From Actinomycetota bacterium (lineage in GTDB: Bacteria; Actinomycetota; Thermoleophilia; Miltoncostaeales; Miltoncostaeaceae), in contig VGCE01000001.1 of the NCBI GenBank assembly GCA_016870155.1, positions 1-64,000 of the forward strand: 64,000 nt of DNA, given 5' to 3'. A program made the translations under genes and the position numbers. Below, piece by piece: positions 1 to 64,000 of the stretch (positions are counted from its first letter, which is position 1; the number at the start of each line of letters is the position of its first letter). The notes beneath the pieces were generated by a model. The model worked only from the letters and a program-made list of their open reading frames with translations. It was not told the DNA's origin and did not search any database.

Positions 1-284
1 ACGAGGCAAAGGAGAAGGCCGAGCGCCAGGCCTCGCAGCAGGAGGTCGTGAAGCTCGCCGACAAGCAGGCGGCAGACCTGCTCGACGAGGCCCGGCAGCG
101 CGAGCGCGAGGTGCGCCTGGGCGCCGAGGACTACGCCGACGAGGTGCTCGGCACGCTCGAGGTCAACCTCGAGAAGTTCACCGCGGCGGTGCGCCGCGGG
201 CGCGAGCGCCTGCAGGGCAAGTCGGAGGACCGCGCGAGCGACGGCCCGTTTGTCACCGACGATTCCGACGCGAACGACTACTAG
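1..284 (+). CDS. C-terminal part of a coiled-coil (cell-division-initiation / ATP-synthase-B-like) protein
   Basis: The reading frame is open from base 3 to the TAG at 282-284, so the gene enters from the left and only its last ~93 residues are visible. They are charged and heptad-like, rich in Ala, Glu, Arg and Lys, with an acidic tail ending DSDANDY. In actinobacteria the gene just upstream of the DUF177-rpmF pair is often a DivIVA/SepIVA-like or ATP-synthase-B-like coiled-coil protein; the position and composition fit that, but no diagnostic motif is visible. It ends 3 bp before the next gene, so the two are probably cotranscribed. Confidence 0.7.
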   Translation, partial: EAKEKAERQASQQEVVKLADKQAADLLDEARQREREVRLGAEDYADEVLGTLEVNLEKFTAAVRRGRERLQGKSEDRASDGPFVTDDSDANDY

Positions 285-287
285 GCC

Positions 288-869
288 ATGACGGTCGGGC
301 ACCGGGGCGTGCCGGAGGGGGTCGTCGACCTCCGCCGGCTCGATCTGGCGCCCGGCGCCGGCGCCCGGGTCGATGTTCCCGTGGCGCTCGGTGACATCAC
401 GCTGGGCGGGCAGCCGTACGCACCCGGCCCGCGCGTGGTGGATGCCCGGCTCGACGTGGGGTCGTCCGGCTCGGGCCTGGGCCTCAGGCTCAGGTTCGCC
501 ACCATGCTCACGGGGCCGTGCCAGCGCTGCCTCGCGCCGTCGTCCCTCGGTGTGGGGGTGGACGCCCGCGACTTCCAGGCCTCGGGGCGCGCCGATGCCG
601 ACGCGCCCGATGACGACCTCGACTGCGAATACCTGGCGGGCCCCATGCGCATGGAGCTCGACGTGACGGCATGGGCGCGTGACGCCGTGGCCGAGGTGCT
701 GCCGATGTCGATCCTGTGCCGCGAGGAGTGCGCGGGCCTGTGCGCGCGCTGCGGGGCCGATCTCAACGTCGCGCAGTGCGACTGCGTGGATGACGGGGTG
801 GACCCGCGCTGGGCCGCGCTGGACGAGCTGAAGGAGCGGCTCGCCGCGTCCGGCGACGAAGATGCATGA
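288..869 (+). CDS. yceD: YceD/DUF177 family protein
   Basis: 193 residues, about the usual length of the DUF177 family, linked in bacteria and plants to 23S rRNA accumulation. Visible marks are an N-terminal beta-rich half with the GPCQRCL motif near residue 80, and a C-terminal Cys cluster (LCREECAGLCARCGADLN, then CDC) typical of the family. It lies directly upstream of rpmF (L32), the classic neighbour. ATG start, 3 bp after the previous stop. Confidence 0.85.
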   Translation: MTVGHRGVPEGVVDLRRLDLAPGAGARVDVPVALGDITLGGQPYAPGPRVVDARLDVGSSGSGLGLRLRFATMLTGPCQRCLAPSSLGVGVDARDFQASGRADADAPDDDLDCEYLAGPMRMELDVTAWARDAVAEVLPMSILCREECAGLCARCGADLNVAQCDCVDDGVDPRWAALDELKERLAASGDEDA

Positions 870-912
870 CCCCGGCGCGCCGGTGGGCTTGCCCGGGCCG
901 CTCGTGAGGCGC

Positions 913-918
913 TAACCT
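913..918 (+). promoter_or_regulatory. Candidate -10 element for rpmF
   Basis: TAACCT lies about 40 nt before the rpmF start, in the 88-bp gap after yceD. It matches the TANNNT form that recurs before many starts in this window. It would give a short leader containing the AGGAG at 948-952. Confidence 0.35.
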
Positions 919-957
919 CCCGCGTCGTCCCGGATCCGGTCCCGACCAGGAGCCACG

Positions 958-1137
958 TTGGCAGTTCCCAAGCGCAAGACTTCCCGCGCCCGCCGTGACA
1001 AGCGGCGCGCCACCCATTCGATCCAGGCGACGCGCCTGGGTCGCTGCCCGCGCTGCACGGCTCCGGTGATGCCGCACCATGTCTGCATGGTGTGCGGCCA
1101 CTACAAGGGCCGTGCGGTCGTCGACACTGGCGCCTGA
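958..1137 (+). CDS. rpmF: 50S ribosomal protein L32
   Basis: 59 residues from a TTG start at 958, preceded by AGGAG at 948-952. The start MAVPKRKTSRARRDKRR is characteristic of L32. The C-terminal half has two Cys pairs (CPRC and CMVC), giving a zinc-ribbon type of L32. It ends GRAVVDTGA and is followed after 5 nt by plsX, the conserved arrangement in many bacteria. Confidence 0.95.
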   Translation: MAVPKRKTSRARRDKRRATHSIQATRLGRCPRCTAPVMPHHVCMVCGHYKGRAVVDTGA

Positions 1138-1142
1138 TCTCC

Positions 1143-2138
1143 GTGTCTGACGTCGTCGTCGCCGTCGATGCGATGGGCGGCGACAAGGCACCGCAGGTTC
1201 CCGTGGCAGGCGCGCTCGACGCCGCCCGCGAGGGCATCGGCATCCTGCTCGTGGGCGACGAGGCGGCCATAGGCAGGGCACTCGAGCAGCATGATGACGT
1301 GCCGCCGAACGTGGAGGTCATCCATGCCGCCGACCGCATCTTCGGCACCGACGACGCCGTCAAGGCGGTGCGCGCCAGGCCGGACGCCTCGATGGTCGTG
1401 GCCTGCCGCCACGTGCATGAGGGTCGCGCTGGCGCGGTGATCTCGGCGGGGCACACCGGTGGAATGCTGGCGGCCTCCACGCTCATCCTGCGCCGCCTGC
1501 CCGGCGTGATCCGCCCGGGGCTCGCGGTGCCGATGCCGTCGATCGCCGGCCCCATCGTGATGATCGACGGCGGTGCCAACGCCGAGTGCAAGCCCGAGTA
1601 CCTGGCGCAGTTCGCGGTGATGGGCCGCGTGCTCGGCCGCGACATCCTCGGCATCGACGATCCCACGGTCGGGCTGCTCAGCATCGGGGAGGAGGCCGGC
1701 AAGGGCACCGAGCTCGTGCTCGAGGCCTCCGAGCTGCTCGAGGGCACGCCGGGGTTCATCGGCAATGTCGAGGGCCGTGACATCCCCCGGGGCAAGGCGC
1801 GCATCATCATCACCGACGGCTTCACCGGCAACGTGGCTCTGAAGCTCTACGAGGGCACCGCCGCGATGATCTTCCACGAGATCCGCCGCGGGCTCACGTC
1901 GAGCGTGCGCGGCAAGGTGGCGGGCGCGCTCGGCATGCCGGTGTTCAAGGACCTGCGCAAGAACATCGACCCCGAGGAATACGGCAGCGCATACCTACTG
2001 GGGGTGCGGGGAATATCGATGATCGGGCACGGCAACACCGGCACCCGCGGCATGGCGAATGGCATCCGCCGCGCCGCGCAGGGCATCAGGGAAGACGTCA
2101 CCGGCCACATCCAGGCCGGCATCGCCGCCAGCGCCTGA
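1143..2138 (+). CDS. plsX: Phosphate acyltransferase PlsX
   Basis: 331 residues. PlsX makes acyl-phosphate from acyl-ACP for phospholipid synthesis and is peripheral to the membrane. The N-terminus [14 protein letters not shown] is the family signature; [17 protein letters not shown] and [11 protein letters not shown] follow at the expected spacing. I chose GTG 1143 because it leaves 5 nt after rpmF and begins just before the conserved core; an ATG at 1092 would overlap rpmF by 46 nt. The next gene encodes acyl carrier protein. Confidence 0.95.
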
Positions 2139-2180
2139 TTCGCGCTCCGCGCCGGGGCCCCGGGCGTCCGGACGCGCTGG

Positions 2181-2186
2181 TACGTT
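2181..2186 (+). promoter_or_regulatory. Candidate -10 element for acpP
   Basis: TACGTT sits 41 nt before acpP in an 89-bp intergenic gap, with an AAAGGAGC ribosome-binding site between it and the start codon. This would let the abundant acyl carrier protein be expressed separately from plsX. No convincing -35 was seen. Confidence 0.3.
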
Positions 2187-2227
2187 CAGCATCGTTCACG
2201 GCCCAGAGTCCCGCCCCTAAAGGAGCA

Positions 2228-2476
2228 ATGGTGGATCGAGCGCAGGCCCTCTCCGAGCTTCAGTCAATCCTCGTCGAGCAGCTTGGTGTCGACGCATCCG
2301 AGGTGGTCGAGACGGCCTCCTTCGCGGAGGACCTCAACGCGGACTCCCTTGACCTGGTCGAGATGATCATGGAGATGGAGGACAAGTTCGGGGTCAAGAT
2401 CCCGGACGAGGATGCGGAGAAGATCGTCACGGTCGGTGACGCCGTCGACTACATCGTCGCCCGCTCCGGTTCCTGA
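2228..2476 (+). CDS. acpP: Acyl carrier protein
   Basis: 82 acidic residues with the phosphopantetheine attachment motif NADSLDLVE around Ser 40, followed by the helix-III region [14 protein letters not shown]. Length and sequence are typical of type II fatty-acid-synthesis ACP. ATG follows a strong AAAGGAGC. Its 3' end overlaps the next open frame (rnc). Confidence 0.96.
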
Positions 2477-3167
2477 CGGGTCGGGGCCCCGGCCGCGTGA
2501 CCTCGCGGAGCTCCTCGCGCTGCTCGATCCCGATGCCCGGCGGCTGGCGCTCAGCCACCCGTTCTGGGCGTCGGACTCCCTGCACTCGTATGAACGCCTG
2601 GAGTTCCTCGGCGACTCGGTGCTCGGCGTGATCGTCACCGAGGCGCTCATGCAGCAGCACCCCGACAGGCTCGAGGGCGACCTCACCTGGATGCGCCAGG
2701 CCGTGGTGTCGCGCGATGCGTGCGCCGTGGTAGCCGATGCCTGCGGGCTTCCGCAGGCCATGGTCGACTCCGCGCCGAGGGCCCGGCGCGCCGATGCCCT
2801 GCGCCTGGCCGACCACCGCAACGTGAAGGCCGCGCTCGCCGAGTCGGTGATCGGCGCGGGCTGGCTGCGCGCCGGCGAGCCCGCCACGCGGTCGGCGGTG
2901 CTGGGTGCCTTCGCCGAGCCCCTCGCACATGCGCACGAGCGCATCCGCGACGCCAAGACCAAGCTGCAGGAGCGACTGCAGGCCGCGGGAGAGGCGCGCG
3001 TGCGCTACGAGATCACCGGGCAGCAGGGCTCGCCCCACGACGCCACGTTCCACGCGCGCGTGCTGCGGGGCGACCGCGAGATCGGCGCCGGCTCGGGGCG
3101 GTCGAAGCAGGCCGCCGAGCGCGCGGCCGCCGAGGCCGCGCTCGAGGCGATGGGCGAGGAGGGCTGA
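2412..3167 (+). CDS. rnc: Ribonuclease III
   Basis: Up to 251 residues. RNase III cleaves double-stranded RNA in rRNA and mRNA processing. The signature [12 protein letters not shown] and the EGDL element are present, and the C-terminal ~70 residues form a dsRNA-binding domain starting near [11 protein letters not shown]. The start is unsure: ATG 2412 or GTG 2436 both overlap acpP, and no ATG/GTG/TTG lies between the acpP stop and the conserved region. In the second catalytic helix the metal-binding Asp (three residues before the catalytic Glu) is Ala, codon 2832-2834; see findings. smc follows after 4 nt. Confidence 0.9.
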
Positions 3168-3171
3168 TCCT

Positions 3172-6100
3172 GTGCTGAGGCGGCTTCGCATCAAGGGCTT
3201 CAAGTCGTTCGCCGACCCCGTCGACCTCGAGTTCGGCCCGGGCATCAACGTGGTCGTGGGCCCCAACGGGTCGGGCAAGAGCAACATCTCCGAGGCCATC
3301 GCCTGGGCGCTCGGGGAGCAGCGCTCGGGCCAGTTGCGCGCGCCGGCGATGCAGGACGTGCTGTTCTCGGGCGGCGACGGGCGCCAGCCCGTGGGGCTGG
3401 CCGAGGTGGTGGTCACGCTCGAGGGCGGCCTCGGGGAGGGCCCGGCCGAGATGGGCGTGTCGCGCCGTCTCACGCGGGCGGGCGATTCCGGCTACCGCCT
3501 GAACGGCTCGAACGCACGGCTGATGGACGTGCTCGATGCTCTCTCCACCCGCGGCCTTGGTCCGCAGTCGCTGGCGATCATCCGACAGGGGCAGGTGGAG
3601 GCCATCTGCCAGAGCAAGCCCGTTGCGTTGCGCGGCATCCTCGATGAGGCCGCCGGCACGGGCCTGCCCAAGCGGCGTCGCCACCGGGCCGAGCTGCGCC
3701 TCAAGCACGTGGACGACCACCTGGCCCGCGCGCGCGACCTGGCGAACGAGCTGGCCTCGCGAGCGCGTTCGCTGGAGCGTCAGGCCCGCGCGGCCGAGCG
3801 TGCTGCCGAGGTGGAGCGTGAGCTCGAGCAGTCGCGCCAGGCACTAGCGCAGGCGCGGGCGCTCACCGCCGCCCGCGACCTGGCCCGCGCGCGCGACGAT
3901 CGCGCGGCCCGCGCCGCCGATGTCGCCGCTGCGCGCGAGGGGCTCGATGTCGTCCGCACGGGGGCGCAGCAGGCGGCCACGGATCGCCAGCAGGTGGTGG
4001 CCGAGCGGGAGTCGGCGATGCAGTCGGCGGCGCGCATTCGCGGCGTGGCAGAGCGCCTCTCCGGTCGCGCCGAGGTGGCCGAGGGGCGCGTTGCGGCAGC
4101 CGCCGAGGAAGCCACACGTCGCAGGGAGCGCCGTCGCGAGGCGCAGGAAGCCCTCGTGGCAGCGGAATCGGCCGCGCGCGACGCCGAGCAGGCCGTGGAA
4201 CGCGCCGAGCGCGACGCGCGCGCGGCCGCGGATCGCCTGGAGCAGGCTGAGGCGGCCGATCAGGCCGCCGCCGCGGCTCTCGAGGCCGCCCGCGATCACC
4301 GTCGCGTCGCCGAGCGCGACGCGCAGGAGCGCGCCGTGGCCGAGGCCCGCATCATGCGCGCCACCGAGGCGCTGTCCGATCTCGATGGGGCGGGCGGCCC
4401 CGACCTCGATCGCAGCGAGCGCCGGGCGGAGATCTCGCGTGCCCGCAGGGAGCGCGACGCGGAGGGCCGGGCCGCCGCGTCGCGTGCCGCGGAGGCCGCC
4501 AGGTCGGCCCGTGAGGGCGCGGCCAGTCGCGCTGCACGCCTGGCCGCGGAGGCCGCTGCGCTGGCACCCACCGACGAGCGACACGGCGACGCCGTGGTGC
4601 TGGGAGACGGCATCGAGGTGCATGGCGGCATGGAGCGCGCCGTGGCGGCAGCGCTTGGCGAACTGGCCGACGCCCCGCTGGTGGCATCGGTGCGCGAGGG
4701 CGCCCGCGCGCTGGAGGAAGGCGCGAGCGCCGCCGCGGTGGCGCGGCCCGCAGCGGCCACCGCCCCCGCCCCGCCGGTGTCCGGCGCGCGGCGGCTTTCG
4801 GAGATGATCACGGCCTGCCCCGATCGGGCGCGCCCGTGGCTCGACGGCCTGCTGGCCGACGCCTGGCTGGTGCCATCGCTTGACGCGCTCCCCCGGGGCC
4901 TGCGCCCGTGCGTGCTCGTCACCTCCGACGGGCTCGCGTTCCGGCCGGGGACGGGCATGCTCACAGGGGTGCGCGGACCCTGGGCGGGCCGTGCGCTGCA
5001 CAAGCGGGCCATCGACGCCGCCGGGAAGGCATCGACGCGCCTCGCCGATGCCGAGCACGCTGAACGCGCGGCCGTCGCCGCCGAGCGCCGGGCCGAGGCC
5101 CGTGCCAGGGCGAGCACCCGATGCGCGCAGAGCTCGGATGGCGCGCTCGAATCGGCACGCGCCGAGGACCGTCGCCGGGCAGCTGCCCGCGCCGAGGCCA
5201 TGGCGGCGCTGGACGCCGCGCGTGCGGAGATGACGCGCCTGGGGTCGGCACCCGACGACATGCCCATGGACATCGACGCCGCCGAGCAGGCCGCCCACGC
5301 CGCCCGCGAGGCGCGTGATGCCGCCCGCGCGGCTGCGCGCCTCGCGGGCGGCGGCGCCACGCAGGAGCGCGCCCGCCTCGAGGACATCATCGCGCGCCGT
5401 GCGCGCGCCCGCGCCGAGGCCGGGGCACCCGAGCCCGCGATGGCCGACCATGCCGTCGTGGTGGCCGCCGCGCGGGCCATTCAGGCCGTGGCCGTGGCGC
5501 TGGCGCCGCGCGCCGACGAGATGGATGCCAGGTCGCGCGCCCTGGCGGCCACCATCACCGAGCTCGCCACCACCGTGCACGCTGCCCAGCAGGCGCACGA
5601 GGCGGCCGACAAGGCCCTCGCGGCGGCGGGCGAGGCCGACCGGGCCGCCGAGGTGGCGCTCGCGGTGTCGGCTGAGCGCGCCCGCGAGGCGGGTGTGGCC
5701 GACGACGCCCCGGCGCCGCCCCCGCCCGACGACGGCGAAGAGCCCGCGGACGCCATCGCCGAGCGCGTGGAGGCGCTGTCGGTGCGACGCGAGGGCATGG
5801 GTGCGGTGAATCCCCTTGCGGCCGAGGAGCGCGCCGAGCTGGCCGATCGCGAAGCCGAGACCACCGATCAGATCAGCGACCTCGAGCAGGCCGCGGAGGC
5901 CCTTCGCGCGCAGATGGCCGAGCTCGACGCCCAGGTCGCCGATGGCTTCGCCGACGTGCTGCGCACCGTGGACGAGCGCTTCCAGGAGGTGGTGGGGCTG
6001 CTGTTCCCGGGGGGTACGGGGCGCCTTCGCGTGGTGGACGACGAGGGCGAGGAGGGCGTGCAGGTGGAGGTCGTGCCCGCGGGCAAGCGTGTGCGCTCGC

Positions 6101-6474
6101 TCGCGCTGTTCTCGGGAGGCGAGAAGTCACTCATCGCCCTCGCCTTCTGCCTTGCCGTCGCCATGGCGCGCCCCACGCCCTTCTACCTGCTCGACGAGGT
6201 GGAGGCCGCGCTCGACGACGCCAACCTGCGTCGGTTCCTCGGGGTGCTGCGGCGCCTCGCCGGCGAGCGCCAGTTCATCCTCATCACCCACCAGCAGCCC
6301 ACCGTGGAGGTGGCCGACACGCTCTTCGGCGTCACCATGGGCCGCTCGGGCGTGTCGCAGGTGGTGGCGCGCTCCCTCGACCGCGATGCCGAGGGCCCGG
6401 CGCGACCGTGGGTGCGCCGGCAGCTGGCCGAGGTGCGACCGCCCGAGGCGCCGCCCTCCGCGCAGGCCGGATGA
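3172..6474 (+). CDS. smc: Chromosome segregation ATPase SMC
   Basis: 1100 residues from GTG 3172, preceded by GAGGAGG. Walker A GPNGSGKSN lies at residues 30-38. Long Ala/Arg/Glu-rich coiled coils flank a hinge-like globular region (roughly residues 460-610, with GDGIEVHGGMERAV). The C-terminal head carries the ABC signature LFSGGEKSLIAL and Walker B FYLLDEVEAALDD. Slightly short for the family (about 1150-1190). A longer open frame back to 2905 runs through rnc and is rejected. Its stop overlaps ftsY as ATGA. Confidence 0.95.
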   Translation: MLRRLRIKGFKSFADPVDLEFGPGINVVVGPNGSGKSNISEAIAWALGEQRSGQLRAPAMQDVLFSGGDGRQPVGLAEVVVTLEGGLGEGPAEMGVSRRLTRAGDSGYRLNGSNARLMDVLDALSTRGLGPQSLAIIRQGQVEAICQSKPVALRGILDEAAGTGLPKRRRHRAELRLKHVDDHLARARDLANELASRARSLERQARAAERAAEVERELEQSRQALAQARALTAARDLARARDDRAARAADVAAAREGLDVVRTGAQQAATDRQQVVAERESAMQSAARIRGVAERLSGRAEVAEGRVAAAAEEATRRRERRREAQEALVAAESAARDAEQAVERAERDARAAADRLEQAEAADQAAAAALEAARDHRRVAERDAQERAVAEARIMRATEALSDLDGAGGPDLDRSERRAEISRARRERDAEGRAAASRAAEAARSAREGAASRAARLAAEAAALAPTDERHGDAVVLGDGIEVHGGMERAVAAALGELADAPLVASVREGARALEEGASAAAVARPAAATAPAPPVSGARRLSEMITACPDRARPWLDGLLADAWLVPSLDALPRGLRPCVLVTSDGLAFRPGTGMLTGVRGPWAGRALHKRAIDAAGKASTRLADAEHAERAAVAAERRAEARARASTRCAQSSDGALESARAEDRRRAAARAEAMAALDAARAEMTRLGSAPDDMPMDIDAAEQAAHAAREARDAARAAARLAGGGATQERARLEDIIARRARARAEAGAPEPAMADHAVVVAAARAIQAVAVALAPRADEMDARSRALAATITELATTVHAAQQAHEAADKALAAAGEADRAAEVALAVSAERAREAGVADDAPAPPPPDDGEEPADAIAERVEALSVRREGMGAVNPLAAEERAELADREAETTDQISDLEQAAEALRAQMAELDAQVADGFADVLRTVDERFQEVVGLLFPGGTGRLRVVDDEGEEGVQVEVVPAGKRVRSLALFSGGEKSLIALAFCLAVAMARPTPFYLLDEVEAALDDANLRRFLGVLRRLAGERQFILITHQQPTVEVADTLFGVTMGRSGVSQVVARSLDRDAEGPARPWVRRQLAEVRPPEAPPSAQAG

Positions 6475-7499
6475 CCGACGGGGCGCCGGACGGGGGCCTC
6501 GGCGCGTTCGCCGAGCTGTTCGGGCTGGCCGCGCCGGAGGCCGAGGACGACCACCCCGGCCCCGCGCGACGTGGCCTTTTCCGCCGCCTGCGCGAGGGCA
6601 TCACATCGAGCCAGTCGCAGGCCATCTCGCCGCAGCTCGCGGGTATCTACCGGTCGAAGATGGTCACCGACGAACTCTGGCAGGACCTGGAGGAGGCGCT
6701 GATCATGGCCGACTGCGGCATGGCGGCCACCAACGAGATCGTGGATGCCCTGCGCGAGCAGGGCGTCGAGGGGCGCATCACCTCCGGTGAGTCGCTGGGC
6801 AGCGCCCTCACCGCCGAGATCACCGGGCGGCTGGCATCGGAGCCCGCGCGCATCGCCCTCGGCGACGCGCCCACCGTCATCCTGGTGGTCGGCGTCAATG
6901 GCAGCGGCAAGACCACCACGATCGGCAAGCTCGCCAACCGGCTCACCGAGCTCGGGCAGAAGGTGGTGATCGGCGCGGCCGACACCTTCCGCGCGGCGGC
7001 CGTGGAGCAGCTCTCGGTGTGGGCCGATCGTGCCGGGGTGGACATCGTCAAGCAGGGGCAGGGGGCCGACCCCGGTGCCGTGGCGTTCGACGCCGTCGCC
7101 GCCGGCCGGGCCCGCGGGGCCGACGTGGTGATCATCGACACGGCGGGCCGCCTTCAGACCCAGCACAACCTCATGGAGGAGCTGCGTAAGGTGCACGGGG
7201 TCACGGGCAAGGCGATGGACGGCGCCCCGCACCACGTGCTGCTGGTCATCGATTCCACCACGGGCCAGAACGGCCTCTCGCAGGCCCAGCTGTTCTCGGA
7301 GTCGGTGCCGGTGACCGGCCTGGTGCTCACGAAGTTCGACGGCGTGGCGCGCGGCGGCATCGTGCTGGCCATCGGGCGCGAGCTGGGGATCCCGGTGGTG
7401 CTGATGGGCGTGGGGGAGGGCATCGACGACCTGCAGCCCTTCGACGCACAGGCCTTCGCCGAGGCCATCTTCTCGCCCGGCTCGGTCGGGGACGCCTAG
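6471..7499 (+). CDS. ftsY: Signal recognition particle receptor FtsY
   Basis: 342 residues. This SRP GTPase receptor targets ribosomes to the membrane. The NG domain is complete: GVNGSGKTTT (G1), DTFRAAA, DTAGRLQT (G3), and TKFDGVARGG (G4). The N-terminal A region is short and acidic (~40 residues). I chose ATG 6471 because it overlaps the smc stop as ATGA; the upstream ATG 6408 lies deep inside smc. The partner ffh follows after 19 nt. Confidence 0.95.
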   Translation: MTDGAPDGGLGAFAELFGLAAPEAEDDHPGPARRGLFRRLREGITSSQSQAISPQLAGIYRSKMVTDELWQDLEEALIMADCGMAATNEIVDALREQGVEGRITSGESLGSALTAEITGRLASEPARIALGDAPTVILVVGVNGSGKTTTIGKLANRLTELGQKVVIGAADTFRAAAVEQLSVWADRAGVDIVKQGQGADPGAVAFDAVAAGRARGADVVIIDTAGRLQTQHNLMEELRKVHGVTGKAMDGAPHHVLLVIDSTTGQNGLSQAQLFSESVPVTGLVLTKFDGVARGGIVLAIGRELGIPVVLMGVGEGIDDLQPFDAQAFAEAIFSPGSVGDA

Positions 7500-7504
7500 C
7501 GCGA

Positions 7505-7510
7505 TAACCT
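7505..7510 (+). promoter_or_regulatory. -10 element of a probable leaderless ffh promoter
   Basis: TAACCT ends 8 nt before the GTG start of ffh, inside the 19-bp gap after ftsY. No Shine-Dalgarno sequence is present, consistent with a transcript starting at or beside the start codon. Confidence 0.5.
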
Positions 7511-7518
7511 CCGCGGCC

Positions 7519-8838
7519 GTGTTCGACGCACTCACCGACAAGCTGCAGGGGGTCTTCTCGGGCCTGAAGGGCCGGGGCAAGCTCACCGAGGCCGACATCG
7601 ACAAGGCCATGCGCGCCATCCGCCTGTCGCTGCTCGAGGCCGATGTCAGCCTGCCTGTGGTGAAGCAGCTCACCACCGCGATCAAGGAGCGGGCGACCGG
7701 CGACGAGGTGATGTCGTCGATCACGCCTGACCAGCAGGTGGTGAAGATCGTGAGCGAGGAGCTCACGCGCCTGATGGGCGGCACCAACGTGAGCCTGGCG
7801 ATGTCGCCGAACCCGCCCACGGTAATCCTCATGGCGGGCCTGCAGGGATCGGGCAAGACCACCCACACGGCCAAGCTGGCGCGCATGCTCGCGGGCGAGG
7901 GCCGGTCGCCGCTCATGGTGGCCTGCGACGTGCGCCGCCCCGCGGCCATGGAGCAGCTCGCCGTGCTGGGCGAGCAGATCGAGGTCCCGGTGCACCGCGA
8001 GGACGGCGCCACCGACCCGGTGAAGGTGGCCAAGGCCGGCATCGCCGCCGCCAAGCGCGCGGGGCGCGACGTGGTGCTGGTGGACACCGCCGGTCGCCTC
8101 AGCATCGACGCCGAGATGATGGACGAGCTGGTTGCCATCCGCGACGCGGTGAAGCCCACGTCGGTGATCCTCGTGGTGGATGCCATGACCGGCCAGACGG
8201 CCGTGGATGTCGCCGTGGCGTTCCAGGAGGCGGTGCAGTTCGACGGGGTGATCCTCAGCAAGCTCGACGGCGACGCCCGCGGCGGCGCCGCTCTCTCGGT
8301 GCGCGCGGTCACCGGCAAGCCCATCCTGTTCGTGGGCACCGGCGAGAAGGTGGACGCCCTCGAGGCGTTCCACCCCGACCGCATGGCATCGCGCATCCTC
8401 GGCATGGGCGACGTGCTGGGCCTCATCGAGAAGGCCCAGCAGAACGTCGACGCCGACGATGCCAAGCGCATCGAGGAGAAGATGCGCGGGGGCAACCTGA
8501 CCCTCGACGATTTCCTCGATCAGTTGCGCGAAGTGCGGAAGATGGGCCCCATCGGGCAGTTGATGGGCATGATTCCCGGGCTCGGGCAGCAGGCCAAGAT
8601 GAAGGACGTCGAGATCGACGAGCGGCGCATCGACCGCGTCGAGGCCATCATCAGCAGCATGACCTTGTCCGAGCGCAGCCGGCCCGACATCATCAATGGA
8701 AGCCGGCGGCGGCGTATCGCAGGGGGAAGTGGCACCACGGTCCAGGAGGTCAACCAGCTCCTGGCGCAGTTCAAGCAGATGCAGAAGCTTATGAAGCGCA
8801 TGGGTAAGGGCGGCCTGCCGCCCATGCTCGGCGCCTGA
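7519..8838 (+). CDS. ffh: Signal recognition particle protein Ffh
   Basis: 439 residues from GTG 7519. The N domain is followed by the GTPase domain with [35 protein letters not shown] and [12 protein letters not shown]. The C-terminal M domain binds 4.5S RNA and signal peptides: [11 protein letters not shown], then a Met-rich segment [15 protein letters not shown]. Full length for the family. The SRP RNA gene was not seen in this window. Confidence 0.96.
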
Positions 8839-8861
8839 CACCGAATGCTATTGGGAGCACA

Positions 8862-9104
8862 GTGGTCAAGATCCGCCTCGCCCGCGTGGGCAGCAAGAAG
8901 AATCCGATCTACCGCGTCGTCGTAAGCGACTCGCGCTCGCCGCGCGATGGCCGCAACATCGAGACCATCGGCCGGTACAACCCGCAGACCGACCCCTCAA
9001 TCGTGGAGGTCGACCTCGCGCGGGCCGATCACTGGATCGGCAACGGCGCGCAGCCGACGCCGGCGGTGAGGAAGCTCATCTCGATCGTCCGCGAGCGCGG
9101 GTGA
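8862..9104 (+). CDS. rpsP: 30S ribosomal protein S16
   Basis: 80 residues, normal for S16. Diagnostic segments are [20 protein letters not shown] at the N-terminus, then [22 protein letters not shown] start at 8862 with GGGAGC seven bases upstream. The stop overlaps the next gene as GTGA, coupling S16 to the KH-domain protein as in Bacillus and actinobacteria. Confidence 0.96.
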
Positions 9105-9349
9105 GCGACGAGCACGCCACCGAGATGGTCGCCCGCTTCGCGCGGGCGATGGTGGAGCACCCCGAGGAGGTCTCGGCCGTGCTCGGGGAGGACCGCGGCG
9201 AGCCGTGCGTGGACCTCTTCGTGGCCGAGGCCGACCGCGGCCAGGTGATCGGCCGCGGCGGGCGCGGCGCCCATGCGCTGCGCATCCTGCTGCGGGCCGC
9301 GACCGGGCCCCGCAGCGCCGGTGGCCTCGGTCTCAGGATCGTCGACTAG
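9101..9349 (+). CDS. khpA: KH-domain RNA-binding protein KhpA
   Basis: 82 residues. A single KH domain carries the GxxG loop in [17 protein letters not shown] (residues ~46-62). KhpA (YlqC) proteins sit between rpsP and rimM in many Gram-positive genomes and act with KhpB on RNA and cell elongation. GTG start overlaps the rpsP stop by 4 nt. Confidence 0.92.
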
Positions 9350-9353
9350 CCTC

Positions 9354-9860
9354 ATGCCGGACGCGGGCGAGCGGGTCGCCATCGCGCGGCTGGGTCGCCC
9401 GCACGGGGTGCGGGGGGCCATCACGGCCCATGCCGATGGACCGACCTTGGGCACCCTCGGTCCCGGCGACGCCGTGGTCGTGCGCGTGCAGGGCCACGAC
9501 CGCCCATTGGTGCTGGTGGACAGGCGCGGCGAGGCGCCCAGGGCCATCGTGTCGTTCGAGGGCGTGGACGACCGCGACGCCGCGGCAGCCCTGACCGGTG
9601 GGAGCATGATGGTTGATCCCTCGCGCCTGCCCGCCCCGGATGACCCCGACACCTTCTACGTGCGCGATCTCATCGGGTTCGAGGTGCGGTGCGGCGACCG
9701 GTTGGTGGGAACCGTGCGCGACGTCCAGCCCGGGCCGGCCAACGACGCCCTGGCGGTGGTGACTCCCGGGGGGGAGGTCCTGTTGCCGTTCACGGCCGAT
9801 GCCGTCACCGGGGTGGATCGCGGCGACCGTTGCATCACCCTGCGCGAGGACCTGTTGTGA
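9354..9860 (+). CDS. rimM: Ribosome maturation factor RimM
   Basis: 168 residues. RimM assists 16S processing and 30S maturation by binding S19. The N-terminal barrel has IARLGRPHGVRGAI; the PRC-barrel part has FYVRDLIGFEVR and DALAVVTPGGEVLLPF. I chose ATG 9354, 4 nt after khpA, over an ATG at 9273 that overlaps it. Stop overlaps trmD as GTGA. Confidence 0.94.
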   Translation: MPDAGERVAIARLGRPHGVRGAITAHADGPTLGTLGPGDAVVVRVQGHDRPLVLVDRRGEAPRAIVSFEGVDDRDAAAALTGGSMMVDPSRLPAPDDPDTFYVRDLIGFEVRCGDRLVGTVRDVQPGPANDALAVVTPGGEVLLPFTADAVTGVDRGDRCITLREDLL

Positions 9861-10585
9861 AGGTCGACGTGCTCACGCTGTTCCCGGAGTGGTTCGACTG
9901 GCTTCGCCGGCCGCGGCACCTGGCCAATGCAGCGGCGGTGAGCGGGCTCGACATCCGCTGCTTCAACCCGCGCGATCACACTCCGCTGGGGCAGGGGCAG
10001 GTGGATGACGCCCCGTACGGCGGCGGCCCGGGCATGGTGCTTCGCGTGGACGTCATGGCCGCGGCCATGGAGGCCGTCTACGCCGTGCCCGCCGAGCAGG
10101 TGAAGGATGCGCGCCGCGTGGTCGTGCTCTCGCCGCGCGGGCGCCCGTTCGACGATGCCGTGGCCCGCGAGCTCGCCGCCCTTCCCGCCCTCACCCTGCT
10201 GTGCGGGCGCTACGAGGGCTTCGACGAGCGTGTGCACCGGCACCTGGCCAACGACTGCATCAGCCTTGGGCCGTTCGTGCTTGCCGGTGGCGAGGTGGCC
10301 GCCATGGCCATCATCGACGCCCTTGCGCGCCGGCTCCCCGGTGCTCTCGGCAACCACGAGAGCCTCGACCGGGAGTCGTTCTCGCCCGGCATGGCGGGGC
10401 GGGTGGAGCACCCGCACTACACGCGGCCGGCGGAGTTCCGGGGGTGGGGAGTGCCCCCCGTGCTGCTGTCCGGCGACCACGCCGCCATCGAGGAATGGCG
10501 CCGATCGCAGGCCCGGCCCGCACCCGGCGCCGGGTCGGTGCTATCCTCGCCGCCGCTTTCATCCCAGGAGGACACCCCGGCATGA
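9857..10585 (+). CDS. trmD: tRNA (guanine-N1-)-methyltransferase TrmD
   Basis: 242 residues. TrmD makes m1G37 in tRNA. Trefoil-knot SPOUT features are present: [12 protein letters not shown] at the start, [22 protein letters not shown] and [14 protein letters not shown] 9857 overlaps the rimM stop as GTGA; an ATG at 9689 would lie inside rimM. The next gene is rplS, also overlapping by 4 nt. Confidence 0.95.
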
Positions 10586-11172
10586 CCGTCATCGAGACCC
10601 TTGAGCGCATGCAGTTGCGCGAGGACCACCCGGACTTCCGTCCGGGGGACACCGTGCGCGTGCACTTCCAGGTGATCGAGGGCCAGCGCCGCCGCGTGCA
10701 GGTGTTCGAGGGCACGGTCATCAAGCGCCAGGGCGCCTCGGCCCGCGAGACCTTCACGGTGCGCAAGCAGAGCTTCGGCGTGGGCGTGGAGCGCACGTTC
10801 CCGCTCCACTCGCCGAAGATCGAGAAGATCGAGCGCACCCTCGAGGGTGACGTCCGCCGCGCCAAGCTCTACTACCTGCGCGACCGCGTGGGCAAGAAGG
10901 CCCGCGTGCGCGAGAAGGCCACCTGGATGTCCCAGCGCCAGGACGCCGCCGTGGTGGAGGCCGGGCTCGAGACCCCGGTCACCGAGGTGGAGGAGATCGT
11001 GGAGGCCGAGGAGGTCGTCGGGATCCCCGGGGCCGTTGTGGAGCAGGCCGCCGTCGAGGTGGACGAGGTCGAGGTGGTCGAGGTCGTGGTGGAGGAGTCC
11101 GCCGACGAGCCAGTGGCCGAGGCCGCGGAAGATTCCGAGGCCGCCGAGGAGGAGACCTCCTCCAAGGACTGA
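10582..11172 (+). CDS. rplS: 50S ribosomal protein L19 with a long acidic C-terminal extension
   Basis: 196 residues. Residues 1-~115 are ordinary L19 ([37 protein letters not shown]). A further ~80 residues are rich in Val, Glu and Ala, with repeated VEV/VVEV/EEV units and almost no positive charge. L19 is normally 110-130 residues, so the tail is an addition. ATG 10582 overlaps the trmD stop; AGGAGG at 10566-10571 precedes it. Confidence 0.94.
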
Positions 11173-11206
11173 CCCGGTCGGGTCCGGAGCGCCGGGCGCG
11201 TCGGCG

Positions 11207-11860
11207 GTGACTGCCACCACCTCGCCGCTGCTGGCACACGACCTGGCATTGGGGCACCCGCTCGTGGCGGGCGCCGACGAGGCCGGCCGCGGGTGCCTGG
11301 CGGGCCCCATCGTGGCCGCCGCCGTGTGCTTCGACCTGCCGGCGCTCGGCCCCGACGCCATGAGCGACCTCGCGGCCCTGAATGACTCCAAGCGCGTCAC
11401 CGCGCGTCGCCGCGCGGCGCTGGTGGGGCTGGTGATGCGCCATGCCCGCCAGGTAGTGGTGGTGTCGGCAAGCGCGCGCGCCATCGACGCCGATGGCCTG
11501 CACGCCACCAACAGGCGCGTCCTGCGCGAGGCCATCGCGGCGATCTCGCCCGCGCCGGGAGTGGCGCTGGTCGATGGCTTCGACCTCGGCCCCGACGCGC
11601 CCCCGCACCGCAAGCTCGTGAAGGGCGATGCCACCAGCGCCGCCGTGGCGGCGGCGTCGGTGATCGCCAAGGAGTCGCGCGATCGCCTCATGCGCGGGCC
11701 TGCCGCCGCCGCGTACCCCGGATACGGGTTCGAGGGGCACGTGGGCTACATCACCGCCGCGCACACCGAGGCCGTGCAGCGCCTCGGGCCCTGCCCGCTT
11801 CACCGCCGGTCGTTCCGCTCGAGCGCCTACGGGGACGACGACCTCACGCTCTTCGAGTAG
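11207..11860 (+). CDS. rnhB: Ribonuclease HII
   Basis: 217 residues. RNase HII cuts 5' of ribonucleotides in DNA. The catalytic motif AGADEAGRGCLAGP is near residue 20; NDSKRVTARRR and the second acidic site VALVDGFDL follow, then KLVKGDATSAAVAAASVIAKESRD. GTG 11207 is the likely start, 34 nt after rplS. The last 17 bp overlap the convergent yraN. Confidence 0.93.
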   Translation: MTATTSPLLAHDLALGHPLVAGADEAGRGCLAGPIVAAAVCFDLPALGPDAMSDLAALNDSKRVTARRRAALVGLVMRHARQVVVVSASARAIDADGLHATNRRVLREAIAAISPAPGVALVDGFDLGPDAPPHRKLVKGDATSAAVAAASVIAKESRDRLMRGPAAAAYPGYGFEGHVGYITAAHTEAVQRLGPCPLHRRSFRSSAYGDDDLTLFE

Positions 11861-12233
11861 AGCCGTCCGGCGTGATGTCCTCGATGCGCGTGATGCGCCA
11901 GATGGGGCCATCGGGCACGACGATGATCAGGTCGGGGCGCAGCGCATGCCCGGCGTACGCCGGATGGCGCGCCTGCCACGCCTGGGCTGCCCGCGCCAGG
12001 CGCATGCGCTGCGCATGGCTGATCGGTGGGGCGTGGGGATGCACGCTGGTGCGGGTCTTCACCTCGCAGGCCGCCACGACTCCCCGTCGCTCGGCCACGA
12101 TGTCGATCTCGCCGCCCGCCGCGCGCCATCCGCGCGCCAGCACCCGCCAGCCGCGGCGGATCAGCCACCGCGCCGCGGCGTCCTCGCCGGCTGCGCCCAG
12201 GGCGTGATCGGGGTGCGCGGGCTCGCGGGTCAT
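11844..12233 (-). CDS. yraN: UPF0102 (YraN) family nuclease-like protein
   Basis: 129 residues. The fold resembles restriction-type nucleases: [31 protein letters not shown] and ACEVKTRTS carry the family's conserved Glu, Asp and Glu-x-Lys. A C-terminal strand reads RPDLIIVV. It normally follows rnhB in the same direction; here it is inverted and ends inside rnhB by 17 bp. Its cellular role in bacteria is not settled. ATG at 12233. Confidence 0.9.
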
Positions 12234-12247
12234 GCCCCGATCGTGCA

Positions 12248-12265
12248 CCGCGGCGTGCGCCGCGG
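12248..12265. repeat. 18-bp inverted repeat between yraN and the superoxide dismutase gene
   Basis: Perfect 8-bp arms CCGCGGCG and CGCCGCGG separated by TG, 15 bp upstream of the yraN start on the minus strand. It could be an operator or a chance GC palindrome. The rest of the 154-bp gap holds no gene and no clear TANNNT element for the dismutase gene. Confidence 0.3.
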
Positions 12266-12387
12266 ACGCGCCGCATTGCGCCGGAACGCGCGCGCGAGGG
12301 CGCCGATCTCCGTGTATCGGCGGCGCGCATCGGCAAGACTGCACGGTGAAGGCAGTAGCCGGAACGAACCGATCCCGAGGAGGCCGC

Positions 12388-12993
12388 ATGCCCTTCGAGC
12401 TCCCGCCGCTCCCGTACGCGTTCAACGCGCTCGAGCCGCACATCGACGCCACCACCATGGAGATCCACCACGACCGCCACCACAAGGCGTACGTGGACAA
12501 CGCCAACGCGGCGCTCGCCGGCACCGCGTGGGAGGACTCCAGCGTGGAGGACGTGCTCACGAGCCTCGACCAGATTCCCGAGGCCATCCGCATGGCCGTG
12601 CGCAACAACGCCGGCGGCCACTACAACCACTCGCTCTTCTGGGAGATCATGGGCCCCGACGGGGGCGGTGCTCCCGGCGGCGCGCTGGGCGCGGCCATCG
12701 ACTCCGCGTTCGGATCGCTCGACGACCTCAAGGCGACGGTGAACGACGCCGGGGTCAAGCGCTTCGGATCGGGCTGGACGTGGCTGGTGGTGTCGGGCGG
12801 CGCCCTCGAGGTGATGTCCACGCCCAACCAGGACACCCCGCTGTCCGACGGCAAGGCCCCGGTGCTGGGCATCGATGTGTGGGAGCACGCGTACTACCTC
12901 GAGTACCAGAACAAGCGCCCGGCGTACCTCGAGGCGTGGTGGAACGTGGTGAACTGGGACGCCGTGGCGGCCCGGTACGACGCCGCCACCTGA
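12388..12993 (+). CDS. sodA: Superoxide dismutase (Fe/Mn family)
   Basis: 201 residues, normal for the family. Metal ligands are visible: His in [13 protein letters not shown], His in [10 protein letters not shown], and Asp and His in [26 protein letters not shown] is present. The pattern is closer to Mn enzymes but metal choice cannot be read with certainty. ATG 12388 follows GAGGAGG. The protein is cytoplasmic, with no signal peptide. It interrupts the usual rnhB-yraN-comM order. Confidence 0.94.
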
Positions 12994-13010
12994 GCCTGCG
13001 GCGATGATGT

Positions 13011-13054
13011 GACGGACGCGCGCGGGCCTCGACACCGCCCGCGCGCCATCCGTC
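13011..13054 (+). terminator. GC-rich terminator hairpin after the superoxide dismutase gene
   Basis: Arms 13011-13027 and 13037-13054 pair almost fully (GACGGAC..CGCGCGGGC with GCCCGCGCG..CCGTC) around a 9-nt loop. There is no U-tract, as is common in very GC-rich genomes. It lies 18 nt after the stop codon and before comM. Confidence 0.6.
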
Positions 13055-13079
13055 CGCCCGGCGGGGCCATGCTCGGTGA

Positions 13080-14603
13080 ATGGTCGCCCGCATGGTCAGC
13101 CCGGCCCTCCTCGGGCTCGACACCGCCACCGTCGAGGTGGAGGTCGACCTGCGCCCGGGGCTCCCGGGCTTCAGCGTGGTGGGCCTGCCCGACGCCGCGG
13201 TGCAGGAGGCCCGGGAGCGCGTGCGATCGGGCCTGGTCAACCAGGCCTTCGATCTTCCGGCGCTGCGCATCGTCGCCAACCTGGCGCCCGCCGACCTGAG
13301 GAAGGCCGGGCCGCAGTACGACCTTCCCATCGCGCTGGCGGTGCTCTCGGGGTCGGGCCAGCTGCGCCCCGGGGCGCTTGCCGGCACGGGGGCCATCGGC
13401 GAGCTGGCGCTCGATGGCGCGCTGCGGCCGGTTGCCGGGGCGCTCGTGATGGCCGAGCACGCCGCGCGGCGCGGCTGGCGGCAGCTGGTGGTGCCCGAGG
13501 CCAACGCGGCCGAGGCGGCGCTGGTGCCGGGAATCCGCGTGCTCGGCGCGCGCGGGTTGCGCCACGCGGTCGACGTGCTCGAGCACCGGTGCGAACCCCT
13601 CCCCGTCGATGTCGATGCCGATGCCCTGCTCGGGGCGTGCACCCCCGAGGCCGGCGGCGACCTGGCAGAGGTGCGGGGGCAGGGGGATGCCCGTCGCGCG
13701 CTCGAGATCGCCGCCGCCGGGGGCCATTCGCTGCTCATGATCGGCCCGCCGGGCGGTGGCAAGACCATGCTGGCGCGGCGCCTGCCCGGCATCATGCCGC
13801 GCCTGCGCCTGCACGAGGCCATCGCCATCACGCGCGTGCACTCGGTGGCCGGACTGCTGTGCGACGGTGAGGCGCTGGTCACCCAGCGCCCATTCCGGGC
13901 CCCGCACCACACCATCTCGGCACCGGGGCTGGTGGGCGGCGGCAGGGTGCCACGGCCGGGGGAGATCACGCTCGCGCACCTCGGGGTGCTGTTCCTCGAT
14001 GAGGTCTGTGCGTTCTCGCCAGTGGCCATCGACGCCCTGCGCCAACCGCTCGAGGAGGGCCGCATCGACATCACGCGCGCATCGGGCAGCGCCCGCTTCC
14101 CGGCCGAGCCGCTGCTCGTGTGCGCCGGCAACCCATGCCCCTGCGGCCATGCCGGGGACCCGGCGCGCGCATGCACGTGCGCGCCCGCCGCGGCCGACGC
14201 GTACCGGGCGCGGGTGTCCGGGCCGGTCGCCGATCGGATCGACCTGCGGGTGGACCTGCCGCGGCTCGATCGCGACGAGATGCTCGACGACGCCGCGGCG
14301 GGGGAGCCCAGCGCGGCGGTTCGCGACCGGGTGGAGCGGGCACGCCGGGCCCAGGACGCCCGCGGCCAGCGCGTGCCCAATGCCCGCCTCGGTGCGGCAT
14401 CGGCTCGCGAGGCGGCGGCGATGGACCGCGCGGCGCGGTCTTTGCTCGGCACCGCCATCGACCGGCTGGCGCTCACCGCGCGCGGGTGCGACCGGGTCAT
14501 CCGGGTGGCCCGCACGGTGGCCGATCTCGGGGGTAGCGATCGCGTGATGCCCGATCACCTGGCCGAGGCCCTGCGCTATCGCAGCGCCGGGGGCATGGCG
14601 TGA
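13080..14603 (+). CDS. comM: ComM/YifB-type AAA ATPase (Mg-chelatase-like)
   Basis: 507 residues. ComM is a hexameric helicase promoting branch migration during recombination of transforming DNA. An N-terminal Lon-like domain (VEVEVDLRPGLPGFSVVGLPD) is followed by the AAA domain with GPPGGGKTMLARRLPGI (Walker A), RPFRAPHHTISAPGL, VLFLDEVCAF (Walker B), and a Cys cluster CAGNPCPCGHAGDPARACTC. The C-terminal Mg-chelatase domain ends DHLAEALRYRS. The stop overlaps dprA as GTGA. Confidence 0.95.
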   Translation: MVARMVSPALLGLDTATVEVEVDLRPGLPGFSVVGLPDAAVQEARERVRSGLVNQAFDLPALRIVANLAPADLRKAGPQYDLPIALAVLSGSGQLRPGALAGTGAIGELALDGALRPVAGALVMAEHAARRGWRQLVVPEANAAEAALVPGIRVLGARGLRHAVDVLEHRCEPLPVDVDADALLGACTPEAGGDLAEVRGQGDARRALEIAAAGGHSLLMIGPPGGGKTMLARRLPGIMPRLRLHEAIAITRVHSVAGLLCDGEALVTQRPFRAPHHTISAPGLVGGGRVPRPGEITLAHLGVLFLDEVCAFSPVAIDALRQPLEEGRIDITRASGSARFPAEPLLVCAGNPCPCGHAGDPARACTCAPAAADAYRARVSGPVADRIDLRVDLPRLDRDEMLDDAAAGEPSAAVRDRVERARRAQDARGQRVPNARLGAASAREAAAMDRAARSLLGTAIDRLALTARGCDRVIRVARTVADLGGSDRVMPDHLAEALRYRSAGGMA

Positions 14604-15778
14604 CGGCCGCGCCCGGGGCCCACCCCGACCCCGGTTGCGGCCACGGGCCCAATCCCGGGGCAGAGGGGAATCCCGAGTGGCCCCTGGGGCTCGCATGGAT
14701 GTCCCACGCGCTCTCACGCGACCTTCAGCGGGCCGCGCGAGTGGCGGGAGGGCCGGACATCCTGTGGGGCGCCGGAGGGCCCCAGATGGCCGCATGGCTG
14801 CGCGCAGACGGTGATCTCACCAAGAAGGCCGGTGCGGCCCGGGCGGCGTTCCGGGCTGATCGCGCGCGCGAGGCCCTCATCCGGCGGGGCATCGCGCACG
14901 TTCCCATCACCGACGCGTCGTACCCGGCGCGGTTGCGGCGCATCTTCGACCCTCCGTTCGGGCTGTTCGGCGTCGGGCAGGTGCCGGGTGCGCTCGCCGC
15001 CCTCGATGCCGGACCGGCCATCGCGATCGTGGGTTCGCGCCGGCCCACCGCCGCCGGACGCAGGATGGCCTCAGCACTCGCGGCAGATCTGGCCGCGCGC
15101 GGCGCGGTGATCGTCAGCGGGCTGGCACGGGGAATCGACGCCGCCGCGCACGAGGGCGCGCTCGAGGCGGGCGGCATCACGGTGGCAGTGCTGGGCTCGG
15201 CCGTCGACCGCATCCATCCACGGCGCCACGTCGGGCTGGCCGATCGCATCCAGCGCGACGGGGCGGTGGTGAGCGAGTACTGGCCGGGCACCGAGCCCAT
15301 GCCGTGGCGGTTCCCCGCCCGCAATCGCATCATCGCGGGCCTGGGGGACGCCGCGGTGGTGGTCGAGGCCGCCTCGCGCTCGGGCGCGCTCATCACCGCG
15401 GACTTCGCCATGGAGAACGGCAGCCCGGTGCTCGCGGTCCCCGGCTGGCCGGGGTCGGCGCTGTCGGCGGGGTGCAATGCGCTCATCCGGGCGGGCGCGG
15501 CGCTGTGCGAGGCGGCCGACGACGTGGTGGCCGAGGTGCCCGGGGGCGCGTGGGCCGATGCGCCCGTGGCGCCGTCGAGCACCGGGGCCTGCGCGCTGGT
15601 GCTGTCGGTGGTGCAACGCGAGCCCGCGGGCGTGGACCGCATCGCGGGCGAGGCGGGAATCGGGCAGGCCGGGGGGGCGGGGGCGCTGGCGGCGCTCGAG
15701 ATGGACGGCCTGGTGGCGCGCGGGCAGGGCGGGGTGTTCCGGGCCGTGCCCGGGAGGGGGCGCGGGGGTGGGCTCTGA
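14600..15778 (+). CDS. dprA: DNA processing protein DprA
   Basis: 392 residues. DprA loads RecA on incoming single-stranded DNA. The Rossmann-type core is clear: AIVGSRRPTAAGRRMA, SGLARGIDAAAHEGAL, VLGSAVDRIHPRRH, FPARNRIIAGL and EAASRSGALITADFA. A C-terminal winged-helix-like region follows (VQREPAGVDRIAGEAGI). GTG 14600 overlaps comM by 4 nt; a start nearer MSHALSRDL is possible. It converges on pafBC with 7 bp between. Confidence 0.93.
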   Translation: MTAAPGAHPDPGCGHGPNPGAEGNPEWPLGLAWMSHALSRDLQRAARVAGGPDILWGAGGPQMAAWLRADGDLTKKAGAARAAFRADRAREALIRRGIAHVPITDASYPARLRRIFDPPFGLFGVGQVPGALAALDAGPAIAIVGSRRPTAAGRRMASALAADLAARGAVIVSGLARGIDAAAHEGALEAGGITVAVLGSAVDRIHPRRHVGLADRIQRDGAVVSEYWPGTEPMPWRFPARNRIIAGLGDAAVVVEAASRSGALITADFAMENGSPVLAVPGWPGSALSAGCNALIRAGAALCEAADDVVAEVPGGAWADAPVAPSSTGACALVLSVVQREPAGVDRIAGEAGIGQAGGAGALAALEMDGLVARGQGGVFRAVPGRGRGGGL

Positions 15779-15781
15779 GGT

Positions 15782-15793
15782 GCCGCTAGCGGC
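15782..15793. repeat. 12-bp perfect palindrome between dprA and pafBC
   Basis: GCCGCTAGCGGC spans the 7-bp gap between the convergent dprA and pafBC and includes the pafBC stop codon. It may form a small shared terminator stem. Confidence 0.3.
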
Positions 15794-17867
15794 GCGCGGG
15801 CGCGGCGGCGTGGTGCTCGATGATGCGCTCTGCGTTGCTCGCCACGACGACGCGGAGTTCCTCGGGGGTGTGCAGCACGGCCTCGCCGCCGTGCTTGGTG
15901 ATCTCCTTCACCAGCCACTCGTCGCTGGCGTAGGGGATCTCCGCGATGATCGAGCCGTCCGAGAACCGCTCCGCGGACGGATGCTCCTCGGCCAGCCAGC
16001 GCGCGATGGCCGGGCTGCACCACACGCGCGCGATCTGGGCGTGCTGCTCGGCCTGCGCCGAGGTTCCCCAGGGCTGATAGGGCACGGCCTCCACCTCCAC
16101 CCTGCGGTCGAAGTGCTCATCGAGCGGCGTGGCGGCGCGGATGCGGTCCAGGCGGAAGGTGCGCTGCTCGCCGGCCCTGCGGCAGAACGACACCAGGTAC
16201 CAGGCGTCGCGGGAGTTCATGAGCATATGCGGCTCGATCACCCGCTTGGTCACCTCGCCGCGCGACTCGGTCCAGTAGTCGATCTCGATCACGCGGTCCT
16301 CGCGCACGGCGCGGGCGAGCAGCGCCCCCACCGGCTCGCTGGCGGTCTGCACCGCGCCGAGCTCCACGCCGGTGGTGGACGCCTCGCCCACGGCATCCTC
16401 GATCTTGCGGCGGGCGGACGCCAGCGACTCCTCGCCCACGAGGGGCAGACGCCCGCCCACGAAGTCGAGGGCCCACAGCAGCGCCTTGGCCTCGAGCGGC
16501 GAGAGGCGCGCGGGGCGCGAGAACTGATCGCCGTACACCTCCTTCTGCACCACCACCTCATCGCCCTCCACCAGGGCGAACAGCGCGTAGCAACCGCCGC
16601 CGAAGTTGATGAGGTTGAGCAGGGTGAGGTCCTCCTCGAGGGCCTCCTGGGTGAGGTTGAGCTCCGATCGCAGGGCCGCGCACGGCACCTCGGCCTCGTA
16701 CGAGCGGCCGCATGCGGCGAGCAGTCGCGTCATCAGCGCGAGCAGGCGCGAGATGCGCTCCACGGGCACCACGCGCTCCGCCGGATCATCGGCGTCGGCC
16801 GCCGGGGCGGGCTCGGCCGAGCGCGGCAGCGGCTTGGCGCGGCGGCGCGGCATGGCGGAGTGGCGGGTGCGCAGCAGTGCGAGCGCGGCAACGGCGGCGT
16901 CGCGCAATGCCGGGGGCTCGAGCACCTGCGCCTCGGCTCCCAGTCCCAGCACCCACGACACGATCTCGCGCTCGCCACCGTAGTCGGTGCGGAACACCGC
17001 CGACCCGTCGGCGCGCTCCTCGTACTCGCCCTGGCCGCCGAACATCTGGTCGACCCACCAGGCGATGGTGGGGGAGAGCTCGATCACCGCCGTGCCCACG
17101 GGGTCGGCCAGCTGCCAGGGGGCGCGGTCGCGGTAGCGCGAGAGGTCCACCTCGCTTGGGGGCGGGAAGTCGTGCTCGGCCCGGGTCTTGAAGGTGATGC
17201 GGCCCTGGATGCGCGAGAGGCGGAAGCACCGGAGGTCCTCCCGGTCATGCGCGTAGCCCACGAGGTACCAGTTGCCCGCCATGTAGAGCAGGCTGTAGGG
17301 GTCCACCTCGCGGTCGCCCAGGTCGTCGCGGCCGATCGAGTAGTACCGGAAGCGGATCGTCTTGCGGCGGCTTATGGCCGACTCGATCTTGATGAGGTGG
17401 CTCGCCACCTCGGACGTGTGGCGGCTGCCCAGCAGGTTCACCGCCACCGTGCGCGCAGCGTGGTCGTCGAGGGGGCTCGGCCGGCCCAGGGTGAGGTGCT
17501 GCAGCGCCAGGCGCAGCGGCTCGGCGTAGGCGAACTGGCCTTCGAGCAGGTAGAGGCTGGTGTGCAGCGCGCTGAGCTCGGCCTCGTCGAACTCGATGGG
17601 TGGCAGGTAGTAGTTCTCGGGCGGCATCGCGTAGAGGTCGCCCTGGAAGGGATCATCGCTCGGGCGCTCCACTGCCAGCTTCAGGCCCACGCCCTCCAGC
17701 TCGGACCGGTCGGAGTAGAAGCGGCGCAGGAATGCCTGCTCGCTCATGCCGCCGTAGCCCTCCACCGCCTCGTGTATCTCCTCGGCGGTCACGGGACGCT
17801 GCTGCGCCATCAGGAATGCGACGAGCGAGAGCTGCCGCACCAGCTTGTCGTCATCCCTCTGGCCCAC
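15786..17867 (-). CDS. pafBC: Fused PafB-PafC WYL-domain transcriptional activator
   Basis: 693 residues in two similar halves. Each has a winged-helix N-terminus (DDKLVRQLSLVAFLM; PVERISRLLALMTRLL) followed by a WYL domain (RFRYYSIGRDDLGDREVDPYS..WYLVGYAH; IDYWTESRGEVTKRVIEP..WYLVSFCR) and a WCX-type C-terminal extension. PafBC controls the RecA/LexA-independent DNA-damage response in mycobacteria, and WYL domains can bind single-stranded DNA. In mycobacteria pafB and pafC are separate genes; here they are one. GTG 17867 has AAGGAGAGG just upstream. Confidence 0.9.
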   Translation of the reverse strand: MGQRDDDKLVRQLSLVAFLMAQQRPVTAEEIHEAVEGYGGMSEQAFLRRFYSDRSELEGVGLKLAVERPSDDPFQGDLYAMPPENYYLPPIEFDEAELSALHTSLYLLEGQFAYAEPLRLALQHLTLGRPSPLDDHAARTVAVNLLGSRHTSEVASHLIKIESAISRRKTIRFRYYSIGRDDLGDREVDPYSLLYMAGNWYLVGYAHDREDLRCFRLSRIQGRITFKTRAEHDFPPPSEVDLSRYRDRAPWQLADPVGTAVIELSPTIAWWVDQMFGGQGEYEERADGSAVFRTDYGGEREIVSWVLGLGAEAQVLEPPALRDAAVAALALLRTRHSAMPRRRAKPLPRSAEPAPAADADDPAERVVPVERISRLLALMTRLLAACGRSYEAEVPCAALRSELNLTQEALEEDLTLLNLINFGGGCYALFALVEGDEVVVQKEVYGDQFSRPARLSPLEAKALLWALDFVGGRLPLVGEESLASARRKIEDAVGEASTTGVELGAVQTASEPVGALLARAVREDRVIEIDYWTESRGEVTKRVIEPHMLMNSRDAWYLVSFCRRAGEQRTFRLDRIRAATPLDEHFDRRVEVEAVPYQPWGTSAQAEQHAQIARVWCSPAIARWLAEEHPSAERFSDGSIIAEIPYASDEWLVKEITKHGGEAVLHTPEELRVVVASNAERIIEHHAAAPARR

Positions 17868-17899
17868 CCGGCCTCTCCTTCGACTGCGGCGCGCTTGGC

Positions 17900-17905
17900 A
17901 TGCTA
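17900..17905 (-). promoter_or_regulatory. Candidate -10 element for pafBC
   Basis: TAGCAT on the minus strand, 32 nt before the pafBC start, with a leader containing AAGGAGAGG. It lies in the 71-bp divergent gap to the nuclease gene. Confidence 0.35.
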
Positions 17906-17938
17906 GCCGAGAGAGGGGCCTCTTCGCGCGGTCCCGGG

Positions 17939-18442
17939 GTGCGGATTGTCGCATGTGGAGCCATGATCGCCACACTTTTCACCGCTGGGTGCGGGTCGTC
18001 CGGGATGCCCGCAGCCGGCTCCGGGCGCGTAGCGCGAGTGCTCGACGGCGACACCATCGTGGTGCAGGGCGTGGGCACGGTGCGCTATATCGGCATCGAC
18101 ACGCCCGAGTTGCACCACCCGCGCAAGCCCGTGGAGAGGTTCGCGGCACGTGCCGCGCAGATGAACCGGCGCATGGTGGAGGGGCGCGTGGTGCGGCTGG
18201 TCACCGACGTGGAGGAGCGCGACATGCATGGTCGCCTGCTCGCCTATGTGTACGTCGGTACCGTGATGGTGAATGCCCGGCTCGTGGCGCTGGGGGCCGC
18301 CAAGCAGTTTCCGTTTCCGCCGAACACGCTGCACAGGGCGCAGTTCGCGCGACTCGAACGCCAAGCCATGCGTGCGCGTCGCGGGCAGTGGGGCCCGGCG
18401 GAGGGCGGCCCGCCGTGGGGTGCGGTCAGTCGGTCGGGTTGA
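17939..18442 (+). CDS. Secreted lipoprotein nuclease, thermonuclease (SNase) family
   Basis: 167 residues. The N-terminus has an Arg, a hydrophobic run and a lipobox-like TAGC near residue 18, so it is probably a membrane-anchored lipoprotein. The SNase core is intact: VLDGDTIVVQGVGTVRYIGIDTPE contains the Asp, Arg and Glu corresponding to catalytic residues, and DMHGRLLAYV supplies the second Arg. GTG 17939 fits the signal peptide; ATG 17900 in the same frame is the alternative. It would degrade extracellular nucleic acids. Its end overlaps the convergent gene at 18426 by 17 bp. Confidence 0.88.
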   Translation: MRIVACGAMIATLFTAGCGSSGMPAAGSGRVARVLDGDTIVVQGVGTVRYIGIDTPELHHPRKPVERFAARAAQMNRRMVEGRVVRLVTDVEERDMHGRLLAYVYVGTVMVNARLVALGAAKQFPFPPNTLHRAQFARLERQAMRARRGQWGPAEGGPPWGAVSRSG

Positions 18443-18707
18443 AGTTGGCCTGCGACCTCATGCGCCACCTGCCGCCCTGCCACGTGAACGTCGAGCGCCG
18501 CGGGGCCAGGCGCGATGTCACGGTGGCGCCGACCCTCTGCGTGGCCGTGGTGTCGGCATTCGCGAGGCGCACGGGCGCCGACGCGGATGCGGGGCGCGAG
18601 GTGTCCGCGAGCGCCTCGGTGGCTGCGACCCCGGCGTTGATGGTCGCCGTGGCCAGCACGGCCGCAATCACCATGCGTGCCCTGGCATGCGTTCCCCATC
18701 GGCGCAT
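18426..18707 (-). CDS. Small secreted protein of unknown function
   Basis: 93 residues from ATG 18707, with GGGAG nine bases upstream. Residues 1-~34 form a signal peptide (Arg-rich start, then MVIAAVLATATINAGVAA). The mature part is short and ends TFTWQGGRWRMRSQANF. I do not recognise a family. The ribosome-binding site and signal peptide argue that it is real; the 17-bp convergent overlap with the nuclease gene is unusual. Confidence 0.6.
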   Translation of the reverse strand: MRRWGTHARARMVIAAVLATATINAGVAATEALADTSRPASASAPVRLANADTTATQRVGATVTSRLAPRRSTFTWQGGRWRMRSQANFNPTD

Positions 18708-18801
18708 GCGTGATGCTCCCGTGGGCGGCGCGTGGGCGCCGGCAGTGGCGGCGTCCGGTGGACGGGTGCGGGTGCGCGGGGACATGCGCCTGCCCTACTT
18801 G

Positions 18802-18807
18802 TACGAT
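18802..18807 (+). promoter_or_regulatory. -10 element of a probable leaderless promoter
   Basis: TACGAT ends 6 nt before ATG 18814. No Shine-Dalgarno sequence lies between. The same TACGAT-CGAC arrangement precedes the deacetylase gene at 32906. Confidence 0.55.
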
Positions 18808-18813
18808 CGACCC

Positions 18814-19086
18814 ATGACGATCATGGAGCTCGACTACGGTATCCCGTCGGAGGATGATCTGGCGCGCCTCGTGGGTGCTGCCACCCCGCACTTCGCCCTG
18901 CAGATCCGCGATCGCGTGGTGGCCTACCGCGCCGCGCTGCCCGAGGGGCACCCGCGCGCCGCTGAACTCGACGCCCAGATCGCGCGGCTCGAGCGCCTGG
19001 CCATCGATGGCGCCGGCGGCCCCACGGATGAGGCCGACCTGCCCCCGCGACCGTCGCTCGAGCTGCGCGGTCGCGATCGCGCCTAG
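18814..19086 (+). CDS. Small conserved-looking protein of unknown function
   Basis: 90 residues, acidic N-terminus (MELDYGIPSEDDLARLVGAATPHFALQIRDRV) followed by a helical stretch GHPRAAELDAQIARLERLA. No known family recognised; cytoplasmic by composition. The leaderless-type promoter at 18802 supports ATG 18814. It shares its CTAG terminus with the convergent Nudix gene. Confidence 0.65.
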   Translation: MTIMELDYGIPSEDDLARLVGAATPHFALQIRDRVVAYRAALPEGHPRAAELDAQIARLERLAIDGAGGPTDEADLPPRPSLELRGRDRA

Positions 19087-19682
19087 GGCGCGGCGCGCTG
19101 CCCGGAGACCTGGTGCACCACCGCGCTGAAGGTGCGCAGGATGCGGGCCGTGAGGCCCCAGACGTCCTCGCCCTGCAGCGCATACCGCAGCGTCTCGATG
19201 CCGGGTGGCTCGGGGATGCGCCGGTCGGCCGCGAGCACGTCGGCCAGGGGCACCTCGAGGATGCGCGCGATCTCCGACTGCTCGGGGGTCATGTCGGGGC
19301 GCCCGCCCGGATGATGGGCCACCCACGGGCTCACCGTGAAGCCGCTTGCGATCGTGTGCACGTCGTCCAGGGGCCCCAGCACCTGGAGCGACGCGCGCGG
19401 CACGGCGATCTCCTCCTCGGCCTCCCGCAGCGCCGCGCCCAGAAGGTCCACATCGCCGGGCTCGAACTTGCCGCCCGGCAGGGAGATCTCGCCCTTGTGG
19501 TGCGCCACGAACTGCGAACGCTTGGTGAGCACCACATGGCCGGCGGCGTCGACGTCGAAGAGGATCAGCAGGACGCCGGCGTCCCTGCCGGTGGGATCGA
19601 GCGCCACGCGATCGCGCCCCTCGAGCGCATCGGGCAGCACCCGGGCCAGGTCTGCCGCGCAGATGTCGCAGCGGGCGTTCAT
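19083..19682 (-). CDS. Nudix hydrolase, probable CoA pyrophosphatase type
   Basis: 199 residues. The Nudix box GGKFEPGDVDLLGAALREAEEEI is complete for the metal-binding REAEEE part, with Ala where the usual Gly follows. The segment VLLTKRSQF..HKGEISLPGG is typical of the NudL/CoAse subgroup, which hydrolyses CoA to phosphopantetheine and 3',5'-ADP. The N-terminus carries a CDIC pair. ATG 19682, with a TACACT 8 nt upstream. Confidence 0.85.
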   Translation of the reverse strand: MNARCDICAADLARVLPDALEGRDRVALDPTGRDAGVLLILFDVDAAGHVVLTKRSQFVAHHKGEISLPGGKFEPGDVDLLGAALREAEEEIAVPRASLQVLGPLDDVHTIASGFTVSPWVAHHPGGRPDMTPEQSEIARILEVPLADVLAADRRIPEPPGIETLRYALQGEDVWGLTARILRTFSAVVHQVSGQRAAP

Positions 19683-19690
19683 CGCGGGCG

Positions 19691-19696
19691 AGTGTA
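19691..19696 (-). promoter_or_regulatory. -10 element of a probable leaderless Nudix promoter
   Basis: TACACT on the minus strand ends 8 nt before ATG 19682. The divergent gene at 19721 has no matching hexamer. Confidence 0.5.
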
Positions 19697-19720
19697 CGCC
19701 GGGCCGCCCGGGGCCCGGCC

Positions 19721-20395
19721 ATGAGCGGCGACCTCGACACCGCCCGTATGGAGGGCGAGATGATGGCTGCGCGCGAGGCCGCGGTGGGGGTGGCCGGCGT
19801 GCCCATGCTGGGTCTCAGGGCCGTGCAGCCGGGCACCGGCGCCCGGGCCTGGCTGGTGGCGCTGGAGGGCCCGGCGTTCCTGTGCCTCGACGACGCCCTC
19901 GACCCCGAGCCCTCGCTCGCGCGGTTTCGGGACGTGGTCCAGGCGGGCCTCGCCGCGGAGCTGGCGGATGATGCCGTGAGCGCAGACGCCCTGCGCGCCT
20001 TCCGCGCCCCGGCCGACGCCATGGCGACCTGGGGCGGCGACCTGCCCGCAGCCGTCGAGGCCCTTGGCCGCGCCGCCGACGCGGCCGATGAGCTGGCGGC
20101 CTGGCGCGAGGACCCCCGGCGCATCATCGCCTCGCTGGTCGACGTCGACGAGGCCGCCGCCGTGCAGCAGCGCGCACACGCCGCCTATGCGACGTTCGCC
20201 GGGCTCACCGAGCCGCTCGTGGAGCGCCAGGACTCCCTCGACCCCGCGCTGCTGCAGGCCCTCGTCGACGTCGAGCGCGCCGCGGACGCCGCCGGCCTGG
20301 GGGCATCGCTCGGCAAGATGCTGGCCGAGGCCATGCCGGGCATCATCGAAGCGGCGGACGAGATGGCCCGCGCGCACGTCACTCCGCTGAGCTAG
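19721..20395 (+). CDS. Hypothetical protein, Ala-rich helical
   Basis: 224 residues. The first ~70 residues look alpha/beta (VGVAGVPMLGLRAVQPGTG, AWLVALEGPAFLCLDD); the rest is Ala/Glu/Asp-rich and helical. No family recognised, no signal peptide or membrane segment. ATG 19721 has no clear ribosome-binding site. Its last 17 bp overlap the convergent aldo/keto-reductase gene. Confidence 0.7.
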   Translation: MSGDLDTARMEGEMMAAREAAVGVAGVPMLGLRAVQPGTGARAWLVALEGPAFLCLDDALDPEPSLARFRDVVQAGLAAELADDAVSADALRAFRAPADAMATWGGDLPAAVEALGRAADAADELAAWREDPRRIIASLVDVDEAAAVQQRAHAAYATFAGLTEPLVERQDSLDPALLQALVDVERAADAAGLGASLGKMLAEAMPGIIEAADEMARAHVTPLS

Positions 20396-21497
20396 CCCCC
20401 GCGGCCACCGGCTCATCGGCTCCCGCGTCGCCGCCGCCGTCGTGGTCCGGCTGCGCCAGGCCGGCGGGCGCAGCGACCTCGCCGTCGCCGCCCTCGGCTG
20501 CCCCGGCGGCATCAGGGGCCGGTTCGGCCTCCGGCTGGAAGCCCGACTCGATGAGCGCCTCGATGCGGGCGAGGTCCTCGGCGGTGAGCGCGGGGAGATC
20601 GATGGCCCGGGTGAACTCCTCGAGATGGTCCTCGGAGTGGATGGGGGTGACCACCGATGCGACGCCCGGGCGCGAGAGCACCCAGGAGATCGCCGCCTGG
20701 CCGAGGCTCCAGGGGCGGCCATCCGCATGGAGGAAGCCGAGCGTGGCCACGCGCCGCAGGCCCTCCTCGAGCCAATCGCGCGAGAGGTCTGCGCGCGGGT
20801 CGCCGGGCGGGAAGGTGGTCTCGCGCGAGTACTTGCCCTCGAGCAGCCCCCGGCAGTGGGCGCCGCGGGCGATCACGCACGACCCGGCCGCGTGGGCCAG
20901 GCCCGCGATCTCGGCGCCCGGGTCGTGCCCGAGCACGCCGAGCTCGACGTCGAGCACCGGGAAGCGCCTCTGCCGGATGAGCCTGCGCCCGTCGCCCGGG
21001 CGCCCCCCGGAGGGCATCGCCGCGCCGAACGCCCGCACGGTGCCCTCGGCCATCAGCTCGTCCATCACCCGGGCCAGGGCATCGTCGGCCAGCGCCCGTC
21101 GCGGCGGGTGATGCAGCTCGCAGATGTCGATGACCCCTCCCAGGCGATCGGCGCTGGCGCGCACCGCGCTGCGAATGGCGTCGGGGCGGAAGTCCTGGGG
21201 CAGGGGGCGGCCGGGCCTGCGCGGCTCGGCGTCCTCCCAGGCGTACCCCACGCGGGTGGCCAGCACCACGCGGTCGCGGCGACCCGCGAACGCCCGGCCC
21301 AGCACGCGCTGCACGCGGCCGTCTCCGTCGCGGTCGGCCGCGTCGAACAACGTGACGCCGCGGTCGAGCGCCGCGTGCAGCAGGCGCACGGCCTCGTCAT
21401 CACCGTCGTCGCCCCACCAGCCGATGGCGAACGGCTCGGCCCCGAAACCCAGTTCCGACACGCGGATGCCCGTGCCGGGGATCTCCCGATAGCGCAT
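20379..21497 (-). CDS. Aldo/keto-reductase-fold protein with altered catalytic tetrad
   Basis: 372 residues. AKR barrel features: GTGIRVSELGFG at the start, GVTLFDAAD at strand 2, and the nucleotide-binding end SLGQAAISWVLSRPGVASVVTP. The catalytic Asp (52) and His (129/130, ELHHPP) are kept, but the Tyr position (57) is Asp and the Lys position (82, in LATRVGY) is Arg. A ~55-residue Asp/Glu/Ala-rich tail follows. ATG 21497 is supported by TAACCT 8 nt upstream. Confidence 0.85.
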   Translation of the reverse strand: MRYREIPGTGIRVSELGFGAEPFAIGWWGDDGDDEAVRLLHAALDRGVTLFDAADRDGDGRVQRVLGRAFAGRRDRVVLATRVGYAWEDAEPRRPGRPLPQDFRPDAIRSAVRASADRLGGVIDICELHHPPRRALADDALARVMDELMAEGTVRAFGAAMPSGGRPGDGRRLIRQRRFPVLDVELGVLGHDPGAEIAGLAHAAGSCVIARGAHCRGLLEGKYSRETTFPPGDPRADLSRDWLEEGLRRVATLGFLHADGRPWSLGQAAISWVLSRPGVASVVTPIHSEDHLEEFTRAIDLPALTAEDLARIEALIESGFQPEAEPAPDAAGAAEGGDGEVAAPAGLAQPDHDGGGDAGADEPVAAGASSAE

Positions 21498-21505
21498 GGG
21501 CAGTG

Positions 21506-21511
21506 AGGTTA
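21506..21511 (-). promoter_or_regulatory. -10 element of a probable leaderless promoter for the AKR-like gene
   Basis: TAACCT on the minus strand ends 8 nt before ATG 21497; no Shine-Dalgarno sequence intervenes. It lies in the 57-bp gap after the regulator gene. Confidence 0.5.
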
Positions 21512-21554
21512 CGCACGCCCCCCGACGCATCCGGCCCCGCGCGCCGCGCCGCGC

Positions 21555-21989
21555 TCAGTCCTCGGCGTCCTCGTCCTCCATGAGGAACTCGATGAGGTCC
21601 TCCACCGTGAAGCGGCCGGCCTGCATCGACGCCATGAGTCCATACACCGTGGCTGAGTGCGGGCGCTCCAGCACGTACTCGCGAATCGCCTCGTTGCCCG
21701 TGGCATCGATCTCCTCCACGGCCTTGCGCCCCACGGCGGTGGCCACCACGCCGGTGCCCTCCACGTCCACCAGGCCGGCCACCGACAGCGACTTGGCCGC
21801 CGCGGCGATCTCGTCGGGCTCGGCCCCGAACTCCGCGGCAAGCCCGGTCATGGGCCGCCCGTCGGGCTCGCGGGCCAGAGAGCGAAGCAGCAGGTATGAG
21901 CCCGAGGACAGCCCGGCGTCCATCACGACCTGGTCGAGCACGCCCGCCACCTCGGCGAGCAGCTGCAGGTCGTCCTCGTCGCGATACAT
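21555..21989 (-). CDS. Putative MarR-like winged-helix protein
   Basis: 144 residues. Residues ~20-90 read like a winged helix: SYLLLRSLAREPDGRPMTGLAAEFG, a recognition-helix-like DEIAAAAKSLSVAGLV, then a wing. The C-terminus is acidic (FLMEDEDAED). This is a fold guess, not a family match. It starts 2 nt after the stop of the gene at 21992, so the two are coupled. Confidence 0.65.
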   Translation of the reverse strand: MYRDEDDLQLLAEVAGVLDQVVMDAGLSSGSYLLLRSLAREPDGRPMTGLAAEFGAEPDEIAAAAKSLSVAGLVDVEGTGVVATAVGRKAVEEIDATGNEAIREYVLERPHSATVYGLMASMQAGRFTVEDLIEFLMEDEDAED

Positions 21990-21991
21990 GG

Positions 21992-22318
21992 CTAGGGGCC
22001 GTACCGGTGGGCGGGGGCAGGGCGCAGCGAGTCGTATGCCGCACCCATCCAGATTCGGCCGGTCACGCCGCGCTCGTCGAGGGTGCGCAGGGCCGATCGC
22101 ACCACGCCCGCCCGCGCGCCTCGCCCGTGGGTGTTGGCCACGGTGATGGCGAAATCGTGGTCGGCATCCTCGCGGACCGGACGGCCGTTGGCGCGGGCCA
22201 GGGCAACGCGGGCATCGGTGAGGCGCAGCGGGTCCTCCACGGTGAGGTGGCACTCGAGCGAGGTCCAGTCGGGGGCGAGCTCGGCGAGCACGGCGTCGAA
22301 GTCGTCGGCGTAGGGCAC
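21992..22318 (-). CDS. Hypothetical protein
   Basis: 108 residues from GTG 22318, supported by a TAGCCT 6 nt upstream. The start YADDFDAVLAELAPDWTSLECHL and the later FAITVANTHGRG show alternating strands; no family recognised. It lies between a DUF1802 gene and the MarR-like gene on one strand. Confidence 0.65.
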   Translation of the reverse strand: MPYADDFDAVLAELAPDWTSLECHLTVEDPLRLTDARVALARANGRPVREDADHDFAITVANTHGRGARAGVVRSALRTLDERGVTGRIWMGAAYDSLRPAPAHRYGP

Positions 22319-22324
22319 GCGATC

Positions 22325-22330
22325 AGGCTA
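22325..22330 (-). promoter_or_regulatory. Internal -10 element before the gene at 22318
   Basis: TAGCCT on the minus strand ends 6 nt before GTG 22318 and overlaps the stop codon of the upstream DUF1802 gene, giving the downstream genes their own possible start of transcription. Confidence 0.45.
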
Positions 22331-22918
22331 GCCCAGCGCCGCGGCGCCGTGAGGCGACTCCGGACCCGCCGCGGCAAGGACGGCGGACACCGTGGCGCGC
22401 ACCTCGGCGAAGCGGGCGTCGTCTAGCACCGGGTTGGCCGCGGGCATCTCCAGCGGCACCTCCACCCAGCTGCGGCAGCCGCGCATATGGGGCGACACGT
22501 CGAGGGCCAGCGCGGGGCTCACCCGGTGCACGCGGGGCACGATCACCATGAGCGGGTGAGTCGGGCGCCAGCGCAGGCGCGCCTCGGCGTAGTGGGGCCC
22601 CAGCACGTGGAATGGCGCGAGGGCGTCGAGCTCGGCCTGCTCGCTCACCTCGTGGACGTCCGCCACCTCGCACCAGGCGGCCAACTGCACCCGCGGGGGC
22701 TCCTCGGTGACGGCCAGCAGCTCGGGCCAGCGCCCGGCCACCTCGGGCGTCAGCAGCCCGGGCCGCTGGTGCACGTGGGTAGGCAGCAGCAGGAAGCTCC
22801 GGTGGGGCACGTCGAAGCGCTTCTCGCCGATGCCGCCCTTGCGGAGCATCACCACCTGGTCGCCCGCCAGCATGGCGGCGATGACGGTTGCCCATTCCTT
22901 CAGCGCGAACGGCTGCAC
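22328..22918 (-). CDS. DUF1802 family protein
   Basis: 196 residues. The N-terminus ALKEWATVIAAMLAGDQVVMLRKGGI and the later FLLLPTHVHQ match the DUF1802 pattern, a family of unknown function known mainly from cyanobacteria and some actinobacteria. The C-terminal half has VPLEMPAANPVLDD. GTG 22918 is supported by TACCTT 6 nt upstream. It is divergent from mqnE across only 39 bp. Confidence 0.8.
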   Translation of the reverse strand: MQPFALKEWATVIAAMLAGDQVVMLRKGGIGEKRFDVPHRSFLLLPTHVHQRPGLLTPEVAGRWPELLAVTEEPPRVQLAAWCEVADVHEVSEQAELDALAPFHVLGPHYAEARLRWRPTHPLMVIVPRVHRVSPALALDVSPHMRGCRSWVEVPLEMPAANPVLDDARFAEVRATVSAVLAAAGPESPHGAAALG

Positions 22919-22924
22919 TCGGCA

Positions 22925-22950
22925 AAGGTAGCGTGAACCGGCGCTACCAT
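22925..22950. promoter_or_regulatory. Compact divergent promoter of the DUF1802 gene and mqnE
   Basis: Minus-strand TACCTT (22925-22930) ends 6 nt before GTG 22918, and plus-strand TACCAT (22945-22950) ends 7 nt before ATG 22958. Both fall on the 7-bp inverted repeat GGTAGCG (22927-22933) / CGCTACC (22942-22948). Confidence 0.6.
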
Positions 22951-22957
22951 CGCCCCC

Positions 22958-24064
22958 ATGATCGACGCCATCCTCTCCCGGGCCGCGGAGGGCGAGCGCA
23001 TCAGCGCCGACGAGGCCCTGGCCCTATACGAGCAGGCCCCGCTCGACGACCTGGGGGCCGCTGCCGAGGCCGTTGCGCGCCGCATGCACGGCGACGAGGT
23101 CACCTACAACGTCAACGGCTACCTCAACCCCACCAACATCTGCGTGGTGGGGTGCGGGTTCTGCGCGTTCGCGGTGTGGACCGACCACGACCCGCGCGCC
23201 TACGCCTACTCGGTGGACCAGCTGGTGGACCGCGCGCAGCAGATCTCCGACACGGGCATCACCGAGCTGCACATCGTCGGGGGGATGACCAAGGAGTACA
23301 CCCTCGAGTACTACGAGGACCTCTTCCGCGAGCTCAAGGCGGCCCTGCCGCACGTGTCGCTCACGGCGCTCACCGCGGTGGAGGTGGAGTTCGTGGCGCG
23401 CATGGCGCGCGTCAGTCCGCGCAAGGCGCTCGAGCGCCTCATCGCCGCGGGCCACGACAGCATGCCGGGTGGCGGTGCCGAGGTGTTCAGCCCCCGCGTG
23501 CGCAAGATCATCGCCGACCGCAAGCTGCCGGCCGAGCAGTGGCTCGAGGTGCACCGGGACGCCCACGCCCTGGGACTTCCCACCAACGCCACCATGCTGT
23601 TCGGGCACTTCGAGACGCCCGCCGAGAAGGTGGACCACATGATCCAGCTGCGCGGCCTGCAGGACGAGGGCATCGCCGCGGGCAGCTCCGCGCGGTTCCA
23701 GGCCTTTATCCCGCTGCCGTTCCTGCCCGGCAACACCGACTTCTCGTACCTGCCCGGCCCGTCGCGCGACGAGAAGCTGCGCACCATCGCCCTCTCGCGC
23801 CTCGTGCTCGACAACATCCCGCACATCAAGGGCCACTGGGTGATGCTCGAGGAGGACGTCACGCAGGAGGGCCTCAGGTTCGGCCTGGACGACCTTTCGG
23901 GAACGCTGGTGGAAGAGCGCGTGGCGCACGCCACCACGGTGCAGACGCCGCTGGGCCTCACGCGGGATCGCATCAGCGACCTCATCCGGGGCGGCGGTCG
24001 CACGCCTGTGGAGCGCAACACCACCTACGGCCGCGTGGGGCGCGAGGCTGTCGCAGCGTCCTAG
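22958..24064 (+). CDS. mqnE: Aminofutalosine synthase MqnE (radical SAM)
   Basis: 368 residues. The radical-SAM cluster is CVVGCGFCAF near residue 60. The region GGGAEVFSPRVRKIIADRK, LEVHRDAHALGLPTNATMLFGHFET and FQAFIPLPFLPGNT fits MqnE rather than the related MqnC, which has a different pattern after GGGAEI. MqnE makes aminodeoxyfutalosine, the first steps of the futalosine route to menaquinone. No other mqn gene is in the window. Confidence 0.85.
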   Translation: MIDAILSRAAEGERISADEALALYEQAPLDDLGAAAEAVARRMHGDEVTYNVNGYLNPTNICVVGCGFCAFAVWTDHDPRAYAYSVDQLVDRAQQISDTGITELHIVGGMTKEYTLEYYEDLFRELKAALPHVSLTALTAVEVEFVARMARVSPRKALERLIAAGHDSMPGGGAEVFSPRVRKIIADRKLPAEQWLEVHRDAHALGLPTNATMLFGHFETPAEKVDHMIQLRGLQDEGIAAGSSARFQAFIPLPFLPGNTDFSYLPGPSRDEKLRTIALSRLVLDNIPHIKGHWVMLEEDVTQEGLRFGLDDLSGTLVEERVAHATTVQTPLGLTRDRISDLIRGGGRTPVERNTTYGRVGREAVAAS

Positions 24065-24125
24065 CCAGCAGCGGTCTGGCTGCTACCAAACGCCTACGTC
24101 CGTGCCCCCAACCGCAGGAGCCGCA

Positions 24126-25082
24126 GTGACCTTGCGCATCGCCGCCCCCCTTGCATTCCTCGCGATGGCAGCCATCGCCACCCCGGCGCTCGCGGCGCCC
24201 GGGGCGTGGGGCCACGGCCTGGAGATCGTGCCGCTCGTGCCCGCGTCGCCCCCGCCCGGGGCCGACGACCTGGAGACTGCCCCGCTGGTGCCGCCGAAGC
24301 CCGCCGCGCCACCGGTGGACGACCTGGAGATTGCCCCGCTCATCCCGAAGAAGCCGCCGCCGGCCATCGAGATCATCCGCTGGAAGAAGAAGAAGGTGAC
24401 CCGTCCGCGGTACCCGGACTACAGCGCCCGGCAGCAGACCTTCAATGCGTATCTCGCCGGGTCGCAGAGCGCGATCCTCCGATGGGCCATCGACGTCGAC
24501 GCCGAGCCCGGGCGCTGCAATCGCGCGGGCAACGCAACCGTCGTGTACTTCGCCAGCAGGCGGCCGATCCTGGTGTCGGCCGCCAACCGATCAATCTCGA
24601 TCGGGAGCATCCCCGTCACCATCAACTTCGCGTCGTCAGTGTCGTACAACCCGGACAAGGACAGCTGCTTCGCCCTGCGTCCGTCGTCCGCATGCCGCCT
24701 CGACGCGCAGGAGCTTCCCGGCACGGCCACCCTGTCCACCCGCGGGAATGGCACGTCGACGCGCGCGGTGTACCTGTCGAGCCTTTCGATCGATGAGGCA
24801 CGGGCGGGTTCCACGTGCGTCAGCGGGATCTTCGGGTTTCCGGAGATCCTCGGCGTCGACAGCGGTGTGGAGGACGCCCCCATTCCCTGGCGTGCCGTGA
24901 ACAGCCGGTCGCAGCAGAACGTGGCCCTCGGGCGCAGCTACGGCACAGCCGGCAACCAGTCGACGCCCGGCACCACGTGCACCCAAGTGTCAACCGGGTA
25001 CGCGTGCTCCTTCTCGTCCACCACGAAGTGGAACCTGCGCCTCGTGCGCGCCACCCAGCGGCGGGTGCCCGGGCAGCGCTAG
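24126..25082 (+). CDS. Secreted protein with proline-rich tandem repeats
   Basis: 318 residues from GTG 24126, with CAGGAG six bases upstream. A signal peptide (LRIAAPLAFLAMAAIATPALA) is followed by three imperfect repeats of DLEIAPLIPKKPPP type (residues ~38-82), a basic segment WKKKKVTRPR, and a ~200-residue beta-rich domain with six Cys, probably three disulfides. No known family recognised. Likely exported, with the proline-rich part as a spacer or wall-crossing segment. Confidence 0.75.
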   Translation: MTLRIAAPLAFLAMAAIATPALAAPGAWGHGLEIVPLVPASPPPGADDLETAPLVPPKPAAPPVDDLEIAPLIPKKPPPAIEIIRWKKKKVTRPRYPDYSARQQTFNAYLAGSQSAILRWAIDVDAEPGRCNRAGNATVVYFASRRPILVSAANRSISIGSIPVTINFASSVSYNPDKDSCFALRPSSACRLDAQELPGTATLSTRGNGTSTRAVYLSSLSIDEARAGSTCVSGIFGFPEILGVDSGVEDAPIPWRAVNSRSQQNVALGRSYGTAGNQSTPGTTCTQVSTGYACSFSSTTKWNLRLVRATQRRVPGQR

Positions 25083-25107
25083 CGCGGGTGAGTGCGGCGC
25101 GCGCGCC

Positions 25108-25926
25108 CTACGAGATCGCGCGGCGGCGGAACGACAGCCCGGCCGAGAGCGCGATGACCGCGCACCAGAGCAGCGTCCACAGCACCGTGAGCCACGAGGC
25201 CGCGGGCACGATGACGATGTTCTGGTTGATCTCCAGCTGGGCGCCGGCCACGCCGGCCACCCCGCGGCCCTGCATGTCGCTGAGCATCGGCGAGGTGATC
25301 GCGCGGGGGAACAGCAGGTAGAGGCCCTTGATCAGTCCGCTCCACGCCGTGCCGATGACGCCGTCGTTGGCGGCGGACATGAGGTTGACCAGCGACAGGC
25401 ACGAGACGTAGAAAAAGATGGCCACGATCGCCGAGGCCACAGGGCCGAGCGCCACGCTGCACAGCGCGGCGGTCACCAGCACCAGGATCATGTTCTCGAA
25501 CATGGCCAGCCCGTGCACGAATAGCGGCCAGTCGCCCCCCTGGCCGATGGCCGCGGAACAGATGGCGGCGACGATCATCCAGATCGCGAACACCGCCGCA
25601 AGCGCCACGAGGCGCCCGGCAATACGGGCGAGCACGACCGTGGCGCGCGGTGTGCCGGTGGCCACCTGCATGCCCACCCAGCCGCCGTCGGCGTCGCGGT
25701 TCACCGTGCTGGCGCCGAGCGAGCCGGCCACCAGCAGGCCGCCCACCAGGTACACCCCGGCGGTCCACGACCGCATGGTGTCGGTGGCCGCGAGCCCATT
25801 GCGGGTGGCCCCCAGCACGGCTCCGGCCACGATGAGCGCGGCCCCGAGCACGAGCAGTCCCCGGAACCACCTGCGGCGCCCGATGCCACGGGCCTCCAGG
25901 CGGGCGATGATCACCGTGGGGTTCAC
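25108..25926 (-). CDS. ABC-type membrane permease subunit
   Basis: 272 residues with about six hydrophobic segments (LLVLGAALIVAGAVLGA, VYLVGGLLVAGSLG, LAAVFAIWMIVAAICSAA, ILVLVTAALCSVALG, IVAIFFYVSCLSL, LTVLWTLLWCAVIALSAG). It overlaps the ATPase gene upstream by 4 nt, so it is taken as its membrane partner. GTG 25926 with GGGGAG upstream. Substrate and direction are unknown; ABC-2-type exporters have this layout. Confidence 0.75.
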   Translation of the reverse strand: MNPTVIIARLEARGIGRRRWFRGLLVLGAALIVAGAVLGATRNGLAATDTMRSWTAGVYLVGGLLVAGSLGASTVNRDADGGWVGMQVATGTPRATVVLARIAGRLVALAAVFAIWMIVAAICSAAIGQGGDWPLFVHGLAMFENMILVLVTAALCSVALGPVASAIVAIFFYVSCLSLVNLMSAANDGVIGTAWSGLIKGLYLLFPRAITSPMLSDMQGRGVAGVAGAQLEINQNIVIVPAASWLTVLWTLLWCAVIALSAGLSFRRRAIS

Positions 25927-26522
25927 CCGGGGCTCCCCTCGACCAGGTGGATGCTCGCCCCGAGCAGGCCCGGCAGCCCACCGGGGTCGGACGATGCCGC
26001 CAACACCGACGCCCCGCGCGCCATCGCGCGGCGGATGGCATCGGTGGTCTCGGGGAACTCCCACGGGTCATCAAGCACCAGCAGGTCGGGCTCGCCCATG
26101 ATCGCGCAGGCCATGCAGATGCGGCGCACGTCCTCCATCTCGAGCGACTCCACGCGGGCGTCGGGGGCTGTCACGGCCATCTCGTCGATCGCCCGCTCGG
26201 CCTCGGTCGGCCCGTGGCCGCCGAGTTCGGCGACCATGCGCACCACCTCGCGGCCCTTCAGGCCGAAGGTGAGGGGCCATGCCTGCGGCGCCCAGCCGAT
26301 GCGGCGCAGGGTGGCGGGGTCACCCGCCGGGCCGCCCAGCACCGTGATGTTGCCGCCGGGGCCCGCAAGCCCCAGCACCGCGCGAAGCACGCTCGACTTG
26401 CCCGATCCGCGGTCGCCGGTGACGAGCAGGCCGGCGCCGGGGCGAAGGTCGATGTTCACGCCGCTCACCGCGAGGGCGCCGCCGCGCTGGTAGCGCACCT
26501 CGATGGCCCGGGCGCGGATCAC
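25923..26522 (-). CDS. ABC transporter ATPase with degenerate catalytic motifs
   Basis: About 199 residues from GTG 26522 (an ATG at 26591 in frame would overlap the ferredoxin gene by 40 nt). Walker A GDRGSGKSS is intact. The signature is VESLEMEDVRR instead of LSGGQ, Walker B ends LVLDDP with Asp in place of the catalytic Glu, and the switch region is LAASSDPGG with no His. It may bind but poorly hydrolyse ATP. Start codon overlaps are GTGA with the permease. Confidence 0.75.
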   Translation of the reverse strand: MIRARAIEVRYQRGGALAVSGVNIDLRPGAGLLVTGDRGSGKSSVLRAVLGLAGPGGNITVLGGPAGDPATLRRIGWAPQAWPLTFGLKGREVVRMVAELGGHGPTEAERAIDEMAVTAPDARVESLEMEDVRRICMACAIMGEPDLLVLDDPWEFPETTDAIRRAMARGASVLAASSDPGGLPGLLGASIHLVEGSPG

Positions 26523-26551
26523 CGCATCCGGCGATGCCGCCCCCGCGGTGC

Positions 26552-26782
26552 TCAGCGCAGCTTCTCCAGGCGGATGGCCTCCTGCGGGCAATCGTCCACC
26601 GCCTCGCGCACGGCATCAGCCAGCGACGGGTCGAGCACGTCGTCGCTCGCGCTGGAGAGGTTGGTGTCGTCGTCCACGGTGAACACGCCCGGAAGCCGCG
26701 CGATGCACACGCGCGTGCCCATGCACTGGTCGTGGTCCACCGTGAGGCGGTAGCGCTCGCCGTCGATCTCGATCTCGGCCAT
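26552..26782 (-). CDS. Small [3Fe-4S]-type ferredoxin
   Basis: 76 residues. VDHDQCMGTRVCIARLPGVF and the later DCPQEAIRL give the C-x5-C...C-P spacing of the ferredoxins that serve actinobacterial P450s; the middle Cys of a 4Fe cluster is absent (Thr). It acts as a one-electron carrier. It begins 1 nt after the phosphomannomutase stop; no partner oxidoreductase is adjacent. Confidence 0.85.
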   Translation of the reverse strand: MAEIEIDGERYRLTVDHDQCMGTRVCIARLPGVFTVDDDTNLSSASDDVLDPSLADAVREAVDDCPQEAIRLEKLR

Positions 26783-26783
26783 G

Positions 26784-28136
26784 TCAGCCCTCCCTGATGA
26801 TCGCGAGCACCTCGTCACGCCTGCGCTCCATGTCGGCCTCCGAGACGAGGGACTCGAGGTTGAGGCGTAGGAGCGGTTCGGTGTTCGAGGGGCGCACGTT
26901 GAAGTGCCAGTCGTCATAGGCCACGGACAGTCCGTCGACCTCGGCCTGCCGGCCGTCCGCGTAGCGTGCCCGAAGGCGGTCGATCGCCGCCCCGGCATCG
27001 TCCACGGTGGAGTTGATCTCGCCCGAGATGTGGTACCGCTCGCGAAGAGCCGCGACCATCTCCGACAGCGGGCGGCCCGAGGTGGCGATGATCTCCATCA
27101 CCATGAGCGCGGGGATGAGCCCGGAGTCGGCGTACGAGAAGTCACGGAAGTAGTAGTGGCCGCTCACCTCGCCGGCGAATACGGCGTCCACCTCGCGCAT
27201 GCGGCGCTTGATGAAGGCGTGGCCCACGCGGAACTCGTCCGGCGTGCCCCCGGCCTCGATGATGGCGTCGCGCACGGCCCACGAGGCGCGCAGGTCGTAC
27301 ACCACCGTCGACGGCCCCACCTGGCCCAGGATGTGCCGGGCCAGCAGCGCGGTGAGGAAGTCCCCGGCCACGAACCCGCCCTTCTCGTCGATGAAGAAGC
27401 AGCGGTCCGCGTCGCCGTCCCAGGCGATGCCGAGATCGGCGCCGTTCTCCACCACCGCGGCCTCGATGAACTCGCGGTTCTCCTCGAGCAGCGGGTTGGG
27501 CTCGTGGTGGGGAAATCGCCCGTCGGGCTCGAGGAAGCACGGCACGGCGTCGATGGAGATGCGCTCGAGCACCGGGGGCAGGTACACGCCTGCCATGCCG
27601 TTCGCGGCGTCGAGCACTACCTTGAGGCCGGTGATCGCCGACGGGTCGACGAACTGCATGCAGCGGTCCACGAAGCGCCCGAGCAGGCCGTCGCCCACCG
27701 ATTCGCCGCCGGGCACGGCGGCGGGCCCCGGCTCGCCGGCCAGCGCCAAGCGGCCGATCTCGGAGATGCCGGTGTCGCCCGAGAGCGGCAGCGCCCCGGC
27801 GGTGACCATCTTCGCGCCGGTGTAGGCCGGCGGGTTGTGGCTGGCGGTGATCACCGCGCCGGCGTCGTATCCGCCCTCGTCCACGGCGAAGTAGACCATC
27901 TCGGTGGCGGCCAGCCCGAGGGCGGTCACGTCGGCCCCGGCCGAGAGCGCTCCGCGGATGAACGCCGCGCTGATGCCGGGGGAGGACAACCGCACGTCGT
28001 GGCCCACGGCCACGCGCCCGCCACCGGTGACCGCCACGAAGGCCCGCCCCACGCGCTCGGCGCCCTCCTCGTCGATCTCGTCGCCGTAGAGGCCGCGGAT
28101 GTCGTACGCCTTGAAGACCTCCGGCAGCAGCGTCAC
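26784..28136 (-). CDS. manB: Phosphomannomutase/phosphoglucomutase
   Basis: 450 residues. This alpha-D-phosphohexomutase interconverts hexose 1- and 6-phosphates. The phosphoserine loop ITASHNPPAYTGAK, metal loop WDGDADRCFF, sugar loop GEVSGHYYFRD and phosphate loop RPSNTEPLLRL are all present in order, with the usual length. GTG 28136 overlaps the HIT gene stop as GTGA. It would supply mannose-1-P or glucose-1-P for envelope sugars. Confidence 0.93.
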   Translation of the reverse strand: MTLLPEVFKAYDIRGLYGDEIDEEGAERVGRAFVAVTGGGRVAVGHDVRLSSPGISAAFIRGALSAGADVTALGLAATEMVYFAVDEGGYDAGAVITASHNPPAYTGAKMVTAGALPLSGDTGISEIGRLALAGEPGPAAVPGGESVGDGLLGRFVDRCMQFVDPSAITGLKVVLDAANGMAGVYLPPVLERISIDAVPCFLEPDGRFPHHEPNPLLEENREFIEAAVVENGADLGIAWDGDADRCFFIDEKGGFVAGDFLTALLARHILGQVGPSTVVYDLRASWAVRDAIIEAGGTPDEFRVGHAFIKRRMREVDAVFAGEVSGHYYFRDFSYADSGLIPALMVMEIIATSGRPLSEMVAALRERYHISGEINSTVDDAGAAIDRLRARYADGRQAEVDGLSVAYDDWHFNVRPSNTEPLLRLNLESLVSEADMERRRDEVLAIIREG

Positions 28137-28618
28137 GCCGTGAACCCCGGCTTCAGCAGGGCGTAGGTCTCCTCGAGGCTCTGGGGCATCACGCGCACGT
28201 CTCCGGTCACGGGCATGAAGTTGGTGTCGCCGGACCACCGGGGCACCAGGTGAAGATGCAGGTGCGCCTCGATGCCGGCACCCGCCGCCGACCCCTGGTT
28301 CATGCCGAGATTGAAGCCGTGCGGCTTGAGGGCCCCCTGCAGCACGTCTTGGGCGGTGCGGGCGAGGTCCATCATCTCAACCACGGCCTCGGCCGGAAGG
28401 TCGGTGAGCCGGTCGAGGTGGCCGTATGGGACGACCATCAGGTGCCCTGAGGCGTACGGGTAGGCGTTCATGATCACGTAGCAGTGCTCGCCGCGGATGA
28501 GGATCAGCGCCTGCGCATCGTCGCGCATGGCGGCCAGGTCGCAGAACACGCACCGGGGTCCCTCGTACTCGTGATCGTTCTCGGCGGACACGTAGGCCAT
28601 TCTCCACGGCGCCCACAT
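28133..28618 (-). CDS. HIT-family nucleotide hydrolase/phosphorylase
   Basis: 161 residues from ATG 28618 (GTG 28651 is possible but overlaps corA). The HIT motif HLHLHLVPRW and an N-terminal Cys pair CVFC are visible, together with MNAYPYASGHLMVVPYGH. Actinobacterial members of this branch act on Ap4A or adenylylated substrates. It lies between corA and manB, coupled to manB. Confidence 0.9.
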   Translation of the reverse strand: MWAPWRMAYVSAENDHEYEGPRCVFCDLAAMRDDAQALILIRGEHCYVIMNAYPYASGHLMVVPYGHLDRLTDLPAEAVVEMMDLARTAQDVLQGALKPHGFNLGMNQGSAAGAGIEAHLHLHLVPRWSGDTNFMPVTGDVRVMPQSLEETYALLKPGFTA

Positions 28619-28641
28619 GATCCGCCGCCCCGACAACCCCT

Positions 28642-29643
28642 CTACAGCCACTTGCGCCTGCGGAAGTACCAGAGCACGCCGCCCGCCAGGGCGACCATCA
28701 CCACCACGAGCACGATGAAAGACGCCAGCCCGTTGCGGGCGAAGGGCAGGCCGTCGATGTTCATGCCGTAGAAGCCCGTGATCAGCGTGAGCGGCAGGAT
28801 CACCGCCGAGATGATGGTCAGCAGCGCCAGCATTTCGTTGAGCCGGTGGGTGATGACCGACTCGTTGGTGGCCTCGAGGGCGTCGGCCACCTCCTTGTAG
28901 TTCTCGAGGGAGTCCCAGATGCGCTCGTTCTTGTCGACGATGTCGTCGAAGTAGATCTCGAGGTCGTCGGGCGCGTAGCGCTGCACCGCGCGCTCGAGCA
29001 TGCGCAGCGTGGGGCGCTGCGGCTTGATGATCTTGCGGTAGTTGATGATCTCCTGCTTCACAGTGGAGATATCGCGCACCAGCTCGTGGCTCTGGCCCTC
29101 GAAGATGGCGTCTTCCAGCGTGTCGAGCTTGAAGCCGATCTTGTCGAGGATCGGGAAGCAGTAGTCGAACATCTGGTCGACGATCTCATACAGCAGGAAC
29201 CCCGATCCCTTCGACATGTAGTCGTGCCGGGCATCGTCGCGCTGCTCGCACCGCGACCAGAGGGCCGAGATGGGCTTGAGGGGATCCTTCGGGATGATGA
29301 TGAGCAGTCCCGGCCCGATGAACACGTTGAGCTCGGTGGCCTGCAGGCGCCCCGTGCGCTTGTCGAAGCGCGGGAAGTGCAGCACCAGGAACACGTAGTC
29401 GTCGTACTCGTCGATCTTCGACCGCTGGCGCCTGCGCGAGAGCACGTCCTCGAGGTCGAGGGGGTGGAAGTCCTGGTGCTCGGCCAGCCAGGCCGTCTCG
29501 GCCTCGGTGGGCTCCTCGATGATCAGCCAGGTGAGGCCGTGGGCCTCGAGGCGCTGGACGTCGGGCCGATCGCGCTCAGGGGCGACCAGGGCGGACGGCG
29601 AGGACCGCCTTGCGTGGCGACGGATGTTGGGAAGGCTCGCCAT
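28642..29643 (-). CDS. corA: CorA-type magnesium/cobalt transporter
   Basis: 333 residues. A soluble N-terminal domain and long helix precede two C-terminal membrane segments; the first ends with the pore motif YGMNIDGLPF, the hallmark of CorA. The C-terminus WYFRRRKWL is the usual basic end. ATG 29643 has GAGGAG upstream. A minus-strand TACACT at 29694-29699 could be its -10. Confidence 0.94.
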   Translation of the reverse strand: MASLPNIRRHARRSSPSALVAPERDRPDVQRLEAHGLTWLIIEEPTEAETAWLAEHQDFHPLDLEDVLSRRRQRSKIDEYDDYVFLVLHFPRFDKRTGRLQATELNVFIGPGLLIIIPKDPLKPISALWSRCEQRDDARHDYMSKGSGFLLYEIVDQMFDYCFPILDKIGFKLDTLEDAIFEGQSHELVRDISTVKQEIINYRKIIKPQRPTLRMLERAVQRYAPDDLEIYFDDIVDKNERIWDSLENYKEVADALEATNESVITHRLNEMLALLTIISAVILPLTLITGFYGMNIDGLPFARNGLASFIVLVVVMVALAGGVLWYFRRRKWL

Positions 29644-29723
29644 CGTCGAGTCTCCTCGTCGCGGTCTGGCTCACAGCACAGGGCATTTGCGGAAGTGTAT
29701 CGCGGCCGGCGCCCGGGGCGGAC

Positions 29724-29729
29724 TACTGT
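29724..29729 (+). promoter_or_regulatory. -10 element of a probable leaderless trpF promoter
   Basis: TACTGT ends 7 nt before GTG 29737. No leader peptide, Trp-codon run or attenuator hairpin lies between corA and trpF (93 bp). Confidence 0.5.
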
Positions 29730-29736
29730 GCAGCAC

Positions 29737-30377
29737 GTGTTGCCCGACCAGCGCATCAAGTTCTGCGGGGTCACTCACCCGACGGATGTCCACGCGTGCG
29801 TCCTCGCCGGCGCATGGGCCATCGGCGCCGTCATGTCGCCGCACGGCCCGCGCGCGCTCGATGCCCGCACCGCGGTGGCCGTGATGGCCGAGGTGCCCGG
29901 CGGCGTCGAGCGCGTGGGCGTGTTCGTGGATGCCGCTCCGGATGACGTCGCCCGCGCGGTGGATGCCTGCGGGCTCACCCGCGTGCAGCTGCACGGCGAC
30001 GTGGACATCGCCGCCGTGGCGACGGCGGCGGGCGTGCCCGTGGCCGTCGCGGTGCCGCTGGAGGACGCTGCATCCATCGAGCTGGCGGAGGCGCTCGAGT
30101 GTGACCTGGTGCTGTTCGACGCCGCCGTGACCGGGGCGCATGGCGGCACCGGCGTGCGCGCCGACTGGACCCTGCTCGAGCGCCGTCGGCCGCGGCGGCC
30201 GTTCGCGCTGGCCGGCGGGCTAACCCCCGAGGTGGTGGGCGACGCCGTGCGCCGGGTGCGGCCATTCGTCCTCGACGTATCCAGCGGGGTGGAGGGGGAC
30301 GTCGTGGGGCGCAAGGATGCAGGGCGCGTGCGGGCATTCGCCGATGCGGCGCGCGCGGCGGCCATGGAGGAGGCGGC

Positions 30378-30381
<4 letters not shown>
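29737..30381 (+). CDS. trpF: Phosphoribosylanthranilate isomerase
   Basis: 214 residues from GTG 29737 (GTG 29728 in frame is the alternative). The start [12 protein letters not shown] has the catalytic Cys; [18 protein letters not shown], and [12 protein letters not shown] with the later DVSSGVEG are family signatures. It isomerises PRA to CdRP in tryptophan synthesis. It overlaps trpB as ATGA. trpE, trpD and trpC are not in the window. Confidence 0.93.
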
Positions 30382-31551
<1,170 letters not shown>

Positions 31552-31565
<14 letters not shown>

Positions 31566-32352
31566 GTCGGGTGCCGCGCGCCTCGAGCGCGCGTTCCGCG
31601 ATGCCGGGCGCCCGCTGTTCGTGCCCTACGTGATGGGCGGCTACCCCGACATCGACACCAGCCGCCGCCACGCGAGGATCCTCGCGAGGCATGCGGACAT
31701 CATCGAGCTGGGCATCCCGTTCTCCGACCCCCTCGCCGATGGCCCGACGATCCAGGCCGCCGGCCAGGCCGCGCTCGACGCCGGAACCCGGCCCGCCGAT
31801 GTGCTGGACGTCGCGGACGACCTTCGCGACGGCCCGCCCGTGGTGGTGATGACCTACTTCAACACCGTCATCGCGCAGGGACCCGCGGAGTTCCTGGGCC
31901 AGGCGGCCGGGAAGGGCGTGGCCGGAATCATCATCCCCGACCTCCCCGTGGACGAGGCCGCCGAGGTGCGCGACGCCGCACGCGACGCCGGGGTGGCGCT
32001 CATCGCCCTGGCGGCGCCGACCACCGACGATGAGCGCATGGCCGAGATCGGCGAGAGCGCCGAGGGCTTCGTGTACCTGGTGGCCGTCACCGGTGTGACC
32101 GGCGGCGAGATGACCATGGACGACCGGCTGCGCGCGCTGGTGCACCGCGCCCGCACGCACATACCCGTGCCGGTGGTCGTGGGGTTCGGCGTGCGCACGC
32201 CCGAGCAGGCGACCCAGATCGGCGAGCTCGCCGACGGCGTGGTGATCGCCAGTGAGATCATCCGGCGCATCGGGGATGCCCCCGACGCCGCTGCGGCGGA
32301 CGCCGCCGTGGATGACTTCGGTGCCGGCGTGGCCGGCGCGCTGCGCCCCTAG
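31552..32352 (+). CDS. trpA: Tryptophan synthase alpha chain
   Basis: 266 residues. The catalytic Glu and Asp are in [39 protein letters not shown] and [10 protein letters not shown] follow as expected. ATG 31552 with GGGA five bases upstream overlaps trpB by 14 nt; GTG 31558 is also possible. Shares its CTAG end with the convergent gene at 32349. Confidence 0.96.
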
Positions 32353-32849
32353 TCGGGGTAGGTCCGGAGGAAGCGCACGAAGTCGTCGAGCTCGTCGTCG
32401 GCGATCTCGCGGTCATCGTCCGACTGCACCACCTGCGCGAGGTATTGAAGGCGCACCAGCCGGCCGAAGTCGGTGTCGGAGGCCGGGAACTCGTCGAAGG
32501 TGCCCCACCACACGAAGTGCGCCCTGGGGCCCCACAGCGGGGAGAGCTCGCGCAGGGCGTCCATCGACGGCGTTGTGCCGGCCGGAACGCCCTGCACCAC
32601 GTCACGCGTGGCCTCCACCAGCTCGTCGAAGTCGGGCCAGCTGTCGGGGTCGAGCAGCAGGCGCGGCACGATCTCCACCATGAAGTCGGCGGCCTCGGCG
32701 TCGTCGGTGAACCACATGAACGCGCCGGGGCCGATGTTGGGCGGCGGCACGGGGTCGCGGTGGAAGAGCCCCACGGGGAACTCGCGGGGGTCGCGCGCGG
32801 CGACCAGCCCCAGCGCGCGCCCGCGTGACAGGCCCGTCCATTCGTGCAT
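32349..32849 (-). CDS. Hypothetical protein
   Basis: 166 residues. Aromatic-rich middle (FMWFTDDAEAADFMVEIVPRLL; FVWWGTFDEFP) and an acidic C-terminus [16 protein letters not shown]. No family recognised; probably cytoplasmic. ATG 32849 is supported by TAGGCT 7 nt upstream. It is divergent from the deacetylase operon. Confidence 0.65.
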   Translation of the reverse strand: MHEWTGLSRGRALGLVAARDPREFPVGLFHRDPVPPPNIGPGAFMWFTDDAEAADFMVEIVPRLLLDPDSWPDFDELVEATRDVVQGVPAGTTPSMDALRELSPLWGPRAHFVWWGTFDEFPASDTDFGRLVRLQYLAQVVQSDDDREIADDELDDFVRFLRTYPD

Positions 32850-32856
32850 ACCGCCA

Positions 32857-32862
32857 AGCCTA
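32857..32862 (-). promoter_or_regulatory. -10 element of a probable leaderless promoter for the gene at 32849
   Basis: TAGGCT on the minus strand ends 7 nt before ATG 32849, in the 56-bp divergent gap to the deacetylase operon. Confidence 0.5.
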
Positions 32863-32893
32863 GCCGCGGCCCGGGGGCGCCGGGCCGCAACGC

Positions 32894-32899
32894 TACGAT
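32894..32899 (+). promoter_or_regulatory. -10 element of a probable leaderless promoter for the deacetylase operon
   Basis: TACGAT ends 6 nt before GTG 32906, with no ribosome-binding site between. Confidence 0.5.
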
Positions 32900-32905
32900 C
32901 GACGC

Positions 32906-34105
32906 GTGAGCCCGCGCGACTCATCGGGGCCGCCTGACCGGTCACGCCGCCGCCCAGCGCCTGCTCCTGCACGTGACCTGCGACGCCGGCGCCGCAATGC
33001 GTTCGTCATCGTGCTCGTGGCGCTGCTGGCGGTGGTGGGCGCCATCGCCTGGTCGGCCCGTGACAGCGGGGGCTCGGGTGATTCGGGCGCCACGGCCGAT
33101 GCGGCGACCCTGCGGGTATTCGCCACGCCGCCGAAGCAGCAGTTGCCCGCACCTGCGACCACGCAGATCGCCGTCACGGCTGCGGGGGGGAGCGGCCTTC
33201 AGATGCGCCTGGTGGCGGCTCCGAAGGGCGCAGCCCATGTGCCCGCGCCGTGGCAGGCAGCGGCCAAGGCCCTCCCCGTCCCGGCGAACGTTGCCCGTGC
33301 CACGGCCGGTTTGATTCCCGGGTTCGTGGAGGTGCGTGAGGACTCCGGCGGCACCGCCCGTTCGGGCGTGTTCCTGCTGCCGCCTGGGCCCGGGCCCGGA
33401 ACCGCCCAGGTCGTGCGCTCGGGCAGCAGCGCCAAGCCCTACGTGGCGCTGGTGTCCGACGATGGCATCGATTGCGCCGGGGTGTCGCGCATCATCGACG
33501 TGCTGCGGCGTACCAGGTCGGGTGGCACCTTCTGCCTCAACGGCATCAACGTGAGGACCTGGTCCGGCTCGCCCACGAAGAAGGTGGAGGCGGCGGTGGC
33601 CGATGGGCTCATCACCCTCTGCAGCCACGGGCGGGGGCACCGCACCAGCACCACCACCAGCGAGGCCGAGGCGATGGCCGACCTGTCCACCAACGCGAGC
33701 GCCGATCGCCAGCTCGGGGTGTCGAGCGTGCCGTTCTACCGCCCGGCCTACGGGGCGCTGAGCCCCGGCAGCGAGAAGGCAGCCGGAAAGCTCGGCTACC
33801 GCTGGATCGTGCTGTGGGGTGTCGACCCATCCGACTATGGGAAGCCCGATGTCGCCACGCTCACCGGGCGCGTGGTGAGCGCCTCGACGAGGGGCTCGAT
33901 CGTGGTGCTGCATGCCATCGGCACCACGGCAGATGCGCTGCCCTCGATGATCTGTGGCCTCAAGGCCAAGGGCCACAAGGCCGTCACGCTCACCACGATG
34001 TTCGGCGATCCGGCGGCGACGCCGGGCGATGGGGCAGGATCCACCTCGACAACGCCTGTGGCCACCGGTGGTGATGCGCCGCCAGCCCCGGGAGAGAGGG
34101 CCTGA
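32906..34105 (+). CDS. Membrane-anchored NodB-type polysaccharide deacetylase, divergent
   Basis: 399 residues. A cytoplasmic Arg-rich start (RDLRRRRRN) is followed by one membrane helix (AFVIVLVALLAVVGAIAW), so the enzyme faces outward. Deacetylase motifs are present in modified form: SDDGID (motif 1), SHGRGH giving His-x3-His (motif 2), RPAYGALSP (motif 3), VDPSDY (motif 4) and VVLHAIG (motif 5). A Ser/Thr/Pro-rich tail ends the protein. The stop overlaps the next ATG as TGATG. Confidence 0.8.
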   Translation: MSPRDSSGPPDRSRRRPAPAPARDLRRRRRNAFVIVLVALLAVVGAIAWSARDSGGSGDSGATADAATLRVFATPPKQQLPAPATTQIAVTAAGGSGLQMRLVAAPKGAAHVPAPWQAAAKALPVPANVARATAGLIPGFVEVREDSGGTARSGVFLLPPGPGPGTAQVVRSGSSAKPYVALVSDDGIDCAGVSRIIDVLRRTRSGGTFCLNGINVRTWSGSPTKKVEAAVADGLITLCSHGRGHRTSTTTSEAEAMADLSTNASADRQLGVSSVPFYRPAYGALSPGSEKAAGKLGYRWIVLWGVDPSDYGKPDVATLTGRVVSASTRGSIVVLHAIGTTADALPSMICGLKAKGHKAVTLTTMFGDPAATPGDGAGSTSTTPVATGGDAPPAPGERA

Positions 34106-34836
34106 TGTCGTCCGACTGGATCATGATCTGCGCGACAATCGTGATGTTCGTGTCGCTCTTCGGGGCGCTCGGGCTGCTGCTGGTCGCCTGGCGCCGCCAG
34201 GGGATCCTCAGCGGCCTCAAGTCCCGCGAGCAGCAGGGGCTCGGCCATTCGGCACCAGTGGCCACCGACCGGCTGCAGGCGCTCGCCAGCCGCGAGGGCA
34301 CGTCGCAGGGCGGACTGCCCATGCCGAGCAGCACCGGCAACGGCGCGACCATCGGCATCATCGCCGGGGTGCTCGCCGTCATCGTGGTGGGCGGCTTCGC
34401 GGGCTGGTGGTTCCTCGTGCGCGGCGATGGCTCGTCGAGCACCGCCGGCACGGTGCCCATCACCAAGCCGGCCAACGGCGCGCTGGGAGCCGACCCCGAC
34501 GCCGTGGTGCCCGAGGATCCGCCGGCCATCCAGGACCGCGCCGCGTACACCGTGGCCGTGCTCAACGCCAGCGGCGTCAGGGGCGCCGCGGCCGATCGCG
34601 TGGCGCCCAAGGTGGAGACCGCGGGCTACCGGGTGGGGCAGGTGGGCGATGCCAACGACCAGGACCTCGCGACGACGGTGGTGATGTGGCGCCCCGGCAA
34701 GCAGGCCGTGGCCCAGAACGTGGCCAAGGACCTCGGCATCACCCGCGCGCCGCCTATCGACGGCGTGGCCACTGACGCCATCGGCGAGGCCGACGTGGTG
34801 GTGGTGGTGGGCAAGGACACCGCGGCGGGCCCGTGA
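34105..34836 (+). CDS. Membrane protein with a LytR_C-type extracellular domain
   Basis: 243 residues. Two membrane segments (WIMICATIVMFVSLFGALGLLLVAW at the N-terminus; GIIAGVLAVIVVGGFAGWWFLV near residue 90) are followed by a C-terminal domain beginning YTVAVLNASGVRGAAADRVA, typical of LytR_C domains found with wall-polymer ligases. No LCP catalytic domain is present. Coupled to genes on both sides (TGATG, GTGA). Confidence 0.8.
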   Translation: MSSDWIMICATIVMFVSLFGALGLLLVAWRRQGILSGLKSREQQGLGHSAPVATDRLQALASREGTSQGGLPMPSSTGNGATIGIIAGVLAVIVVGGFAGWWFLVRGDGSSSTAGTVPITKPANGALGADPDAVVPEDPPAIQDRAAYTVAVLNASGVRGAAADRVAPKVETAGYRVGQVGDANDQDLATTVVMWRPGKQAVAQNVAKDLGITRAPPIDGVATDAIGEADVVVVVGKDTAAGP

Positions 34837-35282
34837 GCGCCGACCCCGGGAGGGCCGATGAGGACTATCGCCTCGGGCTGCGGACGCTGCTCGTGCAGAT
34901 GGCGCCTCCCTACGGCTTCACGCTGGCCGCTTTTTCCTCGGCTGCCCTGGACGTGCACTTCCAGGGCAGCCCCCCGGATCCGTGGGACATCCTGCTGTTC
35001 ATCCTGGGCGCGTTCTCCGGATACGCCGTCATGGCGGCGGCCACCACCGGCCTGCGCCTGCGCGTGCACCCGCGGCCCATCCCGATGAACATATGGCAGA
35101 TGGTGCATGTCGTCCCCCTGGGGGTCGTCTTCCTGCTCGCGCTGGCGTCGGCGTACTTCGTGGGCTATCCGGTGGCATGGTTCACGAGCGGGGCGGCGCT
35201 CACGCTCGGGTATCTCGGCTCGCTGGCGTGGGTGCTGCGCTTCCTGCGGCGCCGCGAGGACCCCATGCTGGGGCGCGGATGA
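34833..35282 (+). CDS. Four-helix membrane protein of unknown function
   Basis: 149 residues with three or four hydrophobic segments (YGFTLAAFSSAALDV, DILLFILGAFSGYAVMAAA, VVPLGVVFLLALASAYFVGY, FTSGAALTLGYLGSLAWVL) and a basic C-terminus RFLRRRED. No family recognised. GTG 34833 overlaps the previous stop, and its own stop overlaps the next ATG, so it belongs to the deacetylase operon. Confidence 0.7.
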   Translation: MSADPGRADEDYRLGLRTLLVQMAPPYGFTLAAFSSAALDVHFQGSPPDPWDILLFILGAFSGYAVMAAATTGLRLRVHPRPIPMNIWQMVHVVPLGVVFLLALASAYFVGYPVAWFTSGAALTLGYLGSLAWVLRFLRRREDPMLGRG

Positions 35283-36145
35283 GCGCGGATCGCCTGCGCG
35301 CCCTGGCCGATGGCCCCTCACCGGTGGTGCTGCCCGGCGTGTACGACGGGCTCTCATCGCGCCTCGCCGTCCAGGCGGGGTTCACGGCGCTCGTGGTATC
35401 CGGCTACTCCGTTGCGGCCTCCCGCCTCGGCCTACCGGATTTCGGCTACCTCACGCAGACCGAGATCACCGATGCGGCCCGCGACCTGGTGGCGGCCGTG
35501 CCCGGCGTGCCGGTGATCGTGGACGCCGACACCGGCTATGGCAACGCGCTCTCCGCGGCGCGCACGGCCCGCCTACTGCATGGCGCCGGGGCCGCCGGCA
35601 TCATCATCGAGGACCAGCAGTGGCCCAAGCGGTGCGGCCACATGGACGGCAAGAGCATCGTGGCGCGCGATGAATGGCTCGCCAAGATCCGTGCCGTCAC
35701 CGACCTGCGTGACGAGGGCATCGACCTGTTCCTCATCGCGCGCACCGATGCCCGCGGGCTCGAGGGCCTCGACGAGGCCATCGCGCGCGGTCGGGCCGCC
35801 GCCGACCTGGGCGCCGACGCCATCTTCGTGGAGGCGCCCCTCGACCGTGACGAGCTCGCCCGCATCGGCAGCGAGCTCGCCGGCGCCCGTCCGGTGGCGA
35901 ACATGGTGGAAGGGGGAAGGACCCCCATCGTCCCGACGCCCGAGTTGGGTGACATGGGATTCCGCCTGGTGCTCTGGGGCATCAGCGCGATCCTCGCCGC
36001 CGGCCACGCCCTGCGCGCCACCTACCGGGCCCTCGCGGGAACCGGATCGGGGCCGGACCCATCCTCGCTGATGACGTTCGGCGAGATCACGGATGCGGTC
36101 GGCCTTCCCGGCCACCGTCGCCTCGACGAGCGGTACTCCGCCTAG
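35279..36145 (+). CDS. Isocitrate lyase/PEP mutase superfamily enzyme
   Basis: 288 residues. The metal-binding loop VIVDADTGYGN, the catalytic-loop motif EDQQWPKRCGHMDGK with its Cys, and LFLIARTDAR and VANMVEGGRTP are conserved in oxaloacetate decarboxylase, methylisocitrate lyase and carboxyphosphonoenolpyruvate mutase. The Cys-containing loop favours a C-C lyase over PEP mutase, but the substrate cannot be assigned. It overlaps the membrane-protein gene as ATGA, which is unusual company for this family. Confidence 0.85.
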   Translation: MSADRLRALADGPSPVVLPGVYDGLSSRLAVQAGFTALVVSGYSVAASRLGLPDFGYLTQTEITDAARDLVAAVPGVPVIVDADTGYGNALSAARTARLLHGAGAAGIIIEDQQWPKRCGHMDGKSIVARDEWLAKIRAVTDLRDEGIDLFLIARTDARGLEGLDEAIARGRAAADLGADAIFVEAPLDRDELARIGSELAGARPVANMVEGGRTPIVPTPELGDMGFRLVLWGISAILAAGHALRATYRALAGTGSGPDPSSLMTFGEITDAVGLPGHRRLDERYSA

Positions 36146-36219
36146 CCCAGGTGTCGCGGCATCGGGGGTCTTGCGCCCGGCCCCGATGGTGTCCCCCGAT
36201 TACCCTGAGCCCGACGCCG

Positions 36220-36225
36220 TATCAT
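36220..36225 (+). promoter_or_regulatory. Candidate -10 element for the OsmC gene
   Basis: TATCAT lies 32 nt before ATG 36258, with CGGAG seven bases before the start, so this promoter would give a short leader. Confidence 0.4.
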
Positions 36226-36257
36226 CGTCGGGCAACAGTCCCCGGATCGGAGTTCAC

Positions 36258-36758
36258 ATGGCTGATGACCAAGTCCACGAGGTGCGCGTGCACCTCACCC
36301 GCGAGCAGGCCCCCATCCGCAAGGCCGTGCTCGAGATGACCGGCACCGACGTCACCTTCGGCGTGCCCGGCTGGCAGGGCGAGCACTACGGGTTCGAGCC
36401 CGGCGCGGTGCCCGAGTACCCCGGCACCCTCGACTACCTCGTGGCCTCTGTGGCCGGGTGCCTGATCGGCACCTTCGGCGGCACGCTCAAGGCGCGCGGC
36501 ATCACGGCCACCGGCGACGACCTGGTGGCGGACGCCATCGGCGAGGTCGGAGTGGACGATGACAACGTGCTGCGCCTGCGCCGCATCATCGTGCGCTACA
36601 CGCTGAAGGCCGCGCCCGAGCACCACGAGGCGGCCGAGCGCTGCAACCAGATCCACGCCCACCACTGCCCCAACGCACGGTCCGTGGCGGCCGCCATCGA
36701 CATCGTCACCGAACTCGACTTCGTGCCGGTGGAGGAGAAGGCGGGCGCGCCCGCCTAG
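36258..36758 (+). CDS. OsmC/Ohr-family protein
   Basis: 166 residues. OsmC folds reduce organic peroxides with two Cys; both are present (VASVAGCLIGTFGG, and HAHHCPNARSV). The N-terminal beta sheet (FGVPGWQGEHYGFEPG) and TLDYLVASV fit. It may be a thiol peroxidase, though OsmC relatives with other roles exist. ATG 36258; followed after 5 nt by an SRPBCC gene. Confidence 0.88.
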   Translation: MADDQVHEVRVHLTREQAPIRKAVLEMTGTDVTFGVPGWQGEHYGFEPGAVPEYPGTLDYLVASVAGCLIGTFGGTLKARGITATGDDLVADAIGEVGVDDDNVLRLRRIIVRYTLKAAPEHHEAAERCNQIHAHHCPNARSVAAAIDIVTELDFVPVEEKAGAPA

Positions 36759-36763
36759 GGGCC

Positions 36764-37165
36764 ATGCCCGACTACGAGGTGTCGGTGGACATCGCGGTGC
36801 CGCCGGAGACGGCGTGGGCCCTGCTGCGCGACCCCTCGGGCATCTCGCAGTGGCATCCGGACTACGTGCGCAGCCACCCGGTGCGCGACGTACGGGTGCT
36901 CGAGCGCGCGGACGGCACCAAGGTGCAGGAACGCTTCATCAGCTGCGACGACGACGAGTTCGCGCTGGTGTCGCGGGTGACCGGTGGCCTGCCGGTGGAG
37001 GGGCACATGAACGTCTTCCTCGTGAAGCCCCTGCACCCCGGGTGCCGGGTCACCTGGTGGACACGCGCCGAGCCCGACGCCTCGGGGCTGGACCCCGGTA
37101 CGTGGATCCCCGCCGAGCACCACCGTGCCCTGCTGGCCCTGCGCGACTACCTGGAGGATCAGTAG
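36764..37165 (+). CDS. SRPBCC (START-like) family protein
   Basis: 133 residues. Begins YEVSVDIAVPPETAWALLRDPSGISQWHP, the standard N-terminal pattern of polyketide-cyclase/START-like ligand-binding domains, and ends in a long helix (AEHHRALLALRDYLEDQ). Ligand unknown. It starts 5 nt after the OsmC gene and is probably cotranscribed. Confidence 0.85.
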   Translation: MPDYEVSVDIAVPPETAWALLRDPSGISQWHPDYVRSHPVRDVRVLERADGTKVQERFISCDDDEFALVSRVTGGLPVEGHMNVFLVKPLHPGCRVTWWTRAEPDASGLDPGTWIPAEHHRALLALRDYLEDQ

Positions 37166-37209
37166 CGACGATGCGCGCGGGGGTGGCGGAAAAGGCCCTG
37201 AGCAGGGAA

Positions 37210-37281
37210 CTCCTCGGGTAGGACTCGAACCTACAACCCTCCGGTTAACAGCCGGATGCTCTACCATTGAGCTACCGAGGA
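37210..37281 (-). tRNA. tRNA-Asn (anticodon GTT)
   Basis: Read on the minus strand, the acceptor stem TCCTCGG (37281-37275) pairs with CCGAGGA (37217-37211), the discriminator is G, the anticodon loop is CTGTTAA with anticodon GTT, and the T loop is GGTTCGAGTCC. The CCA end is not encoded. A minus-strand TAGACT at 37295-37300 is a possible -10. Confidence 0.95.
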
Positions 37282-37297
37282 TCGGCGAGCCGGGAGT

Positions 37298-37981
37298 CTA
37301 GATGACGACCGGCTCGTTGTGCTTCGCGGGCGGGGGCCGGAACCGGTGCAGGTGCACCACCGGCCCCGTTTCGTCGATTCGCCCGGGCACGGGCAGGTCG
37401 TCCCGCGCGTGGATCCACCCCGCGCCCTGCATTCCCTCCACGAAGGCGCGGGCGTCGGGGCGCCGCGGATCGGCGATGATCACCTCGCTGGCGGGGCCGC
37501 ACAGCGCCGGTATGAGCACCCCGAGGGCCGTGCCGTTCCGGGCCTCGTAGAGGATGTCCGCGCCGACCACCAGGTCGAAGGGGGCGCGCGCGAGCACGCC
37601 CGCGGGCGGGTCGCGCCAGTCCACCACCTCGGCGTCCACCGCGAGCCCCAGGTTGCGGGCGTTCCAGCGGCTGAACTCCACCGCGGCCGGGTACCAGTCG
37701 GTGGCGAGGGCGGCGGCTCCCCGCATCGCCGCCACCATCGCGCCCGTGCCGATGCCCGCACCGAGCTCGATCACGCTGCGCCCGGTGAGGTCCATCCCGG
37801 CCAGAACGCCGCACAGCACGCGGCCGCTCGGCCACACCTCGGCCCAGTACGGCAGCCGCTCGTCATCGGCGAACTCGTCCTCGTCGAGCAGGTCCTCGGC
37901 CGAGGGCGGCCGCCGGACGCGCAGGCGCAGGTCGCCGGCGGGGACGTCCTCCCACACGGTGCGCGGATCCTCGGGATGCAC
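37298..37981 (-). CDS. Methyltransferase family 16-type SAM-dependent methyltransferase
   Basis: 227 residues. SAM-binding motif I is VIELGAGIGTGAMVA, followed by ATDWYPAAVEFSRWNARN and LVVGADILYEARN, the arrangement of METTL/Methyltransf_16 protein-lysine methyltransferases. LPYWAEVWPSG is the usual N-terminal mark. Target unknown. GTG 37981 is supported by TAGGCT 7 nt upstream; a GTG at 37957 is possible. Confidence 0.85.
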   Translation of the reverse strand: MHPEDPRTVWEDVPAGDLRLRVRRPPSAEDLLDEDEFADDERLPYWAEVWPSGRVLCGVLAGMDLTGRSVIELGAGIGTGAMVAAMRGAAALATDWYPAAVEFSRWNARNLGLAVDAEVVDWRDPPAGVLARAPFDLVVGADILYEARNGTALGVLIPALCGPASEVIIADPRRPDARAFVEGMQGAGWIHARDDLPVPGRIDETGPVVHLHRFRPPPAKHNEPVVI

Positions 37982-37988
37982 GCGGCGC

Positions 37989-37994
37989 AGCCTA
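37989..37994 (-). promoter_or_regulatory. -10 element of a probable leaderless methyltransferase promoter
   Basis: TAGGCT on the minus strand ends 7 nt before GTG 37981. Confidence 0.45.
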
Positions 37995-38043
37995 CCTTCG
38001 CGCCCGCGCAGCTGGTGGGGTCGGCTCGCCGGCCCCAGGGCGC

Positions 38044-38049
38044 TATAGT
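38044..38049 (+). promoter_or_regulatory. Candidate -10 element for the gene at 38085
   Basis: TATAGT lies 35 nt before ATG 38085; the leader contains GAGGGGAG. Confidence 0.45.
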
Positions 38050-38084
38050 CGGCGACCGTCCGACCCCGAGGGGAGTTCTTCCAG

Positions 38085-38531
38085 ATGAGCGACGAGACCG
38101 AGCAGGAGGCCGCGAAGGCCGCGGAGCAGGCACCTGAGGCCGACGCCGCCGTGGCCACCGACGAGGTGCCCGCCGAGGACGCCCCGGCCGGGGAGCCCGC
38201 TGCCGACGAGTCTGCCGAGCCCGTGGCCGAGGCCCAGGAGGTCGCCGCGGCGGCTGAGGAGGAGGAGGGCACGCCTGCCGAGGAGTACGACGCCGAGGAG
38301 ATCGCGTCGACCCCCCGCGCACGCGAGGGCCTCGCAACACTCTACCTCTGCGAACGCGGTCACCGCACGCTCTTGATCTGGAGCGAGCCGCCCACCGCGT
38401 GCCGGGCGCCCATCTCGGCCAAGGCCGAGTGCGGACGGCCGGTGTACCACTCCACCGAGCTGCCCGAGCAGGTGCAGAGAGCGCTCAACCCGCTGAAGGC
38501 CTCGAAGAAGTCGTCCAAGGGCGCCGGCTGA
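38085..38531 (+). CDS. Acidic protein with a C-terminal Cys/His motif
   Basis: 148 residues. The first ~75 are Glu/Ala/Asp-rich and probably disordered. The rest has LYLCERGHRTLLIWSEPP, TACRAPI and ECGRPVYHS, three Cys and a His spaced like a zinc ribbon, then a Lys-rich tail. I cannot name a family; the C-x2-GH...C-G pattern loosely recalls RbpA-like RNA-polymerase-binding proteins, which is only a guess. ATG follows GAGGGGAG. Confidence 0.7.
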   Translation: MSDETEQEAAKAAEQAPEADAAVATDEVPAEDAPAGEPAADESAEPVAEAQEVAAAAEEEEGTPAEEYDAEEIASTPRAREGLATLYLCERGHRTLLIWSEPPTACRAPISAKAECGRPVYHSTELPEQVQRALNPLKASKKSSKGAG

Positions 38532-38559
38532 GGCGACGCGACGCCCCGCGGGGCATCGG

Positions 38560-40353
38560 CTAGGCGGAGGTCATCTCCTCGGCGCGCCCGACCATGCGCT
38601 CCATCTCGCGGAAGCCTGGATCCCAGCACGCCGGGTCGGACAGGTCGACGCCCAGCGGGCGCAGCAGGTCGGCCGGCTCGGCTGATCCGCCGGCTGCCAG
38701 GAATTCCAGGTAGCGCGGCACGAAGTCGTCGCCGTCCTCGCGGTAGCGGGCGTACAGGGCCAGCGTGACCAGGTGCGCGAATACGTACGCGTAGGTGTAG
38801 AAGCGCGTGGAGATGAAGTGGGGGATGTACGACCAGCCGAGGCGGTAGCCCTCGGGCATCTCCACGGCGTCGCCGTAGTACGCGGCGTTGCGCGCGAGCC
38901 AGATCTCTGACAGGCGGTCGTCGGTGAGCGTGGCGCCCTCGCCGCGCATGCGGTAGGCGTCCTGCTCGTACCGGGCGAGCACCGTCTGTCGGAATACCGT
39001 GGCGAACGACCCCTCCACCCGCTCGCACACCAGCGCGGTGCGGGTGGCCTCGTCCTTCTCGGTGGCCATCAGGTGGTCGAAGGCGATGATCTCCGCGAAC
39101 GTGGAGGGCACTTCTGCCAAGGCCAGGCCCGTATGGTACGACAGCGCCGTCTGGCGCTCTGACGACAGCGTGAAGTGCATGCCGTGCCCCAGCTCGTGGG
39201 CGAGGGTCATCACGTCGTCCATGCGGTCGGTGTAGTTCATGAGCATGAACGGCTTGGCGTCCTGGGCCACCGATGCGCAGAACGCGCCGCCGCGCTTGCC
39301 CGCGCGTGGCTCGGCGTCGATGCGCTCCTCCTCGAAGAAGTCATCGGCGATGTCGCCGATGCGCGGCGAGAACGCCCGGAACGACGACCCGATGATCCCC
39401 CGCGCCTCGGGGAAGAGCACCTCGCGCGCCTCGCCCAGCGGTGCGTACTGGTCGGCCAGGTGCAGGGTGTCGAGGCCCAGCTGGCGGGCCTTCACGCGGA
39501 ACCAGCGCTGGGCGAGGCCGTAGTGCAGCTCCACCGACGACATCATCGACTCGATGGCCGGACCCGGGACCTCGTTGCGCAGGTGGGTCGGGTCCATGGG
39601 GTCGTCGTAGTCGCGCAGGCCATCCATGGCAAGGCGGTCACCCACGAGGGTGTCGTAGCAATGGGCCAGCGTGGGGGAGTGGGGCCCAAGCGTGGCGTAC
39701 AGCGTGTCGAGCGCCCGGAAGCGCACCTCGCGATCGGGGTTGCGCACGCACGCGAGCAGGCGGTCGATCGTGTGCGGCTCCATGCCGTCGCCGGAGTCGA
39801 ACTCCGCCTCGAGTGTGGACGTGATGCGTCCGAAGAGCGTCTGCCAGGCGCTGGCGGCAGCCGGGCTGCGCTCGGCCAGCATGCGCTCCTCGGGCTCGGT
39901 GAGCGTGTGGCGCTTGAACCTGCGCGCCGACACCAGGTGGTGGTGGTCGGCAACCACCTCGGGCGCGGCGGCCAGCCGCGTCGCGACGTCCTCGTCGAGC
40001 TCGAGCCACTCGAGCTCGAAGAACCGCAGGGCGTTGGCGGCCTCCACCATCGAGCGGTCCATCAGGGCGTCGAGGTCCTGGTTCTCGGGGTCGCTCACGT
40101 CCACCGATTCCCGCAGTGAGGTATAGGAGTGCAGGCGCCCGATCTCGTTCTCGATTCGCGCCACCTCGGCCAGTGCGGCGGCAAGGTCGGGGCCGTCCAT
40201 GCCGGCCACGGTGCCCCGGTAGCGGGCCTCGAAGGCCCGGCAGTCATCAAGCGCCTTCGCGAGGCGGTCGCGGCAGTCATCGGCGGATGCGCAGAGCGGA
40301 GAGAGGTCCCAGCGCACCCCCTCGGCGCGCGGCGCGGAATCGGTCGTCGTCAT
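38560..40353 (-). CDS. pepF: Oligoendopeptidase F (M3 family zinc peptidase)
   Basis: 597 residues. The zinc site HELGHGMHF and the downstream Glu region AEVPSTFAE are intact; the N-terminal helical lid (SYTSLRESVDVSDPENQ) and the C-terminal LGWSYIPHF, FYTYAYVFA are typical of M3B. Cytoplasmic peptide hydrolase. ATG 40353 is supported by TAACGT 7 nt upstream. Confidence 0.94.
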   Translation of the reverse strand: MTTTDSAPRAEGVRWDLSPLCASADDCRDRLAKALDDCRAFEARYRGTVAGMDGPDLAAALAEVARIENEIGRLHSYTSLRESVDVSDPENQDLDALMDRSMVEAANALRFFELEWLELDEDVATRLAAAPEVVADHHHLVSARRFKRHTLTEPEERMLAERSPAAASAWQTLFGRITSTLEAEFDSGDGMEPHTIDRLLACVRNPDREVRFRALDTLYATLGPHSPTLAHCYDTLVGDRLAMDGLRDYDDPMDPTHLRNEVPGPAIESMMSSVELHYGLAQRWFRVKARQLGLDTLHLADQYAPLGEAREVLFPEARGIIGSSFRAFSPRIGDIADDFFEEERIDAEPRAGKRGGAFCASVAQDAKPFMLMNYTDRMDDVMTLAHELGHGMHFTLSSERQTALSYHTGLALAEVPSTFAEIIAFDHLMATEKDEATRTALVCERVEGSFATVFRQTVLARYEQDAYRMRGEGATLTDDRLSEIWLARNAAYYGDAVEMPEGYRLGWSYIPHFISTRFYTYAYVFAHLVTLALYARYREDGDDFVPRYLEFLAAGGSAEPADLLRPLGVDLSDPACWDPGFREMERMVGRAEEMTSA

Positions 40354-40360
40354 GGGCCTG

Positions 40361-40366
40361 ACGTTA
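40361..40366 (-). promoter_or_regulatory. -10 element of a probable leaderless pepF promoter
   Basis: TAACGT on the minus strand ends 7 nt before ATG 40353 and overlaps the stop region of the upstream PHP gene. Confidence 0.5.
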
Positions 40367-41200
40367 GCCGAGCGCTGCCGCCATGAGGCGGTCGACGGTG
40401 TCCTTTGGCAGCGGCGGATCGCCCGTCGCGCCGGGGTGATGCGGGCTCGTGGGCCGGTGGTAGTCGGATCCGCCGGATGCGATGAGCCCGTACTTGCGCG
40501 CGAGGGCCGCGTAGGTGGCGAACTGATCGGGCGAGTACTCCGGCCGGTGCACCTCGATGCCGGCGAGCCCGGCCCGCGCCAGGCGTCCCACGAACGGGTC
40601 GAGGTGCACGTCGTCGAGCTTGAGCGTGTACGGGTGCGCCAGCACCGGCGCGCCCCCCGACTCGCGCACGAGGGTGACGCCCTCCTCGACGCCGAGGCCG
40701 CCCGATCCCACGTACGCCGGGCGGCCGTCACCCAGGTAGAGGTCGAAGGCGTCCCTGCGCTCCGACACGTGCCCGGCCCGCATCAGCGCCTCGGCGATGT
40801 GGGGCCGCCCCAGCGGGGCACCCGCCGCTCCATCGAGGAGGTCCTGCCAGTCGAGGGGCACGCCCATGTCGTTGAGGCGGGCCACCATCTCCCTCGCCCG
40901 CTCCACGCGCTTTTCGCCAAAGCCCGCGACGAGTCCGGCAAGCGGCTCGGGCGCGGCGTCGGGGAAGTACCCAAGCAGGTGCATGCTGCCGTGCGGTACC
41001 TTGATGGACAGCTCGATGCCGGGGATGATCTCCACCCCGATCGCGCCGCCCGCCGACTGCGCCTCGGCCACGCCCGCCAGGGTGTCGTGGTCGGTGATGG
41101 CCAGCACCTCGACGCCCCGCTGCGCCGCGTACTCCACGAGGTCGACCGGGTCATGCGATCCATCCGACCGGTTGGTGTGGACGTGCAGGTCGTGCGCCAT
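40364..41200 (-). CDS. PHP-domain phosphoesterase (RNase AM/YciV-like)
   Basis: 278 residues. PHP metal motifs: DLHVHTNRSDG, ITDHDTLAG, GIELS, VLAHPY and GGSDYH. This branch includes 3',5'-nucleoside bisphosphate phosphatases and the 5'-3' RNase trimming rRNA 5' ends. ATG 41200 is only 29 bp from the divergent yciH start. Confidence 0.9.
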   Translation of the reverse strand: MAHDLHVHTNRSDGSHDPVDLVEYAAQRGVEVLAITDHDTLAGVAEAQSAGGAIGVEIIPGIELSIKVPHGSMHLLGYFPDAAPEPLAGLVAGFGEKRVERAREMVARLNDMGVPLDWQDLLDGAAGAPLGRPHIAEALMRAGHVSERRDAFDLYLGDGRPAYVGSGGLGVEEGVTLVRESGGAPVLAHPYTLKLDDVHLDPFVGRLARAGLAGIEVHRPEYSPDQFATYAALARKYGLIASGGSDYHRPTSPHHPGATGDPPLPKDTVDRLMAAALG

Positions 41201-41209
41201 TGGCGGCCG

Positions 41210-41219
41210 ACGGTACCAT
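41210..41219. promoter_or_regulatory. Overlapping divergent -10 elements, PHP gene and yciH
   Basis: Plus TACCAT (41214-41219) ends 10 nt before ATG 41230; minus TACCGT (41215-41210) ends 9 nt before ATG 41200. The two share two base pairs in a central GGTACC, so both promoters cannot be occupied together. Confidence 0.5.
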
Positions 41220-41229
41220 CGCCCCTGCC

Positions 41230-41589
41230 ATGGCACGCATCCGACGGGACATGGGCGGCAACGCCAACGTGGTGTACTCCAGCGAGGCCGGACGCATCGA
41301 GGCGGGCGCCCCGTCGAGCGGCGGCGCGGGCGAGGGGGCGCCGTCCCCGGGCAGTGCCGACGGCATCGTGCGCGTGTCGCGCACCACGGCGGGGCGCAGG
41401 GGGAAGACGGTCACGCTGGTCACCGGGTTGCCCCCGGCCGACCTCGGCGACATCGCGAAGGAGCTCAAACGCCTGTGCGGGTCGGGCGGGGCCGTGAAGG
41501 ACGGCGTGGTGCAGGTGCAGGGCGACCACCGCGACAAGGTGGCGGCCCACCTCGGCGCAAGGTTCCGGGTGAGGATCGCGGGGGGGTAG
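41230..41589 (+). CDS. yciH: SUI1/eIF1-family translation factor YciH
   Basis: 119 residues. The SUI1 fold shows as VTLVTGLPPADLGDIAKELKRLCGSGGAVKDGVVQVQGDHRDKV. A flexible Gly/Ser-rich N-terminal ~45 residues precedes it. Bacterial YciH affects start-site fidelity, of interest where leaderless mRNAs are common. ATG 41230. Confidence 0.92.
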   Translation: MARIRRDMGGNANVVYSSEAGRIEAGAPSSGGAGEGAPSPGSADGIVRVSRTTAGRRGKTVTLVTGLPPADLGDIAKELKRLCGSGGAVKDGVVQVQGDHRDKVAAHLGARFRVRIAGG

Positions 41590-41627
41590 GGGGCGGGAGC
41601 GCCGGGTAGCGCCGGACACCGCGGGCG

Positions 41628-43136
41628 CTAGGCGCGCTCGACGGCCAGGCGGCGCCCGGTGGCCTTCCTGAACACATCGGCCTCCTGGCGCGCCGACCAC
41701 ATGGCCACGTCGACGTCGCCATGGGCGCGCAGCCACAGGATCACGGTGTCGGCCGAGATCGCGCAGTCGATGCCGGTGATCGCCCGCGCGCGGCCCACCT
41801 CGAGCTGCTCGGCGATGCGCAGGAACGCCGCGAGGCGCAGGATGCGGTCCTCGTCGCGGCCCTTGAGCAGCGCGCTGAGCGCGCCGGGCGACTGGATCGA
41901 CTTGCGATGCCCGCGCACCAGCTGGGCGATGATCACCAGCTCGCGGTGGCGGAAGCCCGGCAGGCCGGCGTTCAGCACCAGGTAGTGGCCGTGCTTGTGG
42001 TGGTCGTTGTAGTCCACGAGGGTGCCCACGTCATGCAGCACCGCGGCGGCCCGCAGCCACTCCCGCTCGCGCGGGTCGCCATCGTGCACGCCGAGCCTGG
42101 CCAGGCCGTCGAAGATCTCCAGCGCGAGGCGCGCCACCTGCTCGCAGTGCGGCCGGTCGTAGCCGTACACCTCCGCCAGGTCGCGCACGCTCGTGGCCCG
42201 CACGTCCTCCACCAGCGGGGGGTCGGCCGGCGCGAGGTAGGCCTCCCAGAACACTCCCCAGCGAAGGCCCTCGGCGCAGATCTCCGTCCGGTCCACCTCG
42301 GCGGCCTGCATGAGGGCGTCGAGCACCACGGCGCCGGCCAGCATGATGTCGGCGCGATCGGACTTGACGCCGGGGATGCGCCTGCGCTCGCGACGCGGCA
42401 GGGCGGTCATGCGCGCGATCAGTTCGCCCAGGGCGTCGCGGCCCAGCAGGTAGCCATGCACCTCGCCCAGCGGATACCCCGATGCCTTCTGCGCCATCGC
42501 CGCCAGCGTGCGCACGGCCCCGCCCATGGCCACCAGCCGGTTGGCGTCCGAGATCCAGCCCTCGAGGCGGAACACGTCGAGCGCATGCCGCTTGAGGGCC
42601 CGCACGTCGTCGCGGCCCTGCTGGTCGCCCGCCATGAAGGCATCGGTCATGCGCACGGCGCCAAGCGGCCGGCTGATCGACCTGGTGAGCAGGCGATCCT
42701 CCACCAGCCCCACCTGGATGCTGCCGCCCCCGAGCTCGGCCACGAGGCCGTCGGTGAGCGTGGTGCCGTTCACCGCGCCGATGTACCCGTAGCGCGCCTC
42801 CTCCTCACCGGACACCACACGGGCCGGCAAGCCCGCATCGGTGATCGCCTGCAGCACCTCGTCGCCGTTGGGGGCATCGCGGATGGCGCTGGTAGCCACC
42901 GCGCGCACCTCGTCGATCTCCGAGCAGTCGCAGAACCGCGCGAACAGCCGGGCCACCCGCGCGGCGCGCTCCACGGCATCGGCCGCGATGGGGCTGCCCG
43001 GCGGCGTGCCCTCCGTGAGCCGCACCACCTCGCGCACCTCGTCCACCCGCCGGAAGGGTCCGCCGGGCGTGTAGTCGAACACCACGAGCCGGAACGTGTT
43101 GGATCCCAGGTCCACCACCGCGAGGCGACGCGTCAC
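41628..43136 (-). CDS. Ppx/GppA phosphatase with C-terminal HD domain
   Basis: 502 residues. The N-terminal ~300 residues are the ASKHA Ppx/GppA domain: VVDLGSNTFRLVVFD, ATSAIRDAPNG, LVAELGGGSIQVGL. The C-terminal ~190 form an HD-like domain (AAAVLHDVGTLVDYNDHHKHGHYLV). It hydrolyses polyphosphate or pppGpp. GTG 43136; divergent from an alarmone-hydrolase-like gene across 37 bp. Confidence 0.92.
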   Translation of the reverse strand: MTRRLAVVDLGSNTFRLVVFDYTPGGPFRRVDEVREVVRLTEGTPPGSPIAADAVERAARVARLFARFCDCSEIDEVRAVATSAIRDAPNGDEVLQAITDAGLPARVVSGEEEARYGYIGAVNGTTLTDGLVAELGGGSIQVGLVEDRLLTRSISRPLGAVRMTDAFMAGDQQGRDDVRALKRHALDVFRLEGWISDANRLVAMGGAVRTLAAMAQKASGYPLGEVHGYLLGRDALGELIARMTALPRRERRRIPGVKSDRADIMLAGAVVLDALMQAAEVDRTEICAEGLRWGVFWEAYLAPADPPLVEDVRATSVRDLAEVYGYDRPHCEQVARLALEIFDGLARLGVHDGDPREREWLRAAAVLHDVGTLVDYNDHHKHGHYLVLNAGLPGFRHRELVIIAQLVRGHRKSIQSPGALSALLKGRDEDRILRLAAFLRIAEQLEVGRARAITGIDCAISADTVILWLRAHGDVDVAMWSARQEADVFRKATGRRLAVERA

Positions 43137-43160
43137 GCCCGTGGCGACCCGCGGCCGCGC

Positions 43161-43166
43161 TACCCT
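43161..43166 (+). promoter_or_regulatory. -10 element of a probable leaderless promoter for the HD hydrolase
   Basis: TACCCT ends 7 nt before ATG 43174. On the other strand TAGGGT (rc of 43162-43167) could serve the Ppx/GppA gene with a 25-nt leader. Confidence 0.5.
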
Positions 43167-43173
43167 AGACCCC

Positions 43174-43890
43174 ATGTCGACCGGCCCGCTCGATCCCCCG
43201 TCCGTTGGTGAGTCGGGCGAGGCGCTGGCACCCAGCGCCCCGCGCCATCTCGCATGGCCGCGGCACTTCGACACGGGCGACGACGTCGAGGATTCCTGGG
43301 TGAGGGCGCTCGCCGCGTTGCCCGCCGATGACCGCGCCATGCTGCTGCGCGCCGACGCGTTCGAGCGCGAGCGGCACGAGGGCCAGACCCGTCGTGGCAG
43401 CGACACGCCGTACTGGCTTCACCCTGTGCGCGTGGCCATGGGGCTCATGCAGTGGGGGGTCACCGATCGCGACGTGCTGGCTGCCGCGCTGCTGCACGAC
43501 GTGGTGGAGGACACCGTCACCACGCCCGAGGAGATCCGCAGCGCGTTCGGCGTGCGCACCGAGAATCTCGTGGTGTGGCTCACGGCACCCGACGCACGGG
43601 TTGCGGGGGATGCCGTGCGCGACTACTACCGTCGGCTTCTGGAGCAGGGGCCGCCTGATGCGCACCTCCTCAAGATCGCAGATCGTTCGGACAACCTGCG
43701 CAGCATCCAGGCGCTGGTCATGCGCACCGGCGACCGGCACCGTCGCTGGGCCGGCACCTACCTCACCCGCACCCAGTGGCAGGTGCTCCCGTTGGCCGCC
43801 GAGGCACCCTCTCCCGCGCGCGTGGCGCTGGTCACGGCGATGGCCGATCTGGCGCCCTTGGTGGAGCCCCTCGGCTTCACCGAGCCCTAA
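43174..43890 (+). CDS. RelA/SpoT-type HD hydrolase (MESH1-like small alarmone hydrolase)
   Basis: 238 residues. HD-hydrolase motifs in order: RHEGQTRRGSDTPYWLHPVRVA, AALLHDVVEDTVTTPEEI, FGVRTENLVVWLT and HLLKIADRSDNLRSI. No synthetase, TGS or ACT domain, so it is a stand-alone hydrolase of the small alarmone hydrolase/MESH1 type. It probably removes the 3' pyrophosphate of (p)ppGpp, though MESH1 also dephosphorylates NADPH. Confidence 0.85.
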   Translation: MSTGPLDPPSVGESGEALAPSAPRHLAWPRHFDTGDDVEDSWVRALAALPADDRAMLLRADAFERERHEGQTRRGSDTPYWLHPVRVAMGLMQWGVTDRDVLAAALLHDVVEDTVTTPEEIRSAFGVRTENLVVWLTAPDARVAGDAVRDYYRRLLEQGPPDAHLLKIADRSDNLRSIQALVMRTGDRHRRWAGTYLTRTQWQVLPLAAEAPSPARVALVTAMADLAPLVEPLGFTEP

Positions 43891-43975
43891 CAGCACCTCC
43901 ATGCGGCCGTTGCACGGCCGGGAGTTGGATTCTCCCCAGATGAGGTGGGTTCCAACACCACGACGGGAGGAGACA

Positions 43976-44149
43976 GTGGGCACCGTCTTCGACATGCGGA
44001 GCAGGGAGGCCGTCGACATGGATCGTGTCGCCGCCCTCCTCGACCGGCTGGAGTGGAGGCTGGACGAGCCGTGCTCCGTGCCGGGGTGCTCGCACGATGG
44101 GGAGTGCTGCGGCGTCGCCGGGGGGCACGAGCTCCCCACGGCCGCCTAG
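43976..44149 (+). CDS. 57-residue Cys-rich small protein
   Basis: GTG 43976 is preceded by GGGAGGAGACA, one of the best ribosome-binding sites in the window. The N-terminal half is helical (EAVDMDRVAALLDRLEWRLDE); the C-terminal half has four Cys and two His in PCSVPGCSHDGECCGVAGGH, suggesting metal binding. No family recognised. A 6-bp inverted repeat (GTTGGA...TCCAAC) lies just upstream. Confidence 0.65.
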   Translation: MGTVFDMRSREAVDMDRVAALLDRLEWRLDEPCSVPGCSHDGECCGVAGGHELPTAA

Positions 44150-44164
44150 GCCTCCTGGGGGTCC

Positions 44165-44216
44165 GGGGGGCGTCATGTGCCGGGACAGGGCTCCGTCCCG
44201 GGCGCAGGCGCCCCCC
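44165..44216. terminator. Large GC hairpin between convergent genes
   Basis: Outer arms GGGGGGCG (44165-44172) and CGCCCCCC (44209-44216), inner arms CCGGGAC (44180-44186) and GTCCCGG (44195-44201). It sits between the Cys-rich protein gene and the rnd stop, so it probably ends transcription from both sides. No U-tract. Confidence 0.55.
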
Positions 44217-44240
44217 GTGGCATCTCCCGGCGCCCGGCCG

Positions 44241-45428
44241 CTAGTGGCCGGGCAGCGGGATCTCGGCCAGGTAGGGAGGGCCGGGAAGCGGCGCGAGGCC
44301 CAGGCGGCCCGCCGCGAGGTCGATGAGGGCGTCGCCGGCCACCTCACGCCGCCAGCCGCGCCCCAGGGGGAGTTCCTCGACGGCACCCTGCATGAGCACA
44401 CCTGCGAGGAAGGCGTCGACGTCGTCGCGCGTGGCCACGAGGGTGGGCGCCAGGTCGACGTCCGCTGATCGCGCCGTGAGCAGGATCTGCGCCAGCGGCG
44501 TCAGCGTGTCGAGCCGCGCCTGCACCTTCGCGGGCAGGGGCGGGCCCAGCGCGATGGGCGGGTCGCCCGCGGCCTCGTCCATGGCGGCGATGAGCGACTC
44601 GGCCTCGCGCTCGCGCATGGCCGATGGCACGCCGCGCTCGTCCAGCAGCACCCCGGGGCCCTTGGGCCGGCGGCGGGCGATCTCGATCAGCGTGCGGTCG
44701 GGCAGCAGCCAGCCCACGGGGCGGTCGCGGCGCCGGGCCTCCATCTCGCGCCACGCCGCGGCCCGGCGCAGCACGGCGCGCTCGGCCGGCTGCAGGCGGC
44801 CCTGGCCCTTCACCCTGCGCCATGCCTCGTAGGGGTCGGGAGCCACCCGGGCCGTGGGGCCGTAGCGGCGCTCGTGCTCCTCGAGGACCCACTCGGTGCG
44901 GCCCAGGACAGCGGCCCGACGCATGAGCGTATCGACCATCGCGAACAGGTGCGCCACGTCGGTGGCCGCATATTCGAGTTGGGCCGTGCTGAGGGGGCGG
45001 CGCGACCAGTCGGAGTACCCCTCGGTCTTGGGCACGCGGATGTCCAGCACCCGCTGCAGGAGGGCCCCCAGGCTCTGGCCGGCGCCGAGCCCCACGAAAC
45101 CCCCGATCAGCTGCGAGTCGAGCAGGTTGGTGGGACGCACGTCGAACCCCAGCGCGAACAGCGTGAGGTCGGCGCTCGGCGCGTGCATCACCACCTCCAC
45201 CGCTGGATCGGCCAGCAGCGCCGCGATGTCGTCGAGCGCGCCGCCCTCGACGGGGTCGATGAGGGCGATCTCGTCGGGGGTGGCCACCTGTGCGAGGCAG
45301 GGGATGGGCGCGTACGTGCGCTCCCACAGGAACTCCACGTCGAGGGCCATGCGCCCGTGGGTCCTCACGCGTCCGGCGAGGTCGGCGACCTCCTCGGGCG
45401 TGACGATGATGCTCGTCCGCTCGCTCAC
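44241..45428 (-). CDS. rnd: Ribonuclease D-like 3'-5' exonuclease with HRDC domain
   Basis: 395 residues. DEDD exonuclease motifs: MALDVEFLWERTY (ExoI Asp and Glu), VMHAPSADL (ExoII Asp), LEYAATDVAHL (ExoIII Tyr and Asp). A HRDC-type helical region follows (QPAERAVLRRAAAWREMEARRRDRP). It trims tRNA or other structured RNA. GTG 45428 with TAATCT 8 nt upstream. Confidence 0.92.
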   Translation of the reverse strand: MSERTSIIVTPEEVADLAGRVRTHGRMALDVEFLWERTYAPIPCLAQVATPDEIALIDPVEGGALDDIAALLADPAVEVVMHAPSADLTLFALGFDVRPTNLLDSQLIGGFVGLGAGQSLGALLQRVLDIRVPKTEGYSDWSRRPLSTAQLEYAATDVAHLFAMVDTLMRRAAVLGRTEWVLEEHERRYGPTARVAPDPYEAWRRVKGQGRLQPAERAVLRRAAAWREMEARRRDRPVGWLLPDRTLIEIARRRPKGPGVLLDERGVPSAMREREAESLIAAMDEAAGDPPIALGPPLPAKVQARLDTLTPLAQILLTARSADVDLAPTLVATRDDVDAFLAGVLMQGAVEELPLGRGWRREVAGDALIDLAAGRLGLAPLPGPPYLAEIPLPGH

Positions 45429-45429
45429 G

Positions 45430-45447
45430 ACGCCTAAGATTAGGCGT
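45430..45447. promoter_or_regulatory. Palindromic divergent promoter of rnd and the ABC-F gene
   Basis: The 20-bp gap is filled by ACGCCTAA-GA-TTAGGCGT, 8-bp arms around 2 nt. Plus TAAGAT (45435-45440) ends 8 nt before GTG 45449; minus TAATCT (45442-45437) ends 8 nt before GTG 45428. The hexamers overlap by four base pairs. Confidence 0.65.
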
Positions 45448-45448
45448 A

Positions 45449-47406
<1,958 letters not shown>

Positions 47407-47410
<4 letters not shown>

Positions 47411-48060
47411 ACGAACCGGGCTTCACCGACGACATCTACGCGCGCCTCACCGGCATCTGCACCCCGGTGCAGGTGCTGTCGGGTGATGAGCTTCCCGCGG
47501 CAGCCCTGCATGGGCCGATCGGCTTCGTCTCGGCGGGCCGCCTCGCGGTGGTGGTGGATGCCGAGGCGGGACGCACCCGCACCATCGCGCTGCTGCAGGA
47601 GGGCGACGCCCTCGCGCTCACCGGCGGCGGGTGGCCGGGCGCTCCGGGCGCACGCGTGCGCGCCGCCACCGATGCTGAGCTGCTGGTGCTCACCGGGTCG
47701 CTCGATGATGTGCTGTGCAGCGACTCCGCGCTGGCCGCGTGGATCATCCGCGCGCTGGCCTTCGCCGTGGCCGATCGCGAGCTCTCGGCGGCCATCGCGC
47801 TGGAGCCCCGCCTCGAGCGGCGCCTCATCCTCAAGCTGCGCCAGTTGGCCCAGCGCTGGGGCAAGGTCACGCCCGACGGGGTGAGGCTCGACCTGAGGGT
47901 CACCCACCAGGAGCTGGGCGACATGATCGGCGCGGCCCGCGAGTCGATCACGGTGGCGCTCGGCCGCCTGCAGGAGCAGGATGAGATCACCGTGCGCCGG
48001 CGCACGGTGGTGCTGCGCCAGATGGATGATCAGCCCGGGGCGGCCACCGACAGCGCGTAG
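47407..48060 (+). CDS. Crp/Fnr-family transcriptional regulator
   Basis: 217 residues. An N-terminal cyclic-nucleotide-binding-like barrel (PIGFVSAGRLAVVVDAEAGRTRTIALLQEGDAL) leads into a C-terminal winged helix LRVTHQELGDMIGAARESITVALGRL. No Fnr-type Cys cluster, so oxygen sensing by Fe-S is unlikely; the effector is unknown. It is translationally coupled to the ABC-F gene and converges on egtD with a 31-bp overlap. Confidence 0.88.
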
Positions 48061-49058
48061 CGCCCGAGCGGGTCCTCGTGCCAGGCCTCCAGCGCGAGCC
48101 CGGCGGCCTCGTACATCGCACGCACTGAGTCGGGCGTGAACTTGCACGAGATCTCGGTGCGGATCGTCGATCCGGCCTCGATGGGCACCACGATGCCCAA
48201 CCCGGCGATGTTCCACGCGATGTCGCGGCGGGCGCGCAGGTGCATCTCGATGCGCGACGCGCGGGCACTCCAGCGCGCCACGTGCGCGAAGCCGGCGGGG
48301 TCGGCGTCACCGGCGTAGGCGTGATTGACGTGCCGGATGATGTTGCGGTTGAACTCGGCGGTCACGCCCCGGGCGTCGTCGTACGCGCGCACCAGCACCT
48401 CCGGGTCGTGCGCGAGATCGGTGCCCATGAGCAGGCGGTCGCCGGGGCGCAGCAGGCGCGCGAGGCGGCGCATCATCGTGCGGCGCCCGGCCGGGTCGAG
48501 GTTGCCGATGGTGCTGCCGAGGAAGGCCACCATGCGCCGGCCGTCCGCGGGGCGGCGCGGGATGCGCGGGAGATGGCGTGAGAAGTCCCCCGCCACGCCG
48601 TGCACGCGCGTACCCGGATAGGCGGCGGCGATGTCGGCTGCGCTGGCCGCCACCGCCCCCGGGCTGATGTCGAACGGGATGAACCGGCGCAGCGTTCCCG
48701 CGCCCTCCATGGCATCGAGGATCGCCCGGGTCTTGCGGGCGGCGCCCGATCCGATCTCCACCAGCTCGGTGGTGCCCTGCCCGCTCACCAGCTCGTCGAT
48801 GCGGTCATCGAGGAGTGCCTGCTCGGTGCGCGTCTGGTAGTACTCGTCGAGGTCCGTGATGCGCTCGAACAGGTCGCAGCCGGCATCGTCGTAGAACCAG
48901 CGGGCGGGCATCCAAGGGCGCTGTGCGGTGAGGGCGCGGCGAAGCTCCTCGGCCGCGTGGGCGTCTCCAACTGCGGCCACGTGGCAGTCGAGGCGCCAGG
49001 GCAGGGCCTGTGCCTGCTGGATGCTCATGCGGCCGGGGGGCGTGGCGCGGGTGCTCAC
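48030..49058 (-). CDS. egtD: L-histidine N(alpha)-methyltransferase EgtD
   Basis: 342 residues. EgtD trimethylates histidine to hercynine. ARWFYDDAGCDLFERIT, LVEIGSGAARKT, FDISPGAVAASA, VAFLGSTIGNLDP and EFNRNI(I)RHVN are family marks. GTG 49058 overlaps the egtB stop as GTGA; an ATG at 49028 lies nearer the conserved part. It works with EgtB next door in ergothioneine synthesis. Confidence 0.94.
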   Translation of the reverse strand: MSTRATPPGRMSIQQAQALPWRLDCHVAAVGDAHAAEELRRALTAQRPWMPARWFYDDAGCDLFERITDLDEYYQTRTEQALLDDRIDELVSGQGTTELVEIGSGAARKTRAILDAMEGAGTLRRFIPFDISPGAVAASAADIAAAYPGTRVHGVAGDFSRHLPRIPRRPADGRRMVAFLGSTIGNLDPAGRRTMMRRLARLLRPGDRLLMGTDLAHDPEVLVRAYDDARGVTAEFNRNIIRHVNHAYAGDADPAGFAHVARWSARASRIEMHLRARRDIAWNIAGLGIVVPIEAGSTIRTEISCKFTPDSVRAMYEAAGLALEAWHEDPLGRYALSVAAPG

Positions 49059-50356
49059 GGGGCGTCCCAAGCCACCCGCACGCCGGCAAAGATCTGCCGG
49101 CGCTGGGGGAGGTCCCAGTTGCGGAACGTGGTGCGCGCCGCCACCGACTGCGTGGCCCACGAGCCGCCGCGCAGCACCCGGTACCCGTCGCGGAAGAACG
49201 GCTCGGCGTATTCGCGGTACGGGAATGCCCGGAAGCCCGGGTAGGCGTCGAACTCCGTGGACGTCCACTCCCAGACGTCCCCCATCATGTGCGCGCAGCC
49301 CGTGGGCGCCACGCCATCGGGGTAGGCGCCCGCGCGCGAGGGCCGGAACGAGACCTGGCCGAGGTTGGCGCGCCCGTCGTGGCGGGCGTTGCCCCAGGGG
49401 GCCCAGGCGTCATCCGGCGACGCCGGGTCGTGCCGGGCCGCGAACTCCCACTCGTGCTCAGTGGGCAGGCGCCCGCCGGCCCAGCGGGCATGCGCCTCGG
49501 CCTCGTGGAACGAGACGTGGCAGAGGATCTCCGCCGGGTCGACGTCCTCGGTGCACCCGAACCATGTGCGCGCCCATCCGCCCGCGCCGTCGGGCTGCCA
49601 GTGCAGCGGAGCCTCCACGCCCTCGCCCTGGCGCCATGCCCAGCCCCCGGGGCTCCAGAGGCGCTCGTCGTGGTAGCCGCCGTCGCGCATGAACTCCAGG
49701 TGCCGGCCGATGGTCACGGGGTTGCGGTCGAGGCGGAACGGGGCCACGTCGCGCACGTGCGCGGGCTTCTCGCAGTCGAGGGCGCCGCATGCGCCGTGCG
49801 CGCCCATCACGACGGTGCCTCCCGCGATGTGCACCGGTTCGGGGCCGCCGATGCGGTCGTCCCCCGGGGGCAGCGCACCCACGCAAGGCGAGTAGGCGCC
49901 TGGCGGCATGAGCTGCAGCGTCTGCAGCAGCGTCTCGTCGTGCTGGGCCTCGTGCTGCGCCACCATGTCCCACACGAAGCCGCCGGCAGTGAGCTCGGGG
50001 CCGTCGGGCGACATGTCGGCGTGGCGCATCACCTCGAGGGCCGCCCGGCGCACCGCCTGCATGTACTCGCGCGATTCGCGGCCGTCGAGGATGCGTATCT
50101 CGCCGCGCACGGCGCGGGGGGTCTCGAAGGCGTCGTAGGTGGCCTGCAGGTCGGGGTGCAGGGGCCGCTGCTCCGACAGCCGCGTGACGAGCCACAGCTC
50201 CTCATACGCCGCGATGTGCGCGAGGTCCCAGGCCGGGGGGCTCATGATGGGGTCGGGAGTGCGGCCCGCCCACTCGTCATCAAGGGGGGCCATGAGGCCG
50301 AGCGTCCGGTCGCGCACCTCCTCGAGGCGCGCGGACAGCACCTGCGCGGTGGACAT
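49055..50356 (-). CDS. egtB: Ergothioneine biosynthesis protein EgtB
   Basis: 433 residues. An N-terminal DinB-like helical domain bears the iron ligands His 47 (DLAHIAAYEE) and HEAQHDE (His 135, His 139). The C-terminal half is an FGE/sulfatase-modifying fold (GGRLPTEHEWEFAA, GDVWEWTSTEF, RVLRGGSWAT). EgtB joins hercynine to a thiol using O2. ATG 50356 with GGTGAGGAC upstream. egtA, egtC and egtE are not in the window. Confidence 0.94.
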   Translation of the reverse strand: MSTAQVLSARLEEVRDRTLGLMAPLDDEWAGRTPDPIMSPPAWDLAHIAAYEELWLVTRLSEQRPLHPDLQATYDAFETPRAVRGEIRILDGRESREYMQAVRRAALEVMRHADMSPDGPELTAGGFVWDMVAQHEAQHDETLLQTLQLMPPGAYSPCVGALPPGDDRIGGPEPVHIAGGTVVMGAHGACGALDCEKPAHVRDVAPFRLDRNPVTIGRHLEFMRDGGYHDERLWSPGGWAWRQGEGVEAPLHWQPDGAGGWARTWFGCTEDVDPAEILCHVSFHEAEAHARWAGGRLPTEHEWEFAARHDPASPDDAWAPWGNARHDGRANLGQVSFRPSRAGAYPDGVAPTGCAHMMGDVWEWTSTEFDAYPGFRAFPYREYAEPFFRDGYRVLRGGSWATQSVAARTTFRNWDLPQRRQIFAGVRVAWDAP

Positions 50357-50407
50357 GTCCTCACCTTGCCCGATCACGCACCGGGCCCCCGCATGGTGTG
50401 GCCGTAC

Positions 50408-50447
50408 GCCGCGTCACTTTGTGAGGCGGCTCACCGTCCGGCCGGAC
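50408..50447. repeat. Two inverted repeats between gltB and egtB
   Basis: GCCGCGTCAC-TTT-GTGAGGCGGC (50408-50430, one mismatch) is followed by the perfect palindrome GTCCGGCCGGAC (50436-50447). Both lie in the 143-bp gap after gltB and upstream of egtB on the same strand; they may end gltB transcription or act as an operator for egtB. No clear -10 for egtB was found. Confidence 0.35.
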
Positions 50448-50499
50448 CGCCCAGGCGGGCCACCACCACCTGACCCGCCGTCGCCCGCACCGCCCGGGG

Positions 50500-53400
50500 C
50501 TATTCGGTGGAGACGTTCGGGTCGGCCTGCTGGGTGACCGGGTGGATCGCGAGGAAGTGATCCTCCGGAGACTCGGCGAGGGGCGCCAGGCGCGCGGCCT
50601 CTGCATCCTGCCCCGATGCCGCCAGCGCGGCGCAGTAGGACGCCAGCAGTTCGCTGACGTTGTGGGCGTCCTCCGACTCGGCCTCGAACGACACCAGGCT
50701 GACCTTCGCCGCCTTCGAAAGGCGCCGGCGCACGGCCGCCTCGTCGAGGTTCCAGTCGGCCTCCTGGCGCACGTACACCACGCCGCCGGTCATGCCGGAG
50801 CACAGCCAGGGGCCGGGGTCGCCCAGCACCACCGCGCGGCCGCTGGTCATGTACTCGAACGCGAAGCCCTTGCAGTTGGCCCGGGCGCCGAGGGCGCCGA
50901 TGCGGTCGTCGATGGGGCCGTCGGGCTCGCCGCCCAGCACCATGTCGGCGCCCGACAGGCGGATGCCCGCGCGGGCGTCGGCGGCGCCCTGGATGAGGAA
51001 CAGCCCGCGTTGCGCGCCGTAGGCGAACGACTTGCCAACGTGGCCACCCACCCAGTCGCCGGAGTCCGACAGTGCCTTGAGCACCTGCACCTCGCCGCCC
51101 AGCGAGCACTTGCCCACGCCGTCCTGGGCACCCCCGGATACCCGGATGCGCACGCCCTCCACGTTGAAGGCCGCGAGGCCCGATCCCGTGGCCGCGCCGT
51201 CGGTGAACTGCAGGTCCACCAGGGTGCCCGCGTGACCCTCGGGGGCCGTCCGCGCCACCTGGGCGGTGAGCTCCTGCGGGGTGTGCAGACCGGTGCGGGC
51301 ACGTGCGATGACCCCGGCCAGGTCGGTGCCCAGGTTGCGGTCGCGGGCCGTGAGCTCGCTTTCCTCCACGGCCAGCACGGTGGCGGCCTCCAGGGCCTCC
51401 TGCGCGGCGTCGGGCGCGCGGTGCGGCGGCGGCGGGGTGAACGGGCGGAAGTACCGCTCGCCATCCTCCGGCGACCCGATGACGCGCTCCCGGGTCGGGG
51501 TGAGCAGGCCGCCCAAGTCCATCTCGGAGTGGTGCGTGATCTGGGCCAGGCGGTCGGCGTGGCCAACGAGGTCCTGGATGTTGTCCACGCCCATCTCGCC
51601 GGCGATGCGCCGCAGCGCCTCGCCCATCTCGGTGAAGTACCGCATGAGGGCCTCCACCGCGGGCTCGTACTCGCGCGGCACGAAGCGCTTGAGGCCGCGA
51701 TGCTCGGCTTCCTCCTCGTCGAGCTGCGTCGCGATGCCGACGTGGCAGGTGTCCAACTGGCAACCGCGGCAGATCGTGCAGCCGATGGCCACCATCGCGG
51801 CGGTGCCGTAGCCGAGCCGGTTGGCGCCCAGGCAGATGAGCTTGATGGCGTCCGCCGCGGTGCGCAGGCCACCGTCGGCCCAGATCTCCACCCGGTCGCG
51901 GATGCCCGCCTCCACCAGCGCGTGGTGGGCCAGCACGGTGCCGATCTCGCAGGGCAGGCCGGCGCGGCGAAGCGCGTGCAGGCGCGCGGCGCCGGTGCCG
52001 CCGTCGAAGCCCGACAGCGTGAGCACATCGGCGCCGGCCTTGGCGATGCCCACGGCGATGGTTCCCACCCCGGGCACCACCGGCACCTTCACGATCACCT
52101 TCGCGTACGGGTTCGCCGTCTTCAGCTCGTCGATGAGCTGGGCGAGATCTTCGATGGAGTAGAGGTCGTGGTTGTTCGACGGGCTGATTAGGTCGGACCC
52201 CACGGTGGCGTTGCGCGCCGCCGCGATGGCCTCGGTCACCTTCGAGCCGGGCAGGTGGCCGCCCTCGCCGGGCTTGGCGCCCTGGCCGATCTTGATCTCG
52301 ATCCACTCGCAGGCGTTCATGAGAAGTGACGACACGCCGAAGCGGCCGGAGGCGATCTGCACGCCGCGGTTCCTCGGATATTTGCCGTACATGTCGCGGA
52401 TCTCGCCGCCCTCGCCGTTCATGCACAGCATGTCGGCGCGGTACGCCGCCTCCGCATAGGCGCGGAAGGGCGTCTCGCCCTGGCTGCCGAACGACATGGA
52501 CGAGATCACGAAGGGCAGGTCCTGGTCGCCCACGCGGCTCGACACCCGGTCGGCCGGAAGCCGCTCGTCCTCGGGCGCCAGCTGGATTCCGATCGCGTGG
52601 CGCAGGGCCACGGGCTGCTCGTCCTCGAGCGCCTGGCAGGTCTCGGCGAACTCGTCGTAGCCGCGCTCGCTGGTGGCCACGCGGGCGAGCGCCTTCCACA
52701 CCTTGGGGTACATGCGCGGCAACTTGACCTTGCCCGCGCCGTCCTCGCCGGCGCGGATCTGCCGGCCCTGCTCGGCCAGCACGTCGAGGCGCGCGAAGTC
52801 GAGCCCACGGCCCTCCGATGCGCAGAAGCCGGGGATGCCCAGCAGGTCGAGCACCTCGGGCGCGATGCCGATTGCCGATACCAGGCGGCCGTAGCCGCGG
52901 ATCTCATGGATGCCAAGCGTCGAGAGCACCTTCTCCATGCCCTTCTGGAGCCCCTCGAGCAGGCGGCCGGCGGCGGCCTCGGGCTCGGGCGAGCCGTCAA
53001 CGGCCTGCTCCACCATGGCGTAGGGGCACAGCGCATCGGCGCCGAAGCCCACGGCCACCATGACGTCGTGCACGTTGCGGATGCCCACGGCCTTCAGCAC
53101 GATGCTCACCCGGCGTCGCAGGGCGACGCCCTCGTCGTCGTGCGCCTCGCGCAGCGCCTTGTCGACGGCGGCCACGGCGAGGTGCGGGTCCATCACGCGC
53201 TGTTGCGGGGTGGCAAGGCGGTCCTCCAGCACGAGGATCTCGGCGCCCGCGGCGACGGCGTCCACGGCCATCTCGCGCAGGCGGTCCGCGTGATCGCGCG
53301 TGGTGCCGTCGGCGGGGAAGTAAAGGGGAAGCCGCGCGTAGCGGTCAGCCCATGCGACCATGACATCCTCCATCATGGCTACGCCCTGGCCGGCGGCCAC

Positions 53401-55119
53401 GCGGCGCAGTTCGGGCAGGCTCACGTGCACGCACGGGCGCATGGCGCCGAGGATGATGGGCATGCGCAGCTCGCAGCGCTGCGGCGGGACGGGCTCCAGG
53501 CCCGCGATCGGCGGGCGACGGCCCAGCACCACGCGCGTGGAGAAATGCTCCACCTCGCGCTCGCGGTCAATCGCCGGGTTGGTGACCACGGCCACGGTCT
53601 CCTGCAGGTAGTCCGACACCGGGAGCGCCACGGGCGAGAGCGGTCCGAGGGGGCCATCCCATCCGAGCGACCCGATGGGCTCGGCGCCACGGTCGGCGTG
53701 GAACTGCACCTGCTGCTTGTCGCCGTCGATCCAGCCGGCAGAGGCCAGCAGGTCGTCGAGCGGCACGTCGTCGTCGCCGGCGGGCGGCATCAGGTCGGCG
53801 CCGTCGCCCACGGGCTCGAGGCCGCCGGCGAGGCGGGCGCGGGCCTCGGCGTGGGGCAGGCCGCCACGGGCGCAGGCGCGCGCCAGCACCTCGCGCTGCA
53901 CCTCGGGGTACGACAGCACCTGCGGCACGCCGTCGTCGCCGCTGATGAGCGCGATCTTCTCGCCGGGGGCGAGCGGGCGCGGATCGGCCGTGAGCTCGTG
54001 CACGGGGATGATCCCCGGCTCCGACGACGCCACGTAGATGTCGGCGGTCTCCACCCACCAGAGCGGGCGCAGGCCGAGCGCGTCCACCGAGAACACCATC
54101 TCGTCATACGCACGGGCGGCCAGGGCCACCGGGCCCTGGGCGTACGGGCCCCAGGCCTCGCGGTAATGCACGTAGAGGTCCTGCAGGTCGGTGGGAAGGC
54201 GGTGCACCTCGCCGAGGATCGGCGGCAGCGCGAACTCCACGGCCTCGATCAGCGAGAGGCCCTTTTCGAAGATGAGCCCCTCGAGCAGGCGGTTGAGGTC
54301 CTGCGAGTCGGATCCGTCGCGCGTGATGGGAAGCCCCAACTGGCCGCACTGCTCGCGCAGCTGCGCGATGGTGTTGATCTCGCCGTTGTGGCCGAGGATC
54401 GCGAATGGCTGCACGCGGCTGAAGGTCGGGTAGGTGTTGGTGGAGTAGCGGTTGTGCGCGATGACGCGCGACGACCCGAACGCCGGGTCGGCAAGCTCCG
54501 GGTAGAACGCCGGGAGCACCATGGGCTGGCCCAGCACCTTGTAGACGCAGTCGTTTGCCGAGAACGAGGCCACGTGGCACGTGAGGTCGCGCTCGATGGC
54601 CACCATCGCGCGATAGCACTCGCGCGATGCGGTGGCGGCGTCGCCGGCCAGCAGCGCCAGCTGCCAGAACACCGGCGGGTTCTCGGCGGCGCGCGGGCCC
54701 AGGGCCGAGTGGTCGATCTCGCCCTCGCGGCTGATCAGCACCTCGAAGCCGTGCAGGCGGGCGATGTCGACGAGGCGGGGGAGCTCCTCGTCGGCCTCGG
54801 ATGAGCCCTCGAAGAACACGTGCGCCACCACGAAGCGGGGGTCGTCGGCAGCTGCGGGGTCGAGGCCCTCGGTTGCGAGGCGCGAGGCCCACACGGCGCG
54901 AGGGATGTCCACCTGCAGCCCCGACCCATCGCCTTCGCCGTCAACGCTGCCGGCGCGGTGCACCATCATGTCGAGCCCCAGGAGCGCGCGATCGACGATG
55001 GCGCGGCTCGGCCTGCCGTCACGGGTGGCGAAGGCCGCGAGCGCGCAGGCGTCGTGCTCCTTCAGCTCCGGGAGGCCCGGGGGAGGGGTGGTTGCGAATG
55101 GCGCAGGCGTCGTCGTCAC
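50500..55119 (-). CDS. gltB: Glutamate synthase large subunit
   Basis: 1539 residues, full length. Class II amidotransferase domain with the nucleophile Cys in EHDACALAAF after a ~24-residue propeptide, and HNGEINT; the usual Cys-Gly is Cys-Ala. The central FMN-barrel domain has MNGEGGEIRDMYG, GQGAKPGEGGHLPG and the 3Fe-4S cluster CTICRGCQLDTC. The C-terminal GXGXG beta-helix follows. The small subunit gene gltD is not adjacent. GTG 55119. Confidence 0.96.
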   Translation of the reverse strand: MTTTPAPFATTPPPGLPELKEHDACALAAFATRDGRPSRAIVDRALLGLDMMVHRAGSVDGEGDGSGLQVDIPRAVWASRLATEGLDPAAADDPRFVVAHVFFEGSSEADEELPRLVDIARLHGFEVLISREGEIDHSALGPRAAENPPVFWQLALLAGDAATASRECYRAMVAIERDLTCHVASFSANDCVYKVLGQPMVLPAFYPELADPAFGSSRVIAHNRYSTNTYPTFSRVQPFAILGHNGEINTIAQLREQCGQLGLPITRDGSDSQDLNRLLEGLIFEKGLSLIEAVEFALPPILGEVHRLPTDLQDLYVHYREAWGPYAQGPVALAARAYDEMVFSVDALGLRPLWWVETADIYVASSEPGIIPVHELTADPRPLAPGEKIALISGDDGVPQVLSYPEVQREVLARACARGGLPHAEARARLAGGLEPVGDGADLMPPAGDDDVPLDDLLASAGWIDGDKQQVQFHADRGAEPIGSLGWDGPLGPLSPVALPVSDYLQETVAVVTNPAIDREREVEHFSTRVVLGRRPPIAGLEPVPPQRCELRMPIILGAMRPCVHVSLPELRRVAAGQGVAMMEDVMVAWADRYARLPLYFPADGTTRDHADRLREMAVDAVAAGAEILVLEDRLATPQQRVMDPHLAVAAVDKALREAHDDEGVALRRRVSIVLKAVGIRNVHDVMVAVGFGADALCPYAMVEQAVDGSPEPEAAAGRLLEGLQKGMEKVLSTLGIHEIRGYGRLVSAIGIAPEVLDLLGIPGFCASEGRGLDFARLDVLAEQGRQIRAGEDGAGKVKLPRMYPKVWKALARVATSERGYDEFAETCQALEDEQPVALRHAIGIQLAPEDERLPADRVSSRVGDQDLPFVISSMSFGSQGETPFRAYAEAAYRADMLCMNGEGGEIRDMYGKYPRNRGVQIASGRFGVSSLLMNACEWIEIKIGQGAKPGEGGHLPGSKVTEAIAAARNATVGSDLISPSNNHDLYSIEDLAQLIDELKTANPYAKVIVKVPVVPGVGTIAVGIAKAGADVLTLSGFDGGTGAARLHALRRAGLPCEIGTVLAHHALVEAGIRDRVEIWADGGLRTAADAIKLICLGANRLGYGTAAMVAIGCTICRGCQLDTCHVGIATQLDEEEAEHRGLKRFVPREYEPAVEALMRYFTEMGEALRRIAGEMGVDNIQDLVGHADRLAQITHHSEMDLGGLLTPTRERVIGSPEDGERYFRPFTPPPPHRAPDAAQEALEAATVLAVEESELTARDRNLGTDLAGVIARARTGLHTPQELTAQVARTAPEGHAGTLVDLQFTDGAATGSGLAAFNVEGVRIRVSGGAQDGVGKCSLGGEVQVLKALSDSGDWVGGHVGKSFAYGAQRGLFLIQGAADARAGIRLSGADMVLGGEPDGPIDDRIGALGARANCKGFAFEYMTSGRAVVLGDPGPWLCSGMTGGVVYVRQEADWNLDEAAVRRRLSKAAKVSLVSFEAESEDAHNVSELLASYCAALAASGQDAEAARLAPLAESPEDHFLAIHPVTQQADPNVSTE

Positions 55120-55135
55120 GTGCTGCCTCTCAGGT

Positions 55136-55184
55136 CAAGTGGGTACGACCGCGCGGGACCGGCCGCGGTCGGGCCAAGTGGGTA
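55136..55184. repeat. Direct repeats upstream of gltB
   Basis: CAAGTGGGTA occurs at 55136-55145 and again at 55175-55184, 39 bp apart, in the 166-bp gap between gltB and the rhomboid gene. The spacing and position suit a regulator of gltB; no other gene lies in the gap. Confidence 0.4.
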
Positions 55185-55271
55185 GTGAAGCCGCCCGGAA
55201 CCCCCCTGTCAACGGGCGACATGACCCGTCCTCAGGGTACCGAACGCCCCATGGCCATGGGGAAAGCGGGA

Positions 55272-55277
55272 TACCAT
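55272..55277 (+). promoter_or_regulatory. -10 element of a probable leaderless rhomboid promoter
   Basis: TACCAT ends 8 nt before GTG 55286. Confidence 0.5.
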
Positions 55278-55285
55278 GGCGCCAA

Positions 55286-56152
55286 GTGGCAAACCAGACC
55301 ACCGATACCGCTGCCGCAGAGCCCCGATGCCGCTGGCATCCGGAGCGCGGGACCCTCATCTCGTGCTCCACCTGCGACACGCCGATCTGCCCCGATTGCG
55401 CCCGCACGGCGGCCGTGGGCATCAAGTGCCCCGAATGCGCGGGCGGGACCCGTCCGGGGTCGGTCACCAGTCGCGTCAGGGGGCTCGACCTGGCACTGCG
55501 CACAGGCGGCGCGCCCCTGACGGTGGGCATCATCGCGCTGTGCGTGGCCATCGCGGTCATCGGGCTCGCGCAGGGCGTCACCATCTCGGCCGCCAACGCA
55601 GGCATCGCCGTGGACCTCGGCCTGTTCGGCCCCTTCGTGGCCGAGGGGCAGTGGTACCGCATCATCACCTCGGCATTCGTGCATGCCGGGCTCATCCACC
55701 TGCTGTTCAACCTGATCGTGCTGTGGTGGCTGGGCGGGGCGCTTGAGCGCTATGCCGGCTCGCTGCGGTTCGGCGCCATCTATCTGGCCAGCATCATCTG
55801 GGGGGCCGCGGGCGCGCTGCTGTTCGCCCCCGACGCGCTCACCGTGGGCGCATCGGGCGGCATCTACGGCCTCATGGCCGCGCTGCTGGTGCTCGAGCGC
55901 CAGCAGGGAATCGCCCTGCTGGGGTCGAGCGTGGGCATCTTCCTACTGCTGAACCTCGCCATCACCTTCATCATCCCGGGCATCTCGATCGGCGGGCACC
56001 TGGGTGGGCTGGCGGGGGGCTTCCTCGCCGCGCTGGCCCTGTCGGCCCTCGGGCGCGGCCACATGGCCTACGGGCGCATGGCCCCGGCGGTGATCGGCGG
56101 CATGGTGGCGGTGCTCGTGGGCGGGTTCGCCATCGCCGTCGTGGTGGCGTAG
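55286..56152 (+). CDS. Rhomboid intramembrane serine protease with N-terminal zinc finger
   Basis: 288 residues. Residues 15-51 form a Cys/His-rich zinc-finger (CRWHPE, CSTCDTPICPDC, CPEC). Six or so membrane helices follow, with HLLFNLIVLWWLG, the catalytic Ser in GASGGIYGL (Ser 190) and the catalytic His in GGHLGGLAGG (His 238). It cleaves membrane proteins; substrate unknown. GTG 55286. Confidence 0.93.
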   Translation: MANQTTDTAAAEPRCRWHPERGTLISCSTCDTPICPDCARTAAVGIKCPECAGGTRPGSVTSRVRGLDLALRTGGAPLTVGIIALCVAIAVIGLAQGVTISAANAGIAVDLGLFGPFVAEGQWYRIITSAFVHAGLIHLLFNLIVLWWLGGALERYAGSLRFGAIYLASIIWGAAGALLFAPDALTVGASGGIYGLMAALLVLERQQGIALLGSSVGIFLLLNLAITFIIPGISIGGHLGGLAGGFLAALALSALGRGHMAYGRMAPAVIGGMVAVLVGGFAIAVVVA

Positions 56153-56179
56153 GGCCCCGGGGGCCGGCGGGGCCCGGGG

Positions 56180-57220
56180 CTAGGCGGGCTCGAGCAGGCG
56201 GTGCGCCTGCTCGATGAGCGCGGCCGTGAGCGCCACCGCGGCATCGATGTCATCGGGGTGGCAGGCCTCAACGCTCGTGTGCACGTAGCGGGTGGGGATG
56301 GAGATGCAGCCCGCGATCGATCCCTGCCCTGAGAGCTGAAGGCTGGCGGTGTCGGTGCCGCCCTTGTTCGACACGTGCAGCTGGTGGGGGACATCACGCT
56401 CCTCGGCCAGCGCGATGAGCAGGTCGACCATTCCACGATGGCCGATGGCGCTGGCGTCCATCACGCGGATCGCGGCGCCCTCGCCCAGGCGCGTGGACGG
56501 TCCCTCCTTGGGGGTGCCGGGACCATCGTCGGCCGGGCAGGTGTCGATGGCCACCGCGATGTCGGGGGCGATGCGATGGGCCGCCGTGCGCGCGCCGCGA
56601 AGCCCGACCTCCTCCTGCGCGGTGGCCGTGGCGTGCACCTCCATGTGCGACGGCCCGGCCGTGCGCAGCCCCTCAAGCATCACGTACACGCCCACGCGGT
56701 CGTCCAGCGCCTTGCCCGTGACCAGTTCGCCCAGCTCGGCCAGGTCGCGCACGCGGGTCGCCACGTCACCCTTTCGCACGAGTTCCTGCGCGCGCTCGGC
56801 GGGCAGGCCGAGGTCGATCGTGAGGTCCTCCATCTTGGGGGCCTTGCTGCGAGCGGCCTCATCGAGCAGGTGCACCGGCGTGGTACCGACGATCCCCAGC
56901 ACGTCCTCACGGCCATGGATGAGCACCCGCTGTCCCACGAGCGTGCGGGGGTCCCAGCCGCCGAGCGGGATGAACTTCACGTAGCCGCGTTCGTCCACGT
57001 GGGTGACCATGAGGCCGATCTCGTCCATGTGCGCCGCGAGCATCAGGCGTCCGGCGGCCTCGCCGTCGGGTTCGCGCACGCCGTCGATGCAGCCCATCGC
57101 GAGGTCGTCCACGCGGTCGGCGGTGGCCGCGAGCCGGGCCCGGACGATGTCGCGCACGCGGTCCTCGGCCCCCGGGGGCCCCGAGGCCTCGCAGAGCCCG
57201 CGCAGCAGCGGCAGGTCCAT
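56180..57220 (-). CDS. M42-family metalloaminopeptidase
   Basis: 346 residues. Metal and catalytic motifs: AAHMDEIGLM, KALDDRVGVY, TAQEEVGLRGA, AIDTCPADD and the final His in IPTRYVHTS. M42 enzymes are large cytoplasmic aminopeptidase assemblies, sometimes annotated as endoglucanase. ATG 57220, with GTG 57223 directly before it. Confidence 0.92.
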   Translation of the reverse strand: MDLPLLRGLCEASGPPGAEDRVRDIVRARLAATADRVDDLAMGCIDGVREPDGEAAGRLMLAAHMDEIGLMVTHVDERGYVKFIPLGGWDPRTLVGQRVLIHGREDVLGIVGTTPVHLLDEAARSKAPKMEDLTIDLGLPAERAQELVRKGDVATRVRDLAELGELVTGKALDDRVGVYVMLEGLRTAGPSHMEVHATATAQEEVGLRGARTAAHRIAPDIAVAIDTCPADDGPGTPKEGPSTRLGEGAAIRVMDASAIGHRGMVDLLIALAEERDVPHQLHVSNKGGTDTASLQLSGQGSIAGCISIPTRYVHTSVEACHPDDIDAAVALTAALIEQAHRLLEPA

Positions 57221-57233
57221 CACGCGTCGCGCG

Positions 57234-57629
57234 TCAGGTGCGGGCGCCGGCCGGCCCGTCCCTGAATGGGTCGGTGATGGCCCAAAGGGCGAGGTTGGCG
57301 GCCACGAGGGTGATGGTGCCGGGGATCAGCCAGATGCCGCCGCATGCCAGGAACCCGCCGCAGCCACCGACGTACATCAGCGTGCTGCCGAGCGCCGGCG
57401 AGCGGCGCACCACGAGGGCGCCACCCACGGTGATGAGCGCCATGAGGAACGCCACCGCGCCTGCCCAGCCCCCCGAGTGGTACCCGAGCGTGTAGAAGAT
57501 CCCGCCCATCGAGGAGGCCTCCACGGCCACGAACGACGCGAGCACGCTGAGCAATGCGCCGATGCCCCCGAGCACGGCGCACACTGGGCGAAGGCGCTCC
57601 TGCAGGCTGGGCTGATGGTCGTCGCTCAT
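57234..57629 (-). CDS. Membrane protein of unknown function
   Basis: 131 residues, four hydrophobic segments (VCAVLGGIGALLSVLASFVAV, GGWAGAVAFLMALITVGGALV, TLMYVGGCGGFLACGGIWL, GTITLVAANLALWAITDP). No family recognised. ATG 57629 overlaps the oxidoreductase stop as ATGA. Confidence 0.75.
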   Translation of the reverse strand: MSDDHQPSLQERLRPVCAVLGGIGALLSVLASFVAVEASSMGGIFYTLGYHSGGWAGAVAFLMALITVGGALVVRRSPALGSTLMYVGGCGGFLACGGIWLIPGTITLVAANLALWAITDPFRDGPAGART

Positions 57630-58633
57630 GCGCACTCCAGCACGAGCTTGCCGAAGTGCAGGCCGGCCTCTTCGCGCTCATGCGCGGCGGCGGCGTCGGC
57701 AAGGGGCCGCACGCTGTCGATCACCGGCACCCACGACTGGGCGTCCACGGCCGCGAGCAGCTGGGCGAACTCCGCCGGGCTGCCCATGGTGGTGCCGAGC
57801 ACTCCGACCTGCCCGAGGGTGACGGGGCGCACCATCATCTCCACCTTCGCGCCGCCGGTGCCTCCGAACACCACCACGCGGCCGCCCGGCGCGCAGGAGT
57901 CCACGCTGCCGGCCCAGGTGGAGCCCACCGAGTCGATCACCACGTCCACGCCGCCGCCGTTGGCGTCCTTCACCGCTGCCGGCCAGTCATCGCCCGCGGT
58001 CGCGTAGTTCACGCCCGCATCGGCGCCCAGCGCCGCGGCACTGGCCAGCTTGTCGTCCGATGACGAGGTGACCACTACCTTGCACCCCGCGGCCTTCGCC
58101 AGGTGCAGTGCGAAGGTGGCCACGCCGCCGCCGATTCCGATGACCAGCACGGCCTCGCCGGGCTGCACCCGCGCGCGGCTGAACAGCGCGCGCCAGGCGG
58201 TGAGCCCCGCCAGGGGAAGCGCTGCGGCCTCGTGCCATGACAGCCGCCCGGGCTTGGGGTAGACGTTCTCGGCCGCGATGACGATCTGCTGGGCGTAGGT
58301 GCCCTGGTCGGGGCCGCCGAGGATGCGGAAGCGCCGGCCGGGCGCGCGCTGATCATCTCCCCATGCGAGGGACGGCAGGATGATGACCTCGTCGCCCTCG
58401 GCCACGCCGGATACGCCGGCGCCGACGGCGCTCACCACGCCGGCGCCGTCCGACCCCGGGGTAAGGGGGAGTGGCACCTTGGCCACGCCCTTGCGCACGA
58501 ACACATCGCGGCGGTTGAGCGCCGCGGCCTTGAGCGACACCACGACCTCGCCGGTGCCGGGCTCCAGATCGGGGAGGTCCTCGAGCACCAGCACCTCGGG
58601 GCCACCGGGCTCGCTCATGCGAATCGCCCTCAC
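57626..58633 (-). CDS. MDR-family quinone oxidoreductase / zinc-type alcohol dehydrogenase-like protein
   Basis: 335 residues. GroES-like domain (ALNRRDVFVRKG, PGSDGAGVV) and NAD(P)-binding domain with VLVIGIGGGVATFALHLAK. The structural and catalytic Cys ligands of zinc alcohol dehydrogenases are absent, so it is probably a zinc-free quinone/enoyl reductase. GTG 58633 with AAGGAGC upstream. Confidence 0.88.
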   Translation of the reverse strand: MRAIRMSEPGGPEVLVLEDLPDLEPGTGEVVVSLKAAALNRRDVFVRKGVAKVPLPLTPGSDGAGVVSAVGAGVSGVAEGDEVIILPSLAWGDDQRAPGRRFRILGGPDQGTYAQQIVIAAENVYPKPGRLSWHEAAALPLAGLTAWRALFSRARVQPGEAVLVIGIGGGVATFALHLAKAAGCKVVVTSSSDDKLASAAALGADAGVNYATAGDDWPAAVKDANGGGVDVVIDSVGSTWAGSVDSCAPGGRVVVFGGTGGAKVEMMVRPVTLGQVGVLGTTMGSPAEFAQLLAAVDAQSWVPVIDSVRPLADAAAAHEREEAGLHFGKLVLECA

Positions 58634-58666
58634 CGCTGCTCCTTCGTCTATCTACCTGACGCAGGC

Positions 58667-58672
58667 AGGTTA
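58667..58672 (-). promoter_or_regulatory. Candidate -10 element for the oxidoreductase operon
   Basis: TAACCT on the minus strand, 33 nt before GTG 58633, overlapping an ACCTG-N7-CAGGT inverted repeat (58653-58669) that could be an operator. Confidence 0.35.
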
Positions 58673-58689
58673 CCGGGCCGGCGCCGTGA

Positions 58690-59808
58690 TCAGTCGGACG
58701 GCCGGGTGGCGGCCAGCATGGGCTGGATGCCCACGGCCACGCCATCACGCTGCCACGACACCGCGGTGCTGCCGGTGGCGCGGCCCAGCGGCTGCCCCGC
58801 GGAGACCGTGACGCCCGCGGTGATGCCGGGCTCGTACGAGGCCAGGGGGCCGAGCCCCACGCGGTCGCGGCCCGGGGCGTCCACCCAGAAGCCCACGCCC
58901 GCTGCGGCCGCGCGGCCCCTCGCGATGCGCAGCGTGCCGGACACCGGGGCCACCACCATGGCGCCGGGGGCCGAGGTGATGATCACCGGCCGAGAGCCCG
59001 CGGCCCGATAGGCGATGGGGGATCCCTTGGGGGCGGCGATGGGAAAGGCGAAGCCCTCGAGCACCGCCGCGCGGCCGGTGCGCGGGTCGGCACCGTCAGC
59101 CATGGTCGATCCGGCAGCGACGGGCGCCAGGCCGCCCCACACCACCACCACGCCGGGGCCGTCGGTCGGGGTGAGCGCGGGAATCACCTGGGGCTGGGTC
59201 ATGGCGTAGCCGGCGGCGGGCGCGGCTGTGGCGCCGGCCGACGCGCACGTGGGCGCGGGGTCCTGCGCCGAGGCCTGGACCGGGCGGTAGGCATCACCGC
59301 CGAGCGTGGTGAAGAAGGCGCTCACCCCCGCGGGCCAGCCGCCGTTGAGGCCCTGCGGGTCGTTGCTCGCGCCCGGGGGGGCCCAGCGTCCGCCGATCTG
59401 CGGCAAGGTCACCAACCCGTCGGCGGCGTAGCGGTTGAGCGTGCTCGCGGCCATGGCGATGGCCTCGGCCGGGGTGGCGAACTCGATGCCGGGCCCAAGG
59501 CCGAACGGGTTGTTGATCTGCTGCGCCGGGCCGTAGGTCATCAGCATGGTTTCCTGCGCCGCGATGGCCACCAGAACGCGCGGGTCGATGTCGTTCGCCA
59601 TGCCCTCGCGCACGAAGGTCGTGCCCTGGCCCGCCAGCGGGCTGCCGGCGGCGGCCAGCTGGGCTTCGATGGCCTGGGCATCGGCCTGCGCCGTGCAGCG
59701 CAGGGTGTTCGCCCACCCCTCGGCGGACCCTCCGGACGCCAGCATGAGGGCCACGCCGCCCGCGATGAGGACGCTGGATGCGATGCGGGCGATGCGGGGC
59801 GTCGACAC
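58690..59808 (-). CDS. Exported glucosaminidase-like protein with a degenerate M23 domain
   Basis: 372 residues from GTG 59808. Signal/anchor RIARIASSVLIAGGVALMLAS, then a GH73-like region (VLVAIAAQETMLMTYG, INNPFGLGPGIEFATPAEA) with a plausible catalytic Glu. The last ~110 residues follow an M23/LytM outline (APVSGTLRIARG, VTVSAGQPLGRATGS), but the zinc-binding HxxxD and HxH motifs are missing, so that half is probably not catalytic. Likely acts on the cell wall. Confidence 0.7.
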   Translation of the reverse strand: MSTPRIARIASSVLIAGGVALMLASGGSAEGWANTLRCTAQADAQAIEAQLAAAGSPLAGQGTTFVREGMANDIDPRVLVAIAAQETMLMTYGPAQQINNPFGLGPGIEFATPAEAIAMAASTLNRYAADGLVTLPQIGGRWAPPGASNDPQGLNGGWPAGVSAFFTTLGGDAYRPVQASAQDPAPTCASAGATAAPAAGYAMTQPQVIPALTPTDGPGVVVVWGGLAPVAAGSTMADGADPRTGRAAVLEGFAFPIAAPKGSPIAYRAAGSRPVIITSAPGAMVVAPVSGTLRIARGRAAAAGVGFWVDAPGRDRVGLGPLASYEPGITAGVTVSAGQPLGRATGSTAVSWQRDGVAVGIQPMLAATRPSD

Positions 59809-59815
59809 GTGTCGC

Positions 59816-59821
59816 AGGTTA
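59816..59821 (-). promoter_or_regulatory. -10 element of a probable leaderless promoter for the cell-wall protein
   Basis: TAACCT on the minus strand ends 7 nt before GTG 59808. Confidence 0.5.
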
Positions 59822-59859
59822 CCCACGACGCCTGATGGCGATGTCTATACGTTGCAGGT

Positions 59860-60045
59860 GTGTCAGATCAGGGAGAGCCAAGCCGCGGCCTCGCGATCGG
59901 CATGCTCGTGCTCACCGGGCTGGCCTTCGTCGCGATCATTGTCGGCCTGGCGATGGGGCAACTGGCAGTGTCGGGCACGGCGGCCGTTGTGCTGGTGATC
60001 CTGTGGTTCCTGCTCCGGTCGATCCAGCGCAGGGGCGGCGACTAG
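59860..60045 (+). CDS. 61-residue membrane protein
   Basis: Two hydrophobic segments (LAIGMLVLTGLAFVAIIVGLA; AVVLVILWFLL) and a basic C-terminus RSIQRRGGD. No family recognised. GTG 59860 has the near-match TATACG 8 nt upstream. It shares a CTAG end with the convergent VKOR gene. Confidence 0.65.
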   Translation: MSDQGEPSRGLAIGMLVLTGLAFVAIIVGLAMGQLAVSGTAAVVLVILWFLLRSIQRRGGD

Positions 60046-60491
60046 CCCTTTGCCGCGCCCGCCCGTGCCGCCCGGCCAGGTGGCACCGCATCATCGGGTC
60101 CCAGGTCGCCCGCCTTCCAGATGCGCAAGACGGCCACGACGAAGGCGAGCACCATCACCACGAGGCTCGCGACGCACCACGGGCAGATGGCCTTGATGAG
60201 GAAGATCTCCGCGAACAGGAGCCAGAGCGAGAACAGCAGGCCACCCACGCTCGTGATGATGCCCAGCAGGCGCCCGGGGAATCCCGGCAGGAACGCCGAG
60301 ATCAACATGAAGGCGTAGGTGACGAACCCGAGGTACGACAGCGAGATGCCCGCGATCTCGGCGTAGTCGGAGCTCTGCACGGTGGCGCAGCCGCCGCCGA
60401 TCACGCACGTCGGGGAACCCCCGGCCAGCTCCGCCCACGACAGGTAGCCCGTAATGCCCAGCCCGAGAAGGGCGAGGACACCATGGACCAC
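60042..60491 (-). CDS. Vitamin K epoxide reductase (VKOR) family protein
   Basis: 149 residues, four to five membrane segments. Loop Cys residues CVIGGGCATVQSSDYAEIAGI and the redox-active pair AICPWCVASL match bacterial VKOR, which reoxidises DsbA-type proteins using quinone. GTG 60491, 17 nt after the DsbA-like gene on the same strand. Confidence 0.92.
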   Translation of the reverse strand: MVHGVLALLGLGITGYLSWAELAGGSPTCVIGGGCATVQSSDYAEIAGISLSYLGFVTYAFMLISAFLPGFPGRLLGIITSVGGLLFSLWLLFAEIFLIKAICPWCVASLVVMVLAFVVAVLRIWKAGDLGPDDAVPPGRAARAGAAKG

Positions 60492-60508
60492 CCGCAGCCT
60501 CAGCAGCG

Positions 60509-61204
60509 TCAGCTGACGGCCTCGATCGCGCTGATCACCTCACTGGAGTCCACCGCGCCGGTGATCACCTTGGTGCCGCCCGGGCCCTTCACCACGAAGG
60601 TCGGGGTGGCCGACACGCCGGCGGCCTGCCCGCGGTCGCTCGCGGCGAACACGGCGTTTGCCGCGGCGTCGCCGCCCTTGGCGGCCTTCCAGGCCTCGAC
60701 GTCCAGCCCCGGCGTGGCGCCCGCGATGCCGGTGAGCACCTCCTCGGTGGCCCAGCCGGAGTTCTCCGTGCCCTGATTGGCGTAGAGCACCTCGGTGTAG
60801 GCGAAGCCCTTGTCCTGGGCCGCGGCCGCGGCGATGGCCAGCGCGCTGGAGGAGGAGTCGGATCCGATGAACGTGAGCGGCTCGATGATGAGGCGGGCCG
60901 TGCCGTCCTTGACCGGTCCCTTGATGATGCCGGGGATCGTCTTCTCGCTGGCGGTCTTGCACACCGGGCACTGCGCGTCCACGAACTCGCGCACGGTCAC
61001 CGGGGCGTTCGGCTTGCCGATGGCGAACTCCCCCTGCGGCAGGCCCTTCACCAGCGCGGCCACCTCGGCCCCGCCCTTGGTCTTGGCGGGGGATGCCGCA
61101 TCGCCGGAGGAGTCGCCTCCCGAGACGCTTACGACGATGAGCGCGACGACCACGGCGATCACCACGACCACCGCTCCGCCGATCAACCAGCCCTTGCGTG
61201 ACAC
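60509..61204 (-). CDS. Membrane-anchored DsbA-like thiol oxidoreductase
   Basis: 231 residues. One N-terminal membrane helix (WLIGGAVVVVIAVVVALIVVSV) and a thioredoxin-fold domain with active site CPVC (Cys 79, Cys 82) and the cis-Pro loop SATPTFVV. It would form disulfides outside the cell and be recharged by the VKOR downstream. GTG 61204 with GAGGAGTG upstream. Confidence 0.92.
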   Translation of the reverse strand: MSRKGWLIGGAVVVVIAVVVALIVVSVSGGDSSGDAASPAKTKGGAEVAALVKGLPQGEFAIGKPNAPVTVREFVDAQCPVCKTASEKTIPGIIKGPVKDGTARLIIEPLTFIGSDSSSSALAIAAAAAQDKGFAYTEVLYANQGTENSGWATEEVLTGIAGATPGLDVEAWKAAKGGDAAANAVFAASDRGQAAGVSATPTFVVKGPGGTKVITGAVDSSEVISAIEAVS

Positions 61205-61267
61205 CCGGACACTCCTCGAGGTTGGGTCATCCGCCCGCGGACACGAGCAGGCGAATAATCGCATGCA

Positions 61268-61792
61268 TCAGGTGATGTCGAAACCCATCTGTTCCGAGGC
61301 GGTGCCGTCCATCGGCGGGGTGGTGGCCTCGGCCGTGGCCGCGGCGTCCTGCGCGAGGCGGTCGGCCCGCTCGTTGAGCTCGTGCCCGGCATGCCCCCGC
61401 ACGAGCCGGGGCTGCACCGCCTCATGCCGGGCGAGCTGCGCCAGCAGGCGTTCCCAGAGGTCACGGTTGGCAACGGGCTTCTTGCCGGCCGTCTTCCATC
61501 CGCGCCGCTGCCACGACCCCAGCCAGTCGTCGGTGATGGCCCTGGCCAGGTATGAGGAGTCGGTCACCAGGTCCACCGTCGAGCCGTCCGGCGTGGCGGC
61601 GAGGCCCTCGATGGCGGCCATGAGCTCCATGCGGTTGTTCGTGCTGGGGGCCTCGGCACCCGTGAGCACCACCTCGGACCCGTCGGCCGCGATGATGATG
61701 GCCGCCCAGCCGCCGCGGGCATCGTCGGTGCCGTTGCCCGAGCAGGCGCCGTCGGTGACGACGGTGACGGGGTGCTGGTGGCGGTGGCTCAT
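61268..61792 (-). CDS. rnhA: Ribonuclease HI
   Basis: 174 residues. Catalytic Asp-Glu-Asp-Asp: VVTDGACSGNG, NNRMELMAAI, LVTDSSYLARA and HELNERADRLA. GWKTAGKKPVANRDLW is the usual substrate-handle region. A ~25-residue Ala/Thr-rich tail is extra. ATG 61792 is supported by TATGCT 8 nt upstream. Confidence 0.95.
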   Translation of the reverse strand: MSHRHQHPVTVVTDGACSGNGTDDARGGWAAIIIAADGSEVVLTGAEAPSTNNRMELMAAIEGLAATPDGSTVDLVTDSSYLARAITDDWLGSWQRRGWKTAGKKPVANRDLWERLLAQLARHEAVQPRLVRGHAGHELNERADRLAQDAAATAEATTPPMDGTASEQMGFDIT

Positions 61793-61800
61793 GGGCGCGC

Positions 61801-61806
61801 AGCATA
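61801..61806 (-). promoter_or_regulatory. -10 element of a probable leaderless rnhA promoter
   Basis: TATGCT on the minus strand ends 8 nt before ATG 61792. The downstream bases GCGCGCCC are the same as those after the aroC element. Confidence 0.5.
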
Positions 61807-61854
61807 GAGGCGCTCTCGGCACGATCCGCGCGATCCGCGTGGCATCTCCGCCCG

Positions 61855-61860
61855 TACGGT
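61855..61860 (+). promoter_or_regulatory. -10 element of a probable leaderless promoter for the A24-like gene
   Basis: TACGGT ends 6 nt before GTG 61867. Confidence 0.5.
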
Positions 61861-61866
61861 GGCGCC

Positions 61867-62550
61867 GTGGCAGTGCTGGTGCTGATTCTCGCGCTCATCC
61901 CCGCCGTGGCGTGGGACCTCCGCCGGCGCATCATCCCCGATCTGGTGGTGCTGCCCGCGCTGGCGGCGGTGCTGGTGATCGGGGCGATCGGGGACCGCGC
62001 GTGGTGGCAGCCGCTGGCATCGGGCGCGCTGGTGGCGCTGCTGCTGCTGGTGCCGGCGCTCATACGACCCGAGGGCATGGGAATGGGCGACGTGAAGTTG
62101 GGCGCGCTGATCGGCGCCGCCCTCGGCGTGGCGGCGGGCCTGCTCGCCGTGCTGGCGGGTCTGGTGCTCGCCGCGGCATGGGGGTTCGCCTTGGCGGTTG
62201 CGCGCGGCGCGCGGCCGTCGACGGTGGCCCTGCCGCTCGCGCCGTTCCTCGCCGCGGGGGTGCTGCTGGTGGTCGGTCCGGCGGCCTTCGTACACTCGGC
62301 GCATGGAACAGGTCATCGTCACCCGCCTGCGGCCGGCGCCGCCGTACGACCTGCGCCTCTCGGCAGGTGGCAGCGCGGGGGGCACCCGGCGCTGGCAGGG
62401 CTCCGTGCTGGTGATGGCGCTCCACACGCCGGCCGGGCCGGCGCGCGCGGCGGTGCGCCAGCGCGCGGACGGCGAGATCGAGGCCGCGGTGCGGGGCCCG
62501 GATGCCGCGAGCGCGGTGGATGCCCTGCGGTTCGCGCTCGCCATAGGTGA
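61867..62550 (+). CDS. Prepilin peptidase (A24)-like membrane protein, unusual 3' end
   Basis: The first ~140 residues are convincing: DLRRRIIPDL and GMGMGDVKLGALIG carry the two catalytic Asp of A24 peptidases, among five or six hydrophobic segments. No N-terminal Cys-rich methylase domain. After about 62300 the frame has no stop until 62550 and reads out-of-frame across the start of the next gene as Arg/Gly-rich sequence. The true C-terminus may be near 62300 if a frameshift or missed stop is present. Confidence 0.7.
   Translation: MAVLVLILALIPAVAWDLRRRIIPDLVVLPALAAVLVIGAIGDRAWWQPLASGALVALLLLVPALIRPEGMGMGDVKLGALIGAALGVAAGLLAVLAGLVLAAAWGFALAVARGARPSTVALPLAPFLAAGVLLVVGPAAFVHSAHGTGHRHPPAAGAAVRPAPLGRWQRGGHPALAGLRAGDGAPHAGRAGARGGAPARGRRDRGRGAGPGCRERGGCPAVRARHR
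62291..62296 (+). promoter_or_regulatory. -10 element of a probable leaderless promoter for the AlkA-like gene
   Basis: TACACT ends 6 nt before ATG 62303, inside the A24-like reading frame. Confidence 0.5.
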
Positions 62551-63199
62551 CGACCACGCGCCGTTTCTGCGCAGGGCCCGCCGCGACCCGCGCATGGCGC
62601 CGGTGAGCGTGCGGCGCGCGGGGTACCGGCCCGCCCGGCGCGGCACCGTGGCGCAGTCGGTGATCACCGCGGCGTGTGGCCAATTGGTGACCGGGCGCGA
62701 GGCCGCCCGCATGGAGCGCGAGATCGTGGCAATGGCGTCCACGCGCGCCGACGACGGACTGGTGCAGCCGCCGACTTCTGCCGACATGGCCGCGCTGCAA
62801 CCCGCGCGCGCCGTGGCGTCGGGCCTTGCGGCGCGTCGCGCCGGGGCGATGACGCGCGTCGCGCGATCCATCGACCTCGAGCGCCTGCGTGAGGTGCCCA
62901 CCGACCGCATGACCGCCCGCATCACCCGCGAGCCGTGGCTCGGCCCGTGGAGCGCAGGCGTCATCGGCACCTACGGCATGGGGCGGTTCGACGCCCCCGT
63001 GGTGGGCGATCTGGGCCTCATGCGCATCCTCGCCGCCGAGACCGGCCGCTGGCCCGACGCCGACGAGACCCGCGCGCTGGTTGACCGCTACGAGGAGTGG
63101 AGCGGCCTGGCCAGCGCATACCTGCTCATGCACCCGCACGCGCGCACCAAACAGGGCGAGCGGCGGCAGCCGGGCCCGCGGAGGCAGCGCGCGGCCTGA
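62303..63199 (+). CDS. AlkA-like HhH-GPD DNA glycosylase
   Basis: 298 residues. The N-terminal ~100 residues resemble the AlkA beta domain. The HhH-GPD part contains the helix-hairpin-helix region EPWLGPWSAGVIGTYGMG and the catalytic Asp in APVVGDLGLMRIL, followed by the usual RYEEWSGLASAYLLMH end. It excises alkylated bases. ATG 62303; overlaps the A24-like frame by 248 nt. Confidence 0.85.
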   Translation: MEQVIVTRLRPAPPYDLRLSAGGSAGGTRRWQGSVLVMALHTPAGPARAAVRQRADGEIEAAVRGPDAASAVDALRFALAIGDDHAPFLRRARRDPRMAPVSVRRAGYRPARRGTVAQSVITAACGQLVTGREAARMEREIVAMASTRADDGLVQPPTSADMAALQPARAVASGLAARRAGAMTRVARSIDLERLREVPTDRMTARITREPWLGPWSAGVIGTYGMGRFDAPVVGDLGLMRILAAETGRWPDADETRALVDRYEEWSGLASAYLLMHPHARTKQGERRQPGPRRQRAA

Positions 63200-63229
63200 T
63201 GGGGCCGTGGTGCGCGCCTGCAGGGGCGG

Positions 63230-63235
63230 TATGCT
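63230..63235 (+). promoter_or_regulatory. -10 element of a probable leaderless aroC promoter
   Basis: TATGCT ends 9 nt before ATG 63245, with no Shine-Dalgarno sequence between. Confidence 0.45.
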
Positions 63236-63244
63236 GCGCGCCCG

Positions 63245-64000
63245 ATGGCGCTTACCTACCGCACAGCGGGGGAGTCGCACGGCCCGGCCCTCACCACGGT
63301 CATCGAGGGGCTTCCGGCCGGCCTTCCCCTTAGGCCCGATGACATCGACGCCGACCTCGCGCGCCGCCAGATGGGCTACGGGCGCGGAGGGCGCCAGAAG
63401 ATCGAGACCGACCGGGTACAGGTGACCGCCGGCATCCGCCACGGGCGCACGCTGGGCAGCCCCGTGGCGCTGATGGTGATGAACCGTGACTTCGCCAACT
63501 GGTCGGAAGACCGCATGGCCATCTGGGAGCCGGCATCCGAGGTGGATCCCATCACGCTGCCGCGTCCGGGCCACGCCGACCTGGCGGGCATGCAGAAGTA
63601 CGAGACCGATGACCTGCGCAACATCCTCGAGCGCGCGAGCGCGCGCGAGACCGCCGCGCGCGTGGCAGCCGGCGGCGTGGCCAAGGCGCTGCTGCGCCGC
63701 TACGGCATGCAGGTGCGAAGCCACGTGGTGCAGATCGGCCCCGAGGCCGCTCCCACCCGCGACGACTTGGCGCTGTCTGACTTCGACGGCGTTGACGAGA
63801 GCCCGGTGCGGTCGCTCGATGCCGAGGCATCCGATCGCATGAGGGCCGCCATCAAGGCCGCCGGCCAGGACAGCGACACCCTCGGAGGGATCTTCGAGGT
63901 GTGGGTGTTCGACCCGCTGCCGGGGCTGGGATCGCACGTGAGCGGCGATGCCCGTCTCGACGGCCGCATCGGCCAGGCGATGCTCGGCGTGCAGGCGATC
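63245..64000 (+). CDS. aroC: Chorismate synthase (5' part)
   Basis: The frame is open from ATG 63245 to the window edge (252 residues seen of about 370). Signature segments: TYRTAGESHGPALTTVIEGLP, RRQMGYGRGGRQKIETD, TLGSPVALMVMNRD, RPGHADLAGMQKY and ERASARETAARVAAG. FMN-dependent last step of the shikimate pathway. The 3' end lies outside. Confidence 0.95.
   Translation, partial: MALTYRTAGESHGPALTTVIEGLPAGLPLRPDDIDADLARRQMGYGRGGRQKIETDRVQVTAGIRHGRTLGSPVALMVMNRDFANWSEDRMAIWEPASEVDPITLPRPGHADLAGMQKYETDDLRNILERASARETAARVAAGGVAKALLRRYGMQVRSHVVQIGPEAAPTRDDLALSDFDGVDESPVRSLDAEASDRMRAAIKAAGQDSDTLGGIFEVWVFDPLPGLGSHVSGDARLDGRIGQAMLGVQAI

Follow-up and report, generated by a model that had tools for sequence, protein, structure and literature searches.

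Two leaderless promoters placed back to back as the probable source of a palindrome between the DUF1802 and mqnE genes

The divergently transcribed DUF1802 and mqnE genes of a Miltoncostaeaceae genome (phylum Actinomycetota) are separated by only 39 bp in the window, i.e., the whole stretch of 64,000 nucleotides that was analysed, and the center of this gap is occupied by a perfect inverted repeat (Table 1). The mirror symmetry is very probably explained by two separate leaderless promoters of the housekeeping type that lie back to back, and a dedicated regulator is unnecessary to account for it. Each promoter would consist of an extended -10 element (G-N-TANNNT) with its start site expected at the first base of the start codon, and each extended -10 would be read by the housekeeping polymerase, an assignment of sigma factor that we infer. 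The two boxes appear as mirror images because both fit one consensus (CGCTACC-W-T in the clade with 39-bp gaps) and face away from each other.

Table 1. Features of the DUF1802-mqnE region, in positions of the window.
Feature	Positions	Strand	Remarks
144-aa ORF	21555..21989	-	AAA_assoc_C 26.4 of 27.6 bits, just below cut-off; syntenic across family
108-aa ORF downstream of DUF1802	21992..22318	-	no family match; syntenic across family
DUF1802 protein, 196 aa, predicted ASCH/PUA-like fold	22328..22918	-	GTG start; PF08819; pLDDT 88.9; 5gus_A Z 9.7
Divergent intergenic region, both putative core promoters inside	22919..22957	.	39 bp
-10 box TACCTT, putative DUF1802 promoter	22925..22930	-	first T at -12 from GTG; extended -10 G 2 bases upstream
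Inverted repeat GGTAGCG-N8-CGCTACC	22927..22948	.	
-10 box TACCAT, putative mqnE promoter	22945..22950	+	first T at -13 from ATG; extended -10 G 2 bases upstream
mqnE, probable aminofutalosine synthase, radical SAM, 368 aa	22958..24064	+	

The sequence, coordinates, repeat arms, hexamers and spacers of 6 and 7 nt given for this site in the initial annotation were borne out by re-inspection of the window. The minus-strand TACCTT (read 22930-22925) ends 6 nt ahead of the GTG at 22918, the plus-strand TACCAT ends 7 nt ahead of the ATG at 22958, and the repeat overlaps both hexamers. By eye, a good -35 is absent in either direction, and a scan with the sigma-70 consensus found no promoter, as expected for high-G+C boxes that lack a good -35; a terminator scan returned nothing.

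A TANNNT motif about 12 bp before the start codon has been described as a mark of leaderless genes, which make up ~20% of Actinobacteria genes, and the three middle positions of the motif carry little information in high-G+C genomes (PMC3160421). Genes were called in the window together with 200 kb of adjoining contig (264 kb in total, 71.8% G+C, 276 genes), with gene starts taken from a home-made codon model. In this sample, 42 of the 276 genes have a TANNNT whose first T falls at -12 to -15 (15 genes at -12, 13 at -13, 10 at -14, and 4 at -15), against a background, taken between -45 and -18, of 23 matches in 28 positions, or ~3.3 expected per four positions. The boxes of DUF1802 and mqnE, with offsets of 12 and 13, both fall on this peak, and judging from their position the two transcripts presumably begin at the first base of the start codon. 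The clearest upstream preference among the 42 promoters is a G two bases ahead of TA (69%). Agreement over at least 7 contiguous bases around TA is found in 37 of 780 pairs (4.7%) of other leaderless promoters in this genome, and the symmetric pair is therefore mildly lucky rather than remarkable. A scan of the whole genome (1,811,387 bases on 16 contigs) for GCTACCNT followed by 6-7 nt and RTG gave 18 matches versus 16 in the reversed control; GCTACC alone thus shows no enrichment ahead of starts.

The comparison was then extended to the family, where DUF1802 is present in 39 of 42 genomes. Thirty of these 39 were fetched as loci in a first survey, with mqnE divergent at 39-172 bp in 28 of them and at 826 bp in L030, the remaining locus (L018) ending at a contig edge. 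Addition of named loci gave 37 distinct pairs, of which 34 have gaps of 39-172 bp and three (L030, L044, and L052; 826-1296 bp) were kept apart; L061 is a named copy of L030. Dropped from the set L001-L069 were sequence duplicates and, for want of the two genes together, L018, L037, L045, L050, L058, and L064-L068. Regardless of gap length, a TANNNT at -12 to -15 precedes mqnE in all 34 close pairs and DUF1802 in 33 of them, L010 being the sole close pair without a DUF1802 box. Both boxes are also retained in all three long-gap pairs (with the mqnE start of L061 taken at its ATG), and two genomes that gave no DUF1802 match (G005 and G006; loci L050 and L045) still have the mqnE box, at -12 and -13. 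With gap lengths ranging from 39 to 172 bp and a box still at each start, the position of the boxes goes with that of the start codons. The hexamers of a pair are 14 nt apart in eight loci (the seven with a 39-bp gap and L009, whose gap is 40 bp) and 23-146 nt apart in the other 25 that have both boxes. The G of the extended -10 is found in 33 of 33 mqnE promoters and 29 of 33 DUF1802 promoters. The reading of the gap as a pair of divergent promoters whose -10 boxes lie 6-7 nt from the starts is thus backed by family-wide boxes at both starts, and the conservation of the DUF1802-mqnE pairing, which the initial annotation had proposed to check, holds across the family.

The exact repeat with its 8-base spacer is found only in L001-L007, all with a gap of 39 bp, which form one clade (support 100/99) in a 28-row tree of DUF1802. 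The initial annotation had named a lack of conservation of the gene pair and repeat in close relatives as its refutation; this did not occur, and both are kept in six further genomes of this clade. The arms are perfect and invariant in all seven genomes, with arms of 8 bp and a spacer of N6 in the six others, from which the window differs by one base.

Several other observations were made on these loci. A C six bases before TANNNT is present in 32 of 33 mqnE promoters versus 10 of 33 DUF1802 promoters. By eye, a unit similar to the DUF1802 start and -10 region is repeated in tandem within the 172-bp gap of L024. The DUF1802-mqnE locus is also carried by public MAGs whose records bear the titles Acidobacteria or Bifidobacterium breve (L033, L035, L040, and L060), and these are probably mislabelled.

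The initial annotation had taken the repeat as a single regulator-binding site, i.e., an operator at which a dimeric regulator would bind the palindrome and control DUF1802 and mqnE jointly, a possibility that now appears quite unlikely. While the perfect, invariant arms of the 39-bp clade and a gene for a WYL/PafC-type regulator ~5 kb away are in keeping with an operator, the same invariance over seven related genomes is also expected for two -10 boxes, and no regulator match was present among the seven nearest proteins scanned, three of which lack any family match. Neither of the properties expected of an operator was observed, namely a half-site spacing that is fixed in relatives and arms that change together: the half-sites move with the start codons, so that their spacing varies between loci, and the arms show no covariation. 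Arm statistics were computed for 33 loci (L010 left out), with arms of at least 7 in 12 loci and of 6 or fewer in 21, 13 of which share TA alone. For the subset of 13 loci with CGCTA common to both sides, mean arm agreement is 7.92 within a locus versus 7.99 between loci. Across all 33 loci, arms of at least 7 are commoner within loci (12/33) than between them (224/1056, 21%), an excess that probably follows relatedness rather than coupling because the means are equal among the 13 CGCTA loci; some selection on symmetry is possible. The other menaquinone loci examined (the two PF02621 genes, MqnC, and a C7 homologue, each with ~1.5 kb of flanking sequence on either side) contain no GCTACCNT and no paired repeat, and the single copies of GCGCTAC found there (in L133 and L135) do not serve as the -10 of any gene examined; no TANNNT was found at -11 to -16 before the listed PF02621 gene starts. 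With spacing unfixed and arms uncoupled, the repeat is therefore read as two copies of one extended -10 consensus and not as a fixed operator. The regulator gene itself (15786-17975) is an ORF of 729 aa; WYL and WCX stretches occur twice each in its product, together with a PafC helix-turn-helix, the composition of a fused pair of WYL-type regulators.

It is very improbable that the repeat is a chance product of G+C-rich DNA with no promoter role. Arms of at least 7 bp do arise in 2.9% of shuffled 39-mers (5.3% when both -10 boxes and the extended G are held fixed), and such repeats are frequent in the divergent gaps of this genome, being present at any spacing in 12 of the 27 gaps of 1-299 bp in the 264-kb sample. 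The window has a single exact copy of the 22-base pattern and, when up to three mismatches are allowed, 8 matches versus 6.2 expected. By itself the repeat is mildly unusual, and its meaning comes from its coincidence with the -10 boxes. What speaks against chance is that these boxes occupy the leaderless position established in the sampled part of the genome and are kept on both sides across the family.

A strict bidirectional promoter, in which one shared symmetric -10 is used both ways, is hardly credible here, for although the site is symmetric, short and divergent and bidirectional promoters have been described as present in all prokaryotes (PMC12825309), it has two separate -10 hexamers 14 nt apart and its presumptive starts are 40 nt apart, not near the 18, 10 or 23 bp that usually separate the starts of the bidirectional class with its one shared -10 (PMC12825309), so that on presumptive starts the site falls outside that class. 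A different palindrome in the window is a better candidate for a true bidirectional promoter with a shared -10 than the DUF1802-mqnE site. This near-perfect palindrome (CACGACGCCTAAGATTAGGCGTAGTG, 45426-45451) has as its ends the GTG starts of two divergent genes, one RNase D-like (minus strand, PF01612) and one ABC-F-like (plus strand, PF00005 and PF12848); 21 nt separate the two starts, and the -10 boxes (TAAGAT/TAATCT) overlap. The palindrome is present within three mismatches in 3 of 42 family genomes, its own genome counted.

Two leaderless promoters packed into 39 bp may also influence one another. At a spacing of 17 nt, the -35 regions would lie at 22922-22927 (plus strand) and 22953-22948 (minus strand), where each covers or abuts the -10 box of the opposite promoter, and polymerases in the 39-bp clade should therefore exclude each other. 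In five bidirectional promoters of E. coli, competition was reported only when one direction was substantially activated (PMC12825309).

The plus-strand gene is most likely MqnE. Its product scores 399.3 bits against TIGR03700, the best of 13 NCBIfam models but below the cut-off of 434.55, so MqnE is the likeliest name and not a formal membership. The only solved structure matched by the product is aminodeoxyfutalosine synthase (6xi9/6xig, 3.3e-80), and the gene that does pass the MqnC cut-off is a different one, adjacent to a PF02621 gene on contig C5. An element upstream of mqnE, GGATGACCCT, is found in 8 of the 34 loci (L011-L017 and L019), all with the genus-type gaps of 75 or 96 bp; L014 and L015 have one mismatch, and the other six match exactly. 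The position of the element is constant with respect to mqnE (-45 to -35) but not with respect to DUF1802 (-32 to -41 or -52 to -61), and it may be a regulator site for mqnE. The element is missing from the loci with 39-41 bp gaps, where the best match has 4-5 mismatches. Within the genus, GGATGACCCTNNGG has 20 matches in 13 of 20 genomes, compared with 7 in the reversed control. Six of the 20 are in the DUF1802-mqnE gap, and since the other 14 are by eye mostly coding, no regulon is claimed. That the gap of the 39-bp clade is short enough to have made its promoters mutually exclusive, with activator control of mqnE replaced by polymerase competition with the gene for an ASCH-fold (RNA-type) protein, would be a further reading, though an unlikely one.

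The initial annotation had further taken the layout to tie DUF1802 to the first radical-SAM step of menaquinone synthesis. Within the family, the conserved DUF1802-mqnE order belongs to a larger conserved block, which also includes the 108-aa and 144-aa ORFs downstream of DUF1802 and, beyond mqnE, a 318-aa ORF (25108-26064; permease-like by eye, with no family match). The 108-aa ORF has a leaderless-type -10 of its own (TAGCCT, first T at -12). Each of the two small ORFs is present in 31 of 39 named mqnE loci, against 30 for DUF1802 and 30 for the 318-aa ORF. The eight loci missing the 108-aa and 144-aa ORFs are at contig ends (L037, L055, L058, and L067) or distant (L064-L066 and L068); DUF1802 is missing from three of the contig-cut loci, the four distant loci, and L045 and L050, and the 318-aa ORF is also missing from L045 and L054, with no contig end nearby. 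As the neighbours are equally conserved, DUF1802 is no more attached to mqnE than they are. In a sample of the class, DUF1802 is present in 63 of 149 genomes, 32 of them outside the family; the genome of Synechococcus elongatus, included as a control, also gave a match. Of these 32 genomes, two (G053 and G145) have a strong mqnE-like match (E < 1e-70) on a contig other than that of DUF1802; the match is weaker in 29 (4e-48 to 3e-60) and absent in one. mqnE was beside DUF1802 in none of 27 loci outside the family, with ~1.5 kb examined on each side. Together with the two DUF1802-free genomes that keep the mqnE box, these data do not support a promoter-level tie of DUF1802 to menaquinone synthesis. 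Immediately 3' of mqnE, a 326-aa ORF with no family match (24102-25082) is matched only by L047 among the 39 named loci and therefore looks like a recent gain.

The DUF1802 protein itself matches PF08819 over 172 of 174 positions (E 6.6e-46; 156.8 bits, above the gathering cut-off of 25), an accession found in no paper of the open-access literature, where the name DUF1802 occurs in one. A profile search against solved structures gave nothing credible (best E 0.33). A structure model built from 22 family sequences has a mean pLDDT of 88.9, and a Foldseek search with this model gave ten matches with E up to 0.001, all of them ASCH proteins, the best being a Zymomonas ASCH protein (E 9.7e-5, TMq 0.45). 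Superposition on 5gus_A gave a Z of 9.7 (rmsd 3.1, 124 aligned residues), where unrelated models typically reach 7-8. On the strength of this model, DUF1802 is predicted to have an ASCH/PUA-like fold. The ASCH motif, given as GxKxxxxR (PMC5615036), is not reproduced: in a register set by eye, DUF1802 reads G19-x-Q21-x4-R26, and across the 22 sequences the G and R are invariant, the Q is nearly invariant, and K is absent at the motif position. Unlike E. coli YqfB, which needs Lys21 and Thr24 (PMC6972931), DUF1802 is without a Lys/Thr counterpart at that spacing, again in a register set by eye. An RNA-related role for DUF1802, suggested by the predicted fold, is a lead and not a result, and the ASCH-like fold provides a fold-based lead for this family.

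The sequence feature is real and its explanation in all likelihood ordinary, the palindrome being made by the shared consensus of two leaderless promoters. Palindromes in compact, leaderless, high-G+C genomes may thus be two facing copies of a -10 rather than operators, and caution is warranted in their interpretation. The movement of half-sites with start codons and the covariation of arms between genomes discriminate an operator from paired -10 copies. Family-wide divergent leaderless promoters with gaps from 39 bp up also provide a natural series for polymerase interference.

Amongst known systems, the bidirectional promoters described by Warman, Grainger and colleagues (PMC12825309) resemble the DUF1802-mqnE site in that a short symmetric stretch of DNA serves two divergent genes and competing polymerase binding is expected, but those promoters share one -10, while the -10 boxes here are separate and the presumptive starts lie well apart. 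The leaderless promoters of Actinobacteria (PMC3160421) likewise have a TANNNT whose first T lies ~12 nt before the start codon; at the DUF1802-mqnE site, by contrast, a back-to-back pair occupies just 39 bp and happens to have the same extended bases.

Follow-up and report, generated by a model that had tools for sequence, protein, structure and literature searches.

In the window (the whole 64,000-nucleotide stretch of DNA that was analysed), 20 bp (45429–45448) separate the divergent genes rnd (GTG at 45428, minus strand) and ABC-F (GTG at 45449, plus strand). The original prediction was that two leaderless promoters are packed there into one inverted repeat. The gap reads CAC (45426–45428) G ACGCCTAA GA TTAGGCGT A GTG (45449–45451), and the features of the locus are as follows.

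44241–45428, minus strand: rnd, ribonuclease D, 395 aa, GTG start; TIGR01388 at 269.8 bits, PF01612 and PF00570 (exonuclease and HRDC domains)
45449–47410, plus strand: ABC-F ATPase, 653 aa, GTG start; NF000355 at 389.2 bits (cut-off 380), ABC_tran (two stretches), ABC_tran_Xtn and ABC_tran_CTD
45429–45448, no strand: predicted bidirectional promoter, the entire 20-bp intergenic gap, from the sequence and the gap lengths of orthologues
45430–45447, no strand: perfect inverted repeat ACGCCTAA-GA-TTAGGCGT, 18 bp, with 8-bp arms and a 2-bp centre; symmetry of the flanks is lost in relatives
45435–45440, plus strand: predicted ABC-F −10 hexamer TAAGAT, 8 nt to the GTG, from the sequence and a TANNNT on this side in all 34 orthologues
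45437–45442, minus strand: predicted rnd −10 hexamer TAATCT, 8 nt to the GTG, from the sequence and a TANNNT on this side in all 34 orthologues
45435–45442, no strand: symmetrical core TAAGATTA, common to both predicted promoters; TAANNTTA in 17 orthologues and TANNNTA in 12

Domain and family matches uphold both predicted gene names, although the RNase D score of 269.8 bits is slightly below the NCBIfam cut-off of 298.95. Downstream, a gene for a Crp-family regulator (47407–48060) overlaps the stop codon of ABC-F (ATGA). The repeat that was said to fill nearly the whole gap is present and perfect, and its length is 18 bp, not 20 bp. The two hexamers have 4 bp in common and each lies 8 nt from its own GTG, exactly as claimed; they are on opposite strands and near-symmetrical, which is the arrangement that defines bidirectional promoters. 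By the 7-bp rule a 4-bp overlap gives a predicted spacing of about 17 bp between the transcription start sites (TSSs), and the start codons are 21 bp apart. A search for structured RNA gave no Rfam match at 45200–45700, and a consensus scan found neither a terminator nor a −35/−10 promoter.

Gene-level statistics were taken from one 455-kb contig of the genome of the window (71% GC, including a masked or withheld stretch of 5000 N), on which a simple codon-usage finder called 454 genes, and from a 400-kb sample of the relative G030. On the contig, TANNNT stands 6–9 nt before 70 of the 454 predicted starts (25 at 6 nt, 22 at 7, 15 at 8 and 8 at 9), with almost none at other spacings, and the signal is strongest at divergently oriented genes (38/118). 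No column upstream of these hexamers on the contig carries appreciable information, and hence there is no −35 consensus. Leaderless (TA-led) genes have been reported in Actinobacteria (PMC3160421), and promoter mapping at leaderless genes of M. tuberculosis gave TANNNT without a −35 element (PMC3898074). The peak at 6–9 nt, together with the absence of a −35 consensus, indicates that predicted leaderless promoters of the −10-only type are ordinary in this organism, and the hexamers at the rnd and ABC-F starts belong to this genome-wide peak near start codons. Within the 6–9 nt range seen in this genome their spacing of 8 nt is rather long, so the true TSS may sit 1–2 nt before the GTG. Of the 59 divergent pairs on the contig, ten show leaderless hexamers at both starts, and overlap of the two is confined to rnd/ABC-F. 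Elsewhere in the window, the called start of an HD-domain gene, 43141, probably lies upstream of the true one (region 43137–43174); TACCCT at 43161–43166, 7 nt before the ATG at 43174, suggests this ATG as the leaderless start of that gene.

We compared 34 orthologues in the family in which rnd adjoins ABC-F, drawn from several genera and including genomes of 2.4–3.6 Mb. On the ABC-F side TANNNT is found at 8 nt in all 34, except for 7 nt in G009 and G013, and on the rnd side it is found at 6–9 nt in all 34. In G013 the forward hexamer is shifted by one base (TACATT, 7 nt) and the reverse hexamer is unchanged. The hexamers overlap in 29 orthologues and are separated in five, and both promoter elements are kept in every one. 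The TAANNTTA geometry, with a 4-bp overlap, is shared by 17 orthologues (16 members of the genus and G028), and the TANNNTA geometry, with a 5-bp overlap, by 12, mostly of other genera. Despite this difference in geometry, 24 of the 29 orthologues with overlap have a gap of precisely 20 bp, and the other five have one of 19–21 bp. In the separated orthologues, with gaps of 30 bp (G030), 41 bp (G015), 75 bp (G022), 83 bp (G033) and 85 bp (G063), each hexamer is still 7–8 nt from its own predicted start codon, several rnd starts having been tried for G022, G033 and G063. A tree based on RNase D plus the initial portion of ABC-F needs three changes between overlap and separation, and five for all three geometries. 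Because just three changes between overlap and separation are needed, overlap is likely the ancestral state of the family, with long branches and forks of low support leaving the exact placements unsure. None of the class-level ABC-F relatives retrieved lies beside a detectable rnd, which limits the comparison to the family; a scan of named genome contigs gave distant ABC-F proteins only, the best at 48% in a Gaiellales MAG. The pair of divergent leaderless −10 elements with shared base pairs thus stands as predicted, to judge from the many such promoters in the genome and the hexamer pair in all 34 orthologues.

With a TANNNT frequency of 0.00054 per base, chance would place one 6–9 nt before about 0.2% of starts, and before both starts of a pair with a probability of about 5e-6. 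The repeat alone is unremarkable, as the GC-rich window holds 8 perfect inverted repeats with 8-bp arms and a 2-bp spacer. The promoter pair, unlike the repeat by itself, is more than chance. The only TAANNTTA on the 455-kb contig is that of the rnd/ABC-F gap, and the pattern CAY-N6-TAANNTTA-N6-RTG has one match in each of 14 family genomes, always at this locus, with zero matches for the reversed control. TANNNTA with fixed 7/8 spacing showed no genome-wide enrichment over the reversed control, and most of its matches elsewhere than rnd/ABC-F are not between two coding-like frames.

The gap is therefore read here, with high confidence from sequence comparison, as a compact and doubly leaderless bidirectional promoter. 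The housekeeping sigma factor would recognise the TANNNT −10 element, and, because the core TAAGATTA is symmetrical and offers one −10 element per strand, RNA polymerase could bind in two opposed orientations; a −35 element would not be required in this genome. Transcription would start at or within 1–2 nt of each GTG, and both mRNAs would thus be leaderless and without a Shine–Dalgarno region. Each promoter would have its upstream half within the first codons of the opposite gene. One polymerase at a time would occupy the site and, with low basal firing, the two genes would probably be expressed independently and at a low level, presumably without regulation of the promoter pair. We infer that the elements actually fire; their anatomy, the genome-wide leaderless signature, the conservation and the independent separations are direct observations.

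The claim that rnd and ABC-F exclude each other has to be divided. Single binding and initiation events should be mutually exclusive because the −10 elements overlap, and this part stands. Mutually exclusive expression does not follow, because bidirectional promoters tested in E. coli fire too rarely at their basal level: the activity of five such promoters was too low for competition, and one direction was repressed only upon substantial activation of the other (PMC12825309). Since there is no −35 element and no sign of an activator, we consider near-independent low expression of the two genes more likely. It is conceivable, if unlikely, that throughout the family the common base pairs of the −10 elements are themselves selected because they tie the expression of RNase D to that of ABC-F at a constant low ratio; were this true, the change from a 5-bp to a 4-bp overlap with retention of the 20-bp gap would reflect such selection. 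A regulatory switch, in which competition of polymerases at the common core makes expression exclusive or reciprocal and is selected for that effect, appears quite improbable. Overlapping −10 elements cannot be occupied together, activation of a bidirectional promoter in E. coli does lead to repression of the divergent RNA (PMC12825309) and the overlap is kept in 29 of the 34 orthologues, but the five promoters tested in E. coli were too weak basally, the promoters were separated in three lineages with neither gene lost, and the promoters here are of the −10-only type, with no activator site visible.

The original prediction also allowed that a repressor could cover both promoters, and we compared the symmetry of the flanks in 18 rows. 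The two centre bases of the repeat vary freely among relatives; the base directly flanking the core is complementary in 18 of 18 rows, and further out the counts fall to 13, 10, 10, 9 and 6. No signal of compensatory change in the outer symmetry (ACGCC/GGCGT) was seen among these rows, and shuffling of the right flank gave 53.7 ± 3.1 matches where 57 were observed, with 0.19 of the shuffles as high, so there is no sign that the outer symmetry is maintained. Moreover, a second copy of GCCTAANNTTAGGC is absent from 20 genomes of the genus. Thus neither compensatory symmetry nor recurrence at other promoters, by which a repressor operator may be recognised, was found. In G015 the palindrome is lost and both promoter elements are kept. 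Alignment with the gaps of relatives, which was to show whether the symmetry is conserved, revealed some homologous gaps without the palindrome; this counts against the palindrome as a functional unit, and not against the promoters. The comparison therefore indicates that it is not the palindrome that selection keeps, but the two predicted −10 elements together with the distance from each to its start codon. An operator for a dimeric repressor acting on both promoters, for example the Crp-like protein, would account for the perfect 18-bp symmetry in the window and for a Crp-family gene that overlaps the end of ABC-F. With outer symmetry that decays fast and uncompensated with distance from the core and a motif with no other copy in the genus, it is very unlikely. 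The Crp-like gene is found downstream of ABC-F in part of the genus only; it was seen at this position neither in G008, a member of that genus, nor in the other genera with overlapping hexamers. It was rejected as the regulator because it is not beside ABC-F in other genera. Symmetry, even when perfect, does not by itself make the DNA between two divergent genes an operator.

The TTAGG on each strand might instead be Shine–Dalgarno-like, with the real promoters farther upstream within the opposite genes, and AGG does stand a few nucleotides before each GTG in the window; relatives with a TACCCTA core (G020, G025, G026, G031 and G035) have no AGG and yet keep TANNNT at 8 nt, and TANNNT has its spacing peak genome-wide, which makes this explanation hardly credible. 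The palindrome might also have arisen by chance in a compact genome and play no part as a promoter. This fits how common such repeats are in GC-rich DNA (the window has 8), but in view of the joint probability of both hexamers (about 5e-6) and their conservation across 34 species of several genera, genomes of 2.4–3.6 Mb among them, it can be dismissed with near certainty.

A bidirectional promoter with overlapping leaderless −10 elements is also predicted at a second site, between the divergent genes nfo (endonuclease IV-like; AP_endonuc_2) and gltX in the 400-kb sample of G030.

L220:1911–1927 (G030:C1, about 1,141,911–1,141,927): nfo/gltX site CAC-ATGGC-TATCCTA-CGGAC-GTG, 17-bp gap

Here TANNNT lies 6 nt before each start, with the core TATCCTA, and the overlap is visible too in G063, G064, G065 and G035. 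The overlapping leaderless elements are the same as at rnd/ABC-F, whereas the gap is 17 bp and the overlap is apparently kept in fewer relatives. With this second site, the architecture recurs, at about 1 in 55–60 divergent pairs per sample. A TACCCTA core is also present upstream of a conserved small protein of 71 aa in four members of the genus (L200, L204, L205 and L211 at 1501); the frame opposite is just 16 aa, and an antisense or short transcript is possible.

The locus illustrates the small size that a divergent regulatory region can reach: a single −10 core, which is symmetrical, together with two start codons. Its two overlap geometries and three independent separations form a natural series, in which one can ask whether sharing a −10 element matters for expression or is tolerated. 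Whereas knowledge of most bidirectional promoters comes from TSS mapping in a handful of model species, rnd/ABC-F can be traced through 34 species.

In their TANNNT about 7–12 bp before the start, their lack of a conserved −35 element and their ATG or GTG start codons, the two genes resemble the TA-led genes of actinobacteria and mycobacteria (PMC3160421, PMC3898074), and differ from other such genes in that two of these promoters have base pairs in common. A literature search of partial coverage found no doubly leaderless bidirectional promoter; the nearest published case found was the divergent leaderless pair prpD/Rv1129c of M. tuberculosis. Bidirectional promoters are known in E. coli, Salmonella and other prokaryotes from the work of Warman, Grainger and colleagues (PMC12825309, PMC10268837). 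The rnd/ABC-F site shares with them near-symmetrical −10 elements that overlap on opposite strands, predicted TSSs about 17–21 bp apart and a polymerase that would bind in two orientations. In their commonest geometry −7T and −11A are reciprocally paired and the TSSs are 18 bp apart (PMC10268837), and this is the TANNNTA of 12 relatives. The core in the window differs from this class by a one-base offset, with a 4-bp and not a 5-bp overlap and without the −7T/−11A pairing; classes with TSS spacings of 10 and 23 bp and small variations also exist, so 18 bp is not obligatory. Unlike those promoters, which came from TSS maps, the rnd/ABC-F site is read from sequence, both of its transcripts are predicted to be leaderless, it has no −35 element and it fills the whole intergenic region. 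It would thus be a compact case of the bidirectional promoters already described, and what appears to be new is that it is leaderless on both sides and built from −10 elements only.
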